Assembly (NCBI RefSeq): GCF_025998535.1
Contig: NZ_AP024233.1
Location: 2,302,001 to 2,366,000, forward strand
Length of the DNA: 64,000 nucleotides
DNA from: Desulfolithobacter dissulfuricans
Lineage (GTDB): Bacteria; Desulfobacterota; Desulfobulbia; Desulfobulbales; Desulfobulbaceae
Direction: 5' to 3'
Shown: positions 1 to 64,000 of the stretch, in pieces
How the letters are laid out: every line of letters begins with the position of its first letter
How positions within the stretch are numbered: position 1 is the first letter of the stretch
Made by a program: the position numbers and the translations under genes
The notes under the pieces: model-generated
What the model saw: the letters and a program-made list of their open reading frames with translations, nothing else
The model's database searches: none
Told to the model about the DNA's origin: nothing

Positions 1-1821
1 GGCCGACTATCCGGCCGCTGCCCTGGATCCGGACCAGTATTTTCTTGCCATCGAGCCGCTGCAATCCCTTGCGCAGGCTCAAGCCCACCACCTCCGGCAT
101 GGCCTCCCTGGGTAAAGGAGCGTATTTCTTTTTTTCTTCCCGGTACTCGATATGGCTGGCGATAAGAAACCGTTTGTAGTTGGCTTCATCCCGGCCGGCG
201 GGATGGTCTGCCACCAGGGTCTGGCTGCTGCTCTCCAGGATGTCCGGCAGGAGTTCCATCCCCAGGTCGGCCAGAGACCGGGCCCTGGTATCGACCTCTC
301 CGGGAAGCGGGTAGTAAGAGTCACGACTGGTAACCAGCAAGAGCAGAACCTGGGGGTTTTTCCTCGGGGTCACCCCGAGAACCAGGTCCTGCAGGACAGT
401 TATTCTTGTCTGGTCCTTCACCTCGGTACGGCGGCCCGAGCGGCTGTACACGGCCATGGTCCCGCTGCCCTGCATGGTGGACAGGAGTTCCCGACGCAGC
501 CTGAGTGCCAGGACCGGGTCAACCACCTGGCGACGTTTTTTGCGGTCATAACTTTCCGAACGGGTATAGGTCCGCCCTGTTGCCCGGTCATACACCGCCT
601 CGAGGAAAACAGGTTCCACCCGACGACCGCCATTGATCATGCTGGCCGCCGCCGCCACCTTCAGAAGGGTGATCCCCTGCCCTGCGACATTATTCTGGCC
701 GGCAGCCCCCACCACAGCCACCGACGGCAGTGTGTCGAAGACAGACGGTGTGTCGCAGACAGACGACCGGCCCGGCAGCGGGTTACGGAGCCCGAAACGG
801 GCTCCGGCTTCCGCCACATCCCCGGCGGTCAACCCCAGGTCCGGAGCCGCGACTGCTTCCGGCGGCAATGGCGGGCCAAAAGGACCCTGGCTGCTGATCG
901 CCCCGGCCCGGGCCAGCAGGGGCCGAACCAGGTCTTCTGCCAGGGGTTCACTGACCACCTGGTTACGGCGGGCCGGATCATCAGCCTGCCAGAAATGATT
1001 GGGATTAAACGATGGCAGGCTCACCATGGCCAGGATTCTGCCGGTACGGACCTCCATGGCCAGGGCCATGCCCCGGTCGGCGGCCTGTTGTTCCAGCATC
1101 CGGCCCAGCTCCTGCTCTATCTTCTTCTGCAGCTCAAGATCCAGGCTCAGGACCACATCCATGCCACGGCCGCCGAAACTCTCCTGGCCGCCAAAGTCGA
1201 TCTCCGGCACATCCGCGGCCTGGAGCTCGCCAGGCTGCAGGAGAATGTCATAGATGGACTCGGCTCCGGCCAGCCCTACCCCATCTCCTGAAAAACCTAC
1301 CACATGGGCACCGCTGGCATGGGCCGGATAATACCTGACCTCGGCCGGCCGGCAGTACACCCCGGGTAGCCGGCTGGCGCAGACCTCCCGGGCCGCGGCC
1401 TGCTCCAGGTTGTCGGCGATCTTGACCGTATGCCGGGGGAACGGAGCTGGCTGTCGATCTCAGCCCGGGAACGACCGGTCAGGCGGGCCAGGAGCCCGGC
1501 AATCTCTTTTTTATCCTCGATCTCGGCCGGCCGGACATACAGGCCAAACAGCGGATAGCTGACCGCCAGCTCCCGGTAGCTGCGATCATACACCGTGCCC
1601 CTCAAAACAGGTTCAGCGGACTCGATGTCCGCTGAAGAAGATGGCCTTTGGTCTGTCTTTGACAAACTGCCGGCAGCGAGCTGGATTATTCTGCCGATAT
1701 CCTGGAGGGAGAGAGGTAATCTGAACAGGAAAGATCCAGCTGCTACCAGCAAAAAGACAAGCAGTATACACAGGCAGAACTGCCTTTTTTTACGTTTCCG
1801 TGTCTTGGGAGGCCGTATCAT
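1..1821 (-). CDS. FtsI/PBP-like division protein, partial, frameshifted, apparently without transpeptidase motifs
   Basis: Class B penicillin-binding-protein homologue of the dcw operon, running off the left edge. It starts at an ATG (1821) with a basic tail and one membrane anchor (about residues 14-38), followed by the typical RGTVYDR / LAVSYPLFGLYVRP segment. The frame breaks in a run of five G/C at 1435-1439; restoring one base gives a continuous transpeptidase-like domain and a C-terminal PASTA-like segment (PEVVGLSLRKGLQRL). In the repaired frame the landmark LPSFNPNHFW...RRNQVVS is followed by EPLAEDLVRPL where family members have the S-x-x-K nucleophile motif. No K-[ST]-G triad appears near 440-470, where SRSGRRTEVKDQ is read instead. 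I infer a non-catalytic relative of FtsI, perhaps a structural divisome component. The frameshift may be a sequencing error, because the rest of the frame is well conserved. Confidence 0.75.
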
Positions 1822-1916
1822 TTTTTCTTATCTGCACCACCAGTTTCCATGCAGGTAAGCGAAGACTCCGGGTAAGCAAAAACTCCGCAATCACAGACCT
1901 GCAGGGCTGAGCAGAC
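1822..1916. other. ftsL-ftsI intergenic gap with a dispersed short motif
   Basis: This 95-base gap separates ftsL from the ftsI-like gene within an otherwise tight operon. It contains GCAGGTAAGCGAAGACTCCG at about 1853-1872, which recurs with one mismatch at about 21958-21977 upstream of gspF. No promoter or terminator is evident. Confidence 0.5.
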
Positions 1917-2282
1917 CTACATCTTGACCCGATGCACCTGGTTTTTTCCAGGGGCATGGAGATCAAAACGAACTGCGGCCACGGCTTCCACATACTGCCG
2001 GGAGGCCAGCTTGGCCCGGGAAGCCAGCAGCCGGATATTCTCCTCACCCAGCTCGACCCGCCGGCTCTGCTGCTGCTCCATGACCCGCAGGGCCGATCCC
2101 GTCCGCCACTGCATCAGCTGCCCGGCCCCGAGCGCGGCCACAAAGCCAAGCACAACAACAATGGCCACCGGCCGATGCAACCGCCGGGGAAGAAGTTCAT
2201 CACTGCGGGACGACACCTGCTGCCGCATGCCAAGATGAACAGGACCTGGCCGATATACTCTGATATTCATACCTGGCGTCAT
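1917..2282 (-). CDS. ftsL: cell division protein FtsL-like
   Basis: Small bitopic protein of 121 residues between rsmH and the ftsI-like gene, the standard position of ftsL. It has a basic cytoplasmic N-terminus, one membrane helix (about residues 38-58, PVAIVVVLGFVAALGAGQLM) and a charged, coiled-coil-like periplasmic part (ALRVMEQQQSRRVELGEENIRLL...). FtsL has little sequence conservation, so the call rests on size, topology and position. It would recruit the FtsWI synthase complex with FtsB/FtsQ at the division septum. It lies 18 bases downstream of rsmH, consistent with co-transcription. Confidence 0.8.
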   Translation of the reverse strand: MTPGMNIRVYRPGPVHLGMRQQVSSRSDELLPRRLHRPVAIVVVLGFVAALGAGQLMQWRTGSALRVMEQQQSRRVELGEENIRLLASRAKLASRQYVEAVAAVRFDLHAPGKNQVHRVKM

Positions 2283-2300
2283 GATCTCTTCCTCCTTTTG

Positions 2301-3212
2301 TCAGTCACGTAATCCTGAATCGAGGGTAGTCACAATTCTTGCAACCCTGAGCCTGGCACTGCGGGCCCGGGGATTTCGCTGGATTTCTTCCGGGGATGGT
2401 TCCACCGGTTTCCTGGTCACCAGCTCATAGGCCGGGTTGTCCATAAGCCCGCGCTTGACTATCCGGTCTTCCAGCGAATGAAAGGTGATCACGCAGAGCA
2501 CTCCGCCCTTCTTGAGGACAGACGGTGCCTGGGCAAGCACCTGGACAATATTGTCAAACTCCCGGTTGACCGCGATGCGCAGGGCCTGAAACACCCGGGT
2601 GGCCACATGGATCCGGCGGGGATGATATTTCCGCGGGATGGCCCGGGCCACCAGCTCAGCCAGCTGCCTGGTGGTGGTGATCGGTGTTTTTTTCCGTTCT
2701 TCGACCACAAAACGGGCTATGCGACGGGCCTGCCGTTCCTCGCCGAAGCGGTAGAAGACATCGGCAAGCTCCTCTTCACCGAGCCGGGCGACAAGATCCG
2801 CCCCGGTCAGCGACAGATCCGCTGACATCCGCATGTCAAGCGGCGCGTCGTGGCGGAAGCTAAAACCCCGCTCCGGCCGATCGAGCTGAAGGGAGGAAAC
2901 CCCCAGATCAAGCAGCAATCCGTCAACGGGCAATTCCCCGGCCTCTTCCAGGCGCCCGGCAAGCTCTGCATACGAGGCAGGGATGATCCGAATCCGGTCT
3001 CCGAACCGGGCCAGCCGCTCCGCCGCCAGGGCCGCGGCCTCTTGATCCCATTCAAAGCCGATCACCCGGCCGCCGGGGGCACTGGCCTCGAGGATGGCTT
3101 CGGCATGTCCGCCCAGGCCAAGGGTTCCATCCACGTACACCCCGCCGCCCTGCGGCTGCAGATACGCCAGCACTTCGCCGAGCAGGACAGATACGTGCGG
3201 AGCAGAGCCCAT
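2301..3212 (-). CDS. rsmH: 16S rRNA (cytosine-1402-N4)-methyltransferase RsmH
   Basis: Also called MraW; it methylates C1402 of 16S rRNA from S-adenosylmethionine. The N-terminus HVSVLLGEVLAYLQP and the SAM-binding motif VDGTLGLGGHAEAIL (about residues 27-41) are diagnostic, as is the C-terminal GGVLCVITFHSLEDRIVK. I place the start at the ATG at 3212 (MGSAPHVSV), giving 303 residues, close to the family length. It follows a GGGAGG ribosome-binding site at short spacing and begins 12 bases after the mraZ stop. A longer open frame reaching 3425 would overlap mraZ and has no family support. Second gene of the dcw operon. Confidence 0.95.
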   Translation of the reverse strand: MGSAPHVSVLLGEVLAYLQPQGGGVYVDGTLGLGGHAEAILEASAPGGRVIGFEWDQEAAALAAERLARFGDRIRIIPASYAELAGRLEEAGELPVDGLLLDLGVSSLQLDRPERGFSFRHDAPLDMRMSADLSLTGADLVARLGEEELADVFYRFGEERQARRIARFVVEERKKTPITTTRQLAELVARAIPRKYHPRRIHVATRVFQALRIAVNREFDNIVQVLAQAPSVLKKGGVLCVITFHSLEDRIVKRGLMDNPAYELVTRKPVEPSPEEIQRNPRARSARLRVARIVTTLDSGLRD

Positions 3213-3223
3213 ATCCTCCCCGG

Positions 3224-3694
3224 CTACAGGATCCCCAGCGAGGAAAGTCCCTGTTCGAAATTCTGAAAATTTTCCCTGGTCCGGCGGGTTTCGTTCTGCC
3301 AGGCGGTCTTGTCCCAGATCTCGAAGTGATCGAGCATGCCGTTCAAGACCACTTCCTTGCCGATACCAAACTCGGTACGCAGTGAACCGGGAAGAAGGAT
3401 GCGCCCCTGCTTGTCCAGGGGACATTCGGTAACACCGGAGATAACATAACGGACAAAATCACCGAACCCCGGCTGCATCCGGCCTTCGGTGAGCAGTTTC
3501 TCTTCCAGTATCTCCCACTCGGGTACGGGATAGGCCTTGAGACTTTTTTGCCAGTTGGTGACGATCAGGGTCTCGTCATAGACCTCGCGCAGCACTTCCC
3601 GGAAACGGCTCGGGATATTGAGCCGCCCCTTGGCATCGAGCGTATGCTCGGACCTGCTGCGAAATCTGAGTTCTCCGACCCTGTCCTTGTTCAA
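3224..3694 (-). CDS. mraZ: transcriptional regulator MraZ
   Basis: DNA-binding regulator at the head of the division/cell-wall operon, 156 residues. It has two AbrB-like MraZ repeats, each with the family's D-x-x-x-R signature (DAKGR at about 20-24, DKQGR at about 94-98). The best start is a TTG at 3694 (giving MNKDRVGELRFRS), preceded by GGAGAG at suitable spacing. The protein is slightly longer than the roughly 143-152 residues usual for the family, with an acidic C-terminal tail. It is expected to autoregulate the operon by binding the direct repeats found just upstream. Confidence 0.95.
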   Translation of the reverse strand: MNKDRVGELRFRSRSEHTLDAKGRLNIPSRFREVLREVYDETLIVTNWQKSLKAYPVPEWEILEEKLLTEGRMQPGFGDFVRYVISGVTECPLDKQGRILLPGSLRTEFGIGKEVVLNGMLDHFEIWDKTAWQNETRRTRENFQNFEQGLSSLGIL

Positions 3695-3723
3695 ACCACT
3701 CTCCGCACTCCGTGACCCCGGAA

Positions 3724-3758
3724 AACCATTTTGAGGCCTTTTGCACCACTTTACACCA
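3724..3758 (-). promoter_or_regulatory. putative MraZ operator boxes
   Basis: On the minus strand TGGTG occurs at 3754-3758 and 3744-3748, exactly 10 bases apart with 5-base spacers, and TGGTT lies in the same register 20 bases further on (3724-3728). Known MraZ sites are direct repeats of a TGGGN-like or AAAGTGG-like unit with one-turn spacing; AAAGTGGTG is present here. The boxes lie just downstream of the predicted transcription start, a position suited to repression. Confidence 0.6.
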
Positions 3759-3768
3759 CCTAGTTATG

Positions 3769-3797
3769 GTTCTATCCCAGCAGCCCCTGGGAGTCAA
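3769..3797 (-). promoter_or_regulatory. sigma-70 promoter of the mraZ/dcw operon
   Basis: On the minus strand TTGACT (3797-3792) is followed by a 17-base spacer and TAGAAC (3774-3769), matching the -35/-10 consensus at 5/6 and 4/6 with ideal spacing. Transcription would start near 3762, about 70 bases before the mraZ TTG codon and immediately upstream of the MraZ boxes. Confidence 0.65.
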
Positions 3798-3799
3798 GA

Positions 3800-4598
3800 A
3801 AAATTAGGACATAATTTCAGTCAGTTGACCAGAAAGACAAAAACAGAGAAAAGCACAATATGATGCGTGATAAAACCAGGAAGAACACTACATAGAGTGG
3901 TTGCGGTCAAAGCCAGCAGCACCTGCCTGTAAGCCTCCCCAGGGCATGCCAGACAGGAACTGCCTGTTCTTAAAAGAGAAAAAAAAGGGACCCGAAAACC
4001 TGAAATTATGCTCCCATCAGCCATTCCAGCCAGGTGGGACAAGGTGGGGTACAAAGTGGGGTGCGAAGTGGGGGAGAAAAAGGAGTGGATGGGATAACGC
4101 CCGCGATGTTATCCCTTCAGGGGGATACCATCGCCTGGGTGCGACGGAGATGGAAAGTTTGCTGGCCAGAGTAACCGGACCACATCCGTAAACGTACACG
4201 TGAACGAGAGAGAATAAAGAAATTCGTGTACGTGTACGTTAACGTGTACGAGCACGAGCACGAGCACGGGATGGTTCCCGCGATATACTTCCTTCCCGGG
4301 AATACCATTGGTTTTGTGCTACGGAACTGGAAAGAGCCCGGTACACCCAAAACCCCTCGTTCCTCCGCTCCGCGGTGAACGATCCATCACCATGGTCACC
4401 GCCCCTGCGGTGCCTACTCCAACCTGGAAGGTGGCAGGATGGCTCCGGGGTTGCATCTCCCCCGGGTGATTCGCCCTTGACCGGGTTTTGGCATCATCCC
4501 GCAGGAGCGGGGGCGGAACTGCAGGGGCTTTGTCGACCCTTGGTCATGCGCGTGACACCGCGGGAGCGGATGTCACGAGGATTTGCAGGGTGCAGGGA
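3800..4598 (+). repeat. composite intergenic repeat block (between mraZ and panB)
   Basis: No convincing gene lies here. 4031-4078 holds a degenerate 12-base tandem (GTGGGGTACAAA-type units, about four copies). 4081-4160 is a decayed copy of the GATGTTCCCGCGAT...ATACCATCGC module. 4188-4268 is the six-base-periodic hairpin (GTACACGTGAACGAG / AACGAGCACGAG type). 4268-4410 is the module ending in the palindrome at 4358-4381, with stems CGTTC/GAACG and CCGC/GCGG. Further CCGC/GCGG hairpins continue to about 4585. The same order of modules recurs many times in the window. Confidence 0.85.
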
Positions 4599-5452
4599 TT
4601 ATGAGGAGGAGGGAGTGGGGATATCCGGGTCTTCCAGCAGGGAGGAAAAGTCAAGCTCGCTGGCAAAGGTGTGCTCTTTGGCTGGGAAGGTCCCCTCAGC
4701 CACGTCGCGCAGATAGGCGGCAACCCCATCTTTGATCTGGGGGGCCAGATTACAGTATTTCTTGATGAAACTGGGGGTAAATTTCTCAAACAGGCCGAGC
4801 ATGTCATTGGTGACCAGCACCTGGCCGTCGCAGTTCGGACCGGCGCCGATGCCGATGGTGGGCACGCGGAGGCGGGAGGTGACCACCCGGGCCAGGCCGC
4901 CGGGTACGCACTCGAGCACCAGAGCAAAGATACCGGCCTCTTCCAGGGCCAGGGCATCCTCCACCAGCCTGCGGGCAGCATCCATATCCCGTCCCTGCAC
5001 CTTGTAGCCACCCAGCTGGCCTGCGGTCTGCGGAGTCAGACCAAGATGGCCCATGACCGGGATTCCGGCCCGAACCAGGGCCTGAACGTGGCCACAGACC
5101 TCGCGCCCGCCCTCGAGCTTGACCGCATCGCAGCCACCCTCTTTCAGGAAACGAATGCCGTTACGCACGGTATCAGGAACACTGACCTGATAGGAGCCAA
5201 AGGGCATGTCGCCGACCACCATGGTCTGACCGGCCCCCGGCGCACAGCCCGGCAGTGGTGGAGCATTTCCTCCATGGTCACCGGCACAGTGGAGTCATAA
5301 CCAAGCACCACCATCCCCAGCGAATCCCCGACGAGCAGCATGTCCACCCCGCACTGCTCGAGCAGCCGGGCCATGGGCGCATCATAGGCAGTGAGCATGG
5401 TCAGACCGCCACCTTTTTTTTCCCGAATATCCTTGACCGTGAGTTTTTTCAT
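4599..5452 (-). CDS. panB: 3-methyl-2-oxobutanoate hydroxymethyltransferase PanB, apparent frameshift
   Basis: Ketopantoate hydroxymethyltransferase, first committed step of pantothenate/CoA synthesis: it transfers a hydroxymethyl group from 5,10-methylene-THF to 2-oxoisovalerate in the cytoplasm. The ATG at 5452 gives [31 protein letters not shown] and the family motif [23 protein letters not shown]. The frame then breaks in a C run at 5234-5238 and resumes as [15 protein letters not shown]... through [15 protein letters not shown] and [17 protein letters not shown] to the stop at 4599. Restoring one base gives about 284 residues, typical for PanB. All conserved blocks are intact, so a sequencing error is likelier than inactivation. 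It lies downstream of ruvB on the same strand. Confidence 0.88.
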
Positions 5453-5536
5453 CTTGTCACCGTAAGCTTACTGGACTTTTCGTGCTCGTGAACGGACACG
5501 AAAAAAACAACCGTGCTGCGCAAGAACACCCCCCGT
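5453..5536. repeat. panB-ruvB gap with a single hexamer-repeat hairpin
   Basis: About 5478-5508 reads as a small inverted repeat, TTTTCGTG...CACGAAAA, enclosing CTCGTGAACGGA. It resembles one arm of the six-base-periodic hairpins found elsewhere and could form a transcript hairpin between ruvB and panB. Confidence 0.4.
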
Positions 5537-6586
5537 TTACTCAAAAAGTCCCGGCTGGTGCCCTTTTCCCCGGCGCATCGGCCGCCCGAAATGTTCATAG
5601 GCCGCGGCCGTGGCCATGCGTCCCCTGGGGGTCCGGACCAGGAAACCGGACTGGATCAGGAAGGGTTCATACACGTCTTCCAGGGTATTCTTTTCCTCGC
5701 ACACCACCGTGGCCAAGGTATCGAGCCCGATGGGACCGCCCTGAAACTTGTCGATGAGCGTCAGGAGAATACGCCGGTCCATCTCGTCCAGACCGCTCTG
5801 ATCGACAGACAGCATGGTCAGTGCCCGGTCCGCCACCTCCCGGGTAATCACCTTGTGGCCACCCACCTCGGAGAAATCCCGCACCCGCCTGAGCAGCCGG
5901 TTGGCGATCCGCGGCGTCCCCCGGGAACGCCGGCCCAGTTCCATGGCCCCGTCGTCGTCGATCTCTATTCCGAACAGCCGGGCCGAACGCTTGATGATAG
6001 TCACCAGCTCTTCCGGAGAATAAAAGTCAAGCCGCAGAATCACCCCGAACCGGTCCCGGAGCGGCGGGGTCAGAAGACCGGTCCGGGTGGTGGCCCCGAC
6101 CAGGGTAAAACGGGGCAGATCCATTTTCACCGAGCGCGCCCCCGGTCCCTGGCCGATCACCAGGTCGAGCTGGTAGTCCTCCATGGCCGGATAGAGGATC
6201 TCTTCCACCACGTGGTTGAGGCGGTGAATCTCGTCAATGAACAGGACGTCCCCGGCCTGGAGACTGGTGAGGATGGCGGCCAGATCACCGGGCCGCTCGA
6301 TCACCGGACCAGAGGTCACCTTGATTCCGGCCTGCATCTCGTGGGCGATGATATAGGCCAGCGTGGTCTTGCCGAGCCCTGGAAAGCCGTGGAACAGGAC
6401 ATGATCCAGGGCTTCACCCCGCTGGCGGGCGGCCTGGATAAAAATCTGCAGCGACTCCTTGACCTGTTCCTGGCCGATATACTGGTCCAGGCTCCGCGGC
6501 CGCAGGTCGGTATCCGGCGCCACATCGTCTGCCAGCTCCTGCCGGGCAACCAGCCGCTTTCCTGTCAGCTCTTCCTCAAAATTCAT
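5537..6586 (-). CDS. ruvB: Holliday junction branch migration ATPase RuvB
   Basis: AAA+ motor of the RuvABC resolvasome; hexameric rings pull DNA through the RuvA tetramer during branch migration. Visible are [19 protein letters not shown], Walker A ([15 protein letters not shown]), Walker B ([12 protein letters not shown]), the sensor segment [20 protein letters not shown] and the C-terminal winged helix with RTPRGR. I favour the ATG at 6586 ([11 protein letters not shown]), giving 349 residues; a TTG at 6613 would add nine residues but lacks a clear ribosome-binding site. It ends the ruvC-ruvA-ruvB series, with ruvA just upstream. Confidence 0.96.
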
Positions 6587-6625
6587 AAATTGGTCCCGAA
6601 ACGCAACAGACAATAGGTAAAAATC

Positions 6626-7249
6626 TCATCGGGCCAGCACCTGCAGCGCCTCACGGATCAGCTCCTCGACCTTCATGGCAGCCGCTGCCTCGGGATCGTG
6701 TTGCTGGACACTGCGCAGGGCCTGCCAGGCCATGTTCTGGGGATAACCGAGATTGACAAGAGCCGATGCCGCGTCCTGCATGGCATGTCCTTCCACTGCG
6801 GCCGGAGCGGCGGTTTCCAAATCGCCCCCATCCCAGCCACCGGCCAGGGCGCCCACCTTTTCGCCCAGTTCCATACACAACCGCTGGGCTGTTTTCTTGC
6901 CCACTCCGGACAGGGCAACCAGGCGGGAGAGATTCTTCATGCTGATAGCCTCGCACAGCTCGGCCGCGGAAATCCCGGAAAGGATGGACAGGGCCAGCTT
7001 GGGCCCGACCCCGGAGACCGTGTTCAGGAGCAGGAAGAGCTCCTTTTCCTCGGGCTCGCTGAAGCCGTACAGGGTGATGGCATCCTCCCGGACACTGGTA
7101 TGGATGTAAAGAAAGGTTTCTTCACCCGTGGAAGGCAGCCGGTCATAGGTCCGACCCGAGACCTGGACCTCGTAGCCCACCCCGCGTACATCGACTATGA
7201 CACTGCCAGGCAGTTTATGAAAGATGGTTCCTGTGAGCGCGGCTATCAT
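6626..7249 (-). CDS. ruvA: Holliday junction branch migration protein RuvA
   Basis: Junction-binding subunit that targets RuvB to four-way DNA junctions, 207 residues. It starts MIAALTGTIFHKLPGSVIVDVRGVGYEVQV (OB-fold domain I). Helix-hairpin-helix segments follow (LLNTVSGVGPKLALSILSG and LVALSGVGKKTAQRLCMEL), then a flexible linker and domain III (ASALVNLGYPQNMAWQAL), which contacts RuvB. It sits 26 bases after ruvC and 39 bases before the preferred ruvB start, indicating one operon. Confidence 0.96.
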   Translation of the reverse strand: MIAALTGTIFHKLPGSVIVDVRGVGYEVQVSGRTYDRLPSTGEETFLYIHTSVREDAITLYGFSEPEEKELFLLLNTVSGVGPKLALSILSGISAAELCEAISMKNLSRLVALSGVGKKTAQRLCMELGEKVGALAGGWDGGDLETAAPAAVEGHAMQDAASALVNLGYPQNMAWQALRSVQQHDPEAAAAMKVEELIREALQVLAR

Positions 7250-7275
7250 TGGCAGGGATTACCTGGTCCTTACGG

Positions 7276-7776
7276 TCAACAATTTTTTCTGATGTAATCC
7301 ATGTGATTGGCGTGGCAGATGGCCACCGCCAGGGCGTCGGCGGCGTCACTGGAAGGCATGCCGGAAAGCTCCAGCAGAACCTGGACCATGCGCTGCACCT
7401 GGGCCTTGTCGGCCTGACCGTATCCGGCCACGGCCTGCTTGACCATCCGCGGCGTGTAGTCAAAAACCTCCAGATCGCTTTGCATGGCCGCAACCACGGC
7501 CACCCCCCGGGCCTGGCCGAGTTTCATGGCCGAGCGGGGATTGGTTGCCACAAAGACATCTTCCACCGCCGCCACTTCGGGCCGGTGGCAGTTGATCACT
7601 TCGCGCAATCCCTGGTGAATCTCAAAGAGTCGCCGGGAAAAATCCTTTTCCCGGGTCCGGATGGTACCGCAGGTGACAAAACCGAGCAGGGGCCCGTTTT
7701 TCTCGATCACGCCATAGCCGGTGGCCCGGGAACCAGGGTCAATGCCCAGGATCCGGATGATCTTTACTGCTCCCAT
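7276..7776 (-). CDS. ruvC: crossover junction endodeoxyribonuclease RuvC
   Basis: Holliday junction resolvase of the RNase H fold, 166 residues. Catalytic acidic residues are readable: D in ILGIDPGSRATGYG near the N-terminus, E in AAVEDVFVATN, and the C-terminal D pair in SSDAADALAVAICHAN. The family motif GQARGVA is also present. The ATG at 7776 gives MGAVKIIRILGIDPG; a start a few codons later is possible. First of the ruvCAB set, 71 bases downstream of yebC. Confidence 0.96.
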   Translation of the reverse strand: MGAVKIIRILGIDPGSRATGYGVIEKNGPLLGFVTCGTIRTREKDFSRRLFEIHQGLREVINCHRPEVAAVEDVFVATNPRSAMKLGQARGVAVVAAMQSDLEVFDYTPRMVKQAVAGYGQADKAQVQRMVQVLLELSGMPSSDAADALAVAICHANHMDYIRKNC

Positions 7777-7847
7777 TACTCAGCTGCAACCAACCACCGA
7801 CCGGGCAGCCGACACAGATCGCACGAAAAAGATTCGTCCGCGGCCAC

Positions 7848-8597
7848 CTACGACAGCTGCTCCATCAGTTCATCGGGAATATCGAAGTTGGCGTGCACCT
7901 TCTGTACATCGTCATGGTCTTCCAGGTTCTCCAGCAACTTGAGAAGCGACCTGGCTTTTTTCTCCTCGGTCACTTCCACCGTGTTCTTGGGCACCATGGA
8001 GATGGAGGCCTCGACAATGGTGATGCCGCTTTTTTCCAGGGCATCCACCACCTCGCTGAAGTCTTCCGGCTCGGTGAGGATCTGGAACGAAGTTTCCTCC
8101 TCGATCACATCCTCGGCCCCGGCCTCGATGGCCAAGTCCATGAGTTCATCCTCATCGACCCCTTCCCGGTCCACCAGGATGGTACCCTTCTTGTCAAACA
8201 TCCAGCCCACGCAGCCGGACTCACCCAGGTTACCACCGCTCTTGGCGAAGAAATGCCGCACATCTGCCACGGTCCGGTTCTTGTTGTCGGTCATGGTCTC
8301 CACCAGGACCGCTACGCCACCCGGGCCATACCCTTCATACAGGATCTCCTCGTAGGCCACCCCTTCCATATCGCCGGTACCCTTCTTGATGGCCCGCTCG
8401 ATATTGTCCTTGGGCATGTTCTGGGCTTTGGCTGCGGTGATGGCACTGCGGAGCCGTGGATTTCCTTCGGGATCACCCCCGCCCATCCGGGCGGCGATGG
8501 TAATTTCCTTGATCAGCTTGGTAAAAATCTTACCGCGTTTGGCGTCATTGGCACCTTTCTTCCTCTTGATGGTGCTCCATTTTGAATGTCCAGACAC
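7848..8597 (-). CDS. yebC: YebC/PmpR/TACO1-family protein
   Basis: Widely conserved 249-residue protein. Family members act in translation (relief of ribosome stalling) and have been described as DNA-binding regulators, so the precise role here is not assigned. It starts at a GTG (8597) with the hallmark [28 protein letters not shown] and continues with [16 protein letters not shown]-like, EGYGPGGVA and WMFDKKGTI segments. The yebC-ruvC-ruvA-ruvB order is common in bacteria. Confidence 0.94.
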
Positions 8598-8640
8598 GTT
8601 ACCCTCTTTCTGAAGTTAAAGTTGAACAGGTTAAATTTTA

Positions 8641-9276
8641 TTATTGATTTTCCTTCGAAAGTCGCCTTGTCCTGGCCTCTCTGGGCTTGAAACCGCGCCC
8701 CAGGATGAACACCTCCCGGCTTTCCCGGCGGGAGCTGTCCGGTTTGACCACCTTGACGGTTTCAAAAAGAGGCTTGCACTCCTTGAGCAGTTCCGGAAAA
8801 TCCTCCCCCTGGAACGCCTTGGCATAGAAGGTGCCCCGTTCATGGAGCAGCACAGCGGCGATATCCAGGGCCCGGCGCACGAGTCGGAGTGACTGCTGGT
8901 GGTCGGCGTACTGACTGCCCGTAGTTCTGGGCGCCATATCCGACAGGAGGACATGGAAGCCAGGCCAGGTTTTCTTCAAGTGTTCCAGCAGTTCATCGGA
9001 ATAGACATCATAACAGAGCCAACAGATTTCAGCATGGCCTTTTTGCGTCGGCAGATCGGTGTGCGAAAGATCCACACCGGCCACCACGCCCCTGCTGCCG
9101 ACGATCCGGGCCGCATACAGACTCCAGCTTCCCGGGTGGCAACCGAGATCCAGCACCCGTTGCCCCTTCTTGAGAAAACGGTACTTTTTCTGGACCTCTT
9201 CCAGCTTGTACACAGACCGGGCCGGATAGTTGTCCTTCCTGGCCTTTTCAAAGTAATAATCCTTGACCTTACGCAT
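8641..9276 (-). CDS. rlmE: 23S rRNA (uridine-2552-2'-O)-methyltransferase RlmE
   Basis: FtsJ/RrmJ-family SAM-dependent 2'-O-methyltransferase acting on U2552 of 23S rRNA, 211 residues. The SAM site is VLDLGCHPGSWSLYAA. The K-D-K-E catalytic tetrad can be placed: K in SVYKLEE, D in LLSDMAP, K in FYAKAFQGED and E in SRRESREVF. The N-terminal RARSVYKLEE-type motif reads YPARSVYKLEE. The basic C-terminal tail (KPREARTRRLSKENQ) is unremarkable. It lies 43 bases upstream of yebC. Confidence 0.94.
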   Translation of the reverse strand: MRKVKDYYFEKARKDNYPARSVYKLEEVQKKYRFLKKGQRVLDLGCHPGSWSLYAARIVGSRGVVAGVDLSHTDLPTQKGHAEICWLCYDVYSDELLEHLKKTWPGFHVLLSDMAPRTTGSQYADHQQSLRLVRRALDIAAVLLHERGTFYAKAFQGEDFPELLKECKPLFETVKVVKPDSSRRESREVFILGRGFKPREARTRRLSKENQ

Positions 9277-9335
9277 AGATATCTGTTTCCAGTTCCCTTG
9301 TAAAAAAAATTCGAGCCCAAAGGTGATTACAACCG

Positions 9336-10901
9336 CTACCTCTTTTCGACCAGGGTCCTGGCCAGGACAAGGGCCTGGTCGCGGGTGTGGATCTTCTTCT
9401 CCATATGGGCCTCTTCCACGGCCTCGAGGATTTCCTTGAAAATGGGTCCCGGGCTCAGATGGAGTTCCTCGATCAGGTCCCTGCCGGTGAGCAGCGGCTT
9501 GCCCTGGCGTACCGGTTCCACGTGTTCGCGGCGCACCTGCTCCACCCGGGCAAAAAGCCGTGCCAGTTCGGCTTCCATCTCTTCGGGCCGGGCATCGCCG
9601 CGACCGGCCAGGGCATCGGCCATGCCCAGCAGAAACAACCCCGGCAGATGCTCACCCAGGGAGCGGATCAACCGCAGGCAGGCCTTGAGACTGACCTCCT
9701 GATCGCGGCGCATGACATTGCTCAGATGAAAAGGCCGCATATGGGCCGCGACCAGGGTGGAAATCACCAGGATATCCTCGTTGGAGCAGCGCAGGCGGCG
9801 GCCGATGTCGCGGCAGATCCGGGCCCCGACCTGATCATGGTTGTAGAAGGTGATACGCCCACCCCGGTCCTCGTCAATGGTAAAGGTCACCGGCTTGCCC
9901 ACGTCATGGAGGAGCGCGGCCCATTTCAACTGCACCACCCGGCGCGGACCTTCAAGATAGCTACCCATTCTTTCGGCCTGACCGGGGTAAAACCGGCCCG
10001 GATCCTCGACGATCCGTTCCATCCAGCGCAGAGCCTCCAGGCAGTGGGCAAACACATCCAGGTGATGGCTGGCCGGCTGTTCCATGCCCACCCCGGCCTG
10101 GAGCTCGGGAACGACCTCCCACAGGAGGCCGATCCCGGCCATGGAGCCAAAGGAAGGAAAAGCCCGGTCACTGGCCATGATCAGGTTCAGCTCATGCCGT
10201 ATGCGCTCCGGGGCCACCCGGTTCAACGTATCCCGCTGTCGGCGGGCCAGGTCGAGGGTGTCGTCGTCAATGGTGAAATCCAGCGTGGCACTGAAACGAA
10301 ATACCCGCAGAAGACGAAGCGGATCATCACGAAACGCACGGTTGGAGGTCACCCGGATCCGTCTCTTCTCCAGATCCTCCACCCCGCCCAGGGGATCAAT
10401 CACCGGCAGCCATTCCCCCGCCATCTCCGCAGGGACAGGCCCCCGTGCCTGCCCTGGCTCCTGTGGTTGCCCATTCTCCCCTGCCCCTCCCCCACGCAGC
10501 AGGGGACACAGATCCACCGCCATGGCGTTCACGGTCACGTCCCGTTCCCGCAGGTCGGCCTCGATATGATCCGCCATACCACGAAACGAGGTGAAATCCA
10601 CCACCACCTCCCGGCAGACCACCCGGGCCGCATCCTCGTCCCGGCCAAGTTCCACGTAGGTGCCACGGGTTTCCCGGACAAAATCCGCAGCCCAGGCTTG
10701 GGCCCGGTGATCAACGGTAAGATCGATATCCGCCGGGGTGCGTCCCATGAGCAGGTCCCGAACTGTCCCGCCGGTGAGATAGACAGCACCGCGACGTTTC
10801 GCGTATATCCCGGCCAGAGCCGTCAGGATCCCGGCCGGAAACAGCTCCCGCAGCAGATCACCGGCAATGTTTTTTCTTGTCTCCTCTCCATGCTCCCACA
10901 T
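9336..10901 (-). CDS. CCA tRNA nucleotidyltransferase / poly(A) polymerase family with HD domain
   Basis: Class II nucleotidyltransferase of the CCA-adding/poly(A) polymerase superfamily. The head domain shows YLTGGTVRDLLMGRTPADIDLTVD with the catalytic DxD, then RERDVTVNAMAVDL and the substrate-binding FRDDPLRLLRVFRFSATLDF. An HD phosphohydrolase domain follows (LLHDVGKPVTF ... YNHDQVGARI). I take the ATG at 10901 (MWEHGEE), giving 521 residues. Between the catalytic part and VIDPLGG there is an unusual Gly/Pro-rich insert of about 30 residues, whose DNA (10436-10454) is identical to an intergenic repeat at 19974-19992. Whether it makes CCA ends or poly(A) tails cannot be settled from sequence. 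Confidence 0.88.
   Translation of the reverse strand: MWEHGEETRKNIAGDLLRELFPAGILTALAGIYAKRRGAVYLTGGTVRDLLMGRTPADIDLTVDHRAQAWAADFVRETRGTYVELGRDEDAARVVCREVVVDFTSFRGMADHIEADLRERDVTVNAMAVDLCPLLRGGGAGENGQPQEPGQARGPVPAEMAGEWLPVIDPLGGVEDLEKRRIRVTSNRAFRDDPLRLLRVFRFSATLDFTIDDDTLDLARRQRDTLNRVAPERIRHELNLIMASDRAFPSFGSMAGIGLLWEVVPELQAGVGMEQPASHHLDVFAHCLEALRWMERIVEDPGRFYPGQAERMGSYLEGPRRVVQLKWAALLHDVGKPVTFTIDEDRGGRITFYNHDQVGARICRDIGRRLRCSNEDILVISTLVAAHMRPFHLSNVMRRDQEVSLKACLRLIRSLGEHLPGLFLLGMADALAGRGDARPEEMEAELARLFARVEQVRREHVEPVRQGKPLLTGRDLIEELHLSPGPIFKEILEAVEEAHMEKKIHTRDQALVLARTLVEKR
10436..10454 (+). repeat. GGCAGGC-type repeat embedded in the CCA-type gene
   Basis: The 19 bases CAGGCCCCCGTGCCTGCCC here match 19974-19992 exactly and 41345-41363 with one mismatch. 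The sequence folds as GGCAGGC against GCCTGCC. It lies inside the coding frame of the nucleotidyltransferase and encodes part of a Gly/Pro-rich linker. Confidence 0.7.
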
Positions 10902-11023
10902 GGCGCCACTATACCAGCCAGGACTTGGTTTTTTCCACAAAATCCTCTACAGTCTCAAATAGAGTCCGCCCATAACGGACGTTTTTGTCGAGACCAAGAC
11001 ATAGAAAAAGAATACTGACCACC
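10902..11023. other. divergent intergenic region between the CCA-type gene and the thioredoxin-like gene
   Basis: These 122 bases separate two divergently transcribed units and must carry their promoters. I could not pick a convincing -35/-10 pair by eye. Confidence 0.4.
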
Positions 11024-11509
11024 ATGACAGAAGCAGCAACAACACGAACCATACGCATCGGCGCATCAACTATCGGTCTGATCGGCCTGGATGTGGCCCT
11101 CAACGAACTGGGCTCCAGGCAACTTACCCGGGAAGAGGCTGTGGACCACCTGTTTCAGGCCATCAAAAGAAAAAACTACATCCCGCCGGGCCGGGAAAAG
11201 GACTACCGGGAGGCCCTGGGCCGGGAATATCTGCGCTTCATCGGTGCTGGCGAGGGGATGGAAGAACAGGCCCTGGTGATACGTATCTTCGGTCCCGGTT
11301 GCGTGAGCTGCAACAGCCTGCAGACCCTGGTCATCGAAGTACTGAACCAGATGGGAGTGGCCGCCGACATCGAACAGATCCATGACCCGGACGAAATCGG
11401 CCGGGCCGGGATCACCAGGACTCCTGCCCTGATGATAAACGGTCAGGTCAAAAGCAGCGGCCTGCTGCCCACCCGATCCCAGGTGGAGCAGTGGTTCAGG
11501 GAGATATAA
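11024..11509 (+). CDS. thioredoxin-fold protein with an unassigned N-terminal domain
   Basis: Cytoplasmic protein of 161 residues from the ATG at 11024 (MTEAATTRTIRIGAS). The C-terminal part is a small thioredoxin-like domain with a CxxC site in FGPGCVSCNSLQTLVIEVL and the typical cis-Pro region GITRTPALMINGQVKSSG. This resembles the redox-active disulfide protein / Thioredoxin_3 type. The first 80 residues (IGLIGLDVALNELGSRQLTREEAVDHLFQAIKRK...) form a separate alpha-rich domain that I do not recognise. The stop is 9 bases before the mscS-type gene, so the two are probably co-transcribed. Confidence 0.78.
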   Translation: MTEAATTRTIRIGASTIGLIGLDVALNELGSRQLTREEAVDHLFQAIKRKNYIPPGREKDYREALGREYLRFIGAGEGMEEQALVIRIFGPGCVSCNSLQTLVIEVLNQMGVAADIEQIHDPDEIGRAGITRTPALMINGQVKSSGLLPTRSQVEQWFREI

Positions 11510-11518
11510 AATAATACC

Positions 11519-12793
11519 ATGACCGACACAACCATCATCGCCTGGCTCGGCCAGATGGGGGTCCGGGAAGAGACCGCCATTCTCCTGGCCTACGTCATCA
11601 TCGCCTGCGGCGTCCTGCTGATCACGGTCCTGGCCACCTGGCTCACCCGCCGCATCCTGGTGCGGATGGTCATCAAGATCATCCAGGAAACCGGGCCGTC
11701 CTGGGACGATGCCCTGGTCCACAACCAGGTGTTCCACAAGCTGTCCTGGTACGTGCCCATGGTGATCCTCTACCTGGCCCAGGACCTGCTGCTGGCCACC
11801 GGCCACATGGTGACCGATATCATCCGCCGGCTCATCATGGCCGGTTTTGTCATTGTCACCATTCGCTGCACCACCGCCACCCTGGGGGCGATCAACGACA
11901 TTTACTCTTCCCTGCGGCGTAAACGGGGCTCCACCATCCGCGGCTATATAGATGCGGCCCGGATCGTCACCTACGTGCTCGGCTTCATCTTCCTGATCGC
12001 CATCCTCACCAACCGTTCCCCCTGGGGCCTGCTCTCTGTCCTCGGTGGTCTGACCGCCGTCACCATGCTGGTCTTCAAAGATTCCATCCTCGGCTTCGTG
12101 GCCTCCATCCAACTCACCGGCAACGACCTGGTGCGGGTCGGCGACTGGATAGAAAGCCCGGAGCACGGGGCAGACGGTGATGTAATCGACATCTCCATCC
12201 ACGCCGTGCGGGTGCAGAACTGGGACAAGACCATCACCTCTATCCCCACCTACGCGCTGATCTCGAAATCGTTCAAGAACTGGCGCGGCATGCAGGAATC
12301 GGGCGGCCGACGGATCAAGCGCCAGATAAACATCGACATGACCTCGATCCGCTTCATCTCGGACCAGGAGTTGGAGGATTTCGCCAGGATCCAGCTGATC
12401 AGCGGGTATGTGCGCAACAAGCAAAAGGAAATCGAAGAGTACAACCAGGCCCACGGGGTGGACACCTCGGTGGTCATCAACGGCCGACGGCAGACAAATA
12501 TCGGCATCTTCCGGGCCTATATCATCGCCTACCTGAAACAGCATCCCAAGATAAACCGCAACATGACCTTCCTTGTCCGCCACCTGCAGCCAGGGCCTGA
12601 AGGGTTGCCCATCCAGATCTACGTGTTCAGCAGCGACAAGGTCTGGGCCAACTACGAGGCCATCCAGGCCGACATCTTCGACCACCTGCTGGCCGCAGTG
12701 GAGCAGTTTGATCTGCGGGTGTTCCAAAACCCCAGCGGCTGGGATTTCCGGAGGCTTTGGGGGCGGGCAAGAACGAACTCGGAGGAAGACTAG
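11519..12793 (+). CDS. MscS-family mechanosensitive ion channel (YbdG-like)
   Basis: Inner-membrane channel of 424 residues that would open under membrane tension during osmotic downshock. The N-terminal half has several hydrophobic helices (about 22-45, 72-90, 98-118, 145-165). They are followed by the pore-lining and beta-domain region SVLGGLTAVTMLVFKDSILGFVASIQLTGNDLVRVGDWIE, which is the MscS signature. The segment SWDDALVHNQVFHKLSWYVP and overall size resemble the YbdG (MscM) subgroup. The C-terminal domain is long and soluble. Confidence 0.9.
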   Translation: MTDTTIIAWLGQMGVREETAILLAYVIIACGVLLITVLATWLTRRILVRMVIKIIQETGPSWDDALVHNQVFHKLSWYVPMVILYLAQDLLLATGHMVTDIIRRLIMAGFVIVTIRCTTATLGAINDIYSSLRRKRGSTIRGYIDAARIVTYVLGFIFLIAILTNRSPWGLLSVLGGLTAVTMLVFKDSILGFVASIQLTGNDLVRVGDWIESPEHGADGDVIDISIHAVRVQNWDKTITSIPTYALISKSFKNWRGMQESGGRRIKRQINIDMTSIRFISDQELEDFARIQLISGYVRNKQKEIEEYNQAHGVDTSVVINGRRQTNIGIFRAYIIAYLKQHPKINRNMTFLVRHLQPGPEGLPIQIYVFSSDKVWANYEAIQADIFDHLLAAVEQFDLRVFQNPSGWDFRRLWGRARTNSEED

Positions 12794-12814
12794 CAGCTGG
12801 GTTGTGTATATACG

Positions 12815-13480
12815 GTTTACGTCCGTGAACGTACACGTGAACGTGTACGAGCACGAGCACGGGATGGTTCCCGCGATATACTTCCTTCCCGGGATACCAT
12901 TGGTTTTGTGCTACGGAACTGGAAAGCACCCGGTACACGCCAAAACCCCTCGTTCCTCCGCTCCGCGGTGAACGATTCCATAATCCACGGTCACCGCTCC
13001 TGCGGTGGTATGACTGGTTGCTGTGTTGAATAAATCAACATAGCGGAGTCACCCCGCAGGAGCGGGGCCAGGGCTTTTCGCGTTCCACCTGGCTCTCCGA
13101 TCAGTTGCGTGACACCGCAGAGCGGATGTCACGAGGTTCTTTTGAAATCCCGGATTCCCACTCTCCATCCGTGAACGTACACGTGATCGTGCTCGTACAC
13201 GTGAACGAAAGGGAAGAAAGAAGTTCGTGGACGTGTACGTTAACGTTCACGAGCACGAGCACGTTCACGGGATGATTCCTGCGATGTACTGCCCAACCTG
13301 GGAGGCGGCAGGATGGCTCCGGGGTGGCATCTCGCCCGGCTGGTTCGCCCTTAACCTGGTCTTGGCGTCACCCCGCAGGAGCGGGGATATGACTTTTCCC
13401 GCTCCGCCGGCTTCCCGGTCAGTTGCGTGACACCGCAGGAGCGGATGTCACGAGGGTTTTTTGAATCCCGCCCCCCCTCG
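12815..13480 (+). repeat. composite intergenic repeat block
   Basis: No gene is evident. The order is a hexamer-repeat arm (12822-12864), the GGGATGGTTCCCGCGATATAC module, the palindrome at 12951-12974, CCGC-loop-GCGG hairpins, a full two-arm hexamer hairpin (13169-13270) and another set of CCGC/GCGG hairpins to about 13460. The left hairpin set near 13050 contains a short unrelated insert (TGACTGGTTGCTGTGTTGAA region). Confidence 0.88.
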
Positions 13481-13509
13481 CTACATAAATCTCCCGCCAA
13501 GACCAGGTA

Positions 13510-14706
13510 CTACCAACTCGTAACAGGTGGGTTCAGGAAAAAATCTTCGAAACTCAATCCTCCGTGCCCGATGAGCAGCGGCTTGGCTTCCGGGTACAAC
13601 TGACAGAATTTTGCCAGGCCCTGTTTTTTTTGAGCCTTTCCAGATTTCACTTCAATGGCCCAGAGATCTCTTGGGGTCTCGAGGACAAAATCAACCTCAT
13701 GTCCCCGGTGGCGCCAATAATAGAGGGTATAGGGAAGCCCGGCCAGCTGATTCAACAGGTATGCTCCCACTGCATTTTCCACCAGCCTTCCCCACCACGA
13801 AAAATCGGAGATGCCCTCTTCAAAAGAAACGCCTGTCACCGCGCTGATAAGGGCGTTGTTCCAGATGATTAATTTCGGACTGCTCCCTCTTTTTTTCAAT
13901 TTCCCCCGTTTGAACAATTCAAGACCGGAAACAAGAAAAGCTGATTCAAGCAATTTCAGGTAATGGGACAATGTCGTGGTGTTTCCTGCATCCTGAAGCT
14001 GACCGAGCATTTTATTATACGACAGAATCTGTGCCGGAACACCGCAGGCAAGTAAAAAAAGATGCCGCAACAATGCCGGTTTGGCAACTGTCTGCAGTTG
14101 GAGGATATCTCTTGCCAGCACAGTCTCGATCAGGGAATCTGTTACATACGCACGCCAGGTTTCATATTGATCTATCAAGTCCGCTGTACCGGGATAGCCT
14201 CCATAAAAAATCCATTTTTCAAAATCCCAGCCAAAGGCATCTCTCATTTCGGAGTACTGCCAATGGGGACAGCGATAGAGAAAAAAACGACCTGTAAGAC
14301 TTTCTGAAAGTCCCTTTTGCAATAAAAGAGAAGAGGATCCAAGCAAAAGTACCTGCAGCCCCACAGGATTTCTGCATTCCTCATCCCAGAGAAATTTGAC
14401 GACCTCACTCCACCCCTGCACTTTCTGGATTTCATCAAGAATCAGAAGGACATCCTCACTGCCTTTCCTCTTCCGAGCCAGCCTGACAGCCCTGCCCCAC
14501 TGGGCCTCAATCCATTCCGGCCCTGGCGGCAAAGGTAAATCAGCTGAGCCATTAATGACCTCCCCCTGCCATTTCTCAGCAATCTGTAACGCTGCCGTGG
14601 TTTTGCCAACCTGTCTTGGACCGGTGATAATGTGAAGGAGTTTTTTCTTTCTTCTCAGCCCCTGGAGAATCTCTGTCACAATTTTCCGTTCATATGTGTA
14701 CCGCAC
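13510..14706 (-). CDS. AAA_14/DUF4143-family ATPase
   Basis: P-loop ATPase with a C-terminal DUF4143 region, about 398 residues. Walker A is ITGPRQVGKTTAALQ and Walker B is VLLILDEIQKVQGW. The C-terminal part has the PD-(D/E)XK-like pattern GHEVDFVLETPRDLWAIEVKSGKAQ. Biological roles of this family are poorly defined. I prefer the GTG at 14706 (VRYTYERKIVTEIL), which follows GGGAGGGAG at good spacing; ATG at 14736 or GTG at 14754 would extend it. The gene is isolated and flanked on both sides by repeat blocks in the same orientation. It is moderately AT-richer than its neighbours, suggesting horizontal transfer. Confidence 0.85.
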   Translation of the reverse strand: MRYTYERKIVTEILQGLRRKKKLLHIITGPRQVGKTTAALQIAEKWQGEVINGSADLPLPPGPEWIEAQWGRAVRLARKRKGSEDVLLILDEIQKVQGWSEVVKFLWDEECRNPVGLQVLLLGSSSLLLQKGLSESLTGRFFLYRCPHWQYSEMRDAFGWDFEKWIFYGGYPGTADLIDQYETWRAYVTDSLIETVLARDILQLQTVAKPALLRHLFLLACGVPAQILSYNKMLGQLQDAGNTTTLSHYLKLLESAFLVSGLELFKRGKLKKRGSSPKLIIWNNALISAVTGVSFEEGISDFSWWGRLVENAVGAYLLNQLAGLPYTLYYWRHRGHEVDFVLETPRDLWAIEVKSGKAQKKQGLAKFCQLYPEAKPLLIGHGGLSFEDFFLNPPVTSW

Positions 14707-14884
14707 AGGCTTAATCTCCCTCCCCTGGATCAACATCAGTGCAAAAATACTCACTCACTGAGTAATATTACTCGTCATGCAACTAAATCGCAAGTTTCGA
14801 AAGCGAACCAGCAGGGTGCAGAGCGTGGGAGAGAAAAAGAATGAAGGCTTAGCAGGCCGGAGGAAGACGAGCAGCTGGTTCGGG

Positions 14885-15286
14885 TATCTGGTCTACGTCC
14901 GTGAACGTTCACGTGAACGAGCATGAGCACGGGAATGGAGGCCAGCGTCACCCCGCAGGAGCGGGGATATGACTTTTCCCGCTCCGCCGGGTCCCCGGTC
15001 AATTGCGTGACACCGCAGGAGCGGATGTCACGAGGGTTTTTGGGTTTGGCCATCGTCCTGAGGAAGATAGCTGTTGTGCTGGATTATCCCTCTCCATCCG
15101 TGAACGTACACGTGCTCGTGCTCGTACACGTGAACGAGAGGGAAGAAAGGAATTCGTGGACGTTAACGTTTACGGGCACGAGCACGGGATGCTTCCCGCG
15201 ATATACTTCCTTCCCGGGATACCATTGTTCTTGTACTACGGAGCTGGAAAGCTCTCGGTACACCCAAAACCCCTCGTTCCTCCGCT
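14885..15286 (+). repeat. composite repeat block, left part interrupted by the IS element
   Basis: It begins with a hexamer arm (14898-14933), then CCGC-AGGA-GCGG hairpins, the two-arm hexamer hairpin (15098-15189) and the GATGCTTCCCGCGATATAC module up to TTCCTCCGCT at 15277-15286. There the repeat stops abruptly, and it resumes at 16757-16759 with CTCCGCGGTGAACG. Confidence 0.9.
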
Positions 15287-15300
15287 TCCATGAGAAGGCT

Positions 15301-15600
15301 TGTCAAGAAAAGTTCGACGTGGCGAACCATTTTTTTTATAAATCCCTGTAACGTCAGGCTTCCATTCGCATTCATATAAAGAGCTCAGCCATAAGCTCGA
15401 TGCATCGTACAATCCGTCGTGGAAGCTGCAACCTCCGCGGCGGTCTTTGAATATGTCACTGGCTGATGACGGACCGAGCGGTGTCACGCAGTCTTCCGGA
15501 CGGGACGTTTTTTTGAGGGAGATATTAAAAACTCTCAACTGCCTTTGGAAACAGAAGGAAAAACATCCTTTTTTCCCTTTGTTCACTCTCTGGTTCAACC
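15301..15600 (-). ncRNA. candidate bridge RNA region of the IS110/IS1111 element
   Basis: IS1111-type elements carry their bridge RNA 3' of the recombinase gene. On the transposase strand this region contains CCGCGGAG (complement of 15433-15440), which matches the reverse strand of the right half of the target with its core. It also has CCGCTC (complement of 15476-15481), matching the left half with core, and ATGGAAG (complement of 15359-15365), matching the reverse strand of the element's own left end with core. CGGTC/GACCG could close the loop holding the two target matches. The exact RNA ends are unknown. Confidence 0.45.
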
Positions 15601-15607
15601 GGGTTTT

Positions 15608-16690
15608 CTACGCAGCCTTTGCCAGGGGGCGAGATTGCGGTTTGTAAAAAGGGTCATATATCTCACCGTGCTGCCAGAGGCGATGCATGAGTACCGCCAG
15701 TTTTCTGGCTACGGCAACCACGGCACGACGCTTTGCGTTTTTACCTCCCCTGGCTGCCAGGCGAAGACCAAATCTTCGTAAATTGCAATCCTCTCCAAAA
15801 GGTCCCAGGATGTACTGGGCCGAACCGACCAGTAACCTCCGCAGATAGGGGTTGCCCGCTTTGGTTATCCGAAGCTGCCTGTCGGTTTCTCCTGACTGGT
15901 CGCGGCGGGGAGTCAGGCCAAGAAAACATCCAACCTGTCTACTTTTGCCAAATCGTGCCGGGTCTTCCACGATTAATAGAAAGGCCAGGGCCGTCAGAGG
16001 ACCAACTCCTTTTATGGCCCGCAATAATTCGGTCTCCGGGTATCGCTCCGCACTGATACGCTCTATTTCCCTGTCAAATTCTTTGATCTGGGACGTAATC
16101 TGGCCGATAATTGTCAATACAGGCTCCAGAGCGCCACGTAAGTCTTCAGGAAGATGTTCATCTGCCTGCCGGTGAAAACTGTCTGCGCTGCATCCCGGCA
16201 GGCGATATCCCAGCGCCTTGACACTGCCACGAACATGGTTGATCAGGCTGGAGCGGTTCCTCACCAGGACATCCCTGGCCTGCAATATCTCCAGATCAAT
16301 CTGGGCCTGTTCGCCCCTGTGGTTGACCGGATAGAGCAGATCAGGATCCATCCGGGCTATGCGGGCCAGCATTTCAGCGTCTCTGGTATCTGATTTATCG
16401 TTGCTGTCCCAGATGGCGCGTAATTTACGAGGGTTGCCAACCAAAACATGGCAGCCCAGCCTGGATAACAGCCTGCTGATCCAGGCCGAATGGGTACCGG
16501 CTTCAAGGGCAACAGTTGCCCCTTTATGGGGTGAGAAAAACTCACTCAACGCCTCTCTGGTATTAGTAACCGTATCTCGACGCACGATTCGGCCTGCATG
16601 ATCAACAATACAGATAACATGATTTTTATCGCCAAGGTCCATTCCGATTGTTACATTGTGCATGGCTGGTTCTCCCAGGTTGTGCAGCAT
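15608..16690 (-). CDS. IS110-family transposase (DEDD recombinase)
   Basis: RNA-guided-type DEDD transposase of 360 residues; the ATG ten codons in (MHNVTIGMDLGDKNH) is an equally likely start. The RuvC-like N-terminal domain shows the acidic set: D in GMDLGDKNH, E in VALEAGTHSAW, and D residues in DKSDTRDAEMLARI. The C-terminal transposase_20 domain contains LLRAIKGVGPLTALAFLLIVEDPARFGKSRQVGCFLGLTPRRDQSG and ITKAGNPYLRRLLVGSAQYIL. The frame is intact and both ends are recognisable, so the element may be active. It is the only transposase seen in the window. Confidence 0.95.
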   Translation of the reverse strand: MLHNLGEPAMHNVTIGMDLGDKNHVICIVDHAGRIVRRDTVTNTREALSEFFSPHKGATVALEAGTHSAWISRLLSRLGCHVLVGNPRKLRAIWDSNDKSDTRDAEMLARIARMDPDLLYPVNHRGEQAQIDLEILQARDVLVRNRSSLINHVRGSVKALGYRLPGCSADSFHRQADEHLPEDLRGALEPVLTIIGQITSQIKEFDREIERISAERYPETELLRAIKGVGPLTALAFLLIVEDPARFGKSRQVGCFLGLTPRRDQSGETDRQLRITKAGNPYLRRLLVGSAQYILGPFGEDCNLRRFGLRLAARGGKNAKRRAVVAVARKLAVLMHRLWQHGEIYDPFYKPQSRPLAKAA

Positions 16691-16758
16691 TCGACTGCGG
16701 TTATTCTTGAGCGTGTTTATAACACAGCTCGCGGGGAATCAGCCTTCTCATTTTACCT

Positions 16759-16920
16759 CCGCGGTGAACGATTCCATAATCAACGGTCACCGCTCCTGCG
16801 GTGCCCACTCCAACCTTGGATGTGGCAGGATGGCTCCGGGGTTGCATCTCACCGGGTGGTTCGCCCTTGACCAGGCTTTGGCGTCACCCCGCAGGAGCGG
16901 ATGTCACGAGGTTTTCTGGG
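16759..16920 (+). repeat. composite repeat block, right part beyond the IS element
   Basis: Continuation of the block broken by the IS: right half of the target palindrome, then ACCGCTCCTGCGGT, the GGATGGCTCCGGGGTTGCAT module and CCGC-AGGA-GCGG to about 16912. It abuts the 3' end of the PP-loop gene. Confidence 0.88.
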
Positions 16921-16946
16921 AGACAGGAGAAGGGGCGGGCCAGGAA

Positions 16947-17984
16947 TCAGCAGGCAAAATCGGTGCCGTCCACGGGATGGGCGGTCATGGTCTCTTCCTT
17001 GCCTTCGCCGTAGATCCGCACTGTGGCCGGAGGCGTTTCGCCGTGTATTTTTTTGCCATACCGGACAACCAGGCCTGCGGCCAGGCGCAGAATTTCCTCT
17101 TCCTGTTCTGTGCCGGCCACGGTTTGTTCGGCCCGCCGCAGCAGGCCTGTAGGTCCGGGCCGGTCTTCCATCTTCAGCAGCCAGTCACCCGGCTCGTAAA
17201 GCTTCTTGATTCTCTCATTTTCCGCCTGTTTACGACCCAGAACCAGCCAGGTACCACCGGGGAGCAGGAACTGACGGCCCACCTGCAGCAACTTGATATC
17301 GCCGACCTCGATGCTCTCCCGGCCGGTAGCAAAATGGCCCTGGTAAAAACGTTCGATCCGGGCGCCGAGATTGGGATCAGTAAGAATGCACCCTCCGGCC
17401 GGGGCCGGATATTCGGTGATGCCGAATTCCCGCGCCAGGGCCATCTGGTCCTTGCGCCCGCGACCGGAAAAACCGTAGAGTTTTTCCCGATCCACCATCC
17501 CTTCCCGCTCCGGCCGGGTGGGATCCAGCCGTTTGGCGCACAGGGGCCGCAGGAGAATATCCTCGCATTTCGAGTCCCGTTCGATCACCCTCAGGGTATC
17601 GCGCCGCTGGGACATGGGCCGCTGACCCAGCACTTCACCGGTAAAGAGAAAGGACGCATCGTAACGGGGCATCAACTCCCGGGCCCGGGTGAGCATGAAG
17701 ATCTTGCAGTCGATGCAGGGATTGAAATGCTTGCCATAGCCATGGGCCGGGTTGCGAAGCAGTTCGATATACCCTTCGCTCAAATCCACCAGCCGGACAT
17801 CGACCCCGTGTTTTCTCATGACCTCGCGCTGGAACTCCTCTTCCCGCGTCAACAGGTCGTGATCAAAAAAGGGGGTGACAAATTTCAGGGCAATGACCCG
17901 GATCCCCTGGGCCGCGATTACCCGGCAGGCAAGAAGAGAATCGAGGCCCCCGGAATAGAGGCCAAGGGCTGTAATTTCAGACAT
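16947..17984 (-). CDS. PP-loop ATPase, ThiI/MnmA-like tRNA-thiolation type
   Basis: 345-residue enzyme with the N-type ATP pyrophosphatase PP-loop SGGLDS (YSGGLDSLLACRVIAAQG, about residues 9-27). Conserved cysteine segments HFNPCIDCKIFML and PAPAGGCILTDP suggest a sulfur-transfer or metal-binding role. The segment FTGEVLGQRPMSQRRDTLRVIERDS is typical of tRNA 4-thiouridine / 2-thiouridine synthase relatives. The C-terminal quarter (VGRQFLLPGGTWLVLGRKQAEN...) resembles an NFACT-R/DUF814-like domain. The substrate RNA and position cannot be assigned. The ATG at 17984 is clear. Monocistronic between two repeat blocks. Confidence 0.82.
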   Translation of the reverse strand: MSEITALGLYSGGLDSLLACRVIAAQGIRVIALKFVTPFFDHDLLTREEEFQREVMRKHGVDVRLVDLSEGYIELLRNPAHGYGKHFNPCIDCKIFMLTRARELMPRYDASFLFTGEVLGQRPMSQRRDTLRVIERDSKCEDILLRPLCAKRLDPTRPEREGMVDREKLYGFSGRGRKDQMALAREFGITEYPAPAGGCILTDPNLGARIERFYQGHFATGRESIEVGDIKLLQVGRQFLLPGGTWLVLGRKQAENERIKKLYEPGDWLLKMEDRPGPTGLLRRAEQTVAGTEQEEEILRLAAGLVVRYGKKIHGETPPATVRIYGEGKEETMTAHPVDGTDFAC

Positions 17985-18039
17985 AGATAGAGGTCAGTCA
18001 GTTAAGATTTAAATAAATAACGTTGCCCACAGAGAGGTA

Positions 18040-18215
18040 ACCCGTGAACGTCCACGTGCTCGTGCTCGTACACGTGAACGAGAGTAAACAAAGGAATTCG
18101 TGTACGTGTACGTTAACGAGCACGAGCACGGCGCCCGCGATGTTGTCCCTTCGGATACCATCGCTTATGTGCTACGAAGCAGGCATCGAGACAGGGCAGG
18201 CACAGGGGCCTGCCT
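18040..18215 (+). repeat. short composite repeat block between recN and the PP-loop gene
   Basis: Two-arm hexamer hairpin (18042-18132) followed by a decayed GCCCGCGATGTTGTCCCTTCGGATACCATCGC module and a fragment of the GGCAGGC...GCCTGCC repeat at about 18190-18210. The CCGC/GCGG part is missing. Confidence 0.8.
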
Positions 18216-18231
18216 CTACGACGTTACCGCC

Positions 18232-19899
18232 TCATCCGGCCCGCTCGATCAGATCCCGGGCAAAGGCCATGGTCTGGTCTGTCAGCGAATTGCCGCCCAG
18301 CATCCGGGCAAGCTCCAGCACCCGGCTGTCCCCATCCAGCATCCGGATAGAGGTACTGGTCCGCCCCTCCAGCACCTGTTTCTCCACCAGGTAATGGGCC
18401 GTGGCATAGGCGGCGATCTGGGGCAGATGGGTAATACAGAACACCTGGTGATGCCCGGCCAGTTCACTGATCTTTCCGGCCACGGCCTCGGCAGCCTTGC
18501 CGCCGATTCCGGCATCCACCTCGTCGAAGACGACCGTCTCCACCTGATCCCGCCGGGCAAGCAGACATTTCATGGCCAGCATCAACCGGGACAGCTCACC
18601 GCCGGACACCACCTTGACCAGCGGCTTGGGTTCCTCACCGGGATTGGCGGAAAAAAGAAAGGTGACCTGGTCCTGACCGGTGGCCTGGATATTTTCGGCA
18701 TCACTTTCCACCGCAGCGCTGAACAGTGCCTGGGGGAAACTCAGGGAAGAAAGCTCCCGCTCCATGGCCTTTTTCAAACTGGCCGCTGCCTTCTGCCGTT
18801 TCCTGGTCAGCTGCGCTGCCCTGGATCGCAGCTCAGAGGACAAAACCTCCAGCTCCTTTTCCAGCCGCGCAAGCTCCTGCTCCATGCTGTCCAGGGTCTG
18901 CAGCTCCTCCTCGGCCCGGACCGCGAACTCCAACACCTCTTCCAGGGTCGGCCCGTACTTGCGCTGCAGAGTCTTCAGGGCAGCCAGCCGACCGTTGATC
19001 TCCTCCAGCCGACCCGGATCCATGGGAATAGTGTCCCGGTAATCCCGCAGGGCCGATTCCAGGTCCTTGACCTCGTAACAGGCCGTGGTGATCCGCTCAC
19101 TGAGCTCCCGGGCACTCTCGTCCAGCGAGGCCACCTGCTCCATGTTCTTTCGAATTTCGGCCAGGTGCTCGATCAGCCGCCCGTGCAGCAGCTCATGGCT
19201 TTTGGCCGCCAGGGTCGCCAGGGTGGTGGAGGACTTGAGCCGGTCCCGTTCCAGGGACAGCTCTTCATCCTCGCCCGGAGTCGGGTCCACTTCCTGGATC
19301 TCCCGCAGTTGAAAGGCGAGGAAATCCCGCCGCTGCTCCTTGTCCTGCTCTTTTTCCTGCAGGATCCGGAGACTGCGGGCCAGCTGCTGCCAGCGCGCAT
19401 ACAGGGAGGCAAATTCCTGCCGCTCCGGCCAGAGTTCACCAAAACTGTCGAGAAAATCCAGGTGCCGCCGGCTGCTGAGTAGTTCCTGATGATCGTGCTG
19501 ACTGGCAATGGAGACCAGGTTGGTGGCCAGCCGACCGGCCAGCTTGGCAGTAACCAGGTGATCATTGACATACACCCTGCTGCGGCCGGTCCGGCTGAGT
19601 ATCCGACGAATAATGCACTCACCGTCGTTTTCCAGCCCATGCTTCCGCAACAGTTCCAGGCTTTCCTGCTGCTCGGATCCCAGGAGAAAGCAGGCCTCGA
19701 TAACCGCCCGGTCGCAGTTGCTCCGGATCCAGGTCGCACTTCCACGGCCGCCGGTGAGCAGATGCAGGGCCTGGAGGATGATGGACTTACCCGCCCCGGT
19801 CTCACCGGTGAAAACAATAAGCCCTGTGTCCTGGCCACTGAAATCCAGGTGCAGCGAATCGATCAGGGCGAGATTTTCTATGTGCAGTTCCTGCAGCAT
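18232..19899 (-). CDS. recN: DNA repair protein RecN
   Basis: SMC-like ATPase of double-strand-break repair, 555 residues from the ATG at 19899 (MLQELHIENLALIDSLHLDF). Walker A is FTGETGAGKSIILQALHLLTGG. Two coiled-coil halves flank the centre (for example LRILQEKEQDKEQRRDFLAFQLREIQEVDP and EEELQTLDSMEQELARLEKELEVL). The ABC signature VVSGGELSRLMLAMK, Walker B TVVFDEVDAGIGGKAAEAV and a late CITHLPQIAAYA segment complete the family set. An upstream in-frame extension to 19950 has no family match. Confidence 0.95.
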   Translation of the reverse strand: MLQELHIENLALIDSLHLDFSGQDTGLIVFTGETGAGKSIILQALHLLTGGRGSATWIRSNCDRAVIEACFLLGSEQQESLELLRKHGLENDGECIIRRILSRTGRSRVYVNDHLVTAKLAGRLATNLVSIASQHDHQELLSSRRHLDFLDSFGELWPERQEFASLYARWQQLARSLRILQEKEQDKEQRRDFLAFQLREIQEVDPTPGEDEELSLERDRLKSSTTLATLAAKSHELLHGRLIEHLAEIRKNMEQVASLDESARELSERITTACYEVKDLESALRDYRDTIPMDPGRLEEINGRLAALKTLQRKYGPTLEEVLEFAVRAEEELQTLDSMEQELARLEKELEVLSSELRSRAAQLTRKRQKAAASLKKAMERELSSLSFPQALFSAAVESDAENIQATGQDQVTFLFSANPGEEPKPLVKVVSGGELSRLMLAMKCLLARRDQVETVVFDEVDAGIGGKAAEAVAGKISELAGHHQVFCITHLPQIAAYATAHYLVEKQVLEGRTSTSIRMLDGDSRVLELARMLGGNSLTDQTMAFARDLIERAG

Positions 19900-19964
19900 T
19901 TGTCTTTCCAGGGTCGACGTTGAAATGATGCCAGGGCATCTGAAAATCACGTTGTGGATTCATG

Positions 19965-20790
19965 CCGTAGGGGCAGGCCCCCGTGCCTGCCCCTACGGAT
20001 ACGACACAACAGCCCCCCTTCCTCAGGACGATCTCCAACCCAAAAAAACCTCGTGACATCCGCTCCTGCGGTGTCATGCGCATGCCCAAAGGGCCGACGG
20101 AGAGGCAAAAATCCTGTCCCCGCTCCCGCGGGGGTGACGCCAAAACCCGAGCAGGGGCGAACCACCCGGGTGAGTTGCAACCCCGGAACCATCCTGCCAG
20201 CTCCCAGGTTAGAGTGGGCACCGCAGGAGCGGTGACCGTGGTGATGAATCGTTCACCGCGGAGCGGAGGAACGAGGGGTTCTGCATGTACCGGGCGCTTT
20301 CCAGCTCCGTGGCACAAAAGCGATGGTATCCACTGAAGGGATCACATCGCAGGAACCAGCCCGTGAACGTGCTCGTGAACGTTAACGTACCCGTGCACGT
20401 ACACGTACACGAATTCCTTTATTCTCTCTCGTTCACGTGTACGAGCACGGGCACGTGGACGGTCACGGACGCAAACCGGATACCCGAACCAGCCGCTCGT
20501 CTTCCCCCAAGACCTCGTGACATCCGCTCCTGCGGTGTCACGCGCATGCCCAAAGGGCCGACGGAGAGGCAAAAATCCTGTCCCCGCTCCCGCGGGGGTG
20601 ACGCCAAAACCCGAGCAGGGGCGAACCACCCGGGTGAGTTGCAACCCCGGAACCATCCTGACGCCTCCCAGGTTAGAGTGGGCACCGCAGGAGCGGTGAC
20701 CGTGGTGATGAATCGTTCACCGCGGAGCGGAGGAACGAGGGGTTCTGCGGGCATCGGACGCTCTCAGGCGGCCGACATCAGCGGACAAAG
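19965..20790 (-). repeat. composite repeat blocks, two tandem copies in inverted orientation
   Basis: The only large blocks in the minus orientation apart from the right-end array. A GGCAGGC...GCCTGCC repeat (19969-20000) is followed by one block (about 20050-20340), a hexamer hairpin (20360-20470) and a second, nearly identical block (about 20510-20755). Each holds CCGC/GCGG hairpins and an intact palindrome (20250-20273 and 20714-20737). They fill the divergent recN-dtxR region; no gene is seen. Confidence 0.88.
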
Positions 20791-20865
20791 AACTTGACTC
20801 CGAAAAATGAACCCTGTATCTTCGTGATTATTCTTGTAAATTTTACACTGTATCCGGAGTGGCCC

Positions 20866-21372
20866 ATGGGAGCGACCAAACGGCTCAGCGCCAGCCTTGA
20901 AGACTATATCGAAGCCATCTATCACATCACCTGCGAAAAACAGGAGGCCCGCGGCAAGGACATCGCAGCCCGCCTGGGAGTCAGCGGAGCCTCTGTGACC
21001 GAGGCGCTGCGCTCCCTGTCACAGAAAGGGCTCATCAACTACACCCCGTACGAGGCCATCACCATGACCGACCTGGGCCGGACAGTGGCTGAGGACGTGG
21101 TCCATCGGCACCAGGCCCTGAAAAAATTCTTCATCGATGTCCTGGCCATCGACCAGGAGATTGCCGAGGAAGGGGCCTGCAAGATAGAACATGCCGCTCC
21201 CCAGGAAATCATTGACCGGCTTGTCCAGTTTACCCGCTTCCTGGAGGTCTGCCCCCGGGGCGGCCGGGATCTCATCCAGGGATTCAGCGATTTCTTTGAT
21301 AAAGGAGAAACCAGGATCGACTGCGAGCACTGCATATCGCAGTGCCTGGAGAATAAACCGAGAAAATCCTGA
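20866..21372 (+). CDS. DtxR/MntR-family metal-dependent transcriptional regulator
   Basis: Cytoplasmic regulator of 168 residues from the ATG at 20866. The N-terminal winged helix is typical (SASLEDYIEAIYHITCEKQEARGKDIAARLGVSGASVTEALRSLSQKGLINYTPYEAITMTDLG). It is followed by the dimerisation and metal-site helix VVHRHQALKKFFIDVLAIDQEIAEEGACKIEHAAPQEIIDRL. The C-terminus has CEHCISQC, a Cys-rich motif that may add a metal ligand. Mn- or Fe-dependent repression is typical of the family, but the metal and targets cannot be told from sequence. It is convergent with the SelW-like gene, with stops two bases apart. Confidence 0.87.
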   Translation: MGATKRLSASLEDYIEAIYHITCEKQEARGKDIAARLGVSGASVTEALRSLSQKGLINYTPYEAITMTDLGRTVAEDVVHRHQALKKFFIDVLAIDQEIAEEGACKIEHAAPQEIIDRLVQFTRFLEVCPRGGRDLIQGFSDFFDKGETRIDCEHCISQCLENKPRKS

Positions 21373-21597
21373 TCAGCCCTTGAGCAGCCCGACGATCTCA
21401 CCCTCTTCCGGAAACCGGTTCAAGGCTTTTTTGGAAAAAATCAGTTCGCCGTCCCGGCTGACCTCAAAGACGCCACCGGACCCGGCGATCAGCTCCACGT
21501 CAACATCAGGACCGAACACCTGCTTCAACTCGGCCTCCAGACTGGAGGCACGCGGTTTATAGTTTCATTTGGAGCAGTATTCAATGGTAACTTTCAT
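21373..21597 (-). CDS. SelW/Rdx-family selenoprotein with in-frame UGA (selenocysteine)
   Basis: 74-residue thioredoxin-like protein missed by standard stop rules. The ATG at 21597 follows AAAGGAGGG. The frame reads MKVTIEYCSK-U-NYKPRASSLEAELKQVF... with a TGA codon at 21567-21565 in the C-x-x-U position typical of SelW. After it the frame continues through VDVELIAGSGGVFEVSRDGELIFSKKALNRFPEEGEIVGLL to TGA at 21373. The GSGGVFEV and RFPEEGEI motifs are family features. A hairpin suited to a bacterial SECIS lies directly downstream of the UGA. The role is probably redox; the substrate is unknown. Expression requires SelA/B/C/D elsewhere in the genome. Confidence 0.87.
21533..21549 (-). promoter_or_regulatory. 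bacterial SECIS-type hairpin
   Basis: On the mRNA, GCCUCCA pairs with UGGAGGC in a perfect 7-base stem with the loop GUC. The loop G is 23 bases after the UGA. This fits the described bacterial SECIS pattern: a short stem and a small loop beginning with G, at about 16-37 bases from the Sec codon. Confidence 0.75.
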
Positions 21598-22106
21598 TGC
21601 AAGCCCTCCTTTGAGCCATGGATCTACGATACACCTGTTTCGGCCAGGATGTTATATCATATCATAAACCATGGGAAAAGAGAGGAGTACCTGAATTGAA
21701 CGTTTCATCACCCCGCAGAGCGGGGCATGGCCTGACGCCACTTCGTCGGCTACCCGGTCACCTGCGTGACACCGCAGAGCGGTGATCACGAGTTTTTCAA
21801 GGTAGCCTTTATTTGTTGCCTGCAGAAGCGTACTTTGAGCAGCCAGGTTTTTTCCACAGGCAGAGAGAAGAAGCAATGTTGTTATCCCTCATATCGGTGA
21901 CAGCTGAGCTTTGGTAGTAATCACAAACAATTACAACTGGTTTTCTTTTAAAGTGTTGCAGGTAAGCGGAGACTCCGGATGGGTGAATCGCTCAATTCAG
22001 GGAGTATGTTTTCCGTTTCCATGCCCGGATCCTGCCGGTATACTGCAGTAGAAGGCCAGACTGGAAGACCAACCTCAGCCACTGCCAAGCCCCAGAGACT
22101 ACACAC
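21598..22106 (+). repeat. gene-free region upstream of gspF with a short repeat fragment
   Basis: 21705-21795 contains a compact version of the CCGC/GCGG hairpins (CACCCCGCAGAGCGGGG and GTGACACCGCAGAGCGGTG) with loops shortened to AGA. About 21958-21977 carries the motif shared with 1853-1872. No coding potential is convincing; the 74-residue minus-strand open frame here has no family features. Confidence 0.6.
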
Positions 22107-23333
22107 ATGCCTGTCTACGAATACACCGCGCTCAGCAGCAGCGGCAAGAAAACAAAAGGCATTATCGACGCCGACTCTGTCAGCGCGGCCCGGCAGAAGA
22201 TAAAGAGCAGGGGCCAGTACCCGGTGGAGATCACCGAGACCACACCCCAGGCAGGAAAATCCGGCAGGACGTCCTTCCTGCACATCGAACTGGGGCAACG
22301 GGTGCGGCAGCAGGAGATCCACATCGCCACCCGCCAGCTGGCCACCCTGCTCGGCGCGGGCATCCCGCTGGTCCAGGCCTTGAACGGCCTCATCGAGCAG
22401 ACCACCAACAAGAGCCTCAAAAAAATCATTGCCCAGATAAAGGACAGCGTCAACGAAGGCAACTCCCTGACCGCGGCCCTGTCCGAACATCCGCGCCTTT
22501 TCTCCCGGATCTACATCAACATGGTCCGGGCCGGCGAGGCCTCCGGCTCCCTGGATGTTGTGCTGGAACGGCTGGCCGAATTCGGTGAGAGCCAGCAGGC
22601 CCTCAAGGCCCGGATCAAGGCCGCTCTCACCTATCCCCTGTTCATGGCCGTGGTCGGTACCCTGGTCCTGTTTCTCCTCATCACCTTTATCGTCCCGAGC
22701 ATCACCAAAGTCTTTGAAGGAACCAGCCAGGCCCTGCCCCTGCCGACGATTATCCTGATCAGCCTGAGCGGGTTTTTCAAAAACTACTGGTGGCTGCTCA
22801 TCCTGCTCATTGTCGCCGCTGTCACCGCCATCCGCTTCTTCATCACCCGGCCCACCGGCCAGCAGCTCTGGGATCGGCTCAAGCTCACCCTGCCCCTGCT
22901 TGGCGACCTCAATATCAAGATCGCCTCGGCCCGCCTGGGCCGGACCCTGTCCAGCCTGCTGGAGTCCGGCGTCCCGCTGGTCACGGCCCTGCAGATCGTC
23001 AAGAACATCCTCAACAACACTATCCTCGCCGACACCATCGACGACGCGACCCGGGAACTGGAAAAAGGCCGCAGCCTCTCGCAGATCCTCAAAAAAAGCC
23101 CTTGGTTTCCTCCCATGCTGGTGCAGATGATCGGAGTCGGGGAGCAGAGCGGCGCCCTGGAGAAGATGCTGGGCAAGGTGGCGGACAACTACGAACGGGA
23201 GGTGGAGGCAAAAATTCTGACCATGACCTCGCTCATCGAACCGATCATGATCCTGGTCATGGGCGGGGTGGTGAGTTTCATCGTGGTTTCCATCCTCCTG
23301 CCCATCTTCGAGATGAACCAGCTGATCCGCTGA
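22107..23333 (+). CDS. gspF: type II secretion / type IV pilus inner-membrane platform protein GspF
   Basis: Polytopic inner-membrane platform protein of 408 residues. It starts MPVYEYTALSSSGKKTKGIIDADS, the canonical GspF/PilC N-terminus. Two T2SSF domains follow (RQLATLLGAGIPLVQALNGL...MVRAGEASGSLDVVLERLAEF and ARLGRTLSSLLESGVPLVTALQIVKN...MIGVGEQSGALEKMLGKVADNYE). Membrane helices lie near 170-190, 220-245 and 375-400. No gspE, gspG or other secretion genes are adjacent, so it is an orphan here. Its last 21 bases recur beyond the four-gene array downstream. Confidence 0.92.
   Translation: MPVYEYTALSSSGKKTKGIIDADSVSAARQKIKSRGQYPVEITETTPQAGKSGRTSFLHIELGQRVRQQEIHIATRQLATLLGAGIPLVQALNGLIEQTTNKSLKKIIAQIKDSVNEGNSLTAALSEHPRLFSRIYINMVRAGEASGSLDVVLERLAEFGESQQALKARIKAALTYPLFMAVVGTLVLFLLITFIVPSITKVFEGTSQALPLPTIILISLSGFFKNYWWLLILLIVAAVTAIRFFITRPTGQQLWDRLKLTLPLLGDLNIKIASARLGRTLSSLLESGVPLVTALQIVKNILNNTILADTIDDATRELEKGRSLSQILKKSPWFPPMLVQMIGVGEQSGALEKMLGKVADNYEREVEAKILTMTSLIEPIMILVMGGVVSFIVVSILLPIFEMNQLIR
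23313..23333 (+). repeat. direct repeat, left copy (3' end of gspF)
   Basis: ATGAACCAGCTGA-T-CCGCTGA, the last codons of gspF; 20 of 21 bases match 30251-30271. Together the copies flank the DUF1703 array and one composite repeat block. Confidence 0.7.
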
Positions 23334-23345
23334 GGAACAGGCGGG

Positions 23346-24896
23346 TTACTGTCCTTGGACTGTTGCCCACTCAAAGCCGACAATATTGCGGCTCTCCTTG
23401 TCGAACTCCACCCCCAGCAGGTAGATCTCGCCCTGGCCACGGTACTTGTCCGCATATCTCTTTTCCCTGATCTGGGCCAGGGCACTGCCTGTTTTCGCCC
23501 CCTTGCTGACCACCTTGAATTCAAGGATATATATCTTGCCTTCGACAAACACGGTCATGTCGATACGGCCGACACTGGTACTGTCCTCGACAACCACGTC
23601 CAGGCCAAGGGCGGTGAAATAGCAGTAGAAGATAGAGGCGTAATACCCTTCATAGCCAGCCAGCTGATTCTTGCGGTACCAGTCGTGGGGGATGGAGGCG
23701 AAAAAGGAGTGAAAAATCTCCCGCAACTCTTCCAGGCGGCCCGCGGCCAGGGCCTCGTAAACCCGGTCTTTCAACAGTTCCCGATCCGACGCCCCGCTGC
23801 GTGACAGGACCTGCAAAAGGGTCTCTGTCAAGCTCATACGCACTTCCAGGTTTGGAAAACCCAACCTGTACGAGGTCCGACCGCCACGTTGTCGTCTTTC
23901 TTTGATGGTCAGGTAACCAGCCTGAAAGAGAAGGGCCTCGGGTTCAATATAGTTCACGTCAAAACTACCGAGGAGCTGTTCCCCTGCCAGCATCTGACCG
24001 AGCCGTGGCGCTGCAATCTGTTTCCGCAACAAAAGATTAATCAAAAACGTCGGATTGCCTGTTTCGAACCAGTAGGCGCGAAAATCCTTGTTCCGCAAAA
24101 ACAGCAGCACATCAAACGGATTGTATACCAGATCGCCAAGCCAGTTGTAGCCATTGTACCAGCGCCGCAGCTCCTCCAGATCCACCCCCTCCAGGTATTC
24201 GGCAAAGACCTGTTCCACGTCCCGCTGGGTATAGCCGCAGATGGTGGCATACCGTTTGTCCAGGGTGATATCCTCCAGGTTGTTCAAGCCGCTGAAAAGC
24301 GACACTTTGCTGAACTTGGAAACACCGGCGAGAAAAACAAACCGCAACTGGGCATCACGGGCCTTGAGCACCGAATAAAGATTACGGAGTCCATCGCGCA
24401 GCTCTGTAGCCAGTTCGGGAGATTCCAGGTTATCCAGGATCGGTTTGTCATACTCGTCCACAAGCACCACAACACGCTCACCTACAGATTCGTGCAGGCG
24501 CAGGATAAGTTCATCCAGACAATCTCCAGGGTCGTTACGGGACAGGGTAATATTCCACTGGGACGCGTTCTCATCCAACTGCTGCCGGATCCGCTCTGCA
24601 AGCCGACCTGTACTCTGTATCACCCCACCGGCAAAATCAATGCGCACCACGGGATGGCGCCGGCTCCAGTCCCAGTGATTTTCCAGGTACAGCCCGGTAA
24701 ACAGCTCCCGGCTGCCGGCAAACGCCTCGGCAATGGTGTCCAGCAGCAGAGACTTGCCAAAGCGCCGCGGACGGGAAAGAAAATAACTCTTCCCCTGATC
24801 GGCCAACCGGTAAATCAGCGGCGTCTTGTCCACATAGCAATAATTGTCAGACCGGATCTCGGCAAAGGTCTGAACTCCTATGGGAAGTTTCTTCAT
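23346..24896 (-). CDS. AAA-ATPase/PD-(D/E)XK (DUF1703-type) array, gene 4 (cassettes a, x)
   Basis: Last transcribed of four tandem paralogues, 516 residues, ATG at 24896. The N-terminal AAA-ATPase-like domain has a Walker-A-like RPRRFGKS (42-49) and Walker B VVVLVDEYDKP (DEYD at 147-150). The C-terminal PD-(D/E)XK nuclease-like domain has D446 in GRIDMTV, then E459 and K461 in YILEFKV. Between them are two segments that differ in blocks among the copies. V1 is about residues 92-138 and is type a here (VIQSTGRLAERIRQQ). V2 is about 267-396 and is type x (LRNKDFRAYWFETG). The start overlaps the preceding gene's stop (ATGA). Family function is not established. C-terminus ends ATVQGQ, unlike its siblings. 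Confidence 0.85.
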   Translation of the reverse strand: MKKLPIGVQTFAEIRSDNYCYVDKTPLIYRLADQGKSYFLSRPRRFGKSLLLDTIAEAFAGSRELFTGLYLENHWDWSRRHPVVRIDFAGGVIQSTGRLAERIRQQLDENASQWNITLSRNDPGDCLDELILRLHESVGERVVVLVDEYDKPILDNLESPELATELRDGLRNLYSVLKARDAQLRFVFLAGVSKFSKVSLFSGLNNLEDITLDKRYATICGYTQRDVEQVFAEYLEGVDLEELRRWYNGYNWLGDLVYNPFDVLLFLRNKDFRAYWFETGNPTFLINLLLRKQIAAPRLGQMLAGEQLLGSFDVNYIEPEALLFQAGYLTIKERRQRGGRTSYRLGFPNLEVRMSLTETLLQVLSRSGASDRELLKDRVYEALAAGRLEELREIFHSFFASIPHDWYRKNQLAGYEGYYASIFYCYFTALGLDVVVEDSTSVGRIDMTVFVEGKIYILEFKVVSKGAKTGSALAQIREKRYADKYRGQGEIYLLGVEFDKESRNIVGFEWATVQGQ

Positions 24897-26470
24897 GACA
24901 GTCCTTGGGCTGTTGCCCACTCAAAGCCGACAATATTGCGGCTCTCCTTGTCGAACTCCACCCCCAGCAGGTAGATCTCGCCCTGGCCACGGTACTTGTC
25001 CGCATATCTCTTTTCCCTGATCTGGGCCAGGGCACTGCCTGTTTTCGCCCCCTTGCTGACCACCTTGAATTCAAGGATATATATCTTGCCTTCGACAAAC
25101 ACGGTCATGTCGATACGGCCGACACTGGTACTGTCCTCGACAACCACGTCCAGGCCAAGGGCGGTGAAATAGCAGTAGAAGATAGAGGCGTAATACCCTT
25201 CATAGCCAGCCAGCTGATTCTTGCGGTACCAGGTGGTGAGCGGAGCGAATGACCGGTCGTGGGGGATAGAGGCGAAAAAGGCGTGAAAGATATCCCGCAT
25301 GACATCGCAGTCGCCGGCGGCCAGGGCCTGGTACAGGGCCATCTGGTAACGGGCTCTCTCTCCAGCCGATTTGGCCAATGCTGACAGAATCGTCCCGGTA
25401 AGGGCCCGTTTCACCTCCCGATTGGGATAGGTGAGCGTGTAGAAATACTCGTTACCCAGCCGGTGGCGTTCCTTAATGGTGAGATAGCCGGTCTGGAACA
25501 GAAGCGTCTCAAGCTCCAGACTCCCCACGTCAAAGCTACTCAACAACTCGTCGCTGGCCATCACCCGTTCCAGGTTGGGAACCGGGTAACGCCGTTCCTC
25601 GACGAGCCGCACCAGGAAGGACGGATTGCCGGTTTCAAACCAATAGTTACGGTACTCCTTTTCCTTGGCGAAAAACAGCAGCACATCAAACGGATTATAC
25701 ACCGGCTCGCCAAGCCAGTTGTAGCCATTGTACCAGCGCCGCAGCTCCTCCAGATCCACCCCCTCCAGGTATTCGGCAAAGACCTGCTCCACGTCCTGCT
25801 GGGTATAGCCGCAGATGGTGGCATACCGTTTGTCCAGGGTGAGATCCTCCAGATTGTTCAAGCCGCTGAAAAGCGATACCTTGCTGAACTTGGAAACTCC
25901 GGTGAGAAAAACAAACCGCAGCTGGGCATCATGGGCCTTGAGCACCGAATAAAGATTACGGAGTCCATCGCGCAGCTCTGTAGCCAGTTCGGGAGATTCC
26001 AGGTTATCCAGGATCGGTTTGTCATACTCGTCCACAAGCACCACAACACGCTCACCTGAAGTCTCATGCAGACGTTCAATCAGCTCTGACAAGACCAGAT
26101 GAGCCAACCGTTGCTCCAGCTCGATACCAAAGCGCAGACCTTGCTGCCGCAGCATGGCAATAATTGTCTCATCCAGTTCTGCCCTGTTGCGCATCACCCC
26201 GCCGGCAAAATCGATACGCACCACCGGATACCGCCTGTCCCAGTCCCAGTGATTTTCCAGGTACAGCCCGGTAAACAGCTCCCGGCTGCCGGCAAACGCC
26301 TCGGCAATGGTGTCCAGCAGCAGAGACTTGCCAAAGCGCCGCGGACGGGAAAGAAAATAACTCTTCCCCTGATCGGCCAACCGGTAAATCAGCGGCGTCT
26401 TGTCCACATAGCAATAATTGTCAGACCGGATCTCGGCAAAGGTCTGAACTCCTATGGGAAGTTTCTTCAT
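24893..26470 (-). CDS. AAA-ATPase/PD-(D/E)XK (DUF1703-type) array, gene 3 (cassettes b, y)
   Basis: Third transcribed paralogue, 525 residues, ATG at 26470 overlapping the upstream stop by four bases. It carries V1 type b (MRNRAELDETIIAMLRQQG) and V2 type y (FAKEKEYRNYWFETGNPSFL). It is eight residues longer than the others because of an in-frame 24-base insertion (25233-25256, encoding RSFAPLTT) just before the nuclease domain. The insert DNA (GTGAGCGGAGCGAATGA region) resembles the local REP-like palindrome. ATPase and nuclease residues are intact. The stop TGA overlaps the ATG of gene 4. Confidence 0.85.
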   Translation of the reverse strand: MKKLPIGVQTFAEIRSDNYCYVDKTPLIYRLADQGKSYFLSRPRRFGKSLLLDTIAEAFAGSRELFTGLYLENHWDWDRRYPVVRIDFAGGVMRNRAELDETIIAMLRQQGLRFGIELEQRLAHLVLSELIERLHETSGERVVVLVDEYDKPILDNLESPELATELRDGLRNLYSVLKAHDAQLRFVFLTGVSKFSKVSLFSGLNNLEDLTLDKRYATICGYTQQDVEQVFAEYLEGVDLEELRRWYNGYNWLGEPVYNPFDVLLFFAKEKEYRNYWFETGNPSFLVRLVEERRYPVPNLERVMASDELLSSFDVGSLELETLLFQTGYLTIKERHRLGNEYFYTLTYPNREVKRALTGTILSALAKSAGERARYQMALYQALAAGDCDVMRDIFHAFFASIPHDRSFAPLTTWYRKNQLAGYEGYYASIFYCYFTALGLDVVVEDSTSVGRIDMTVFVEGKIYILEFKVVSKGAKTGSALAQIREKRYADKYRGQGEIYLLGVEFDKESRNIVGFEWATAQGLS

Positions 26471-28020
26471 GACAGTCCTTGGGCTGTTGCCCACTCAAAG
26501 CCGACAATATTGCGGCTCTCCTTGTCGAACTCCACCCCCAGCAGGTAGATCTCGCCCTGGCCACGGTACTTGTCCGCATATCTCTTTTCCCTGATCTGGG
26601 CCAGGGCACTGCCTGTTTTCGCCCCCTTGCTGACCACCTTGAATTCAAGGATATATATCTTGCCTTCGACAAACACGGTCATGTCGATACGGCCGACACT
26701 GGTACTGTCCTCGACAACCACGTCCAGGCCAAGGGCGGTGAAATAGCAGTAGAAGATAGAGGCGTAATACCCTTCATAGCCAGCCAGCTGATTCTTGCGG
26801 TACCAGTCGTGGGGGATGGAGGCGAAAAAGGAGTGAAAAATCTCCCGCAACTCTTCCAGGCGGCCCGCGGCCAGGGCCTCGTAAACCCGGTCTTTCAACA
26901 GTTCCCGATCCGACGCCCCGCTGCGTGACAGGACCTGCAAAAGGGTCTCTGTCAAGCTCATACGCACTTCCAGGTTTGGAAAACCCAACCTGTACGAGGT
27001 CCGACCGCCACGTTGTCGTCTTTCTTTGATGGTCAGGTAACCAGCCTGAAAGAGAAGGGCCTCGGGTTCAATATAGTTCACGTCAAAACTACCGAGGAGC
27101 TGTTCCCCTGCCAGCATCTGACCGAGCCGTGGCGCTGCAATCTGTTTCCGCAACAAAAGATTAATCAAAAACGTCGGATTGCCTGTTTCGAACCAGTAGG
27201 CGCGAAAATCCTTGTTCCGCAAAAACAGCAGCACATCAAACGGATTGTATACCAGATCGCCAAGCCAGTTGTAGCCATTGTACCAGCGCCGCAACTCCTC
27301 GAGATCCACACCCCCCAGGTATTCGGCAAAAACCTGTTCCACGTCCCGCTGGGTATAGCCGCAGATGGTGGCATACCGTTTGTCCAGGGTGATATCCTCC
27401 AGGTTGTTCAAGCCGCTGAAAAGCGATACCTTGCTGAACTTGGAAACACCGGCGAGAAAAACAAACCGCAACTGGGCATCACGGGCCTTGAGCACCGAAT
27501 AAAGATTACGGAGACCATCGCGCAGCTCTGTAGCCAGTTCGGGAGATTCCAGGTTATCCAGGATCGGCTTGTCATACTCGTCCACAAGCACCACAACACG
27601 CTCACCTGAAGTCTCATGCAGACGTTCAATCAGCTCTGACAAGACCAGGTGAGCCAACCGTTGCTCCAGCTCGATACCAAAGCGCAGACCTTGTTGCCGC
27701 AGCATGGCAATAATTGTCTCATCCAGTTCTGCCCTGTTGCGCATCACCCCGCCGGCAAAATCGATACGCACCACCGGATACCGCCTGTCCCAGTCCCAGT
27801 GATTTTCCAGGTACAGCCCGGTAAACAGCTCCCGGCTGCCGGCAAACGCCTCGGCAATGGTGTCCAGCAGCAGAGACTTGCCAAAGCGCCGCGGACGGGA
27901 AAGAAAATAACTCTTCCCCTGATCGGCCAACCGGTAAATCAGCGGCGTCTTGTCCACATAGCAATAATTGTCAGACCGGATCTCGGCAAAGGTCTGAACT
28001 CCTATGGGAAGTTTCTTCAT
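26467..28020 (-). CDS. AAA-ATPase/PD-(D/E)XK (DUF1703-type) array, gene 2 (cassettes b, x)
   Basis: Second transcribed paralogue, 517 residues. It combines V1 type b with V2 type x. It shares the whole second half with gene 4 and the first half with gene 3, apart from a few substitutions (for example EYLGGVD where others have EYLEGVD). Walker A, Walker B and the D...ExK nuclease pattern are present. Four-base ATGA overlaps at both ends imply translational coupling. Near-identity of the nuclease-domain DNA with genes 3 and 4 points to recent duplication or gene conversion. Confidence 0.85.
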   Translation of the reverse strand: MKKLPIGVQTFAEIRSDNYCYVDKTPLIYRLADQGKSYFLSRPRRFGKSLLLDTIAEAFAGSRELFTGLYLENHWDWDRRYPVVRIDFAGGVMRNRAELDETIIAMLRQQGLRFGIELEQRLAHLVLSELIERLHETSGERVVVLVDEYDKPILDNLESPELATELRDGLRNLYSVLKARDAQLRFVFLAGVSKFSKVSLFSGLNNLEDITLDKRYATICGYTQRDVEQVFAEYLGGVDLEELRRWYNGYNWLGDLVYNPFDVLLFLRNKDFRAYWFETGNPTFLINLLLRKQIAAPRLGQMLAGEQLLGSFDVNYIEPEALLFQAGYLTIKERRQRGGRTSYRLGFPNLEVRMSLTETLLQVLSRSGASDRELLKDRVYEALAAGRLEELREIFHSFFASIPHDWYRKNQLAGYEGYYASIFYCYFTALGLDVVVEDSTSVGRIDMTVFVEGKIYILEFKVVSKGAKTGSALAQIREKRYADKYRGQGEIYLLGVEFDKESRNIVGFEWATAQGLS

Positions 28021-29570
28021 GACAGTCCTTCTGCTGCTGTCCACTCAAAGCCGACAATATTGCGGTTCTCCTTGTCGAACTCCACCCCCAGCAGGTAGAT
28101 CTCGCCCTGGCCACGGTACTTGTCCGCATACCTCTTTTCCCGGATCTGGGCCAGGGCACTCCCTGTTTCCGCACCCTTGTCCACCACCTTGAATTCAATG
28201 ATATAGATCTTGCCCTCGATCCGTACTGTCATGTCGATGCGGCCCGCATTGGTGGTGTCCTCGGCAATCACGTCCAGGCCAAGGGCGGTGAAATAGCAGT
28301 AGAAAATTGAGGCATAATACCCTTCGTAGCCAGCCAGCTGGTTTTTTCTATACCAGTCATGGGGGATGGAGGCGAAAAAGGCGTGAAAGATATCCCGCAT
28401 GACAGCGCAGTCGCCGGCGGCCAGGGCCTGGTACAGGGCCATCTGGTAACGGGCTCTCTCTCCAGCCGATTTGGCCAATGCTGACAGAATCGTCCCGGTA
28501 AGGGCCCGTTTCACCTCCCGATTGGGATAGGTGAGCGTGTAGAAATACTCGTTACCCAGCCGGTGGCGTTCCTTAATGGTGAGATAGCCGGTCTGGAACA
28601 GAAGCGTCTCAAGCTCCAGACTCCCCACGTCAAAGCTGCTCAACAACTCGTCGCTCGCCATCACCCGTTCCAGGTTGGGAACAGGGTAACGCCGCTCCTC
28701 AACAAGACGGACCAGAAAAGACGGGTTGCCGGTCTCAAACCAGTAGTTGCGATACTCCTTATCCTTGGCGAAAAACAGCAGCACATCAAACGGATTGTAC
28801 ACCGGTTCGCCAAGCCAGTTGTAGCCATTGTACCAGCGCCGCAGCTCCTCGAGATCCACCCCCTCCAGGTATTCGGCAAAGACCTCCTCCACATCCCTGT
28901 GGGTATAACCGCAGATGGTGGCATACCGTTTGTCCAGGGTGATATCCTCCAGGTTGTTCAAACCGCTGAAAAGCGATACCTTGCTGAATTTGGAAACTCC
29001 GGTGAGAAAGACAAACCGCAGCTGGGCGTCCCGGGCCTTGAGCACCGAGTAGAGGTTACGAAGGCCATCGCGAAGTTCTGTAGCCAACTCGGGAGATTCC
29101 AGGTTATCGAGAATCGGTTTGTCATATTCGTCGACCAGCACCACCACCCGCTCGCCGAGGGATTCGTGCAGGCGCAGGATAAGTTCATCCAGACAATCTC
29201 CAGGGTCGTTACGTGACAGGGTAATATTCCACTGGGACGCGTTCTCATCCAACTGCTGCCGGATCCGCTCTGCAAGCCGACCTGTACTCTGTATCACCCC
29301 ACCGGCAAAATCGATACGCACCACCGGATACCGCCTGTCCCAGTCCCAGTGATTTTCCAGATACAGTCCGGTAAACAGCTCCCGGCTGCCGGCAAACGCC
29401 TCGGCAATGGTGTCCAGCAGCAGAGACTTGCCAAAGCGCCGCGGACGGGAAAGAAAATAACTCTTCCCCTGATCGGCCAACCGGTAAATCAGTGGCGTCT
29501 TGTCCACATAGCAATAATTGTCAGACCGGATCTCGGCAAAGGTCTGAACTCCTATGGGAAGTTTCTTCAT
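28017..29570 (-). CDS. AAA-ATPase/PD-(D/E)XK (DUF1703-type) array, gene 1 (cassettes a, y)
   Basis: First transcribed gene of the array, 517 residues from the ATG at 29570 (MKKLPIGVQTFAEIRSDNYCYVDKTPLIYRL). An upstream extension to 29732 is repeat-encoded and not credible. It carries V1 type a and V2 type y. Its C-terminal domain is the most divergent of the four (VIAEDTTNAGRIDMTVRIEGKIYIIEFKVVDKGAETG), but the D...ExK pattern is kept. The other three share one C-terminal version, suggesting they were copied from one another after divergence from gene 1. The promoter should lie in 29571-29700. Confidence 0.85.
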   Translation of the reverse strand: MKKLPIGVQTFAEIRSDNYCYVDKTPLIYRLADQGKSYFLSRPRRFGKSLLLDTIAEAFAGSRELFTGLYLENHWDWDRRYPVVRIDFAGGVIQSTGRLAERIRQQLDENASQWNITLSRNDPGDCLDELILRLHESLGERVVVLVDEYDKPILDNLESPELATELRDGLRNLYSVLKARDAQLRFVFLTGVSKFSKVSLFSGLNNLEDITLDKRYATICGYTHRDVEEVFAEYLEGVDLEELRRWYNGYNWLGEPVYNPFDVLLFFAKDKEYRNYWFETGNPSFLVRLVEERRYPVPNLERVMASDELLSSFDVGSLELETLLFQTGYLTIKERHRLGNEYFYTLTYPNREVKRALTGTILSALAKSAGERARYQMALYQALAAGDCAVMRDIFHAFFASIPHDWYRKNQLAGYEGYYASIFYCYFTALGLDVIAEDTTNAGRIDMTVRIEGKIYIIEFKVVDKGAETGSALAQIREKRYADKYRGQGEIYLLGVEFDKENRNIVGFEWTAAEGLS

Positions 29571-30250
29571 GACAGCTCCATTGCGGACAGGCAAAACTGT
29601 AACAGACCATGTACAGGCCTGCAGTGTACCAATCGGAATAAGCCTTGGCGATAAAAAACACGAACCTGTTGCCGGACATGCCCTTGTCCAAGGTCCCGAT
29701 CTAAAGCCGTGAACGTTCACGAGCACGAGCACGGGATGGTTCCAGCGATATACTTCCTTCCCGGGATACCATTGGTTCTTGTACTACGGAGCTGGAAAGC
29801 GCCCGCTACACGCCAAACCCCCTCGTTCCTCCGCTCCGCGGTGAACGATTCCATAATCCACGGTCACCGCTCCTGCGGTGCCCACTCTAACCTGGGAGGC
29901 GAAAGGATGGCTCCGGGGTTGCATCTCACCCTGGCAGGTCGCCCTTGGCCAGGCTTTGGCGTCACCCCGCAGGAGCGGGGCCAGGGCTTTTCGCGTTCCA
30001 CTTGGTTTCCTGGTCAGTTGCGTGACACCGCAGGAGCGGATGTCACGAGGTTTTTTTGGGGTTGGCCATCGTCCTGGGGATGGTAGCTGTTGAACCGGTT
30101 CGTAGGGGTAGCCCCCTGTACCTGCCCTTGCCCCGGGGTCCCGATCTCCATCCGTGAACGTTCACGAGCACGGGATGGTTCCAGCGATGGAATTCCTACC
30201 GGAGATACCTACCGAAGCAAAAAGCCAAAGGCAGACTTGACCTCTTTCCC
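29571..30250 (+). repeat. composite repeat block upstream of the DUF1703 array
   Basis: 29571-29700 is unique sequence and probably holds the array promoter. 29707-29734 is a hexamer arm, followed by the GATGGTTCCAGCGATATAC module, the palindrome at 29824-29847, CCGC/GCGG hairpins to about 30050, a GGGGTAGCCCCCTGTACCTGCC fragment and a second short hexamer arm (30152-30175). No gene is recognised. Confidence 0.85.
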
Positions 30251-30271
30251 ATGAACCAGCTGAGCCGCTGA
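30251..30271 (+). repeat. direct repeat, right copy (gspF 3'-end remnant)
   Basis: ATGAACCAGCTGA-G-CCGCTGA, matching the end of gspF at 20 of 21 positions. Weak similarity continues after it (GGCGTTACT against GGCGGGTTACT). There is no gspF coding sequence upstream of it, so it is a duplicated or left-behind fragment. Confidence 0.7.
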
Positions 30272-30278
30272 AGTGGCG

Positions 30279-31139
30279 TTACTTGACCGAAGGAGTAATA
30301 ATTTTTTTCAACCTGGAGACCATTCCCGGGCCGTGGGGAAACTGTTTTTCCAGCCAGCTCTGCCACTGATCGGCAAAGGCGTCAATCTGGTGATACTGTT
30401 CCCGGCTCAGGGTGACGTTTGGCGGCGGGGTGGACTCCGGCGGCCCGAGGGGCGAGGTGATGACGGTGATAACACGCCGGCTGTCCGAGACGTGATAGTA
30501 GGCACCAAGCCCCATGACCCAGTCATCCTTGATCTGGCCCCAGAAGGCGGCCCATTGCAGCAGGCCACCGGCACCGCTGCCGGAAGTGTAGAGGGAATAG
30601 GGAGGGTTGACAGGGTAGCCGATCTGTTCGAAGGAGGTCTGGTTGTTTTCCTGGAAAATAAGGACGATAACGGTACCGGCGTCGTTTTGCCAGAAGAACT
30701 GCTCCATGACCGTGGGCCCGACACGCATCTTTTGGGCCGGCAGCATGCGGAAGCCCGGTGGCACCACAATCCGCTGGCCAAAACCGAGCAGAATATGACC
30801 TTCGTGGACCTGGGCCAGGGCAGGCAATGACCCGCTGCCAGCTTGCGCCGCCACGTCCGGCCAGGCTGGCTCCCCAGCCTGCAGCTGCCGCCGCCAGCCT
30901 TTTGCCCTCATGCACTCTTCATACGCCCGGGCAGTATAGACCGGGTCAACACTCTTGCCTGTCTCGCTGTGCAGCTGGGCAATCTTCTCGCCAATCAGCC
31001 GGCATTCCCGCGAATCAAGACTAAAAGACGCCTGTGTGCCTCCTGGCTTCTGCCAGGATTCGGAACCGGCACATCCTGCCAGGAGAAAAAGAGCAAGAAG
31101 GAGTACAGGGTTTGCAAAGATGGTTTTTATGAATTCCAT
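30279..31139 (-). CDS. predicted lipoprotein of unknown function
   Basis: 286-residue exported protein from the ATG at 31139 (MEFIKTIFANPVLLLALFLLAGC). The signal peptide ends in a lipobox LAGC, so it should be lipid-anchored. The mature part has SLDSRECRLIGEKIAQLHSETGKSVDPVYTARAYEECMRAKGW, a cysteine-containing helical segment common in small envelope lipoproteins. It is followed by a beta-rich region (VMEQFFWQNDAGTVIVLIFQENN...). I do not recognise the family. It precedes, on the same strand, the exopolysaccharide export genes after a hexamer-repeat gap, so a link to polysaccharide export is possible but unproven. Confidence 0.72.
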   Translation of the reverse strand: MEFIKTIFANPVLLLALFLLAGCAGSESWQKPGGTQASFSLDSRECRLIGEKIAQLHSETGKSVDPVYTARAYEECMRAKGWRRQLQAGEPAWPDVAAQAGSGSLPALAQVHEGHILLGFGQRIVVPPGFRMLPAQKMRVGPTVMEQFFWQNDAGTVIVLIFQENNQTSFEQIGYPVNPPYSLYTSGSGAGGLLQWAAFWGQIKDDWVMGLGAYYHVSDSRRVITVITSPLGPPESTPPPNVTLSREQYHQIDAFADQWQSWLEKQFPHGPGMVSRLKKIITPSVK

Positions 31140-31401
31140 GTATCGTTGGAAGCACACTCTTTCAGATGAACAGCATTACTTTTCAATTATCTTTCCGTGC
31201 TCGTAACCCGTACCCGTGCTCGTGCTCGTACACGTTAACGTACACGTACACGATTTCCCTTTTCATTCGTTCACGAGCACGTGGACGAGCACGTTCACGT
31301 TCACGGAAATTCGCTGCTCCGTATATCGGCCTTGCCGACCCTGGACTCTCCACACTCCGTCGCCATTTGCTGTAAAAACCGATACCCAAACAACCTGCTC
31401 T
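31140..31401 (+). repeat. hexamer-repeat hairpin between the lipoprotein and yjbH-like genes
   Basis: 31197-31305 holds only the six-base-periodic hairpin: GTGCTCGTGCTCGTACACG type on the left, GAGCACGTGGACGAGCACG on the right. The CCGC/GCGG modules are absent. It lies at the 3' end of the polysaccharide export genes and could act in the transcript as a large stem-loop. Confidence 0.8.
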
Positions 31402-33528
31402 TCAATTCTTCCTCATATCCTCCAGTGTCTCCCTGGTGTACTCGACCGACTGGTAGGGATCCATGGGATACAACCGGCTGGGTTGGCGGACCGTCTGGCC
31501 GGGATCCCTCGTGAAGGTGGAGAAGGTATAATAGATATTTCCCCTTCGGTCGCGGTCACTGAAGATGGAGAAGGGAATGCGGATGAACACGCCCTTTTCA
31601 CTGGCATCTCTGTTATCCGGGTTTATAAAATCACTGGTATCTGTTTTGGTCAGCCAGGCGCCGATGGTGAAGTATTTGAAACTGCGCCGCAGTTCCAGGC
31701 GAAAGCCCATATCGCCAGCGAGAAATTTACCTATCTTCAACCCGGCCTCGATGCCCTGGTCCGGCCAGAGCAACCCATATAAGTTGAGAAAGTGGGAATC
31801 ATAGGTCTTGGTAATGGTATCGCTCAGCTTGAAATTATTTTCCGGATCCCGCTTCCACACCGCCTCGCTCTCGAAACCGAGACCGAAACGACCATCATCG
31901 AACAGACGAAAGACCTCGGCCCCGAACCCGGCGTATTCACTCTCGAAAAGACCAACGGAAAAACGCCCCAGGACATTGAAAGGCAGGGAGGCATGCTGGT
32001 CAAAGGCCAGCACTGAAATGCGTGGCCGGGATTCACGTTCATAAAGGACCACGTCGGTCCGGGTCGGCTCGGGTTCAAGGGGAGCGAACAGGACTTCGTC
32101 AAATTCATTGAGCAGGGTAAATTCCAGCTCACCGTAGAATGTCCCGTTTTTCCAGGGATTCACCGAGGCCCTGGGCCGGAGGAAGATCTTGTTCTTGAAA
32201 AACCCCTCCTTGTTGTTCAGAAAGGTTCGCACCTTCAGGTCGACGCTGTAGTCAAACAGGCTGTCCGGGACGCGGTAGCTGCCGATTTCCTCCTCGCCGG
32301 TGAAAAAGGCCTGCTGCTGACGGCGGTTGTACAGGGAAAGATCGGCAAAGGTGAGAAAGGCTTCCTTGTCCAGCCGGCCATCCAGGAAGGCCCGCAACTC
32401 CTGGCGGCTGGCCCGGAGACATTGCCGCACCTGGCCCAGGTACACCAGGTTCAGATACACGGTGGTGATCCGTTCCGGGGCAATACCATCGACTACCCGG
32501 GCAACCCGGCCCAGGGCCTTGGCATGGGAGAGATATTTACTGTTGTTGAATTCTATCCAGATGGCATGATCCCTAACCGCGGTTTCCACGCCGGTAAAAC
32601 CGTCATTGCGTACTTCCCTGGCGAGCAGGGCTGCCAACTGACGATTATCCGCCTCATACGCCTGCCACCGTTTCTTTTCCGTGGCCAGGTAGGGCGCCTC
32701 TTTTTTCCAGGGCAAAAGCCCTTCCGGATCCAGGGGAAAATCGCCGGACAGGCCAAGGCTCCATTCCTGACCGCGCATGAAGCCACCCTGGAGATACACA
32801 TGGTTGCCCAACCGGTACTTGAGCCCCAGGTTCACGGGCCAGCGGGCCGCCTGCGGAGAGCCGAACATGTCCTCGTATTTCAATGAGGAATATTCCGCCG
32901 ACAGGGTCAGGTCCGGGGAATAATGGTACTCGATGCCGCCAAAAAGGCTGGTCTGGCGAAACGGGCTGGAAAGGAGAAAGGTGGTGTCAAACGTTTCGCC
33001 CTGGCGTTGCCGGGCAATGTTGTCCAGGGACTCGCCACCCAAGAGCCCCTGGCCAAGACCCAGGGTCAGGTCCAGGTTGCCAAACATCTTGGAGGCGACA
33101 AGATAGCGGGAAGGAAAAAGGGAGGTACCGATGGGGTCATAGGCCCCGACAGCTACCTGGGGCCAGAGAGAACTTTCCTGTAAAAGGACCAGCCGGGCAC
33201 CGGCATTACGATCCTTATGATAGCCATAACCATAACCTGGGAAGGCTATGACAGAAGACGTCTCAGTAAACTGCCCATGAAACTCCAGCCGGTCAAAGAC
33301 ACCCAGGGCAACGCCGTAATAGCGGTAGGGCTCGGCCTTGCCATACTTGAAGCGAACAGACCAGTCCGGCAGGATCCGGGCCGTGGGCATATCCCAGATC
33401 CCGGTAAAGGACTGGAGCGAGGCAAGGGGCCTGGCCTTGGTGACCGCACGAGCCGGGACAGCAAGGATGGCAGCAAAACAGGACAGGAGAACAGGCAACA
33501 GGACCAGCAAACGCCCCATCAACTGCAT
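31402..33528 (-). CDS. YjbH-domain outer-membrane exopolysaccharide protein
   Basis: 708 residues from the ATG at 33528 (MQLMGRLLVLLPVLLSCFAAILAVPARA), a clear Sec signal peptide. The mature protein opens LQSFTGIWDMPTARILPDWSVRFKYGKAEPYRYYGVALGVFDRLEFHGQFTE, the signature start of YjbH-type beta-barrel proteins. Repeated amphipathic strands with aromatic ends follow, finishing with NIYYTFSTFTRDPGQTVRQPSRLYPMDPYQSVEYTRETL. Family members accompany Wza-like export systems. It is third in a minus-strand unit with the Wza-like and Wzz-like genes; a longer frame to 33648 would overlap the latter. Confidence 0.85.
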   Translation of the reverse strand: MQLMGRLLVLLPVLLSCFAAILAVPARAVTKARPLASLQSFTGIWDMPTARILPDWSVRFKYGKAEPYRYYGVALGVFDRLEFHGQFTETSSVIAFPGYGYGYHKDRNAGARLVLLQESSLWPQVAVGAYDPIGTSLFPSRYLVASKMFGNLDLTLGLGQGLLGGESLDNIARQRQGETFDTTFLLSSPFRQTSLFGGIEYHYSPDLTLSAEYSSLKYEDMFGSPQAARWPVNLGLKYRLGNHVYLQGGFMRGQEWSLGLSGDFPLDPEGLLPWKKEAPYLATEKKRWQAYEADNRQLAALLAREVRNDGFTGVETAVRDHAIWIEFNNSKYLSHAKALGRVARVVDGIAPERITTVYLNLVYLGQVRQCLRASRQELRAFLDGRLDKEAFLTFADLSLYNRRQQQAFFTGEEEIGSYRVPDSLFDYSVDLKVRTFLNNKEGFFKNKIFLRPRASVNPWKNGTFYGELEFTLLNEFDEVLFAPLEPEPTRTDVVLYERESRPRISVLAFDQHASLPFNVLGRFSVGLFESEYAGFGAEVFRLFDDGRFGLGFESEAVWKRDPENNFKLSDTITKTYDSHFLNLYGLLWPDQGIEAGLKIGKFLAGDMGFRLELRRSFKYFTIGAWLTKTDTSDFINPDNRDASEKGVFIRIPFSIFSDRDRRGNIYYTFSTFTRDPGQTVRQPSRLYPMDPYQSVEYTRETLEDMRKN

Positions 33529-33547
33529 GGCAACAAATCCTGTCGGC

Positions 33548-34549
33548 TCACTCCTCTCCACCAGGAGTCTCTTTCTGCTTGATATTGCGAAGAGCGTTAC
33601 GGAAAAACACCAGCAGGACAGCCATAAAACCGGAAACAAAGAAAGCAAGGGCGACGATCAATGCTTTTTTCGGCTTGAACGGCTGTTCCGGCACAAAGGG
33701 CGCATCAAGGACCTTGAAGGTCTCCAGCTGCTTGGCCTCGGTTATCTTGGCCAGTTCCAACTGCTTGCGCAGCTCGGTGTACACGGCCTGGGAGGCCAGG
33801 CGCTCCCGGGTGATCTTGGACAGGGTGAGTTGCTCGCTGGGCACCTGGCGTTCCCAGTATTCCAGCTCCCTGGTGGCCTCGGCAAGCTGCTGCTCGACGA
33901 ACTCCCGCTCCCGCCGGGCATCGGAGACGTATTCATTGTCCAGGAAAAAATTCAGTTCCCCTATCACCCGCTCCAGCATCTGGCCACAAAAGCCGGGATC
34001 CTCACCCACCCAGGCAAGATTGATCAGTTCTGTTTTCTTATCCTGGTTGACAGTAAAAAAATTATCCAGCACCTCCCCCTGTAACGCCTTTATCACCGTG
34101 GGTTGATCCTCCGGCTCCTCCACCATCCAGCTCCGGGTCTCGGGATCCCAGATATCTTTATAGAGAACCGGCAGGAGATCATACTTTTTGATAAGCCGTT
34201 CCTTCAAGGTCCGGCTCTGGAGAAACGACATGATATTACTCGAACCCTGGCCGGGCAGGGCAATGGGCAGGGGTAGGTTGCCGATCAGCCCGCTCAGGCT
34301 GCTGGCCGCGGACTGATCCTGCTGGTTGGGGATCAGGGTGGCGGACGACTTGTATTCCTCCGGCAGGACATAGATGCTCACCAGCCCGGCAGCCAGGGTA
34401 CAGGACAGGGAAAAAAACAGGATAAACCATTTTCCGGCCCAGAGGATGCGCCAGAGTTCGATCAGATCTATTTCATCTTCCTGCACCCCTTCCATGGGAA
34501 AGGGAGGGTAGGCATAAATTATCTCTTTTTCTTTAGGTGCTTCTGACAT
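33548..34549 (-). CDS. Wzz-family polysaccharide co-polymerase (chain-length determinant)
   Basis: Inner-membrane protein of 333 residues with two membrane helices: one at about residues 40-60 (WFILFFSLSCTLAAGLVSIYVL) and one at about 298-318 (ALIVALAFFVSGFMAVLLVFF). Between them is a long periplasmic coiled-coil domain (LDNEYVSDARREREFVEQQLAEATRELEYWERQ). The N-terminal EDEIDLIELWRILWAGKW and the PFVPEQPFKPKKALIV before the second helix are typical of Wzz domains. It has no C-terminal kinase domain. It would set polymer length together with the Wzy-type polymerase and deliver chains to the Wza-like exporter encoded just upstream. Confidence 0.9.
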   Translation of the reverse strand: MSEAPKEKEIIYAYPPFPMEGVQEDEIDLIELWRILWAGKWFILFFSLSCTLAAGLVSIYVLPEEYKSSATLIPNQQDQSAASSLSGLIGNLPLPIALPGQGSSNIMSFLQSRTLKERLIKKYDLLPVLYKDIWDPETRSWMVEEPEDQPTVIKALQGEVLDNFFTVNQDKKTELINLAWVGEDPGFCGQMLERVIGELNFFLDNEYVSDARREREFVEQQLAEATRELEYWERQVPSEQLTLSKITRERLASQAVYTELRKQLELAKITEAKQLETFKVLDAPFVPEQPFKPKKALIVALAFFVSGFMAVLLVFFRNALRNIKQKETPGGEE

Positions 34550-34620
34550 TATCTCTTCTGAACCCTTTCGACAAAAACAAGCGACGGGATCGCGGGAAGG
34601 GATCCTGTCGCGGAATACGA

Positions 34621-37095
34621 TTAAATCGCAAAGATAATACCTGCAGTGGTGGCGATCTTGAATAGGATATCCGAGATATTTCCTATGAGCTGCATGTACG
34701 GCAGTCGGTCCAGATTCTCCGGAACCACGACGGTATCGCCGGGCATGGGCTTGTAGTTCCAGAAGCTGTTGAAGAAACTGCCTTGGGAAGAGGCCAATAC
34801 TTCGCCATTGGCCTTGACCACGTACACGGCCTTCCTATCCGCTGTTTTGGTCGGCCCGCCAGCCCTGTCCAGGTAGTCCTTCAGGGATAAATTTTCACGG
34901 TAGAGAAACGAGTTGGCATTATACACGCTGCCAACCACAGAGACGAAGTTCGGCTTCTGGGGCACATGGAGGCTGTCACCCTCGTGGAGCTCGAAGTCGA
35001 AATCCGTACCTTTGATCGAGGCCAGGGGCCCCAGGGTAATGCTCATCCTGCCGGTGGCCCTGACCTGCCGCAGGCGACCGATGAGCCCCTTCAGGGCCTG
35101 CTGCTGACCTGCGATCAGAGCGGCATCCTTGTCGGTGGCCAGTGTCTGGGCCTTGTCGGAAAGAACGGACTGGACCCGCAGCTCCAGGTCGTCGATCATC
35201 TTGTTTATGCTCTTCTGCTGGATCAACTTCGCCTTGGCCGAGACAAAATAGGCACCATAGAAATAGGCCTTGTCGGTGAAGCCCCCGGCCCGCTCGATCA
35301 GGTCGGAAAGGCGCTCTCCATCACGGATGCGGTAGGTGCCGGGAAACTTTACCTCGCCGGTAATGGAGACACTCTTGAAACTGGCCGCGTCCTTCACATG
35401 GCGAACATAGATATAATCATAGGGCTGGAGCGGAAAATCACCATTGGTGTCCGCCGAAAGCGTCTTGTTGATGGTGGTCACCTCGCCGTTACGGATCTCC
35501 TGCCGGCTGAGATCGATGCGGCCGGTGTCGGCCTCGAACCGGAAACCTCCGGCCATCCCCAGCAGGTCGCCCAGGGTGAGGCCCGGTGTGTAGGTATACT
35601 CGCCGGGGCGCCAGACACTACCCATCAACTGGACCGGCTCCTTGATATTATATTCCTTGCGGGAGAGTATCTCTAAACGATCATAGGGCGCCAGTTCGGC
35701 ATCATAGTCATGCTGAAAAACCCTGGCCAGCGGAAAACGCTCCACCCGGTAGCGGGTGGTCTGCGGGTCATAGCGGTGGAGCAGGCCAAACTCGATGATC
35801 GAGTCCGGCTTGAGCAGGGAGGGATCTGTCAGTATATCAGACAGCTTCAGCCCTGGCCGATACTTAAAGATATCCGGCGCCCAGACATTGCCCTCCAACC
35901 GGACGACTTCCGGCCAGGTGGCACCCAGGTACTGCAGCTCAAGGAGATCACCATTCTGTATGGATACCTTTGCCAGGTCTGCAGAGCCACTGCGCTGGTC
36001 GATATCCTTGATGACAAATTCCTGGTTGTCGACAAACCGCCGCAGGAGGAGTTTCCGGGTGAAGGTCTGGGGAAGTGCCCCGCCGGCCAGTTCCAGCAGA
36101 TCGGCAGCAGTTTTTTCGCTGGTGAGTTCATAAATCGCCGGCTGGAGCACGGCCCCGGCCACTGCGGCGGTTGGCCCGATCCGGGGGACAAAGAGCACAT
36201 CCCCATCCTGGAGCGGCAGATCCTGCTCGCGGGAACCGTACAGGAGAAGGGTGTACAGATCCACCACCTGGACCAGGGTACCATCGCGAAACAGCTTGAT
36301 GGTCCGCAGGGAACCGCTCTTCTTCACCCCGCCCCCACTGATCAGGCCACCGATCACCGTGGAAAAGGGTGGCACCAGGTGCAGGCCGGGCCGCGAGACC
36401 TCGCCGATCACGTAAATTTCCACACTGCGCAGCTCGGCCAGGGAAACACTGAGATTGATACCCTGGATATACTTTTCCGCCTCGCTGCGAAAAACATCTT
36501 CCAGCTTGCCAAAAGGCGTGCCGGCCACCGGAATGATTCCGATCTGCGGCACATCGATGGTCCCGTCCCGGCGGACGGTGCCGGTATAGGCAGCATCCTG
36601 GCCATTGCCCCAGATGCGGATGCGGAGCTTGTCACCCGGGCCGATGATGTAGCTATCCCCGGGGACCGCCAGCTTGGAAGTGTAATTGGTCGAGGTCTGG
36701 AACAGGTTGTAGCCATACTGCGTAAGCGACCGGGCCAGGGGCGAGTTGTACTGCTGCCGGTAGAGCTGTTCGATGGAGGAAAACGCGGCCGGACGTAGCG
36801 TATCCACCTTCTGCTCGGCAGTGGCTCCCTCGCCTTCTGCCCCCTCACCTTCAGCAGCCGACACCTCGCCGGATCCTGCCTCACCCTGGGCCCTGGCAGC
36901 GGAAAGCAAGGCTGGCGCGTTGGGCACATTTTGCATGTACTGCCGGATCTGTTGCGGAGAAATATTCGTTCCCGCCGGGATCCCGGCGGGCAATGGTACC
37001 TCCCCGGCCAGGACGGAACCTGCGCCCAAAAAGACTGCGAGCAGAAAAGAAGTCAGGAACACAAAAAAATTAGCCAAAATTCGTCTACCATCCAT
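34621..37095 (-). CDS. Wza-like polysaccharide export protein with multiple SLBB domains
   Basis: 824 residues, ATG at 37095 (MDGRRILANFFVFLTSFLLAVFLGAGSVLA) giving a signal peptide; a TTG at 37110 is an alternative. The Poly_export domain reads GDSYIIGPGDKLRIRIWGNGQDAAYTGTVRRDGTIDVPQIG. About six SLBB-type units follow, each with a GxVxxPGxY-like start (IGEVSRPGLHLV, VAGAVLQPAIYEL, LEGNVWAPDIFKY, LMGSVWRPGEYTY, ITGEVKFPGTYRI, VVGSVYNANSFLY). It is much longer than Wza itself and has no lipobox. A low-complexity acidic/Glu-Gly stretch (about 75-100) precedes the export domain. It would form the outer-membrane/periplasmic conduit. Confidence 0.9.
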   Translation of the reverse strand: MDGRRILANFFVFLTSFLLAVFLGAGSVLAGEVPLPAGIPAGTNISPQQIRQYMQNVPNAPALLSAARAQGEAGSGEVSAAEGEGAEGEGATAEQKVDTLRPAAFSSIEQLYRQQYNSPLARSLTQYGYNLFQTSTNYTSKLAVPGDSYIIGPGDKLRIRIWGNGQDAAYTGTVRRDGTIDVPQIGIIPVAGTPFGKLEDVFRSEAEKYIQGINLSVSLAELRSVEIYVIGEVSRPGLHLVPPFSTVIGGLISGGGVKKSGSLRTIKLFRDGTLVQVVDLYTLLLYGSREQDLPLQDGDVLFVPRIGPTAAVAGAVLQPAIYELTSEKTAADLLELAGGALPQTFTRKLLLRRFVDNQEFVIKDIDQRSGSADLAKVSIQNGDLLELQYLGATWPEVVRLEGNVWAPDIFKYRPGLKLSDILTDPSLLKPDSIIEFGLLHRYDPQTTRYRVERFPLARVFQHDYDAELAPYDRLEILSRKEYNIKEPVQLMGSVWRPGEYTYTPGLTLGDLLGMAGGFRFEADTGRIDLSRQEIRNGEVTTINKTLSADTNGDFPLQPYDYIYVRHVKDAASFKSVSITGEVKFPGTYRIRDGERLSDLIERAGGFTDKAYFYGAYFVSAKAKLIQQKSINKMIDDLELRVQSVLSDKAQTLATDKDAALIAGQQQALKGLIGRLRQVRATGRMSITLGPLASIKGTDFDFELHEGDSLHVPQKPNFVSVVGSVYNANSFLYRENLSLKDYLDRAGGPTKTADRKAVYVVKANGEVLASSQGSFFNSFWNYKPMPGDTVVVPENLDRLPYMQLIGNISDILFKIATTAGIIFAI

Positions 37096-37207
37096 ATCAA
37101 GTACAGACAACGGTTACCCTGCCCGTCCCCTTCGGCACGCAGAAGTGCCAACGGGCTCCGGGCTGAATGATTTCGGTTCTACCACGGGGAAATTGTAGTC
37201 AGTTCCA

Positions 37208-37240
37208 TAAAAAAAAGCTGCTGAAAAGCAGCTTTTTCAA
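37208..37240 (-). terminator. intrinsic terminator (usable on both strands)
   Basis: AAAAAGCTGCT (37212-37222), loop GAAA, AGCAGCTTTTT (37227-37237): an 11-base perfect stem. On the minus strand it is followed by eight U. It lies after the Ala/Gly-rich gene and before the Wza-like gene, so it either ends the former's transcript or attenuates read-through into the export operon. Confidence 0.85.
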
Positions 37241-37294
37241 AGGATCGTTCCAGGAAAAATTCCTGGAATGAATCCAGAACATTACAAAGTCAAC

Positions 37295-37639
37295 TCAATG
37301 ACTGTGGGCGTGGGCTGTCGGGGCATTGTCGTTACCGGACGCAGCGGCGACCACACCCGCCACGGCAGCAGCGGCCACAGCGGCAGCGACAACGGTCGTG
37401 GTGGTGATACCAGCTGCTGCAGCACCGGCTGCAGTGGCGGTGGCGGCAGTTGCCGTGGTGGCGGCAGTACCACCGGCTGCACCTGCGCCGGCTGCACCGG
37501 CCGAACCAGCCGCACCGGTCCCGGAACCGCCCGCTGCACCTGCTGCAGTACCGCCTTCAGCCGCGGCATGGGTGGGGGCAACAGGTGTAAAGGCAAAAAG
37601 AAACGCTCCAGCAACGAGTATGGCAAGTATTTTCTTCAA
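37295..37639 (-). CDS. small secreted Ala/Gly/Thr-rich protein
   Basis: 114 residues from the TTG at 37639 (MKKILAILVAGAFLFAFTPVAPTHA), preceded by AGAGGAG; a second TTG at 37669 has a poorer site. The signal peptide ends near THA. The mature part is low complexity: Gly/Ala repeats (GTAAGAAGGSGTGAAGSAGAAG), a Thr/Ala stretch, a hydrophobic Ala/Val segment (VVAAAVAAAAVAGVVAAAS) that could span a membrane, and a His-containing tail (APTAHAHSH). Genes of this kind are often found at exopolysaccharide loci, but I cannot name a family. Its transcript ends at the hairpin at 37212-37237. Confidence 0.7.
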   Translation of the reverse strand: MKKILAILVAGAFLFAFTPVAPTHAAAEGGTAAGAAGGSGTGAAGSAGAAGAGAAGGTAATTATAATATAAGAAAAGITTTTVVAAAVAAAAVAGVVAAASGNDNAPTAHAHSH

Positions 37640-38084
37640 TTCAACGCTCCTCTTTCTTTTCAGAAACAATATGACTGCACTGATACAATTAACTTTACAA
37701 AAAAAATATCAGGTAAATTGTCAAAAGTCAATGTTTTCCATCACAAGGGACGAGTACCGGACTCTTGCCTGTAACTGTTGGGAGACAATGATTTTGTCTC
37801 GGGAACCCAACCGGACACACGGAAAAAAAATTTTACTACTGCAACTCCACCTGCCCTTGTCCGGGGTCCTCCCCCTCTCCATCCGTGCTCGTACACGGGA
37901 TAGTTTCCCCCGATATACTTCCTCCCCGGAGTTACCATTGGCTTTGTGCTACGGAGCTGGAGAGCACCCGATACACCCAACCCCCCTCGTTCCTCCGCTC
38001 CGCGGTGAACGATTCCATAATCCACGGTCACCGCTCCTGCGGTGCCCTGACGTACCCGGAAGGAAAGGATCCACGAACCTCCTG
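37640..38084 (+). repeat. composite repeat block 5' of the export locus
   Basis: 37640-37860 is AT-rich unique sequence and should carry the promoter of the Ala/Gly-rich gene. About 37870-38055 is a short repeat block: a single hexamer arm (ATCCGTGCTCGTACACGGG), the CCCCGATATACTTCC module, the palindrome at 37988-38011 and ACCGCTCCTGCGGT. Confidence 0.82.
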
Positions 38085-38495
38085 CTATGGCAATATATCA
38101 CTAGGGGTCTGACAGGTAATAAGGTTATTCACAGCCGAGAAATGCTTGTCATAAGTGAATACCGCGTAACCATGTTGCAAAGCTGTGGCGGCAATCCAGA
38201 GGTCATTTGTCGGAATTGGCAGTCCATCTCCCCTTAATTGACTGAAAATCCTGGCATAATACTCTGTAGTTTCATCATCCACAAATAACAGCGATACGCG
38301 TGGTGAGCTCAAAAATTCATTCAGTTCCAGCCGGTTTCGAGATTCTTTCCGCCCGACTACAAAACCAGCAATTAATTCACCAAGAACCACAACACTCATA
38401 CCAATTTTTTCAGCCAGGCGAATGATCTCGACAGCATCATCAACTCCATTTTTAAAGGCTGCATAACCATTGGTATCAAGAAGAATTTTTTTCAT
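38085..38495 (-). CDS. PIN-domain ribonuclease toxin (VapC family)
   Basis: 136-residue PIN-domain protein starting MKKILLDTNGYAAFKNG with the first catalytic Asp (D7) in LLDTN. Further acidic residues lie in AEKIGMSVVVLGELIAGF (E), and DLWIAATALQHGYAVFTYDKHF supplies the later Asp pair. VapC toxins cleave tRNA or rRNA. The ATG overlaps the stop of the upstream antitoxin gene by four bases, the usual arrangement. The pair is inserted between two composite repeat blocks. Confidence 0.9.
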   Translation of the reverse strand: MKKILLDTNGYAAFKNGVDDAVEIIRLAEKIGMSVVVLGELIAGFVVGRKESRNRLELNEFLSSPRVSLLFVDDETTEYYARIFSQLRGDGLPIPTNDLWIAATALQHGYAVFTYDKHFSAVNNLITCQTPSDILP

Positions 38496-38746
38496 TTCCA
38501 GAGTCCTTCATCTATCACTTCAAAGTCTCTGATAGCGGCAAGGAATTCCTCTTTTTCCCTGTCGGTCCACGTACCTGCCAAATGATCGAGATCGTGATAT
38601 TTATTCCTTCTATCACCCCCAATCCCCAGGCCTTTATGGATGCAGTCAAGTATAAGGGCATTTATACTGATCCCGGAACGTTCCGCTCTTTCTTTAAGAG
38701 CCCTGTGTACCTTTTCATCTATTCCCCGCAAACTGAAACCAGGCAT
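38492..38746 (-). CDS. antitoxin of the PIN toxin (FitA-like ribbon-helix-helix)
   Basis: 84 residues with an N-terminal ribbon-helix-helix fold (FSLRGIDEKVHRALKERAERSGISINALILDCI). The acidic, Trp-containing C-terminus (DHLAGTWTDREKEEFLAAIRDFEVIDEGLWK) resembles VapB/FitA toxin-neutralising tails. It would bind the two TGATATCA palindromes just upstream and repress the operon together with VapC. Confidence 0.85.
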   Translation of the reverse strand: MPGFSLRGIDEKVHRALKERAERSGISINALILDCIHKGLGIGGDRRNKYHDLDHLAGTWTDREKEEFLAAIRDFEVIDEGLWK

Positions 38747-38768
38747 AATATCCTCCTCTTGAAATAAA

Positions 38769-38790
38769 TGATATCACAGTAATGATATCA
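38769..38790. promoter_or_regulatory. twin TGATATCA operator of the toxin-antitoxin operon
   Basis: The palindrome TGATATCA occurs at 38769-38776 and again at 38783-38790, 14 bases apart, within 45 bases of the antitoxin start. The spacing suits cooperative binding of two RHH dimers. Confidence 0.6.
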
Positions 38791-38879
38791 CATCGCAACA
38801 CCATTGACAATACCGCGTCCAGAGGTCGCAAGCAGGCAACGGTTGCAAGGCAACAGGGCAGGCACAGCAGGACCAGGTC

Positions 38880-39310
38880 TACATCCGTGAACGTCCACGA
38901 GCACGTTCACGGGATGGTTACTCCGATATACTTCCTCCCCAGAATACCATTGTTTTTGTGCTACGCAGCTGGAAAACGCCCGGTACACCCAAAACCCCTC
39001 GTTCCTCCGCTCCGCGGTGAACGTTCCATCACCATGGTCACCGCTCCTGCGGTGCCCACTCCAACCTGGGAGGCGGCAGGATGGCTCCGGGGTTGCATCT
39101 CACCCGGGTGATTCGCCCTTGACCTGGTTTTGGCGTCACCCCGCAGGAGCGGGGCCAGGGCTTTTCGCGTTTCACTTGGTCTCCTGGTCATTTGCGTGAC
39201 ACCGCAGGAGCGGATGTCACGAGGTCTTGGGGCAAGAACGAACCCGGGGGAAGACGAGCGGCTGGTTCGGGTATCCGGTCTCCATCCATCCGTGAACATC
39301 CACGTGCGGA
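38880..39310 (+). repeat. composite repeat block between vapBC and fic
   Basis: Nearly complete block: hexamer arm (38884-38914), GATGGTTACTCCGATATAC module, palindrome at 39000-39023, ACCGCTCCTGCGGT, GGATGGCTCCGGGGTTGCAT module, CCCCGCAGGAGCGGGG, the GTGACA/TGTCAC hairpin and a terminal half hexamer arm near 39290-39307. Confidence 0.88.
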
Positions 39311-39412
39311 ACTGGTAGAGCACAGCGGAACGGCGTTTGTAGCTATTTTTCTTGACTTATGTCGATATGTAACAATATTTTTTGTGCTATAATCGTTTTT
39401 CCGGAGGACGCC

Positions 39413-40945
39413 ATGGTTGAAAACGATCAGAATAGATCAACTTACAGACTCGCAGGGTATGCGGCACTTATCGAGCGATACGATCTCGATGTTATTCCGA
39501 ATTGGCACAGGTCCCTGGTGACTACCAGCGGAATCCGCCGGATCGACTCAAGCGAGGGTATAGTCAGGGAGATTTATCCACCCAGGTACTGGCCGGGGGA
39601 CACACTGGGCGATCATCTTGAATTTGCACTCAAATATGACGGTACTAATCTCGCGATACTCGCCAGCCTGTTTCGGGAAGTTGCAGAGGAAGATTTTCTC
39701 GAATATGTCCGCTCCAAACCAACCGGAAAATATGCCAGGCGACTGTGGTATCTGTACGAGTTTCTAACCGGTAAAAGGCTCCCGCTGGATGACGCGAAGC
39801 GGGGTAACTATATTGATCTTCTCGAACCGGATGAATATTACACGGTCACCCCGGCCCGCCAGGTTCGTCGTCAGCGAATCAACGATAATTTACTGGGTGA
39901 TCGACGATTTTGCCCAATGGTTCGCCGCACAGATACCCTTCGTGACTTCGAAACAGCCGATCTTCCCAAGCGATGCCGCAGGGTCGTGTCCAGCTATTCC
40001 CCGGAATTGCTGAGGAGGGCTCTGGGCTACCTGTACACCAGGGAGACAAAGTCGTCTTTTGAGATCGAACATATCAAGCCTACATCGACCCGGACCGAGC
40101 GATTTGTAGCACTGCTTCAACTGGCTGAGCAGGAAGACTTCTGTGAAAAACCGCGCTTGATCGAGCTTCAGAATCGCATTGTCGATCCACGGTTTCGTGA
40201 TTCCGACTACCGGACGAACCAGAATTATGTCGGAGAGGCAATCGCCAGGGAGAAGGAAAGGGTACACTTCGCAGGCCCAAGGCCTGAGGATCTGGCCGAC
40301 CTGATGGAGGGCCTGGTAGCCGCCCACAAGCGCATGGACGTGAGCGAGGTGTCCGCCGTGATTCACGCTGCCGTTATCGCCTATGGGTTCGTTTTCCTGC
40401 ACCCATTCGAAGACGGCAATGGTCGAATCCACCGTTTCCTGATTCACAACATCCTTGCCCGCCGAGGCTTTACGCCGGGAAGCGTCATGTTTCCCATATC
40501 GGCATCTATGCTGAAGAATCCTGCCAACTATGACGCCTCTCTGGAAGCATTCTCACGGCATCTTATGGCCCTGGTGGAATACTCGCTTGATGAAGAAGGC
40601 CGGATGACCGTTCATAACGATACTGCCAGGTGGTATCGCTATATAAATATGACGCCCCAGGTGGAGGCACTCTTCGGATTCATAGATCAGACCATTGACA
40701 TGGAGCTCGCCCGCGAACTCAAATTCCTGGCAAACTACGAAGAGACCAAGAGAGCCATCCAGGAGATCGTGGATATGCCCGACCGGAAGATCGACCTCTT
40801 CATTCGCTTCTGCCTGCAAAACAATGGCAGACTCTCGGCACGTAAACGCGCGAGTCACTTCGATTTCCTGCTGGATGAAGAAATCGTCCGTATGGAACAG
40901 GCTGTGCTGTCCGCCTACGGAAGTAGTGTCTTGGACGATGATTGA
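39413..40945 (+). CDS. Fic-domain protein (putative AMP/nucleotidyl-transferase)
   Basis: 510 residues from the ATG at 39413 (MVENDQNRSTYRLAGYAALIERYDLDVIP), which follows CGGAGGACGCC. The Fic core motif is complete: FLHPFEDGNGRIHRFLIH, with the catalytic His and the anion-binding GNGR. Fic enzymes usually transfer AMP from ATP to protein hydroxyls. The N-terminal about 230 residues (including NWHRSLVTTSGIRR and a Tyr/Arg-rich region) and a C-terminal helical/winged-helix-like part are family-typical for large Fic proteins. I could not identify a clear inhibitory S/TxxxE(G/N) helix or a neighbouring antitoxin. Orphan between two repeat blocks; possibly toxin or regulator. Confidence 0.88.
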   Translation: MVENDQNRSTYRLAGYAALIERYDLDVIPNWHRSLVTTSGIRRIDSSEGIVREIYPPRYWPGDTLGDHLEFALKYDGTNLAILASLFREVAEEDFLEYVRSKPTGKYARRLWYLYEFLTGKRLPLDDAKRGNYIDLLEPDEYYTVTPARQVRRQRINDNLLGDRRFCPMVRRTDTLRDFETADLPKRCRRVVSSYSPELLRRALGYLYTRETKSSFEIEHIKPTSTRTERFVALLQLAEQEDFCEKPRLIELQNRIVDPRFRDSDYRTNQNYVGEAIAREKERVHFAGPRPEDLADLMEGLVAAHKRMDVSEVSAVIHAAVIAYGFVFLHPFEDGNGRIHRFLIHNILARRGFTPGSVMFPISASMLKNPANYDASLEAFSRHLMALVEYSLDEEGRMTVHNDTARWYRYINMTPQVEALFGFIDQTIDMELARELKFLANYEETKRAIQEIVDMPDRKIDLFIRFCLQNNGRLSARKRASHFDFLLDEEIVRMEQAVLSAYGSSVLDDD

Positions 40946-41885
40946 TTGCCGGCTTCTTACCGCTGAACGAGACAGTGGTATACTGGAAAAAGCCTGAACA
41001 CGTCGATATCCCGTTTTGAAACATACATCCCGGCCCCCCCTCTACGTCCACGTCCACGTGCTCGTACACGTACACGTGAACGTGAACGTGAACGAGAGAG
41101 AATAAAGGTATTCGTGTACGTGTACGTTAACGAGCACGAGAATAAAGGCTGGCGTCACCCCGCAGGAGCGGGGCCAGGTCTTTTCGCGTTCCACTTGCCT
41201 CCCCGATCATTTGCGTGACACCGCAGGAGCGGATGTCACGAGGTTTTTTTGGGTTGCCCATCGTCCTGAGAACGGTAGTCTGATCCAGTTCTACATTATA
41301 CCGCCTGCATCGATACTGTTGTGTCGTTACCCGTAGGGGCAGGCCCCTGTGCCTGCCCGCCGCAGGGTGGAGCTACGGAGGCGAAGAAGTACCGGATCCG
41401 CCCAAAACCCCTCGTTCCTCCGCTCCGCGGTGAACGATTCCATCACCACGGTCACCGCTCCTGCGGTGCCCACTCCAACCTGGAAGGCGAAAGGATGGCT
41501 CCGGGGTTACATCTCATCCGGGTAGTTCGCCCTTGACCAGGTTTTGGCGTCACCCCGCAGGAGCGGGGCCAGGACTTTTCGCGTTCCACTTGGTCTCCTG
41601 GTCAATTGCGTGACACCGCAGGAGCGGATGTCACGAGGTTTTTTTTGGGTTGCCCATCGTCCTGGGGATGGTAGCTCTTGCCCCGGGGTCCCCCTCTCCA
41701 TCCGTGAACGTCCACGTGCTCGTGCTCGTACACGTGAACGAAAATGAGAACAAAGGTATTCGTGTACGTGTACGTTAACGGGCACGGGCACGGGAATAAA
41801 GGCCGGCGTCACCCCCGCAGAAGCGGCTGTCACAAGTGCAGAAAGAACCGGCTGCTTGACAAAACCACCACATAAGCAATAAAAT
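40946..41885 (+). repeat. composite repeat blocks, about 760 bp
   Basis: Two-arm hexamer hairpin (41043-41144), CCGC/GCGG hairpins (41155-41245), a GGCAGGC...GCCTGCC repeat (41333-41365), the palindrome at 41413-41436, another set of CCGC/GCGG hairpins to about 41640, and a second two-arm hexamer hairpin (41699-41793) followed by a final CCGC/GCGG copy. No gene is recognised. Confidence 0.88.
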
Positions 41886-41915
41886 GGAGCTACCAACTCC
41901 AAAAAGGAAGCAAAA

Positions 41916-43076
41916 ATGGCGATAAGAAATCGTTTTTTTCAAGATCCAAAGCAGAGCTTTTTCCTCTTCGGGCCACGGGGCACTGGAAAATCAACCTGGC
42001 TGCACCAGCATTTCCCCTCTGCGCATTTTATAGATCTCCTGGCACCGGACATTTTTCGATCCTTCCTTGCCAGGCCGGAACGGCTGCAGGAAGTCATTGA
42101 AGGGACAGGTGCTGAAACTATCATTATTGATGAGGTGCAGAAGGTCCCGGAACTGCTGGATGTTGTGCACCTGCTCATGGAAAGGAAACATGGTCTGCGA
42201 TTTGTGCTCACCGGATCGAGTGCAAGAAAACTGAAACGAACCGGCGTTGATCTGCTGGCAGGACGAGCCATTGTCAAAACCATGCACCCCTTTATGGCGG
42301 CAGAAACAGCAGATTCCTTTACCCTGGAATCAGCTCTGCAGACCGGGATGGTACCGCTCGTGACGGAATCAATCAATCCCCGGGAAACCCTGAACTCCTA
42401 TGTTGCAATATACCTCAGGGAAGAAGTTCAGGCCGAGGGTCTTGTGCGCAATATCGGGGCGTTCAGCCGCTTTCTCGAGGCGGCCAGCTTTTCCCATGGC
42501 TCTGTCCTGAACATTGCCGCCATCGCTCGGGAATGCCAGGTGCAACGCAAGACCGTAGAGGGATATCTGCAAATCCTGGAAGACCTCCTGCTCTCTTTCC
42601 GGGTGCCGATTTTTGCACGGCGATCCAAGCGGATCCTGGTCGCTCACCCGAAATGGTATTATTTCGATGCCGGCGTGTTCCGCTCCCTGCGCCCCTCGGG
42701 TCCCATTGACAGCCCGCAGGAGATAGACGGAGCAGCTCTTGAGGGACTTGTAGCCCAGCATCTCCGGGCATGGTCAGCCTACCGTGGTACCGGGGAGCTG
42801 TTTTACTGGCGGACCAAATCCGGGGTCGAGGTGGATTTTGTTCTGTATGGAGAAAAAGAATTTTACGCCATTGAAGTGAAAAACAGCACCCGGGTACAGG
42901 GAAAAATGCTCAGAGGACTGCGCAGTTTCTGCGAAGATTACCCGGAAGCAACCCCGGTGCTGCTCTATCGGGGCAGGGAACGATTAAGGATACATAATAT
43001 CGCCTGTGTTCCATGCCAGAATTTTTTAACCGCCCTCTCCCCCAGGCAGACCATCGCTTACGCCATAAAAGCGTAA
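41916..43076 (+). CDS. AAA_14/DUF4143-family ATPase
   Basis: 386 residues starting MAIRNRFFQDPKQSFFLFGPRGTGKSTWLHQHF, with Walker A GPRGTGKST and Walker B ETIIIDEVQKVPELL, then the sensor-like LRFVLTGSSARKLKRTGVDLLAGRA. A helix-turn-helix-like middle (IAAIARECQVQRKTVEGYLQILEDLLL) and the C-terminal PD-(D/E)XK-like FYWRTKSGVEVDFVLYGEKEFYAIEVKNS follow. It belongs to the same broad family as the gene at 13510-14706 but is of another subtype. The ATG and upstream AAGGAAG site are convincing. Function is unknown; family members are common in mobile and toxin-rich regions. Confidence 0.86.
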   Translation: MAIRNRFFQDPKQSFFLFGPRGTGKSTWLHQHFPSAHFIDLLAPDIFRSFLARPERLQEVIEGTGAETIIIDEVQKVPELLDVVHLLMERKHGLRFVLTGSSARKLKRTGVDLLAGRAIVKTMHPFMAAETADSFTLESALQTGMVPLVTESINPRETLNSYVAIYLREEVQAEGLVRNIGAFSRFLEAASFSHGSVLNIAAIARECQVQRKTVEGYLQILEDLLLSFRVPIFARRSKRILVAHPKWYYFDAGVFRSLRPSGPIDSPQEIDGAALEGLVAQHLRAWSAYRGTGELFYWRTKSGVEVDFVLYGEKEFYAIEVKNSTRVQGKMLRGLRSFCEDYPEATPVLLYRGRERLRIHNIACVPCQNFLTALSPRQTIAYAIKA

Positions 43077-43142
43077 CAGGCCGCTGAAAAACGAGGGGCG
43101 TCTTTTAATGAGTGTCCTCCCGAATGTTGACCCCGTGTTGAC

Positions 43143-43170
43143 AATCGATATACGTTTTCGTATATTGATT
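43143..43170. promoter_or_regulatory. palindromic operator upstream of the tacA-like antitoxin
   Basis: A 28-base near-perfect palindrome: AATCGATATACG, centre TTTT, then CGTATATTGATT. It lies 31 bases before the antitoxin ATG, overlapping the likely promoter (TTGACA at about 43137-43142). Confidence 0.65.
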
Positions 43171-43200
43171 GTATGTACACATTGTCGCAGGAGGTGGAAT

Positions 43201-43479
43201 ATGGCACATACGGAAACACGCAAGGCGCCGATCAATATCAGGGCGCTGGACGCACAGCGGAACCTGATTGACAGAGCCGCTGCCATACTGAACAAAAACC
43301 GATCAGAATTCATGCTGGAGGCAGCTTGCCGTGAAGCAGAGAATGTCTTGCTTGATCAACGGCTTTTCCTCTTGACGGAGAAAGATTTCAAGGCATTTGA
43401 AGTGGCGTTGAGTAACCCTGTCGCCGAAAACGGGGTAATGATGGACCTGTTAGCGAGTAAATCCCCATGGGAGAAATAA
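43201..43479 (+). CDS. DUF1778 antitoxin (TacA-like)
   Basis: 92 residues starting MAHTETRKAPINIRALDAQRNLIDRAAAILNKNRSEFMLEAACREAENVLLDQRLFLL. The ribbon-helix-helix N-terminus and the C-terminal toxin-binding stretch (LTEKDFKAFEVALSNPV) are the DUF1778 pattern. GGAGG directly precedes the ATG. The gene overlaps the acetyltransferase toxin gene by 13 bases. It should repress the operon through the palindrome at 43143-43170. Confidence 0.92.
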   Translation: MAHTETRKAPINIRALDAQRNLIDRAAAILNKNRSEFMLEAACREAENVLLDQRLFLLTEKDFKAFEVALSNPVAENGVMMDLLASKSPWEK

Positions 43480-43955
43480 CCGCGCCGGAACCAATTACCT
43501 CGGCGCATATCCTGGCTGATTTCGATTGCGGTGTATCTTCGCTCAATGACTGGCTGAAAAGGCAAGCTCTAAAAAATGAAGTGTCCGGGGCTTCCCGGAC
43601 TTTTGTTGCCTGTAAGGATCTGCAGGTTATCGGTTTTTACGCATTGGCTGCCGGTAGTGTCATTCGGCGGCAGGCGCCTGGAAAAAGCAAACGTAAAATG
43701 CCGGAACCAATTCCTGTCATGGTTCTGGGAAGACTGGCAGTGGATTTTCGCTGGCAGAAAAACGGCATTGGCAGGGGGCTGCTGAAAGATGCCGTTTTGC
43801 GAACCATCCAGGCGGCAAAATATGCGGGGATGAGGGCGCTGGTTGTTCATGCGCTGTCTGAAGAATCGAGAAAATTTTATCTCCGGCACGGTTTCCTGGA
43901 GTCGCCTTTAAACCAGTTCACACTGATGCTGCCATCGGGCGGCGTGAAAATTTAA
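43467..43955 (+). CDS. GNAT acetyltransferase toxin (TacT-like)
   Basis: 162 residues; GNAT fold with the acetyl-CoA P-loop region VLGRLAVDFRWQKNGIGRGLLKDAVLRTI (RxxGxG/A) and the C-terminal ALSEESRKFYLRHGFLESPLNQFTLML, including the YxxxGF motif. The N-terminal FDCGVSSLNDWLKRQALKNEVSGASRTFV is the hallmark of TacT/AtaT-type toxins. These acetylate the amino group of aminoacyl-tRNAs and block translation. Paired with the overlapping DUF1778 antitoxin. Confidence 0.92.
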   Translation: MGEITAPEPITSAHILADFDCGVSSLNDWLKRQALKNEVSGASRTFVACKDLQVIGFYALAAGSVIRRQAPGKSKRKMPEPIPVMVLGRLAVDFRWQKNGIGRGLLKDAVLRTIQAAKYAGMRALVVHALSEESRKFYLRHGFLESPLNQFTLMLPSGGVKI

Positions 43956-44388
43956 TCCGAGCCGGAATGAAGGCTGAGTTGAAATTACCTCGGCTGGAGT
44001 TGAAGGCCGGGCACGAGCAGGGGAATGGAGGTCGGCGTCACCCCGCAGGAGCGGGGCCAGGGCTTTTCGCGTTCCAGTTGGCTCCCCGATCATTTGCGTG
44101 ACACCGCAGGAGCGGATGTCACGAGTTTTTTTGGGTTGCCCATCGTTCTGAAAAAGGTAGCTGTTGTGCCGGATTCCCCCCTCTCCATCCGTACACGTTC
44201 ACGGGATAGTTCCCGCGATATACTTCCCCTCCCCGGAGTTACCATTGTTTTAGTACTACGGAGCTGGAAAGAGCCCGGAACACGCCAAAACTTCTCGTTA
44301 GCGCATAAAATAATACTCGCAAAGCGCATCATGGCAGCGTAGAATATAGCACCATATAAGATCCATAAAATCAGTATGAGGTGAAAAG
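43956..44388 (+). repeat. short composite repeat block between tacAT and relBE
   Basis: About 44000-44290: a truncated hexamer arm (GGGCACGAGCAGGGG), CCCCGCAGGAGCGGGG, the GTGACA/TGTCAC hairpin, a single hexamer arm (about 44196-44214), then the CGCGATATACTTCCC module ending before the palindrome. The unique AT-rich 44300-44388 carries the relBE promoter. Confidence 0.82.
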
Positions 44389-44667
44389 ATGCCTATTAGC
44401 ATTACCGAAGACATCAGGTCAATAACTGATCTGAAGCGAAATACGAATTCCGTTCTGAATCAAATTCGAAAAACAAAGCGCCCCGTTATTTTAACTGTTA
44501 ATGGAAAGGCCGAGGCAGTATTGGTTGACGCCAAAGAATATGAAAAAATATCAAATGCATTTAATCTGTTAAAGCTCCTCGCACCCGCAGAAGAAGATGT
44601 CAGGGAAGGAAGGTTTTCCGAAGCTAAAGAATTTTTCCAGGAGTTCAAACGTGGCAAAGAAATATAA
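44389..44667 (+). CDS. Phd/YefM-family antitoxin
   Basis: 92 residues: MPISITEDIRSITDLKRNTNSVLNQIRKTKRPVILTVNGKAEAVLVDAKEYEKI is the Phd/YefM DNA-binding fold. The C-terminal helical part (LLAPAEEDVREGRFSEAKEFFQEFKRG) neutralises the toxin. AGGTGAAAAG precedes the ATG. It overlaps the toxin gene by 17 bases. AT-richer than the surrounding chromosome. Confidence 0.9.
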   Translation: MPISITEDIRSITDLKRNTNSVLNQIRKTKRPVILTVNGKAEAVLVDAKEYEKISNAFNLLKLLAPAEEDVREGRFSEAKEFFQEFKRGKEI

Positions 44668-44950
44668 AGTCAATATTACATTCAATGCCAAAACAGACCT
44701 GGAGCACATCTTCTTCTACATTGCCGAAGACAGCATTAATAATGCAAAAAAATTCATTCTCGAATTAGAAGAAAAAATATACCGTCTTGACACTATGCCA
44801 GAAAGATTTGCGTTGATCCCAGAAAACATCTTTTTTGGCACAGATTATCGGCAAATCACACACAATAAATATCGCGTTATATACAAGATAAGCGGCAATT
44901 CAGTTTTTATCATGAGAGTGATTCATGGTGCGAAATTATTGGATCTATAA
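44651..44950 (+). CDS. RelE/ParE-family toxin
   Basis: 99 residues from a GTG at 44651 (VAKKYKVNITFNAKTDLEHIFFYIAEDSINNAKKFILELEEKIYRLDTMPERFALIPE), with the core ending TDYRQITHNKYRVIYKISGNSVFIMRVIHGAKLL. The YRVIYKI...VFIMRVIHG strand pair is diagnostic of ParE/RelE. Longer in-frame starts would run through the antitoxin gene. RelE-type toxins cleave mRNA at the ribosome and ParE types poison gyrase; the sequence does not decide which. Confidence 0.9.
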   Translation: MAKKYKVNITFNAKTDLEHIFFYIAEDSINNAKKFILELEEKIYRLDTMPERFALIPENIFFGTDYRQITHNKYRVIYKISGNSVFIMRVIHGAKLLDL

Positions 44951-45690
44951 ATGATCTCACCCTGGTGGTTCGCCCTTGACCTGGTTTTGGCGTCACCCCG
45001 CAGGAGCGGGGCCAGGTCTTTTCGCGTTCCACTTGGCTCCCCGATCATTTGCGTGACACCGCAGGAGCGGATGTCACGAGTTTTTTTGGGTTGCCCATCG
45101 TCCTGAAAAAGGTAGCTGTTGTGCCGGATTCCCCCTCTCCATCCGTACACGTCCACGTGCTCGTGCTCGTACACGTGAACGAAAATGAGAACAAAGGTAT
45201 TCGTGTACGTTAACGTTAACGAGCACGAGCACGTTCACGGGATAGTTCCCGCGATATACTTCCTCCCCGGGATACCATTGGCTTTGTGCTACAGAGCTGG
45301 TAAGCGCCCGGTACACCCAAAACCCCCTCGTTCCTCCGCTCCGCGGTGAACGATTCCATCACCACGGTCACCGCTCCTGCGATGCCCACTCTAACCTGGG
45401 AGATGACAAGATGGCTCCGGGGTTGCATCTCACCCGGGTAGTTCGCCCTTGACCAGGTTTTGGCGTCACCCCGCAGGAGCGGGGCCAGGGCTTTTCGCGT
45501 TCCACTTGGCTCCCCGATCATTTGCGTGACACCGCAGGAGCGGATGTCACGAAGTTTTTTTTTGAGTTGGTCATCGCCCTGAGGAAGTGGGGCTGTTGTG
45601 CCGGATTCCCCCTCTACGTCCGTACACGTCCACGTGCTCGTGCTCGTACACGTGAACGAGAGAGAATTAAGGTATTCGTGTACGTTAACG
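44951..45690 (+). repeat. composite repeat blocks between relBE and capD-like gene
   Basis: Almost two full blocks: hairpins with CCGC/GCGG (44990-45077), two-arm hexamer hairpin (45142-45242), CGCGATATACTTCC module, palindrome at 45329-45352, hairpins again (45465-45555), and a second two-arm hexamer hairpin (45618-45711). The repeat continues past 45711 into the coding sequence of the capD-like gene as CACCCCCGCAGGAGCGGCTG. Confidence 0.9.
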
Positions 45691-47607
45691 TTAACGAGCA
45701 CGAGCACGGGAATGGAGGCCAGCATCACCCCCGCAGGAGCGGCTGTCACGAGAGGATTGCCCGCCGTGACCACCGTTTCGGTACTCGGGGACAATATTTT
45801 GCAGATACTCTTTCAGCTTACCCACATCCCTTGAAACAGCCGCCTGCCGTAACCGGGCAAACTCCTCCGTCAACCACTCCCAGTCCACCTGGCGGCTCCT
45901 GGCAAGCAGCAGCTTGGGGTGCTCGGTGGTCCTCAGGTCTTCGCTCTCGTGGAAAATCTCCTCGTACAGCTTTTCCCCGGGCCGCAAGCCGGTATAGACA
46001 ATCTCGATATCCTCGCCCGGTACCAGGCCGGAAAGGGTAATCATCTGCTCCGCCAGGCGCCTGATCAACACCGGCTCTCCCATGTCGAGAACAAAGATCT
46101 CCCCTCCCTCGCCCATGGCCCCGGCCTGCAGGATCAGGCTGACCGATTCCGGGATGGTCATGAAATAGCGGGTAATCTCGGGATGGGTCACGGTAACCGG
46201 ACCTCCTTCCTCGATCTGTCTCTGGAAGAGCGGCACCACCGAACCGGCAGAACCCAGGACATTGCCAAAGCGGGTGGTGATGAATTTCACCGAAGAACGC
46301 TGATTCAGGTTCTGACAATAAAGCTCGGCGATGCGCTTGGTCACCCCCATGACATTTGCCGGGTTCACGGCCTTGTCGGTGGACACCAGGACAAACCGGT
46401 CCGCCTGGAAGCGGTCAGCGGCATCGGCGACGCACCGGGTGCCGAACACGTTGTTGCATACGCCCTCGGCCGGATTCCACTCCACCATGGGAACATGCTT
46501 GTAGGCGGCAGCATGGAAGACCACTTCGGGCCTCCAGGTGGCGAAAACCCAGTTGACCCGTTCCGGATTCTTCACATCGCCAAGAACGGTCTCGAGCTGC
46601 AGATACGGATATTCTTTGCGCAACTCATGATCGATGGAATAAAGATTGAACTCGCCGTTATCAAAAATAATCAGCCGGCCAGGCTCAAGGGCGGCAATCT
46701 GGCGACAGAGCTCGGAGCCGATGGACCCTCCCCCGCCGGTCACCAGCACGGTCTTCCCGGACAGGTATCCGGCAATGGCATCCAGGTCGAGCTGCACGGT
46801 TTCCCGGCCCAGCAGGTCATCGACGGTTACCGGCCGCAGACGGCCCGCCTCCACCTCCATCCCCTTCATCTCAAGCACTGATGGCAAGGTCTGACAGGCG
46901 ACATCTGCCTCGCGACAGAGGTGGACCAGGTGACTCAGGACCTTTTTATCGGCCGAGGGAATCGCCAGGATGACCAGCTCGATACCCATGTCCCGCACAA
47001 TCGACGGAATTTCATCTGTTCCACCGACAACCCGCACCCCGTGAATTTCCCTTCTTTTCAAGCCTGGATCATCGTCAAGAAAAGCAAGGGGCTCATACTC
47101 CGGCCGGTGCAGCAGATCCCGGACCAGCAGTTCTCCGGCCCTACCTGCACCGACAATAAGCGTCCGTTTACCGACCTTCTTATGGAGAGTCAACCGATGA
47201 TCTTTCAGCCAGCGGTACAACAACCTGGAGCCGCATAATCCCGCGGTGAGCAGGATAGGATAGAGAATGAAAACAGAACGGGGAATACCCTGGAAACGGG
47301 TAAGCAACCCGCTGGACACGGCAATAACCAGCGTTCCCAGGCCGACAGCTTTAAGAATCCGGACAATATCCGGAATGGAGGCAAAACGCCACAGGCCCAG
47401 GTACAGGCCAAATATCCAGAAAATTATTCCCTGAACAGGAATAGCCAGAAGGAGAAGCTTATACAGTGTCTGCAGGTGAACAGGCGGGATGCTGTCAAAG
47501 TTAAACCGCAGCAGGTACGCCATAATAAGCGCAAGCGGAACCCACAGCATATCATGCACAAACGCGGCCCAGCGGTTGAACACATATCGTTGCATTCTTT
47601 TTTTCAT
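45691..47607 (-). CDS. CapD/WbpM/PglF-like nucleotide-sugar 4,6-dehydratase
   Basis: Membrane-anchored extended SDR enzyme, 638 residues from the ATG at 47607 (MKKRMQRYVFNRWAAFVHDMLWVPLALIMAYLLRF). Four N-terminal membrane helices are followed by a first Rossmann domain (RTLIVGAGRAGELLVRDLL). The catalytic domain has VLVTGGGGSIGSELCRQIAAL, NAD(P) binding, and SVKFITTRFGNVLGSAGSVVPLFQRQI. It typically makes UDP-4-keto-6-deoxy-GlcNAc for diacetamido sugars or QuiNAc. After the expected end (LKEYLQNIVPEYRN) the frame runs into the adjacent repeat and ends in the hexamer hairpin, adding about 21 residues (GGHGGQSSRDSRSCGG...RARAR). The tail is thus repeat-derived and may be harmless. Confidence 0.92.
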   Translation of the reverse strand: MKKRMQRYVFNRWAAFVHDMLWVPLALIMAYLLRFNFDSIPPVHLQTLYKLLLLAIPVQGIIFWIFGLYLGLWRFASIPDIVRILKAVGLGTLVIAVSSGLLTRFQGIPRSVFILYPILLTAGLCGSRLLYRWLKDHRLTLHKKVGKRTLIVGAGRAGELLVRDLLHRPEYEPLAFLDDDPGLKRREIHGVRVVGGTDEIPSIVRDMGIELVILAIPSADKKVLSHLVHLCREADVACQTLPSVLEMKGMEVEAGRLRPVTVDDLLGRETVQLDLDAIAGYLSGKTVLVTGGGGSIGSELCRQIAALEPGRLIIFDNGEFNLYSIDHELRKEYPYLQLETVLGDVKNPERVNWVFATWRPEVVFHAAAYKHVPMVEWNPAEGVCNNVFGTRCVADAADRFQADRFVLVSTDKAVNPANVMGVTKRIAELYCQNLNQRSSVKFITTRFGNVLGSAGSVVPLFQRQIEEGGPVTVTHPEITRYFMTIPESVSLILQAGAMGEGGEIFVLDMGEPVLIRRLAEQMITLSGLVPGEDIEIVYTGLRPGEKLYEEIFHESEDLRTTEHPKLLLARSRQVDWEWLTEEFARLRQAAVSRDVGKLKEYLQNIVPEYRNGGHGGQSSRDSRSCGGDAGLHSRARAR

Positions 47608-47644
47608 TACCCGATGACCGTTGAAACCAGATCCCACGCCCCAA

Positions 47645-48099
47645 TCACATTGCACCATCTTTCGACAACTGCCCCTGCAACCCTGCAGGATCAAATATCT
47701 CCACACTGCATTCCAAAGCCACCCTTTTCAGGGCCGTATCCTGTGTTGCAATGGGCAGCCCTTTGCGCATCGCCAGATCCAGATACGATGCATCGTATGT
47801 CGACAGTTGATGCTTCCGGGCCAGGGCCACGATTTCCCTTGTCATTCGGTCAGGGGATTCCTGAATGACCGTAATTGGAAGCTCACCGATCAAGGCAAGA
47901 AAACGCACGCTGTCCGCTTCGCTGAGACGGCCTCGCCGCTCGGCCACCACCAGTACATTACCGATTTCAAGGGCCAGAAGGCCGGAACAACGGCCTCGGC
48001 AGATTCAAGGCTTGTCAGTACGACATCGGCGTACGAGCTTTCCTCGTCCATAAAACACCATGCCATGACCACAGAATTGTCGATCACAAAATCAGCCAT
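47645..48099 (-). pseudogene. PIN-domain toxin (VapC-like), frameshifted
   Basis: The ATG at 48099 gives MADFVIDNSVVMAWCFMDEESSYADVVL with the first catalytic Asp, up to VVPAFWPL. The family then expects EIGNVL..., which is read in another frame as EIGNVLVVAERRGRLSEADSVRFLALIGELPI...STYDASYLDLAMRKGLPIATQDTALKRVA. One base is missing near 47970. With it restored the protein is about 150 residues with all acidic positions. As written it is inactive, leaving an antitoxin without a toxin unless this is an assembly error. The antitoxin stop overlaps this ATG by one base (TGATG). Confidence 0.8.
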
Positions 48100-48338
48100 C
48101 AGCGCCTGCCCTCTTCAATCATTTCACGGATTGAAAGACCATGCAGAGCGTGTCTTTTCCTGAACTTTAACAACTCATCAATAACCTCTTTCGTCGGAAC
48201 CTTTCGGTCTGCCTCAGGAGCCTGCAATACAGCTACCGGCACACCGTGCCTGGTGATGGTGATTTTCTCCCCTTTGGCCACCCTCTTCAATAACTGGGGC
48301 AAATGGGTCTTTGCCTCGTAAGCGCCTGTGGTTTCCAT
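48099..48338 (-). CDS. Phd/YefM-family antitoxin
   Basis: 79 residues: METTGAYEAKTHLPQLLKRVAKGEKITITRHGVPVAVLQAPEADRK is the Phd/YefM DNA-binding fold. It is followed by a short C-terminal toxin-binding part (EVIDELLKFRKRHALHGLSIREMIEEGRR). It is paired with the PIN-domain gene immediately downstream. The pair is inserted in the polysaccharide cluster between the capD-like and wecA-like genes. Confidence 0.9.
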   Translation of the reverse strand: METTGAYEAKTHLPQLLKRVAKGEKITITRHGVPVAVLQAPEADRKVPTKEVIDELLKFRKRHALHGLSIREMIEEGRR

Positions 48339-48447
48339 AATCTTTGCTCCTTATCTTTCAGTCTGGTCTAAGACCAGTCTATCCACAATCTGCATTGCTG
48401 TCAATAACCTGAAACCGTGCAGCTCTGAACTCAGGTTACTGGCACCA

Positions 48448-49458
48448 TTATTCTTCCCCGGCCCTGAACCTGAATGCCAGCCATACCAAAGGCGCATACG
48501 CCACAACCAGGCCAACCACCCCGTCCAACCATCGCAAAGCGACCAACATTGCCAGTGGATAAAGCCAGCATACATTAATGGCCCCAACCGTCAACGATAC
48601 CACCCGATGCGAACCGTACTTTCTCGCCGCATGCTGGTAGCCATGGCTCCGATGGGCCTGGTACAACTTCTCTCCCCGCACCATACGACGCAACAGGGTC
48701 AGCGTGGCATCAACAATAAAAACACCCAGCAGGATCAACCAGGCCCAGAACAACCGGGGCACCTCCCAGGCCGCCTGAATCGACAAAACACCCAACGTCA
48801 CCCCGAGAAAACCACTACCCGCATCACCCATGAAGATACGGGCCACGGGAAAATTCCAGCACAGGAAACCAAGCACTGCCGAGGCCAGCAACAGCGGCAA
48901 CAACCAGGCCAGCAGACCTGCACCGGTCAACCATGCCAGCATCGCCGCCCCAAGACACACCGTGATGGCCTCGATTCCCGCTATCCCATCGATGCCATCC
49001 ATGAAGTTGTACAGGTTCAGCAGCCAGACCAGGTACACTGCCGCCAGCACATTTCCCGACCACCCCAGGTCGAGCCGACAACCAGGTACCGGTATAGACG
49101 GCAACCCACCCAGCCATGCCAGTGCCCAGGCAGCCCCGGCAAAATGGGCCAGCAACCGCCAGCGGGCAGGGATATGGCCGCGATCATCGAGAAAACCGAC
49201 CAGCGCCACCCAGGCCCCGGCCCCGGCAAGACCAAGCAGAACAGGTATCGAAAGGTTTGCAGTAAGGACAAGAAAACAGGTCAGCGCCAGGAAAGAGACA
49301 ACGATGGCCAGTCCGCCACCGCGCGGGGTGGGTACAGTATGGGAGCTGCGCTGGTTGGGAACATCCAGCAGGCTGTGTGACAGGGCATACCGGCGCAGAA
49401 CAGCAGTCAACAGCCAGGAAAGCCCGGCCGCGATTCCGCAGGCAAGCAGCACCTTCAT
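48448..49458 (-). CDS. WecA/WbpL-type undecaprenyl-phosphate glycosyl-1-phosphate transferase
   Basis: Polytopic membrane enzyme of 336 residues from the ATG at 49458 (MKVLLACGIAAGLSWLLTAVLRRYALSHSLLDVPNQRSSH). Family motifs are VPNQRSSHTVPTPRGGGLAIV, VGFLDDRG, NLYNFMDGIDGIAGIEA and FMGDAGSGFLGVTLG. It starts O-antigen-type repeat units by moving a sugar-1-phosphate onto the lipid carrier. It overlaps the preceding SDR gene by four bases (ATGA). This SDR-plus-WbpL-type arrangement commonly supplies FucNAc- or QuiNAc-type initiating sugars. Confidence 0.9.
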   Translation of the reverse strand: MKVLLACGIAAGLSWLLTAVLRRYALSHSLLDVPNQRSSHTVPTPRGGGLAIVVSFLALTCFLVLTANLSIPVLLGLAGAGAWVALVGFLDDRGHIPARWRLLAHFAGAAWALAWLGGLPSIPVPGCRLDLGWSGNVLAAVYLVWLLNLYNFMDGIDGIAGIEAITVCLGAAMLAWLTGAGLLAWLLPLLLASAVLGFLCWNFPVARIFMGDAGSGFLGVTLGVLSIQAAWEVPRLFWAWLILLGVFIVDATLTLLRRMVRGEKLYQAHRSHGYQHAARKYGSHRVVSLTVGAINVCWLYPLAMLVALRWLDGVVGLVVAYAPLVWLAFRFRAGEE

Positions 49459-50438
49459 GACGAGTGGAGGGATTCCAGAAAATGACGGGCCGTACTCCGA
49501 AGGGCCGCCTCCACACCAACGGGCGGAGTCCAGCCAAGCAGATCCTGCGCCTTTGCAATGTCCACCTGCAAAGAGCCAAGGAGCCGACGCGCCAGGGCCC
49601 GCTGCCCAACCATAGTGGCCCCGAAACGCAGCAGCCATTCCGGAACCGGCACAAGCCGGGCCACCACTCCAAGAGCAGCAGCCATCCGCCGCAGGAGGTC
49701 GGTAGTGGACAGATCCTCCCCATCCGAGACCAGGAAAACCTGGTTGGCAGCCGCCGGATGATCGACACATGTCACGATAAAATCCACCAGGTTATCCAGC
49801 GCCACCAGGCTGCGCCGGTTGTGAATCGCCCCCAGAGGCAGAGGCACCCCCCGGTAGAGCCAGCGCATCATGGAGCGAAAATTTCCCTTCACCCCGGGAC
49901 CATAGACCAACACCGGCCGAATAATCACCACCACCATGCCTGTCTCGTCGGCCAGGGCCTTCAACCCCTGCTCTGCCTCATACTTGGATACAGCATACGG
50001 CTCCTCTGGCCGGGGTGTATCTTCTTCGGTAAACGATCCCCCTTCCCCAGACTGCTCGCCATGCACCTTGACAGAACTGATAAAAACAAACCGTCGCACC
50101 CCGGCAGCCACTGCCTGACGGGCCAGGTTCAAGGTCCCCTCCACATTCACCCGCCGATAGGCCGCCAGGGCGTCGGCAAATCCTTCCCGCATCACATGTA
50201 CCCGGGCTGCCGCGTGTACCACCACCTCGACCCCGGCCACCGCCTCCCGCCAATCCGTTCCGGCAGCCAGATCACTAACCTGCACCTCCTCCACCGCAGA
50301 CGGCAACGATTGCCCTGCCTGCCGCAGGGATACCCTGACTCCATACTTTCCATCCGCCAGCAAGCGTGCCATGACCGCTCCGCCGATGAAACCGGTGGCC
50401 CCGGTCAGCAGCAACTCACTGCGCCTGCCACTGTTCAT
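49455..50438 (-). CDS. NAD-dependent epimerase/dehydratase (extended SDR)
   Basis: 327 residues from the ATG at 50438 (MNSGRRSELLLTGATGFIGGAVMARLL). The Rossmann motif is TGATGFIGG. The catalytic triad is consistent with FISSVKVHGEQSG and the YAVSKYEAEQGL motif (YxxxK). The downstream VLVYGPGVKGNFRSMMRWL is typical of UDP-sugar epimerases/reductases of the WbpV/WbpK group that finish N-acetyl-6-deoxyhexosamine synthesis from 4-keto intermediates. It would act after the CapD-like dehydratase and feed the adjacent WbpL-type transferase. Confidence 0.88.
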   Translation of the reverse strand: MNSGRRSELLLTGATGFIGGAVMARLLADGKYGVRVSLRQAGQSLPSAVEEVQVSDLAAGTDWREAVAGVEVVVHAAARVHVMREGFADALAAYRRVNVEGTLNLARQAVAAGVRRFVFISSVKVHGEQSGEGGSFTEEDTPRPEEPYAVSKYEAEQGLKALADETGMVVVIIRPVLVYGPGVKGNFRSMMRWLYRGVPLPLGAIHNRRSLVALDNLVDFIVTCVDHPAAANQVFLVSDGEDLSTTDLLRRMAAALGVVARLVPVPEWLLRFGATMVGQRALARRLLGSLQVDIAKAQDLLGWTPPVGVEAALRSTARHFLESLHSS

Positions 50439-50548
50439 ACGTTGTACCCCAATATCCGACGGCACCTTGCTGATACAAACTCTCCGCACAAATTGTTACA
50501 GTAAAAATCAGGATGCAACTCTACCTGCCCAACTCGCAACCCAGCCAC

Positions 50549-52249
50549 TCAATTCATAAAAAAAGCAGTTCCGCCAATAAAAGCAAAAACGAACACAAAA
50601 CTTGACGCAACAAGCCAGTTTCGCCGGGCATGTCTACGGGTTGCCACCTTGAACAACATGAGAATAGGCACAGCCATGGCACAACTTTGCATTAAGGTCA
50701 ACCGAGCGCTGTCGGAAATCCCGAGAAAAGGTGCCAAGACCACGGGGACAAACCATGACAGCAAAATCAAAATGAGCTCAAAACTGGAAGGAATCGCATA
50801 CACTCCTTCGCGGGTGAAAAGCATTTTGGGAATGGACCAAAATAAGGCCAGAGCACTCAACCCGACAAAGTACCAGAATAGCCAGGATGGCCTGTTGGGC
50901 GCAAACATGTACAGCAGAAGAATGCAAAAAATCATCACAGAAAAGACCCCATGGGCCATGGGCATTTCATGTCTGCCACCCTTCCATGGATACAGCAGAA
51001 CAACTACCAGGCAGGAGGCAAAGGAAAAGTATCCAGTGATAGGTGGCATCGGAAAAATCAATAGAACAGGCAGGAGAAAAAACAGAAGAAATAAAGGCAA
51101 CAGATATGGAGTGCTTTTCCCGGCCAAGCGCGCCAGTGTAACTTGATACGGCTTTTTGGCACCGCTCAGCCTACGCCTGGGCTGCCGGAGCCCCGAACCA
51201 CTTCTTTTTAAACCATTTTTTTCTGCCCAACTGACGAATCCATAAATACCACCACATAAAACAAGCGTTTCTAAAAGCAACGCCCATTCCGGCCCGGAAG
51301 AACCCAAGACGCCAAGTGCCCCGAACACGGCTGATAAACCATAGATAATGGTCACTACATCCCGATGGGGCAGCCCCATACTGAGCAATCTGTGGTGCAG
51401 GTGCGTCTTATCAGGGAGAAAAGGGTTTTCTCCCCGCCGCAGCCTGCCTGTCATCACATGAAGCGTATCGACTACTGGCAGGGCAAGAATGGTGGCCATA
51501 ACTATTGGTTTTACTGGCTTATACAATCCCCCTCCATGGGCCAGGCCAACAGATAACGCAGCCAGAAGAAAGCCCAGCAGGAGACTGCCGGAATCTCCCA
51601 TAAAAAGCTTGGCAGGATGCGTGTTGTAGCGAAGAAACCCCAGAATAGCCCCCAGCCCGGACAAGGCCAAAACAAGAAAAAACCATGCCTGGTTGCTGTA
51701 GGCTAGCACCGCAATAAAAAAAAGAACGATGGCGGAAAGCCCAGCCGCCAGCCCATCCAACCCGTCGGAAAGATTCAGCGCATTAATGACACCAACCATG
51801 CAGAAAACAGTAAACACGGGAGCCAGAAAACCGAAACGAATCTCACCGATTCCAAAAAGATCGCCAAATCCAGGCAGAGAAATACCGCTGACCATCATAA
51901 AGGCTGTTACTGCAAGTATCTCGCCGACAAATTTCAGCTTGGGGGAAATTTTGAAGAAATCATCCAGCAGACCGGTGAAAACGATAATGCCAGCCCCAAG
52001 CAGTACGCCCTGGATCAATGGTGGGGTCTTAACGCATAACAGAACGCCAAGCACAAAAGCTGCAGCAATACCAACCCCACCCATTCGTGGCAAAGGGTTA
52101 CGATGTATTTTACGGGGATCAGGATGATCCAGCACTCCGAGCAACTTCGCAACCCTTCCAGATAGCGGGACAAGGACAAGTGATAAGAATAGACTCGTAT
52201 AAAAAACCAGAAGGAAAAAACTGATATCAGTAAGGAGGGGTTGATTCAT
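50549..52249 (-). CDS. MraY/WecA-family glycosyl-1-phosphate transferase with extra C-terminal membrane domain
   Basis: 566-residue polytopic protein. The first about 330 residues are a complete GT4-type phosphoglycosyltransferase: DHPDPRKIHRNPLPRMGG, FTGLLDDFFKISPKLKF, VINALNLSDGLDGLAAG, KLFMGDSGSLLLGFLLA and the DKTHLHHRLL site near 285. A further about 230 residues with several membrane helices form a C-terminal extension that I do not recognise. It is the second initiating transferase in this cluster. It might start a different glycan, or the extension might couple initiation to assembly. The ATG at 52249 is well placed. Confidence 0.87.
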   Translation of the reverse strand: MNQPLLTDISFFLLVFYTSLFLSLVLVPLSGRVAKLLGVLDHPDPRKIHRNPLPRMGGVGIAAAFVLGVLLCVKTPPLIQGVLLGAGIIVFTGLLDDFFKISPKLKFVGEILAVTAFMMVSGISLPGFGDLFGIGEIRFGFLAPVFTVFCMVGVINALNLSDGLDGLAAGLSAIVLFFIAVLAYSNQAWFFLVLALSGLGAILGFLRYNTHPAKLFMGDSGSLLLGFLLAALSVGLAHGGGLYKPVKPIVMATILALPVVDTLHVMTGRLRRGENPFLPDKTHLHHRLLSMGLPHRDVVTIIYGLSAVFGALGVLGSSGPEWALLLETLVLCGGIYGFVSWAEKNGLKRSGSGLRQPRRRLSGAKKPYQVTLARLAGKSTPYLLPLFLLFFLLPVLLIFPMPPITGYFSFASCLVVVLLYPWKGGRHEMPMAHGVFSVMIFCILLLYMFAPNRPSWLFWYFVGLSALALFWSIPKMLFTREGVYAIPSSFELILILLSWFVPVVLAPFLGISDSARLTLMQSCAMAVPILMLFKVATRRHARRNWLVASSFVFVFAFIGGTAFFMN

Positions 52250-52362
52250 TAGTTAATCGTCGATAGTAACAGGCAGGCTTGCAAGGTCATTTTTATAACA
52301 GCAATTCGCGATGTCATTTAGCCGCCTATAAAATACTGACCTGCCCAGCGGCAACTGCCATT

Positions 52363-53516
52363 TCACGCTTGCCTGGATGGAGGATTGGCACTCGACACAG
52401 GGAGGAATTTGCCAATCAGATCCCTATACTGTTGAAGCACCTTTTCCCAAGTAAACTGTTCTTTGAAACGCCTTAGGGAAGCGGCTCTCATCCGCTCCTG
52501 CTCGTGTCGATTTTCCAGAAGCTCTGCAAACTTGTGTGCGCAGTCCGTTTCATTATTGAAAAAGTGCGCCCCGCTCCCGGCAACCCATCGGTTGAACGGA
52601 TTGTCGTGCGCCAATACGGGTGAGCCGGCCCCGAGAGCCTCTACCAAAGACGGGTTCGTACCTCCCACTCGATGTCCGTGAACGTATAATGCTGCATGAA
52701 ATCTTAACGATTGCGTCACCGACAGATCATATATCGCTCCCGGGAACAGCACGCTTTCGGATGCAGCCTCAACAACCGACCGGTGATAACTGCTACCCTC
52801 GACGTCAAAACGTCCCAACACAACAAGCTTCTTACCACTGGCAGGACAACCAAACGCCTTTACGATCTCCAAGATCGAATTATCCGGCTCCGGACGGGCA
52901 ATCACCAGCGCATATTCTCCTGGCGTTAATCCCAGTTTCCTGATCGGCTCCTCGGCTGCCTTTGTTACCTGGTCCGCTCCATACGGTATCATGGTGATCT
53001 TGTCTCTGCGAACTCGCGTAGCGAGGTGATTGGCGATTTCCGGATGATCGGCAATCAGGTGATTGCCAATGAGACACCCGACGCGCTCATTCATATAGAG
53101 CCAAGCTTTTGCTGGCAAGCTCCACTGGGTGCGCCTCCATTCGACACCATCCATGTTGATAAGATTCGGGATCCCAAACCGCCGAAAAACCCCTGAGAAA
53201 ACCGCGGTGCCATAACCTAGCGAAAGTACGATTCCCCCTTCGCGGGTCGCCCGACGCATCGCCTTTATATCGAACAGAATTGTCGAAGCTGCTCCCCGAT
53301 GCCGACCGGTATATGCACCCGGCGAACGCCCTCCCAGGAATCCTCCCTCGCCTTCCCCTTTCCGCTTTCCTGGCAGTAGACGGTGACTTTCCACCCCTCC
53401 TTAGCCAAATAAGGCGCCAATTTAGCGGCAAAGGTTTCGAACCCGCCATGTTGGGCTGGAACCCCTCTAACGCCAACAATGTGAAGTTGTACCGGTTTCT
53501 TATGTCCTTGAAGCAT
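52363..53516 (-). CDS. glycosyltransferase (DUF1972/group 1 type), apparent frameshift
   Basis: Rhamnosyl/glucosyltransferase-like protein. The ATG at 53516 gives MLQGHKKPVQLHIVGVRGVPAQHGGFETFAAKLAPYL, the DUF1972 N-terminus, to RVHIPV. One base is then missing near 53303-53306, and the frame continues as RHRGAASTILFDIKAMRRA...VLSLGYGTAVFSG...LINMDGVEWRRTQW...GGTNPSLVEALGAGSPVLAHDNPFN. Restored length is about 384 residues. The nucleotide-sugar site in the second domain (NPSLVEALGAGSPVLA, an E-x7-E-like pattern) is intact. As for panB, a sequencing error is a real possibility. Confidence 0.82.
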
Positions 53517-53635
53517 GATGAATCGCTGATACAGGTATGAAAAACGAGCCTAACCCACTGCTCGCAAACAAAAAAATACTGTCGAGACAGGAAACCCCGT
53601 TTACCTCAATAGAGTTCTTACAAGGGCAATCAATG

Positions 53636-54655
53636 TTAATCGGGAAAATCCCTTCGGAACGACTCGCCGGAAGTGCGGATAATCCTCTCCACCACCGCCC
53701 ATTCCCTGCGCTGAACGTGAAACCAGGTAGTGGCCATCATTCCCAACGCACCCTGCCCCGCCGCATAACGGCTAAAGTTGCGCATGGTTTTTTCCCTTTT
53801 CCAACTGCTGCCGATCACTCGAAAACCCTCCTGCTGCATGACAGCCAACGAAGGAAACTCGGCTTGGTCGTCGAAATAGTGCCAGTCGCAGATGACGATA
53901 TCGCGGGGGAGTTTGTCCCGTAACGCCTTACCATAGCCTGGCACGCTGCCGTGCAGATGTTTGTCCAACATCTCCGGAAACTCTTCCGGGGCAATAAGCA
54001 TGTCTCCCCACATCCAGGTCATGATGCCGCGCTCTTTCAAGTAACTATATATACGCCGCACATCTTGCACGAACAGCTCGGCCGGAAGCATGTTTTCGCC
54101 AGGCCCCAACCATCTCTTCAGGGAATTGACGTTGTACCCCGCCACCTCATCATGACCGATGTGAATCGCTCGCGGATGCAGGGCGTCTATGAGCTCTTCC
54201 AGCAGGGCTAAGACCCGTCGATAGGTCTCTTCGTTCCGAGGGTCGTAGGTCACTCTATTGAACATCAATTCAGGAAAATTCCCCTGAAAAAATTTCTCTT
54301 GGTGGGTTAGGAGTTCCAACTCCGGGATGACCTCCATCCCATTCTCTTGCGCATAGGTAACCCAGGCGAAAAAGTCCGGTTTACTCCAGGCGTCATCTCG
54401 AGCCTGCCAAGGCGCACGGTCAAGCTTAACCCCATCGGTGATCGAAACCTGAACAGCTTCGAATCCCGCCGAACGTGCCAGATCCACCATCCACCGGGCG
54501 CGATCGGGAGTCACTCCACGCAACACGAAATGCCAAATCCTTGCCGGCGGTCGATACACACTGGATCCTGTGTCGTCGTCCGCCGCCAGAGCACTACTTA
54601 CGGCGGCGAACAGCAGCGCAACCAATACCACAAACAACTGGTAGGCTCGGTGCAT
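53636..54655 (-). CDS. exported glycoside hydrolase family 20-like protein
   Basis: 339 residues from the ATG at 54655 (MHRAYQLFVVLVALLFAAVSSALA), a signal peptide. The TIM-barrel has ENGMEVIPELELLTHQEKFFQGNFPEL and the catalytic Asp-Glu pair in HPRAIHIGHDEVAG, as in beta-N-acetylhexosaminidases. TWMWGDMLI and ICDWHYFDD also fit. It may trim or edit the polysaccharide in the periplasm or outside. It overlaps the upstream sulfotransferase gene by one base (TGATG), implying co-expression. A secreted hydrolase inside a biosynthesis cluster is unusual but known for polysaccharide-tailoring systems. Confidence 0.82.
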   Translation of the reverse strand: MHRAYQLFVVLVALLFAAVSSALAADDDTGSSVYRPPARIWHFVLRGVTPDRARWMVDLARSAGFEAVQVSITDGVKLDRAPWQARDDAWSKPDFFAWVTYAQENGMEVIPELELLTHQEKFFQGNFPELMFNRVTYDPRNEETYRRVLALLEELIDALHPRAIHIGHDEVAGYNVNSLKRWLGPGENMLPAELFVQDVRRIYSYLKERGIMTWMWGDMLIAPEEFPEMLDKHLHGSVPGYGKALRDKLPRDIVICDWHYFDDQAEFPSLAVMQQEGFRVIGSSWKREKTMRNFSRYAAGQGALGMMATTWFHVQRREWAVVERIIRTSGESFRRDFPD

Positions 54656-55662
54656 CACAGCGACGCCTCATAGCCAAGTTTTTGCATGACTTCGCAAAAA
54701 GGCTTCTCAATGGCTGGCGCAAGCGCAAAAGGTTTCTTTTGTCCTACAGGCTTCAGCGTCGATTCAGCATAACGGATAAATGGCATATCACTGCCAGCCA
54801 ACCCAGTAAAAGGGGTGATTTCACCCAACACTTGCAATGGCTTGGCACAAAGTTTCTCGTAGGACACCTGCAGCACATCGTTCGGGTATTGCTGCAGAAG
54901 AGACAGCCCCTCGCGCATCGTCACGACCCATTCCACGGCCGCCATGTCGGTATGATTCGTCCACGTGCGCATCGCATCGGCGTGGAGGGCCAGATCGGCA
55001 TGCTCCGGTACGATTTGATCGACCAGCAAATCCCACTTGCGGCGGTCTACGCCCCACCAGTCGTGGTTTTCACCACCAACCTGCTGACCCAATCGATGAG
55101 ACCAACCATCGATGGAATGGCAGGTATCCCAACCGTTACGCGACAGGAACAGGAACTTCGCATCCGGAAAGATCGCCTTAACAAAAGGAACCCGAAATAT
55201 CAGCTCAGGATACTTGTCCACGACGCGACGGGAAATGGTTGCCGCCAGATACGCGCCAAAAAGGCGGTGGGCCGATTTTTTCACTTCCAGCGTCGCCTCC
55301 TCAGCCCCTATCCTATAACGTGCCGTTCCTCGGGTATAGCTGCCTATCAAGTCCTCTTCGGGATGGATCGCATGCCACAGCGCCTTGGGTTCATTCAGAA
55401 ACCCCACCTCCCGGTGCATGGAGAGCACCACGCCGAGGATCGTCGTGCCGCTTCGCCCCGTGCCAAGTATGAACACCGGCTTCTCTACCCGCTTCAACTG
55501 GGTCAAACGTTTTTCGACTGCGAAATGTGCGAAAACGATCGGATTGACCCATCGCCCACGGGTTGTTAAAGGGCGCCCTTCAAACAGGGCGTAGCTCACC
55601 ATACGACTCCATAACTTCCAGGGTCGGGTACGAATATAGGTTTTATCGACCTGCGCGATCAT
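54655..55662 (-). CDS. PAPS-dependent sulfotransferase
   Basis: 335 residues. The 5'-phosphosulfate-binding loop is FILGTGRSGTTILGVVLSMH, and the 3'-phosphate site is consistent with AKFLFLSRNGWDTCHSIDGWS. It would transfer sulfate from PAPS to a sugar hydroxyl, suggesting a sulfated surface polysaccharide. There is no signal peptide, so it acts on the cytoplasmic lipid-linked unit. Placed between the epimerase and GH20 genes in a tight minus-strand series. Confidence 0.88.
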   Translation of the reverse strand: MIAQVDKTYIRTRPWKLWSRMVSYALFEGRPLTTRGRWVNPIVFAHFAVEKRLTQLKRVEKPVFILGTGRSGTTILGVVLSMHREVGFLNEPKALWHAIHPEEDLIGSYTRGTARYRIGAEEATLEVKKSAHRLFGAYLAATISRRVVDKYPELIFRVPFVKAIFPDAKFLFLSRNGWDTCHSIDGWSHRLGQQVGGENHDWWGVDRRKWDLLVDQIVPEHADLALHADAMRTWTNHTDMAAVEWVVTMREGLSLLQQYPNDVLQVSYEKLCAKPLQVLGEITPFTGLAGSDMPFIRYAESTLKPVGQKKPFALAPAIEKPFCEVMQKLGYEASL

Positions 55663-55687
55663 ACCCCCACCTCACACAGCACCGGGT

Positions 55688-56605
55688 TCATTGGGTTATC
55701 TTTTCCAGCCACTGCCAAGTCTGTCCGATACCAGCATTCAGATCGATGCGCGGCTCCCAATCGAACCATTCTCGCGCCTTTGTGATATCCAGAACGACCC
55801 GCGGAACATCAAAGGGTCTTCCCTCCCTGTAACACACCTGCACGTCTCTGGAAGAGACTTTCGATAAGACATTAATGACGTCCTTTATCGAATACCCTAT
55901 ACCGCTCCCGGCATTAACTATCCCGGAACCTCCGGTACAGCCTGCTCGAACACAAAGATCGGCGAGATCGCCAATGTATATAAAATCACGCACAATAGAG
56001 CCGTCGCCCCATACCTCTATGGGCTCCCCGGCCAGCACCTTGGCTGCGAACGTACCAATGACCCCTTGAACGCCTTTATGACCCTGTCGTTCCCCGTAGG
56101 GGTTGGAAGCTCGAAGAATCACATACTCAAGACCGTGCAAATGCCCAAACATATGCAGGTAATTTTCTATCGCGATCTTGACCACTCCGTAGGAACAGAC
56201 TGGACGCAACGGATGACTTTCCGGGATCGGGACCACGTCGGGAATCCCATAAACTGTACCACCTGACGACAGGAAAACGATCCGCCTCACCCTTTTCTGC
56301 ACCATCAACTGCAGCAAGCGGACTGTACCGACAAGATTCCCTCCTATGTCAGAAATTGGATCAAGGTTCGATGTGGACGGTACGGTGGTACTAACAAAGT
56401 GATAAACGACATCAATTCCCTCCAAAGATTCGGCAAGGGCTGGTACGTCATCAAAAGGAGCTAAACGGTAATCGACGTTATTTAGTGAGCTACGATATCG
56501 TGCTTTCGACCGATCAAATATACGAACCTTTACTCCTTTTGCGAGCAGGTGGTCAACTACGTGTGACCCGATAAAACCGTTGCCCCCCAATACCAGCACT
56601 CTCAT
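55688..56605 (-). CDS. NAD-dependent nucleotide-sugar epimerase (GalE-like SDR)
   Basis: 305 residues with MRVLVLGGNGFIGSHVVDHLL (Rossmann GxxGxxG), the catalytic VFLSSGGTVYG and CSYGVVKIAIENYL (YxxxK), then RASNPYGERQ and VWGDGSIVRDFIYIGDLADLC. These are typical of UDP-glucose/GlcNAc 4-epimerase relatives. It is four bases overlapped with the glycosyltransferase gene upstream (ATGA). The exact sugar cannot be named. Confidence 0.9.
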   Translation of the reverse strand: MRVLVLGGNGFIGSHVVDHLLAKGVKVRIFDRSKARYRSSLNNVDYRLAPFDDVPALAESLEGIDVVYHFVSTTVPSTSNLDPISDIGGNLVGTVRLLQLMVQKRVRRIVFLSSGGTVYGIPDVVPIPESHPLRPVCSYGVVKIAIENYLHMFGHLHGLEYVILRASNPYGERQGHKGVQGVIGTFAAKVLAGEPIEVWGDGSIVRDFIYIGDLADLCVRAGCTGGSGIVNAGSGIGYSIKDVINVLSKVSSRDVQVCYREGRPFDVPRVVLDITKAREWFDWEPRIDLNAGIGQTWQWLEKITQ

Positions 56606-57822
56606 CTCAGTACTCCTTCGTAGATACCCATCAATCTTTCGTAAAAGCGCTTATCATTAAACTCCTCCTCCACGTATGACCGCGCACGCCTCCCCATATC
56701 CTTAACGACATCGTCTTTTCCATTACCAAGCTTTCTCATTGCGGTCGCAAGCGCCTCGGGCGAACTTGCCTCGTAAACAAATCCGCGGGCTCCATGATCG
56801 ATTAATTCGGGTATGCCGCCCCGATTCGATCCGATCACCGGTTTGCCCGCCGCGAAAGCCTGAAAAATCACGTAAGGAAAATTTTCATGCCAGCGTGATG
56901 GCACCACGACAAACCGGCAGCAACTCAGCCATCCACTCAGATCGTCACCCCATTTTGGCCCAAGAAAACTGACATTGGTCAATCCAAGCTCCGCCGCCCG
57001 CGATTCAAGTGATTCACGATCCGGACCTTCACCGATGATTACCACGGGCAATTCCCGAAACCGGGCCGCAGCCTCAAGTAGCACATCCACACCTTTTTCA
57101 TCGATCAACCGGCCAAAATAGAGGGCATAATCCCCCAACGGGCCACGCAGGCTGTTTTTCGTAATATCGAATGGGTTTCGTAGCATCTTCCATCGGAAAG
57201 ATTCTTTGCCCCAAAACTCCTCAGTTCTATGCGCCATAAACTCACTAGCAAACAAAAAAGTATGTACATTTTTGCGATAGATATTCATCCAATTATGTGC
57301 ATAGGCCTCCATAGCACTGGCAACACTGTAAGCAATAGATCCGTGACAACAATTATTAATAATGGCGCGATAAAAACTACCTTCTTTGCAATCTTCACAA
57401 ACACGCCCGTGATGATAGAGCTTGTAATTGGGGCAGATATGTTTGTAGTCGTTGCAACTCAGCACCACGGGCACGCCCGCTTCACGTGCCGCATCCAGTA
57501 TGGCCGGCGTAAGTTGAACATAAATGGCAAACGCATGAATAATATCCGGATTAAAGTCCTCAATCAGCCGCGCCATTGATTCTTTTGCACGGCGGTTATA
57601 GATCATGCGCGGAAAATTTATTGCCTTGGCAAGCACCCCGCCGGTACTATATGCTGCCACCGATGGGAAATAACTGCGCCATTCTGTTTCAATCGCATTA
57701 TTCATTGCGGATAGGTAAGCGACTTGATGCCCTTGTGCTTTCAGGACACGACCTACCTCGTGATAAAAAACTTCGGCCCCTCCAGCTATATCGAAGTTGT
57801 TATGGGACAATAACACTCTCAA
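56602..57822 (-). CDS. GT4-family glycosyltransferase
   Basis: 406 residues starting at a TTG (57822) that overlaps the upstream stop (TTGA). GT-B fold: N-terminal MRVLLSHNNFDIAGGAEVFYHEVGRVLKAQGHQVAYLS, with Cys-rich CNDYKHICPNYKLYHHGRVCEDCKEG typical of one GT4 subgroup. The C-terminal donor-binding YFGRLIDEKGVDVLLEAA and ENFPYVIFQAFAAGKPVIGSNRGGIPELI (E-x7-E type) follow. It adds a sugar to the lipid-linked repeat unit. GC falls from here into the wzy/wzx region. Confidence 0.93.
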   Translation of the reverse strand: MRVLLSHNNFDIAGGAEVFYHEVGRVLKAQGHQVAYLSAMNNAIETEWRSYFPSVAAYSTGGVLAKAINFPRMIYNRRAKESMARLIEDFNPDIIHAFAIYVQLTPAILDAAREAGVPVVLSCNDYKHICPNYKLYHHGRVCEDCKEGSFYRAIINNCCHGSIAYSVASAMEAYAHNWMNIYRKNVHTFLFASEFMAHRTEEFWGKESFRWKMLRNPFDITKNSLRGPLGDYALYFGRLIDEKGVDVLLEAAARFRELPVVIIGEGPDRESLESRAAELGLTNVSFLGPKWGDDLSGWLSCCRFVVVPSRWHENFPYVIFQAFAAGKPVIGSNRGGIPELIDHGARGFVYEASSPEALATAMRKLGNGKDDVVKDMGRRARSYVEEEFNDKRFYERLMGIYEGVLR

Positions 57823-59063
57823 TTCTGGCCACCTAACGCACGTAATAACGATTTTTCCATGACTGCCATTTGCTCCCTTATATAATTTAATATTAAGAAG
57901 ACGACAAACACTATAAGCGAGTAAAAATAACTGGAAATGACGGCTCTAAACAGACTAAAAAAAAGTATTATCCCCAACAGGAACAATAAATCAGTCCTTC
58001 GCAACATGCTATGCGAGCTCGCTTCAAACATACAATACAGAAGAACTAGCACTGTAAATAAACCGATGATTCCATACTCTCCAAGTAGGGAGCCGATTCC
58101 ACTGTCATGTATCCCTGTTCCCCTTTTCACTGAAGACCAATCGGCAATGCCAAGCTCATCATAAACTTTTGATCCTAACGATAGCGGTGAGCCAAACGTA
58201 CCACCTCCTGTCCCAAGCGGAAAATGTTGTTTTGCCAGAGTTGCGCCAGAAATCAACATAGCAACTCGAATGTATTTCTGATCGCCTTCATACGTGTTGA
58301 CTGCTTTTTTCAGATCCTGGTCAATCCCTCGACCAAACAGCACGAATATCACCGGCACCATAATAATCAACAATGTTGATAAAATACGATATATTATCTT
58401 TTGTTTGATCGCTATGTAAAAATAATAAGAGGATAGCACACACAGTAACAAAGATGATCTAGACCAGCTCATAATAAGACCCGCTAACAATAACAAGGAA
58501 AGTAACCTGTTTTTGCGCACAAACATATAAAATAAAAAGAGCACAGTCGAAAGTGCGCCGAAACGGTTTGGATTAATCTCAAAACCAACAATTCTCGACG
58601 TGTCCAGTTCATATGAAACATCTGGCTGCAGAGAAACAAAGAATTCTGGAAACAGGATATTCAACGCAAAACCCAACAAGTGCACAACGGTAACGACAAA
58701 TATAACTTTGTGTATAGTTATCGTCCTAACCTCGCTAGCGACAACAAAAAACTGAAAGATCTTACAATAAAGCAAGGACGCCAAAAAAGAAACAACTAGT
58801 CCTCTTGAATATACAGAACCGAGCGAACAAAACGTCAGCGCTATAAGTGTCGATATCCATATCACCGCCAAGATACTTACTTTGAGCCTGTATGTATAAG
58901 CCAAAACAATCAAGGCAAACACTGACATTACCATCGCATCATCAAGGATCGACAATACACTCAGGTTGCTCACGGCGGTTATAAAATCGCCAAACAATAT
59001 AATTAAAGTCACCACTATTACCAGCGGCAACGATACAAGTGCACCTATTTTTTTGTAATTCAT
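57819..59063 (-). CDS. O-antigen polymerase/ligase-type membrane protein (Wzy-like)
   Basis: 414-residue polytopic protein with about eleven membrane helices. It has a large extracytoplasmic loop around RGIDQDLKKAVNTYEGDQKYIRVAMLISGATLAKQHFPLGTGGGTFGSPLSLGSKVYDELG, where O-antigen ligase/polymerase (PF04932-type) proteins carry their conserved loop. The motif MSWSRSSLLLCVLSSYY precedes it. AT-rich composition, poor conservation and position beside the flippase are characteristic of wzy. Polymerase is likelier than ligase because a flippase and Wzz are present. Confidence 0.82.
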   Translation of the reverse strand: MNYKKIGALVSLPLVIVVTLIILFGDFITAVSNLSVLSILDDAMVMSVFALIVLAYTYRLKVSILAVIWISTLIALTFCSLGSVYSRGLVVSFLASLLYCKIFQFFVVASEVRTITIHKVIFVVTVVHLLGFALNILFPEFFVSLQPDVSYELDTSRIVGFEINPNRFGALSTVLFLFYMFVRKNRLLSLLLLAGLIMSWSRSSLLLCVLSSYYFYIAIKQKIIYRILSTLLIIMVPVIFVLFGRGIDQDLKKAVNTYEGDQKYIRVAMLISGATLAKQHFPLGTGGGTFGSPLSLGSKVYDELGIADWSSVKRGTGIHDSGIGSLLGEYGIIGLFTVLVLLYCMFEASSHSMLRRTDLLFLLGIILFFSLFRAVISSYFYSLIVFVVFLILNYIREQMAVMEKSLLRALGGQN

Positions 59064-59234
59064 AATGGTTGAAACCGCTGATTCATTCTACGCAGCAACT
59101 ATCAGTTCATTATATATCCCCGACTTCGTGACATTAGGACAGTATGATAAAGCCTGAATGAGCCAGATTGCGGTGCAGAAACGGACATTACGACCGCTAT
59201 ATTACCGCTCACGACTTAATCAGAGAAACTTTTA
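59064..59234. other. gap between wzy-like and sulfotransferase genes
   Basis: 171 AT-rich bases without recognisable gene, repeat or terminator; probably the remains of shuffling within the cluster. Confidence 0.3.
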
Positions 59235-60101
59235 TCATTGGATGTCATAATACTTCATTAATAAATCCTTCGTGTCTGGATCAATGTAAACGTCATCAGC
59301 ATGCTGCTTGTTAATGGATAGCATTTTTTTGATTATTCTATTTGGCACCCTAGAGCAAGCTTTCAACGTTCTGTTATTATGGGCGTAGAACTCAATTTTT
59401 CTCCTTACGGACAGATAAAGCCTCTCAATCAGCTGGTTTCTGACTGCCACACTCTCGTTCTCAACCGTAAATCGGTAGTTATTGTAGTAGTTGCTGTCTA
59501 TCCCGGAAAAATCACAAATCTTTTCCATCACAGATGACGGATTATCACGCAACTCATTAAATTGGATGACCAACACCCGTTTATTCATGTTCTGGCAAAA
59601 AATCGACAAGTAGTAATCGTACCGTCCCTGATCGAGTGCTCGAAGATGTACTGGCGTCAATGGCGATTTGGCAAGATTTATTTGCATACGCACATAGGTA
59701 TCGAACGATGCCGCATTATCAAGCAACCCTCTCTGTTTTGCGTACTTATACCAGGAAATCAATCGTTCGATCGGGTCGCGCACTATAAATATTAGCTTGC
59801 TCAGCGGCAGCAGTTTGAAAATATTCAGTGCTTGTTGTGAATACAAATAGTCTGGCGTAGCTTCCATTCTTATTCGTTTGTCCTCTTTGCATTGAGTGAA
59901 AAATTCACCGTATCGCTCCAGATTGTTCCCATCAAATCGCTCTACCGAAGGCAGAATATCTTCCTGGTCAAGAAAAAAACGCGTCTCTTTCAGGCTGGAA
60001 GGGCAAATTTGGGGATGATCGGCCAGATATTTGTAGATTGAGGATGTCCCTGCCTTGGGAGCCCCACCTATAATCAAGTACACGTATTCTGCCACACTCA
60101 T
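59235..60101 (-). CDS. PAPS-dependent sulfotransferase (heparan-sulfate sulfotransferase-like)
   Basis: 288 residues with the PAPS loop LIIGGAPKAGTSSIYKYLADHPQICPSSLKETRFFL and the 3'-phosphate motif LSKLIFIVRDPIERLISWYKYAKQRG, the classic Sulfotransfer_1 pair. RYDYYLSIFCQNMNKRVLVIQFNELRDNP also fits. Second sulfotransferase of the cluster and of a different subtype from the one at 54655-55662, so two positions may be sulfated. AT-rich like its neighbours. Confidence 0.92.
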   Translation of the reverse strand: MSVAEYVYLIIGGAPKAGTSSIYKYLADHPQICPSSLKETRFFLDQEDILPSVERFDGNNLERYGEFFTQCKEDKRIRMEATPDYLYSQQALNIFKLLPLSKLIFIVRDPIERLISWYKYAKQRGLLDNAASFDTYVRMQINLAKSPLTPVHLRALDQGRYDYYLSIFCQNMNKRVLVIQFNELRDNPSSVMEKICDFSGIDSNYYNNYRFTVENESVAVRNQLIERLYLSVRRKIEFYAHNNRTLKACSRVPNRIIKKMLSINKQHADDVYIDPDTKDLLMKYYDIQ

Positions 60102-60110
60102 ACTATCACC

Positions 60111-61430
60111 TTATGATAACACTATTGCCTTTATACCCAATTTTCGCCAAACCAACCAAACCGCGCCAAGATTATTTGCAGCAACAGCTACTGACGTCGC
60201 CATTGCAGCCCCAACTCCTCCCCAAAGAGGAACAAAAATAGTGGTCAGTGCCAACAGTAAAAGTGTTGTGACCATTGTGAGTTTTTGAAAGGAAATCTCA
60301 TTTCCGCTCATCATCAACAAATAACCGACGGACCCAGTCATGACGTTCACCAACTGCCCAACCGCCAATATCATCAACATCAAGCCACCTTGCTCAAACT
60401 CGACTCCGAAAAATCCCATTATCCAACTGCCACCAAATATAAGCGCCATAAAAATAGGACTGGCTAACAAGGTAATCATTAGTGCTGTACGTCGCGCAGT
60501 TTGACCTAACGCCTCCATATCGCCTTTTATGTAAAGTTCGGCAAATTTTGGAGCAACTACGTTGTTCACTGCAACAAGTAAGAAGGTTACTAGCATCGCC
60601 ACACGGCTTGCCGCTCCGTATACTCCAACTTCAGCACTGGTAGCCCAAATACCCAGTATAAATAGGGGCGCCCAAGGAAGAATTGCCCGATTCATCACCG
60701 CCACCAACAATAGCGGTTTGCAACTCGCCCACAGCAGCCGAAGAGAAAAATGTTTCCGATCAACCTCGTATCCACAAAATGTTCTATGCAACGCCCACGC
60801 ACCCACTAAGGCAACAAGTATCGTCGATACGGCATAAGCCAACACCGCACCATTCACTCCTGCAAACTGGGACAACGGATAAAGCAGCAAGAGAGCAAAT
60901 AATGAAACACCAATGCCTTGCACTAACATAGCATCGCGGACACGCTTCAATCCCTTGAGGCTTTCAGCTTGAAGATTAAGCAAGGAAGAAGGAAGGATAG
61001 ATAGGCACATCAGGCGCAGAGGATCAGTAAGCTCCGCTTTATTAAAAATGGCACTTGCCAACCATGGAGCGGCAACAAAGACAGTGAGCATAACTGCAGC
61101 CGAAACCAACAAGGCCATGCGCATCCCCTGGGCATACACACCTTGTACACCCGACCAATTTTGATGAGTTGCATAGGTGGCCACAAAGCGTAGCAGTACG
61201 TTATCTAGCCCCACCCGGCCAATCACCGAGCCTATGGCGGTCACGGAAAGGGCCAAGAAGTATAACCCTGTATCTTCTACGCCAAGTAAGCGGGCTAAAG
61301 AGACGTTCAAACCAAAAGTCAGGCCAGCACCTATCACTTTCAGAGCAAATGCAAGTACCGCACCCCGCACTACCTCTCGCATGTGCTCATCGGCTCGAAT
61401 CCGAAACAGTTTTTCCTTCAAACATAACAT
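60111..61430 (-). CDS. polysaccharide flippase (Wzx-like, MATE/PST superfamily)
   Basis: 439 residues from the ATG at 61430 (MLCLKEKLFRIRADEHMREVVRGAVLAFALKVIGAGLTFGLNVSLARLLGVEDTGLYFLALSV). There are about twelve to fourteen membrane helices with the N-terminal polysaccharide-synthesis flippase pattern. It flips lipid-linked repeat units across the inner membrane. An open frame to 61619 overlaps the metallo-hydrolase gene and is not needed. First gene of the cluster in transcription order. Confidence 0.9.
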   Translation of the reverse strand: MLCLKEKLFRIRADEHMREVVRGAVLAFALKVIGAGLTFGLNVSLARLLGVEDTGLYFLALSVTAIGSVIGRVGLDNVLLRFVATYATHQNWSGVQGVYAQGMRMALLVSAAVMLTVFVAAPWLASAIFNKAELTDPLRLMCLSILPSSLLNLQAESLKGLKRVRDAMLVQGIGVSLFALLLLYPLSQFAGVNGAVLAYAVSTILVALVGAWALHRTFCGYEVDRKHFSLRLLWASCKPLLLVAVMNRAILPWAPLFILGIWATSAEVGVYGAASRVAMLVTFLLVAVNNVVAPKFAELYIKGDMEALGQTARRTALMITLLASPIFMALIFGGSWIMGFFGVEFEQGGLMLMILAVGQLVNVMTGSVGYLLMMSGNEISFQKLTMVTTLLLLALTTIFVPLWGGVGAAMATSVAVAANNLGAVWLVWRKLGIKAIVLS

Positions 61431-61504
61431 GATGGATGTCAAATCCTGATAGATTAGAGACCGTTTTGCATTCGATCTCACCAGTTTCCATTTCGATAGG
61501 CTGG

Positions 61505-62890
61505 TTACGAGGCTAACGCCTGATAACCCCTCTGCTGAAGCTTTTCCGCCAAAGCCTGCCTGGCATGTTGCTCCCCATGCACCAAGGTAATTTTCTCCGG
61601 TTTGTGGCCCGTGCTGCACACCCAGTCAAGAAGACCCTGCTGGTCGGTATGGGCCGAATAGCCGCTGAGCGGTTGCACCCGGGCTCGGATGGAGAAACGC
61701 TCTCCATCGAGATAGACATAACCGTCCGGGGTGTTGGCATATTTCTGAATGATGCAGCCCGGGGTGTTTTTGGCCTGATAGCCCACGAAGAGCACGTCGT
61801 TTTTCGGATCCTCCAGGCCGGCGGCCAGGTGGTCGACGATACGGCCGCCGGTGCACATGCCGGAGCCGGCGATGATCACGGCCGGGCCGTCCATCCGGGT
61901 GAGGCGCTGGTGGTCGCGATGGCTTCGGGCGCTGTAGAGGCCGGAAAAGTCCAGGGGGTCGTCGCCTTCGGCCCGGAGATCTTGTGCTTCCCGGTCCCAG
62001 AAGGGGTAGAGTTGTTCGAATATCTCGGTCAGGGTGAGGCCGAGAGGTGAATCTACCACTACCGGGATCTTTTGGGAATGGAGAAGCGGAAATTGCTGGC
62101 GCAGGTCCGGGTCGGTGCGGAGACGATCGATCTCGTAGAGCAGTTCCTGGGTGCGGCCCAGGGAAAATACCGGGATGAATACCTTGCCGCCATCGGCAAG
62201 GGCCCGGGTGAGGATCTCGCCCAGGCGCTGGATGCGGTCGTGGCGGCCTTCGTGGAGCCGGTCGCCGTAGGTGGATTCCAGTACCAGGTGGTCACAGGGC
62301 TGTGGTGGATCGGGGTCAGGAAGCAGCGGCGTGTTTGTGGCGCCGAGGTCGCCGGAAAAAAGGATACTGCAGGCAGGCTCTTTGGATTCCAGCCGGACAA
62401 AGGCCGAGCCGAGGATATGGCCTGCCCGGCCCAGGCGGAAGGTGAGCTTGTTTTTCAGTTCAAAGGTCTCGTTATACTCGAAGCCCCAGGTGAGGTCGTC
62501 CAGGCGGGTGAAAAAGTGCTGCTTGGATTCCTCGTCCTCGTGCTGGAGGGCCATGGCGTCTTTGAGCATGGGGAAAAGGAGTTCCCGGGTGGCGTGGGTG
62601 GTGATGATTTCGCCCTGGAAACCTTGCTGGATCAGTTCCGGCAGTCGTCCGCAGTGGTCGAGATGGGCGTGGGTGATGAAGAGGTAGTCGATGTCTTTCG
62701 GGGGTACCGGCCATTGGGACATGGGCAGGGTGTGGTCGTCGCCCTGGGCCAGGCCGCAGTCCACCAGGATGGATGTGTTGTTTATCTGCAGGAGATGGCA
62801 GGAGCCGGTGACGGTTGTTTTAGCGCCAAGATGCGTGAGCTTATATGGCAATTGTTTGGGCTGTTGGGGCATGCTGTTCTGCGTGGCCAT
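61505..62890 (-). CDS. beta-CASP metallo-beta-lactamase-fold RNase/hydrolase (CPSF73-like)
   Basis: 461 residues from the ATG at 62890 (MATQNSMPQQPKQLPYKLTHLGAKTTVTGSCHLLQ). The metal site is YLFITHAHLDHCGRLPELI (HxHxDH), with further ligands in RAGHILGSAFVRL and LFSGDLGATN. The beta-CASP insert contains HLVLESTYGDRLHEGRHDR and PVFSLGRTQELLYEI, then AVIIAGSGMCTGGRIVDHL and the C-terminal HTDQQGLLDW and LVHGEQHARQALAEKL. Family members process or degrade RNA. It is GC-rich and chromosomal in style, unlike the adjacent wzx. Confidence 0.93.
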   Translation of the reverse strand: MATQNSMPQQPKQLPYKLTHLGAKTTVTGSCHLLQINNTSILVDCGLAQGDDHTLPMSQWPVPPKDIDYLFITHAHLDHCGRLPELIQQGFQGEIITTHATRELLFPMLKDAMALQHEDEESKQHFFTRLDDLTWGFEYNETFELKNKLTFRLGRAGHILGSAFVRLESKEPACSILFSGDLGATNTPLLPDPDPPQPCDHLVLESTYGDRLHEGRHDRIQRLGEILTRALADGGKVFIPVFSLGRTQELLYEIDRLRTDPDLRQQFPLLHSQKIPVVVDSPLGLTLTEIFEQLYPFWDREAQDLRAEGDDPLDFSGLYSARSHRDHQRLTRMDGPAVIIAGSGMCTGGRIVDHLAAGLEDPKNDVLFVGYQAKNTPGCIIQKYANTPDGYVYLDGERFSIRARVQPLSGYSAHTDQQGLLDWVCSTGHKPEKITLVHGEQHARQALAEKLQQRGYQALAS

Positions 62891-62939
62891 TTTTATGCTG
62901 CTTGATGGCCTGGGATTGACCATGAGGCTGTGCTGGGGC

Positions 62940-63945
62940 TTGGGGTGGTATACCGCGGAGCGGTATGCGGATCGCTGGTGCTCATGGCAGATAAGGGCAA
63001 TCGGTCGTTCACCGCGGAGCGGAGGAACGAGGGGGATGTGCGGGAGCCTGGGGTACGGGAGGTGACCATGGTTGTTTTATTGCCAGGTAGCGGTGTTTTG
63101 TCCTTGGACCACGAGGCTGTGTTGGAGGTTGAGGTGGTATACCGCGGAGCGGTATGCGGACCGCAGGTGCTCATGGCAGATAAGGGCAATCGGTCGTTCA
63201 CCGCGGAGCGGAGGAACGAGGAGGGTGTGCGGGTGCCTGGGGTACGGGAGGTGGCCATGGCTGTTTGATCGTCAGGTAGCGGTGTTTTGTCCTTGGACCA
63301 CGAGGCTGTGTTGGGGTTTGGGGTGGTATACCGCGGAGCGGTATGCGGATTGCTGGTGCTCATGGCAGATAAGGGCAATCGGTCGTTCACCGCGGAGCGG
63401 TGGAACGAGGGGATGTGGGGGAGCCTGGGGTACGGGAGGTGGCCATGGCTGTTTGATCGTCAGGTAGTGGCGTTGTGTCCTTGGACCATGAGGCTGTGTT
63501 GGAGGTTGGGGTGGTATACCGCGGAGCGGTATGCGGACCGCAGGTGCTCATGGCAGATAAGGGCAATCGGTCGTTCACCGCGGAGCGGAGGAACGAGGGG
63601 GATGTGCGGGAGCCTGGGGTACGGGAGGTGACCATGGTTGTTTGATCGTCAGGTAGTGGCATCGTACGTTAGGGCCATGAGTGTGTGTATTGGTTCAAGG
63701 TGTTATACCGCAGAGCGGTATGTGAGTCACATTCGGTCATGGCAGATAGGGGTTGTCGGTCGTTCACCGCAGAGCGGAGGAACGAGGCGTACAACCGCCA
63801 ACCACAGAACCATCCGCGTGATCAGAAGCGTTCAGGGCTTGGAGGCGTTACCGCCAGGCGGTATGCGTACCGCATGCGCTTCAGGCAGACCTGGGAAGTC
63901 GGGCGTCACCGCGGAGCGGTTGAACGAGGGGTAACCTCAGGTACG
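62940..63945 (-). repeat. 189-bp tandem array built from the REP-like palindrome family
   Basis: The motif GGTATACCGCGGAGCGGTAT starts at 62947, 63136, 63325 and 63513, a period of 189, 189 and 188 bases. Decayed copies lie near 63702 and 63846. Each unit also has the minus-strand form of the CGTTC...GAACG palindrome (63006-63029, 63195-63218, 63384-63407 with one change, 63572-63595). The near multiple-of-three period leaves several frames open, but the peptides are low-complexity and differ in frame preference, so I do not call a gene. Confidence 0.85.
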
Positions 63946-64000
63946 AAAGTATCGGGTAAACCCAATGTCTTCCTGTATTGAAGGAGCGCATTATGATTAC

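Follow-up and report, generated by a model that had tools for sequence, protein, structure and literature searches.

REP-specific elements of the IS110/IS1111 type have already been published: ISPa11, ISPpu9 and ISPpu10 (PMC1525189) as well as IS621 (PMC11208160). IS1111 family members are defined by subterminal inverted repeats (sTIRs), terminal extensions of 7 and 3 bp and a 3' non-coding region (NCR) (PMC11187229). In IS1111 seekRNAs, the T guide precedes the B guide, which is opposite to the order in IS110 (PMC11187229). A promoter at the circle junction is also known in this family (PMC11187229).

Anatomy and boundaries of the element

The window analysed here comprises 64,000 nucleotides and corresponds to positions 2302001-2366000 of the complete 3,596,428-bp host genome. 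The mobile element located on its minus strand at 15287-16758 is a 1,472-bp insertion sequence of the IS1111 group. It is composed as follows:

15287..16758, minus strand: complete IS1111-group insertion sequence, 1472 bp; extent common to seven essentially identical genomic copies
16752..16758, minus strand: left terminal extension AGGTAAA, 7 bp, beginning with the target-shared AG (sequence and copy comparison)
16741..16751, minus strand: left sTIR ATGAGAAGGCT (repeat search, 11 nt, 100%)
15608..16690, minus strand: transposase gene, 360 aa, with DEDD/RuvC domain, Transposase_20 and GLTPRRDQSG motif (PF01548, PF02371, NF033542)
15290..15300, minus strand: right sTIR AGCCTTCTCAT (repeat search, 11 nt, 100%)
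15287..15289, minus strand: right terminal extension GGA, 3 bp (sequence and copy comparison)

The transposase matches PF01548 (DEDD_Tnp_IS110, E 7.7e-19) and PF02371 (Transposase_20, E 2.7e-21) and reaches 233 bits against the NCBIfam model NF033542 'IS110 family RNA-guided transposase' (cut-off 140). It aligns to the solved structures of IS621 and ISCro4 and has kept the motifs KSDTRDAEMLA and GLTPRRDQSG. The protein combines the DEDD domain with the C-terminal Transposase_20 domain and the GL-P----S(T)G motif typical of IS1111. In gene sense, the ends read AGGTAAA-ATGAGAAGGCT...AGCCTTCTCAT-GGA in all seven copies, which fix the extensions at the expected 7 bp on the left and 3 bp on the right. 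The sTIRs are perfect over 11 bp (~11-13 bp in the group), and the longer non-coding region is found 3' of tnp (321 bp downstream vs 68 bp upstream). In every testable criterion, the element conforms to the IS1111 group. The layout of the IS110 group proper (IS621-like), with an RNA region upstream of tnp and no long sTIR, was not found; the element does not fall on the IS621 side because its RNA lies downstream and its gene-sense core is AG.

An earlier sequence-only reading had assigned the element to IS1111, and transposase domains, 11-bp sTIRs, extensions and 3' NCR bear this out. The sTIRs it had described are present at 15290-15300 and 16741-16751. From its extent, 15285-16758, the end could be retained, while the start included 2 bp of the target and has to be moved to 15287. 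Its circle junction, joining 16758 to 15287, agrees exactly with the ends defined by the seven copies. Two hexamers would be brought together at this junction:

15301..15306, minus strand: TTGACA, -35 half of the promoter predicted to form on end joining (sequence)
16750..16755, minus strand: TAAAAT, -10 half of the predicted circle-junction promoter, 17-bp spacer (sequence)

With 15287 joined to 16758, the predicted junction reads CATGGA / AGGTAAAATG (slashes between spaces denote junctions), and closing the circle at these inferred ends yields TTGACA-17-TAAAAT with exact 17-bp spacing. Equivalent promoter hexamers, likewise 17 bp apart, are formed in four other elements. Because the joined ends form a predicted promoter with 17-bp spacing, the boundaries are independently supported.

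Genomic copies and empty targets

The complete 3.6-Mb genome contains seven full copies of the element, which are identical over 1,478 bp save one base in one copy. All seven junctions read CACCGC(G/C)G / AGGTAAA...GGA / AGCGG in a single orientation relative to the target, and no full copy was found elsewhere. Every copy (7/7) occupies one base of an interspersed palindrome, as do REP-targeting ISs of 'type 1'. In the window, the interrupted target consists of two halves:

16759..16766, minus strand: left half, CACCGCGG (sequence and copy comparison)
15282..15286, minus strand: right half, AGCGG (sequence and copy comparison)

Rejoining the flanks of the window copy gives CCTCCGCTCCGCGGTGAACG, the same as in uninterrupted repeat copies. 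The target can also be written as one string, CACCGCGGAGCGGTG. Beyond the shared motif, the palindrome contexts in the seven copies are CGGAGGAACG, CGGATGTCAC, CGGTGATCAC and CGGTGTGCTG. At the junction, flank and element share nothing but AG (CT on the plus strand). That the element sits precisely in the palindrome loop, as proposed in the sequence-only reading, is confirmed; full copies in unrelated sequence, which would have spoken against it, were searched for, and 7/7 lie in the same motif. The proposed CT core as in IS621 stands as far as CT is shared on the plus strand. It is not identical with that of IS621: the transposase is encoded on the minus strand, and read in this element sense the two shared letters are AG. 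This parallel is an analogy rather than an identity and depends on the strand read.

Uninterrupted targets are abundant. A sequence search of the window yielded 14 exact copies of the palindrome CCGCTCCGCGGTGA:

4365..4378, plus strand: first empty target palindrome CCGCTCCGCGGTGA
Starts of the others, plus strand: 12958, 29831, 37995, 39007, 41420, 45336
Starts of the others, minus strand: 20253, 20717, 63009, 63198, 63387, 63575, 63906

In 100 dinucleotide shuffles, CCGCTCCGCGGTGA was not found (14 vs 0). The window has 18 occurrences of CCGCTCCGCGG, and CACCGCNGAGCGG with at most one mismatch has 102 matches genome-wide vs 16 for the reversed control. The empty sites compared are paralogous repeats within the same genome. 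These counts uphold the large stock of empty targets claimed earlier, and all 12 sites then listed exist, with the matched core beginning ~7 bases past each listed coordinate. Many targets are concentrated at 2.30-2.42 Mb of the genome, including a 189-bp tandem array. At 62918-63787, 4.6 tandem copies of this 189-bp unit carry two CCGC-GGA-GCGG palindromes per unit, and most copies contain an exact empty target of the element. Degenerate 6-bp runs of the GTGAACGT/CGTGCTCGTG type adjoin palindromes at 14900-15190, 20362-20408 and 31268-31299, including beside the IS.

The predicted guide RNA and its relatives

The sequence-only reading did not contain a mechanism for target choice, which appears to be readable in the 3' NCR of the element. 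Because a guide RNA is predicted there, the choice of target can be explained. The relevant segments are:

15395..15509, minus strand: scaffold of the predicted guide RNA (seekRNA), conserved hairpin with hypervariable internal loop (alignment, consensus fold, covariance model)
15476..15484, minus strand: T guide ACACCGCTC, complement of GAGCGGTGT (right target half, top strand)
15433..15440, minus strand: B guide CCGCGGAG, with the letters of the left target half and of the AG core, and so complementary to the bottom strand of that half
15358..15365, minus strand: ATGGAAGC, kept in relatives and matching right IS end and core; tentatively, a possible donor-recognition segment

In gene sense, the T and B stretches are located ~40 bases apart. 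Both guide 8-mers in T-then-B order were obtained in 0/5000 dinucleotide shuffles of the NCR. In consensus, seven related sequences fold into a long hairpin with nearly invariant stems, whose internal loop presents T and B opposite each other. The top-strand match lies 5' of the bottom-strand match, as expected for an IS1111 seekRNA, a property read here from sequence and fold only. The T guide matches the 2.417-Mb site at 8/8 positions. Since it matches the window site at only 6/8, pairing beyond AGCGG seems to be loose. An Rfam scan of the element gave no matches; therefore, no curated family covers the guide RNA, and an own covariance model was built.

This model of the scaffold found matches in 15 of 258 genomes (class sample). 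The relatives share the hairpin scaffold and differ in loop letters and flanks, which change together. The complete genome G119 from the same order contains a relative with 68% identity, whose seven copies without exception reside in AACTGATG / AGAAATG and whose guide loop reads TGATGAG and ATTTCT. The relative in G081 combines the site GACTTGTG / AGAAACC with the guide TTGTGAG and GTTTCT. A sister copy at 744-751 kb of the host genome occupies CAGGTA / AGCGACC and has the guide GGTAAG and GGTCGTT, the latter matching via one G-U. In a larger sister subgroup, the site is GGTA / AGCGAAGACT and the guide GGTAAG together with CTTCGCT or AGTCTTCGC. When guides were compared with their own targets, B matched at 50/56 positions vs 36 under permutation (p ~0.005) and T at 65/80 vs 50 (p ~1.5e-5, inflated by related rows); as the elements are related, these p-values are indicative only, and the letter-by-letter changes of guide and target are the stronger evidence. 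When only the four most divergent elements were compared, the true guide-target pairing was the best of 24 on each side.

Some targets of the relatives are repeats themselves. GGTAAGCGAAGACTCC, the target of the sister subgroup, is interspersed in the host genome (28 matches with at most two mismatches vs 1 for the control). Uninterrupted GGTAAGCG(A/G)AGACTCCG, which sister IS1111 elements use as their target in related genomes, is present in the window at 21961 and, as two 17-bp tandem units, at 1854-1887. The target repeat of G119, AACTGATGAGAAATG, has 85 interspersed copies (30 exact; control 0), which are often found inside CGCCGCCTGAACTGATGAGAAATGCGGGTT. It was also considered as the end of another transposon. 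Because neither an inverted partner nor a neighbouring gene was consistently present at the 12 copies examined, it is treated as an orphan repeat.

Further observations concern incomplete copies. The host region 743400-751600 contains the diverged sister IS1111 as an old copy broken by two apparent IS21-type insertions (integrase and ATPase-like ORF pairs, judged by eye). A truncated relic of the same IS as in the window is located at 1406.9 kb of the host genome (~900-1146 of 1406000-1408000). It has kept guide RNA and right end, carries the same T guide and a B guide with two different letters, and adjoins the palindrome half GCGGATGTCACGAGG. In G097 (C42:13000-15700), a 306-bp mini-element that carries the guide hairpin and the two IS ends but lacks a transposase gene is found in GGTA / AGCGAAGACTCC.

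A search of genome contigs for relatives yielded one other genome only, a Desulfobulbaceae MAG (G011) from the same family. The plasmid search gave none at E below 1e-40, and a phylum-wide protein search added one fragment and nothing more. A literature search for IS110 elements of this host group and for non-autonomous bridge-RNA elements found none.

Proposed mechanism and comparison with known systems

With high probability, the element is an autonomous IS1111-group IS that excises as a circle and is reinserted in an RNA-guided manner at one base of the loop of a REP-like palindrome. By analogy with tested family members, the following steps can be proposed: The element would excise as a circle, whose joined ends would build the TTGACA-17-TAAAAT promoter driving transposase and guide RNA. 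The DEDD transposase would bind an RNA of ~80-115 nt from the 3' NCR. This guide RNA would pair with both strands of the empty palindrome loop, and strand exchange would occur at the shared AG.

Alternatively, the transposase might itself recognise the structure (hairpin or cruciform) or the DNA sequence of the palindrome, in which case the guide match would be incidental. This would agree with insertion in a palindrome loop and with the use of REP loops by other ISs, among them ISPsy8 with its two-frame (OrfA/OrfB) transposase (PMC1525189). However, sisters with 68-79% identical transposases use unrelated sites (AACTGATG / AGAAATG, GACTTGTG / AGAAACC and GGTA / AGCGAAG), and their guide letters follow those targets. 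In addition, the transposases of four IS1111 elements, one of them the REP-targeting ISPa11, were each found to have an NCR-derived seekRNA bound (PMC11187229), so that direct recognition is considered very improbable. Nor do the seven copies look like one insertion that was copied together with its flanks by inter-repeat recombination. Several flanks do lie in the same composite repeat, e.g. those of the 838-kb, 3171-kb and 3203-kb copies, but right flanks cease to agree within 5-30 bp, and in one copy CACCGCGG is replaced by CACCGCCG. Because the flanks fall into several palindrome contexts (four were hit: CGGAGG, CGGATG, CGGTGA and CGGTGT), one copied locus fails to explain the pattern, and we regard such a common origin as hardly credible.

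A naming question, which leaves targeting unchanged and is compatible with RNA-guided reinsertion, is whether the target repeats are true RAYT-dependent REPs. There is a substantial chance, not far below even, that they are another interspersed or tandem repeat and that 'REP' is a misnomer. The genome encodes five Y1-transposase genes (Y1_Tnp); a RAYT link was not found in their flanks, 0/5 having a CACCGC-loop-GCGG palindrome in the flanks examined. The clustering of many targets at 2.30-2.42 Mb, tandem array included, points in the same direction, whereas short palindromes, mosaic layout and dispersed copies fit the term 'REP-like'.

The preferred reading, RNA-guided reinsertion, makes this genome a natural data set: seven near-identical copies and dozens of empty targets in one finished genome, complemented by sister elements whose guides and targets changed together. 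From it, the rules by which the less-studied seekRNAs of IS1111 elements pair may be read from nature (core AG, ~6 bases left, ~3-6 right), and the element might offer a compact system for programmable insertion at multicopy sites. The few elements available suggest that the lineage tends toward host repeats. More speculatively, and with some doubt on our side, one IS1111 lineage in this bacterial order might repeatedly redirect its guide RNA to any short repeat that happens to be abundant: the palindromes in the host genome, the 85-copy AACTGATGAGAAATG in G119 and GGTAAGCGAAGACTCC repeated in the host genome. If this is true, safe-haven repeats would drive guide evolution, and tnp-less mini-elements consisting of ends and guide RNA only would spread alongside.

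Guiding by seekRNA and targeting of REPs have both been published before, so that the general picture is unchanged and the element is a new, well-documented example of a known RNA-guided system. ISPa11 (IS1111, Pseudomonas aeruginosa) resembles it in anatomy, 3' NCR seekRNA, the location of all copies in REP at one position (PMC11187229, PMC1525189) and the lack of a target duplication. Host group, repeat and guide differ, and the insertion point is another one: ISPa11 separates bases 6 and 7 of its REP, the present element resides in the loop between the arms. ISEc11/ISXne4 (IS1111) have the T-before-B seekRNA and the circle-junction promoter that are predicted here (PMC11187229), and there, too, close relatives have been naturally re-aimed through altered guide letters (PMC11187229); in contrast, their target is a short linear site without palindromic repeat. 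ISPpu9/ISPpu10 from P. putida have every copy at one exact REP base with a 2-bp shared sequence (PMC1525189), but differ in host, repeat and guide. IS621 (IS110 group) has a DEDD transposase, a loop-guide RNA, a two-base core and REP targets, too (PMC11208160). However, its RNA is located upstream of the gene, as in the IS110 group, and long sTIRs are lacking, whereas the RNA of the present element lies downstream; the IS621 core is CT and that of the present element, in gene sense, AG.

Follow-up and report, generated by a model that had tools for sequence, protein, structure and literature searches.

Is the UGA that interrupts a short reading frame in the genome of Desulfolithobacter dissulfuricans a selenocysteine (Sec) codon, and is the hairpin that follows it a bacterial SECIS element? 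The question arises within the window, the whole 64,000-nucleotide stretch of DNA analysed here, from a 74-codon SelW-type frame proposed in a preliminary description. The frame is borne out. Read on the minus strand, which that description did not give, it encodes MKVTIEYCSKUNYKPRASSLEAELKQVFGPDVDVELIAGSGGVFEVSRDGELIFSKKALNRFPEEGEIVGLLKG, followed by a UGA; translation of 21373-21597 on the plus strand gave no sensible protein. The product falls within the SelW-like/Rdx family by curated profiles whose match runs across the in-frame UGA. Specifically, it matches Rdx (PF10262) with 78.3 bits (cut-off 22.6; E 5.2e-22; residues 2-72), SelTWH (NF041051) with 104.5 bits (cut-off 88; E 2.6e-30; residues 3-73) and TIGR02174 with 65.6 bits (cut-off 34.2). 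The Rdx protein 2fa8 (E 2.6e-10) is among its nearest solved relatives, and the genome holds a single Rdx gene copy. The ribosome-binding site is as strong as had been described, and similar Shine-Dalgarno-like motifs lie 5' of the gene in 83 of 95 Sec homologues. UGA also serves as the terminal stop in 48 of 106 Sec homologues.

Table 1. Positions of the selW gene, its signals and its neighbours in the window
Feature	Position	Strand	Evidence
SelW-like (Rdx family) selenoprotein gene, 74 codons + UGA stop	21373..21597	minus	translation, Pfam PF10262, NCBIfam NF041051
Shine-Dalgarno AGGAGG, 7 nt 5' of ATG	21605..21610	minus	sequence
In-frame UGA, Sec codon 11, second position of C-S-K-U motif (Cys codon 21574-21576)	21565..21567	minus	translation, homologues
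Bacterial SECIS hairpin, 7-bp stem + GUC loop (loop 21540-21542, conserved G 21542)	21533..21549	minus	fold, compensatory changes, synonymous-codon null, covariance model
Core helix conserved across homologues, 6 bp	21534-21539 with 21543-21548	minus	comparison
Terminal UGA stop of selW, abutting the stop of the convergent gene (TGA/TCA)	21373..21375	minus	sequence
DtxR-type metal-dependent repressor gene, tail to tail with selW	20866..21372	plus	Pfam PF02742, PF01325
Type II secretion/pilus GspF-type gene, upstream of selW, divergent	22107..23333	plus	Pfam PF00482

To place the UGA in a wider setting, we drew homologues from two sources, a collection of genomes covering 84,980 species and whole genomes of the family; together these gave 97 distinct sequences over the region, from several phyla. 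The redox codon is UGA in 93 of them and UGC (TGC) in 4. Alignment with these Cys homologues, which had been recommended as a check, puts the Sec of CSKU opposite Cys, as expected for a CxxU protein with its UGA at the redox position of the family. As had also been claimed, the protein sequence remains conserved among homologues after the UGA.

The hairpin itself, confirmed by sequence and by folding, is a perfect 7-bp stem closed by a GUC loop (GCCUCCA-GUC-UGGAGGC). It starts 15 nt 3' of UGA codon 11; the loop G lies 23 nt past the last UGA base, the distance originally reported, with 22 nt between UGA and loop. The published bSECIS model calls for a loop of 3-9 nt, a stem of 4-16 bp, a G within the first two loop positions and a UGA-to-loop spacing of 16-37 nt (PMC13188914), and the selW hairpin satisfies every one of these constraints (loop 3 nt, stem 7 bp, G first, spacing 22 nt). 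At the gathering threshold, no Rfam family was matched in the 64-kb window. The sole Rfam likeness at a lax threshold, to a viral frameshift hairpin, involved the stem sequence only and appeared on both strands, the stem being a palindrome; we judged it to be chance.

Considered on its own, the hairpin is only mildly unusual. The fold z-score of the region in this single sequence is -2.7 on 47 nt and -0.6 on 81 nt, and a 7-bp stem arises in 3.4% of random synonymous recodings of the SelW protein (probability 0.034). This last figure, which concerns one sequence, favours a reading in which the UGA is decoded as Sec, SelB is recruited in some other way and the hairpin is a mere by-product of the coding sequence. 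Comparative evidence, however, lifts the hairpin well beyond chance. Under synonymous resampling weighted by codon usage elsewhere in these genes, 4.3 +/- 1.9 of the 93 Sec homologues should be able to form the 6-bp core stem, and 74 can; 55.6 +/- 3.2 should carry the loop G, which all 93 do. In an alignment of 61 distinct rows, pairing holds in 96.7% of stem cells (84.3 +/- 1.0 in shuffles) and 45 cells carry double-sided changes (10.6 +/- 6.0 in shuffles). Sliding the partners by 1-3 columns destroyed the pairing, and compensatory changes were largely absent from these slid controls. One stem pair, 21/33, is seen as UA, CG, GC, UG, GU and AU across the homologues. By the synonymous-codon null, and by pair counts set against shuffled and slid controls, the hairpin is conserved beyond coding constraint.

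The codon under the loop makes the same case from the side of the protein. Codon +8 after Sec, which holds the loop G, specifies Ser in 51, Gly in 21 and Arg in 21 of the 93 Sec homologues, and although the amino acid varies, the middle base is always G (AGT, GGT, AGG, CGT or GGG). Ser at +8 is written AGT in 51 of 51 cases, whereas Ser at +7 is written TCC in 71 of 73. All four Cys homologues have Ala or Lys at +8 and retain neither the loop G nor the stem that goes with it. This exchange of Ser, Arg and Gly solely through central-G codons clearly illustrates how RNA structure can restrict a protein sequence. Thus, we regard the by-product reading as very improbable.

A covariance model provided a further view of the same site. 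It was trained on 25 homologues that lie outside Desulfobacterota by their record titles, some of which name no phylum; the training groups include Neomarinimicrobiota, KSB1, Gemmatimonadota and Planctomycetota, among others. The model ranks 21567-21526 first in the window (54.1 bits, E 1.6e-13, a score that owes part of its size to protein conservation through the coding columns of the model), and the next match there has an E of 0.11. The site is also ranked first genome-wide (E 9.4e-12). That whole-genome search missed the other Sec genes; since most of what the SelW-trained model captures is SelW coding sequence, this was to be expected. With the bSECIS constraints, the compensatory changes, the invariant loop G and this out-of-phylum model, what had been called a SECIS-like hairpin now has its identification upheld.

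Can the genome decode such a signal? The bacterial Sec pathway comprises SelA, SelB, SelC and SelD (PMC1794560), and the genes for all four are present, giving the genome the Sec-decoding trait; this was a check that the preliminary description had proposed. selA (637 bits), selB (380 bits) and selD (352 bits) all exceed curated cut-offs, and the tRNA-Sec (73 bits) is the sole match above its family cut-off, with the anticodon tca (UCA) assigned by ARAGORN. All of them sit on the window's own contig, a single one of 3,596,428 bases. An in-frame UGA also occurs in selD (TVKAAG-U-AAKLG) and in three formate-dehydrogenase-like genes, two of which have the motif U-H-(S/A)-(T/P)-TVAG followed by hairpins. 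With selW, the genome therefore has at least five candidate selenoproteins. selD and the three formate-dehydrogenase-like genes lie outside the window.

An Rdx gene occurs in 43 of 73 same-family genomes, each time with exactly one in-frame TGA; phylum-wide, Rdx genes have a TGA in 42 of 45 cases and none in 3. Among SelW-bearing genomes of the family, selB was not found above its cut-off in 3 of 43 and is split across contigs in a fourth, and all four of these assemblies are incomplete. Of the 30 family genomes lacking the Rdx gene, 22 (mostly of one genus, g7) have selB above its cut-off; the gene can therefore be lost while the Sec trait stays. In genus g7, all 23 genomes lack SelW and 20 have selB above its cut-off, a pattern that suggests loss of SelW without loss of the Sec trait. 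In genus g11, both the SelW gene and selB are absent.

Two readings that dispense with selenocysteine fare worse still. An in-frame stop within a small ORF can mean decay, and the SelW gene is single-copy, so it might be a pseudogene whose UGA is a premature nonsense codon. Against this, 93 of 97 homologues from several phyla have UGA at the very same codon, the protein is conserved past it, the strong Shine-Dalgarno motif is retained, the decoding genes are present and the SECIS is under selection. We rejected this reading on the conserved UGA and the conservation downstream of it, and give it next to no chance. Equally negligible is a genome in which UGA means Trp or Cys, by the reassignment that does occur in some bacteria or by plain readthrough: selW itself terminates at UGA, selA, selB and those FdhA-like genes that lack Sec sites contain no in-frame stops, the in-frame UGAs found all belong to known Sec families (SelD, FdhA, SelW), and full Sec machinery and a SECIS are present. 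The preliminary description had named two findings that would tell against it, absence of selA, selB or tRNA-Sec, and homologues unconserved after the UGA; since these genes are present and that conservation holds, the selenoprotein claim survives both.

The surroundings of the gene are shared as well. Among 98 homologous selW loci, a DtxR-type repressor is convergent with selW in 43, with stops mostly no more than about 60 bp apart; recN follows in 44 of them and in 19 a ThiI-like gene does; the GspF-type gene is upstream and divergent in 25. This shared neighbourhood points to a real gene that has been inherited vertically, though a neighbourhood alone does not show function. A functional or regulatory link between selW and DtxR that goes beyond inherited gene order, such as convergent transcription that ties selenoprotein W to metal sensing, seems to us improbable.

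Other features of the region are worth recording. On the minus strand, 23346-24920, 24893-26494 and 26467-28044 hold a tandem array of three nearly identical genes encoding about 525-533 aa each, the first of which matches AAA-ATPase_like (PF09820) and PDDEXK_9. Dispersed intergenic repeats with CCGCAGAGCGG-like palindromes occur at about 14.8-15.1, 19.9-20.8 and 21.7-21.8 kb; one palindrome-rich repeat is directly upstream of selW, and spurious translations of these repeats recur (DTAGADVTR, VTPQERMSRG). An IS110-type transposase gene (PF02371, PF01548) is found at 15608-16690 on the minus strand.

Looking across the entire analysis, we consider it nearly certain that the locus is a functional SelW-like selenoprotein gene with a bacterial SECIS. 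The gene, its family, the conservation of the UGA, the RNA structure and the decoding genes were all computed here. From established knowledge of the pathway, we infer how they would work together. SelB carrying Sec-tRNA(Sec) would bind the mRNA hairpin, with the loop guanosine as the key contact, and would deliver selenocysteine to the ribosome at UGA codon 11. Translation would then run on to the terminal UGA, which has no such hairpin after it. The predicted product is a 74-residue SelW/Rdx protein with a thioredoxin-like fold, in which the selenol/thiol pair of CxxU most likely acts in thiol oxidoreduction. The CxxU motif suggests this redox role, as does the interaction with glutathione reported for SelW (PMC1088965).

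SelW-like selenoproteins are a known family, and the locus is a well-supported further member of low novelty that opens no new mechanism. Ordinary gene calling would cut such a textbook selenoprotein gene to ten codons or miss it; here raw sequence revealed it and comparison with homologues bore it out. The view that it is hidden stands for naive gene calling; it does not extend to curated resources and the literature, as NF041051 and published selenoprotein studies already cover the family.

The closest known counterpart is the SelW-like selenoprotein with a CxxU motif reported in Desulfotalea psychrophila, a deltaproteobacterial sulfate reducer (PMC1794560). Family, CxxU site and a bacterial SECIS 3' of the UGA are all alike; the species differs, the present one belonging to a Desulfobulbaceae lineage with one genome here, and no functional difference was found between the two. 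The same study noted that Cys forms of the SelW family are few or missing in Sec-using organisms (PMC1794560), a scarcity that matches our homologue counts. In Epsilonproteobacteria, SelW genes were completely missed in annotation (PMC4607533). The present gene passes the curated cut-off of the model for that group (NF041051, SelTWH_Campy) and shares its hairpin with an invariant loop G, but comes from a different phylum. More distant are mammalian selenoprotein W (2npb) and MIEN1/C17orf37 (2ljk), members of the same Rdx superfamily, with CxxU in SelW, whose sequence similarity to the product is weak (E 0.005 and 6e-8, respectively). In animals, the SECIS sits in the 3' UTR. MIEN1 is reported to have a thioredoxin-like fold (PMC3527542). 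Finally, SelW-like proteins are the most abundant selenoprotein family in marine surveys, and the GOS marine metagenomes contributed 427 selenoproteins and 56 Cys homologues for this family (PMC1088965, PMC2398784). These share the CxxU motif and the bacterial SECIS with the gene described here. They are, however, fragments without genome context, whereas here selA, selB, selC and selD lie together with selW on one contig.
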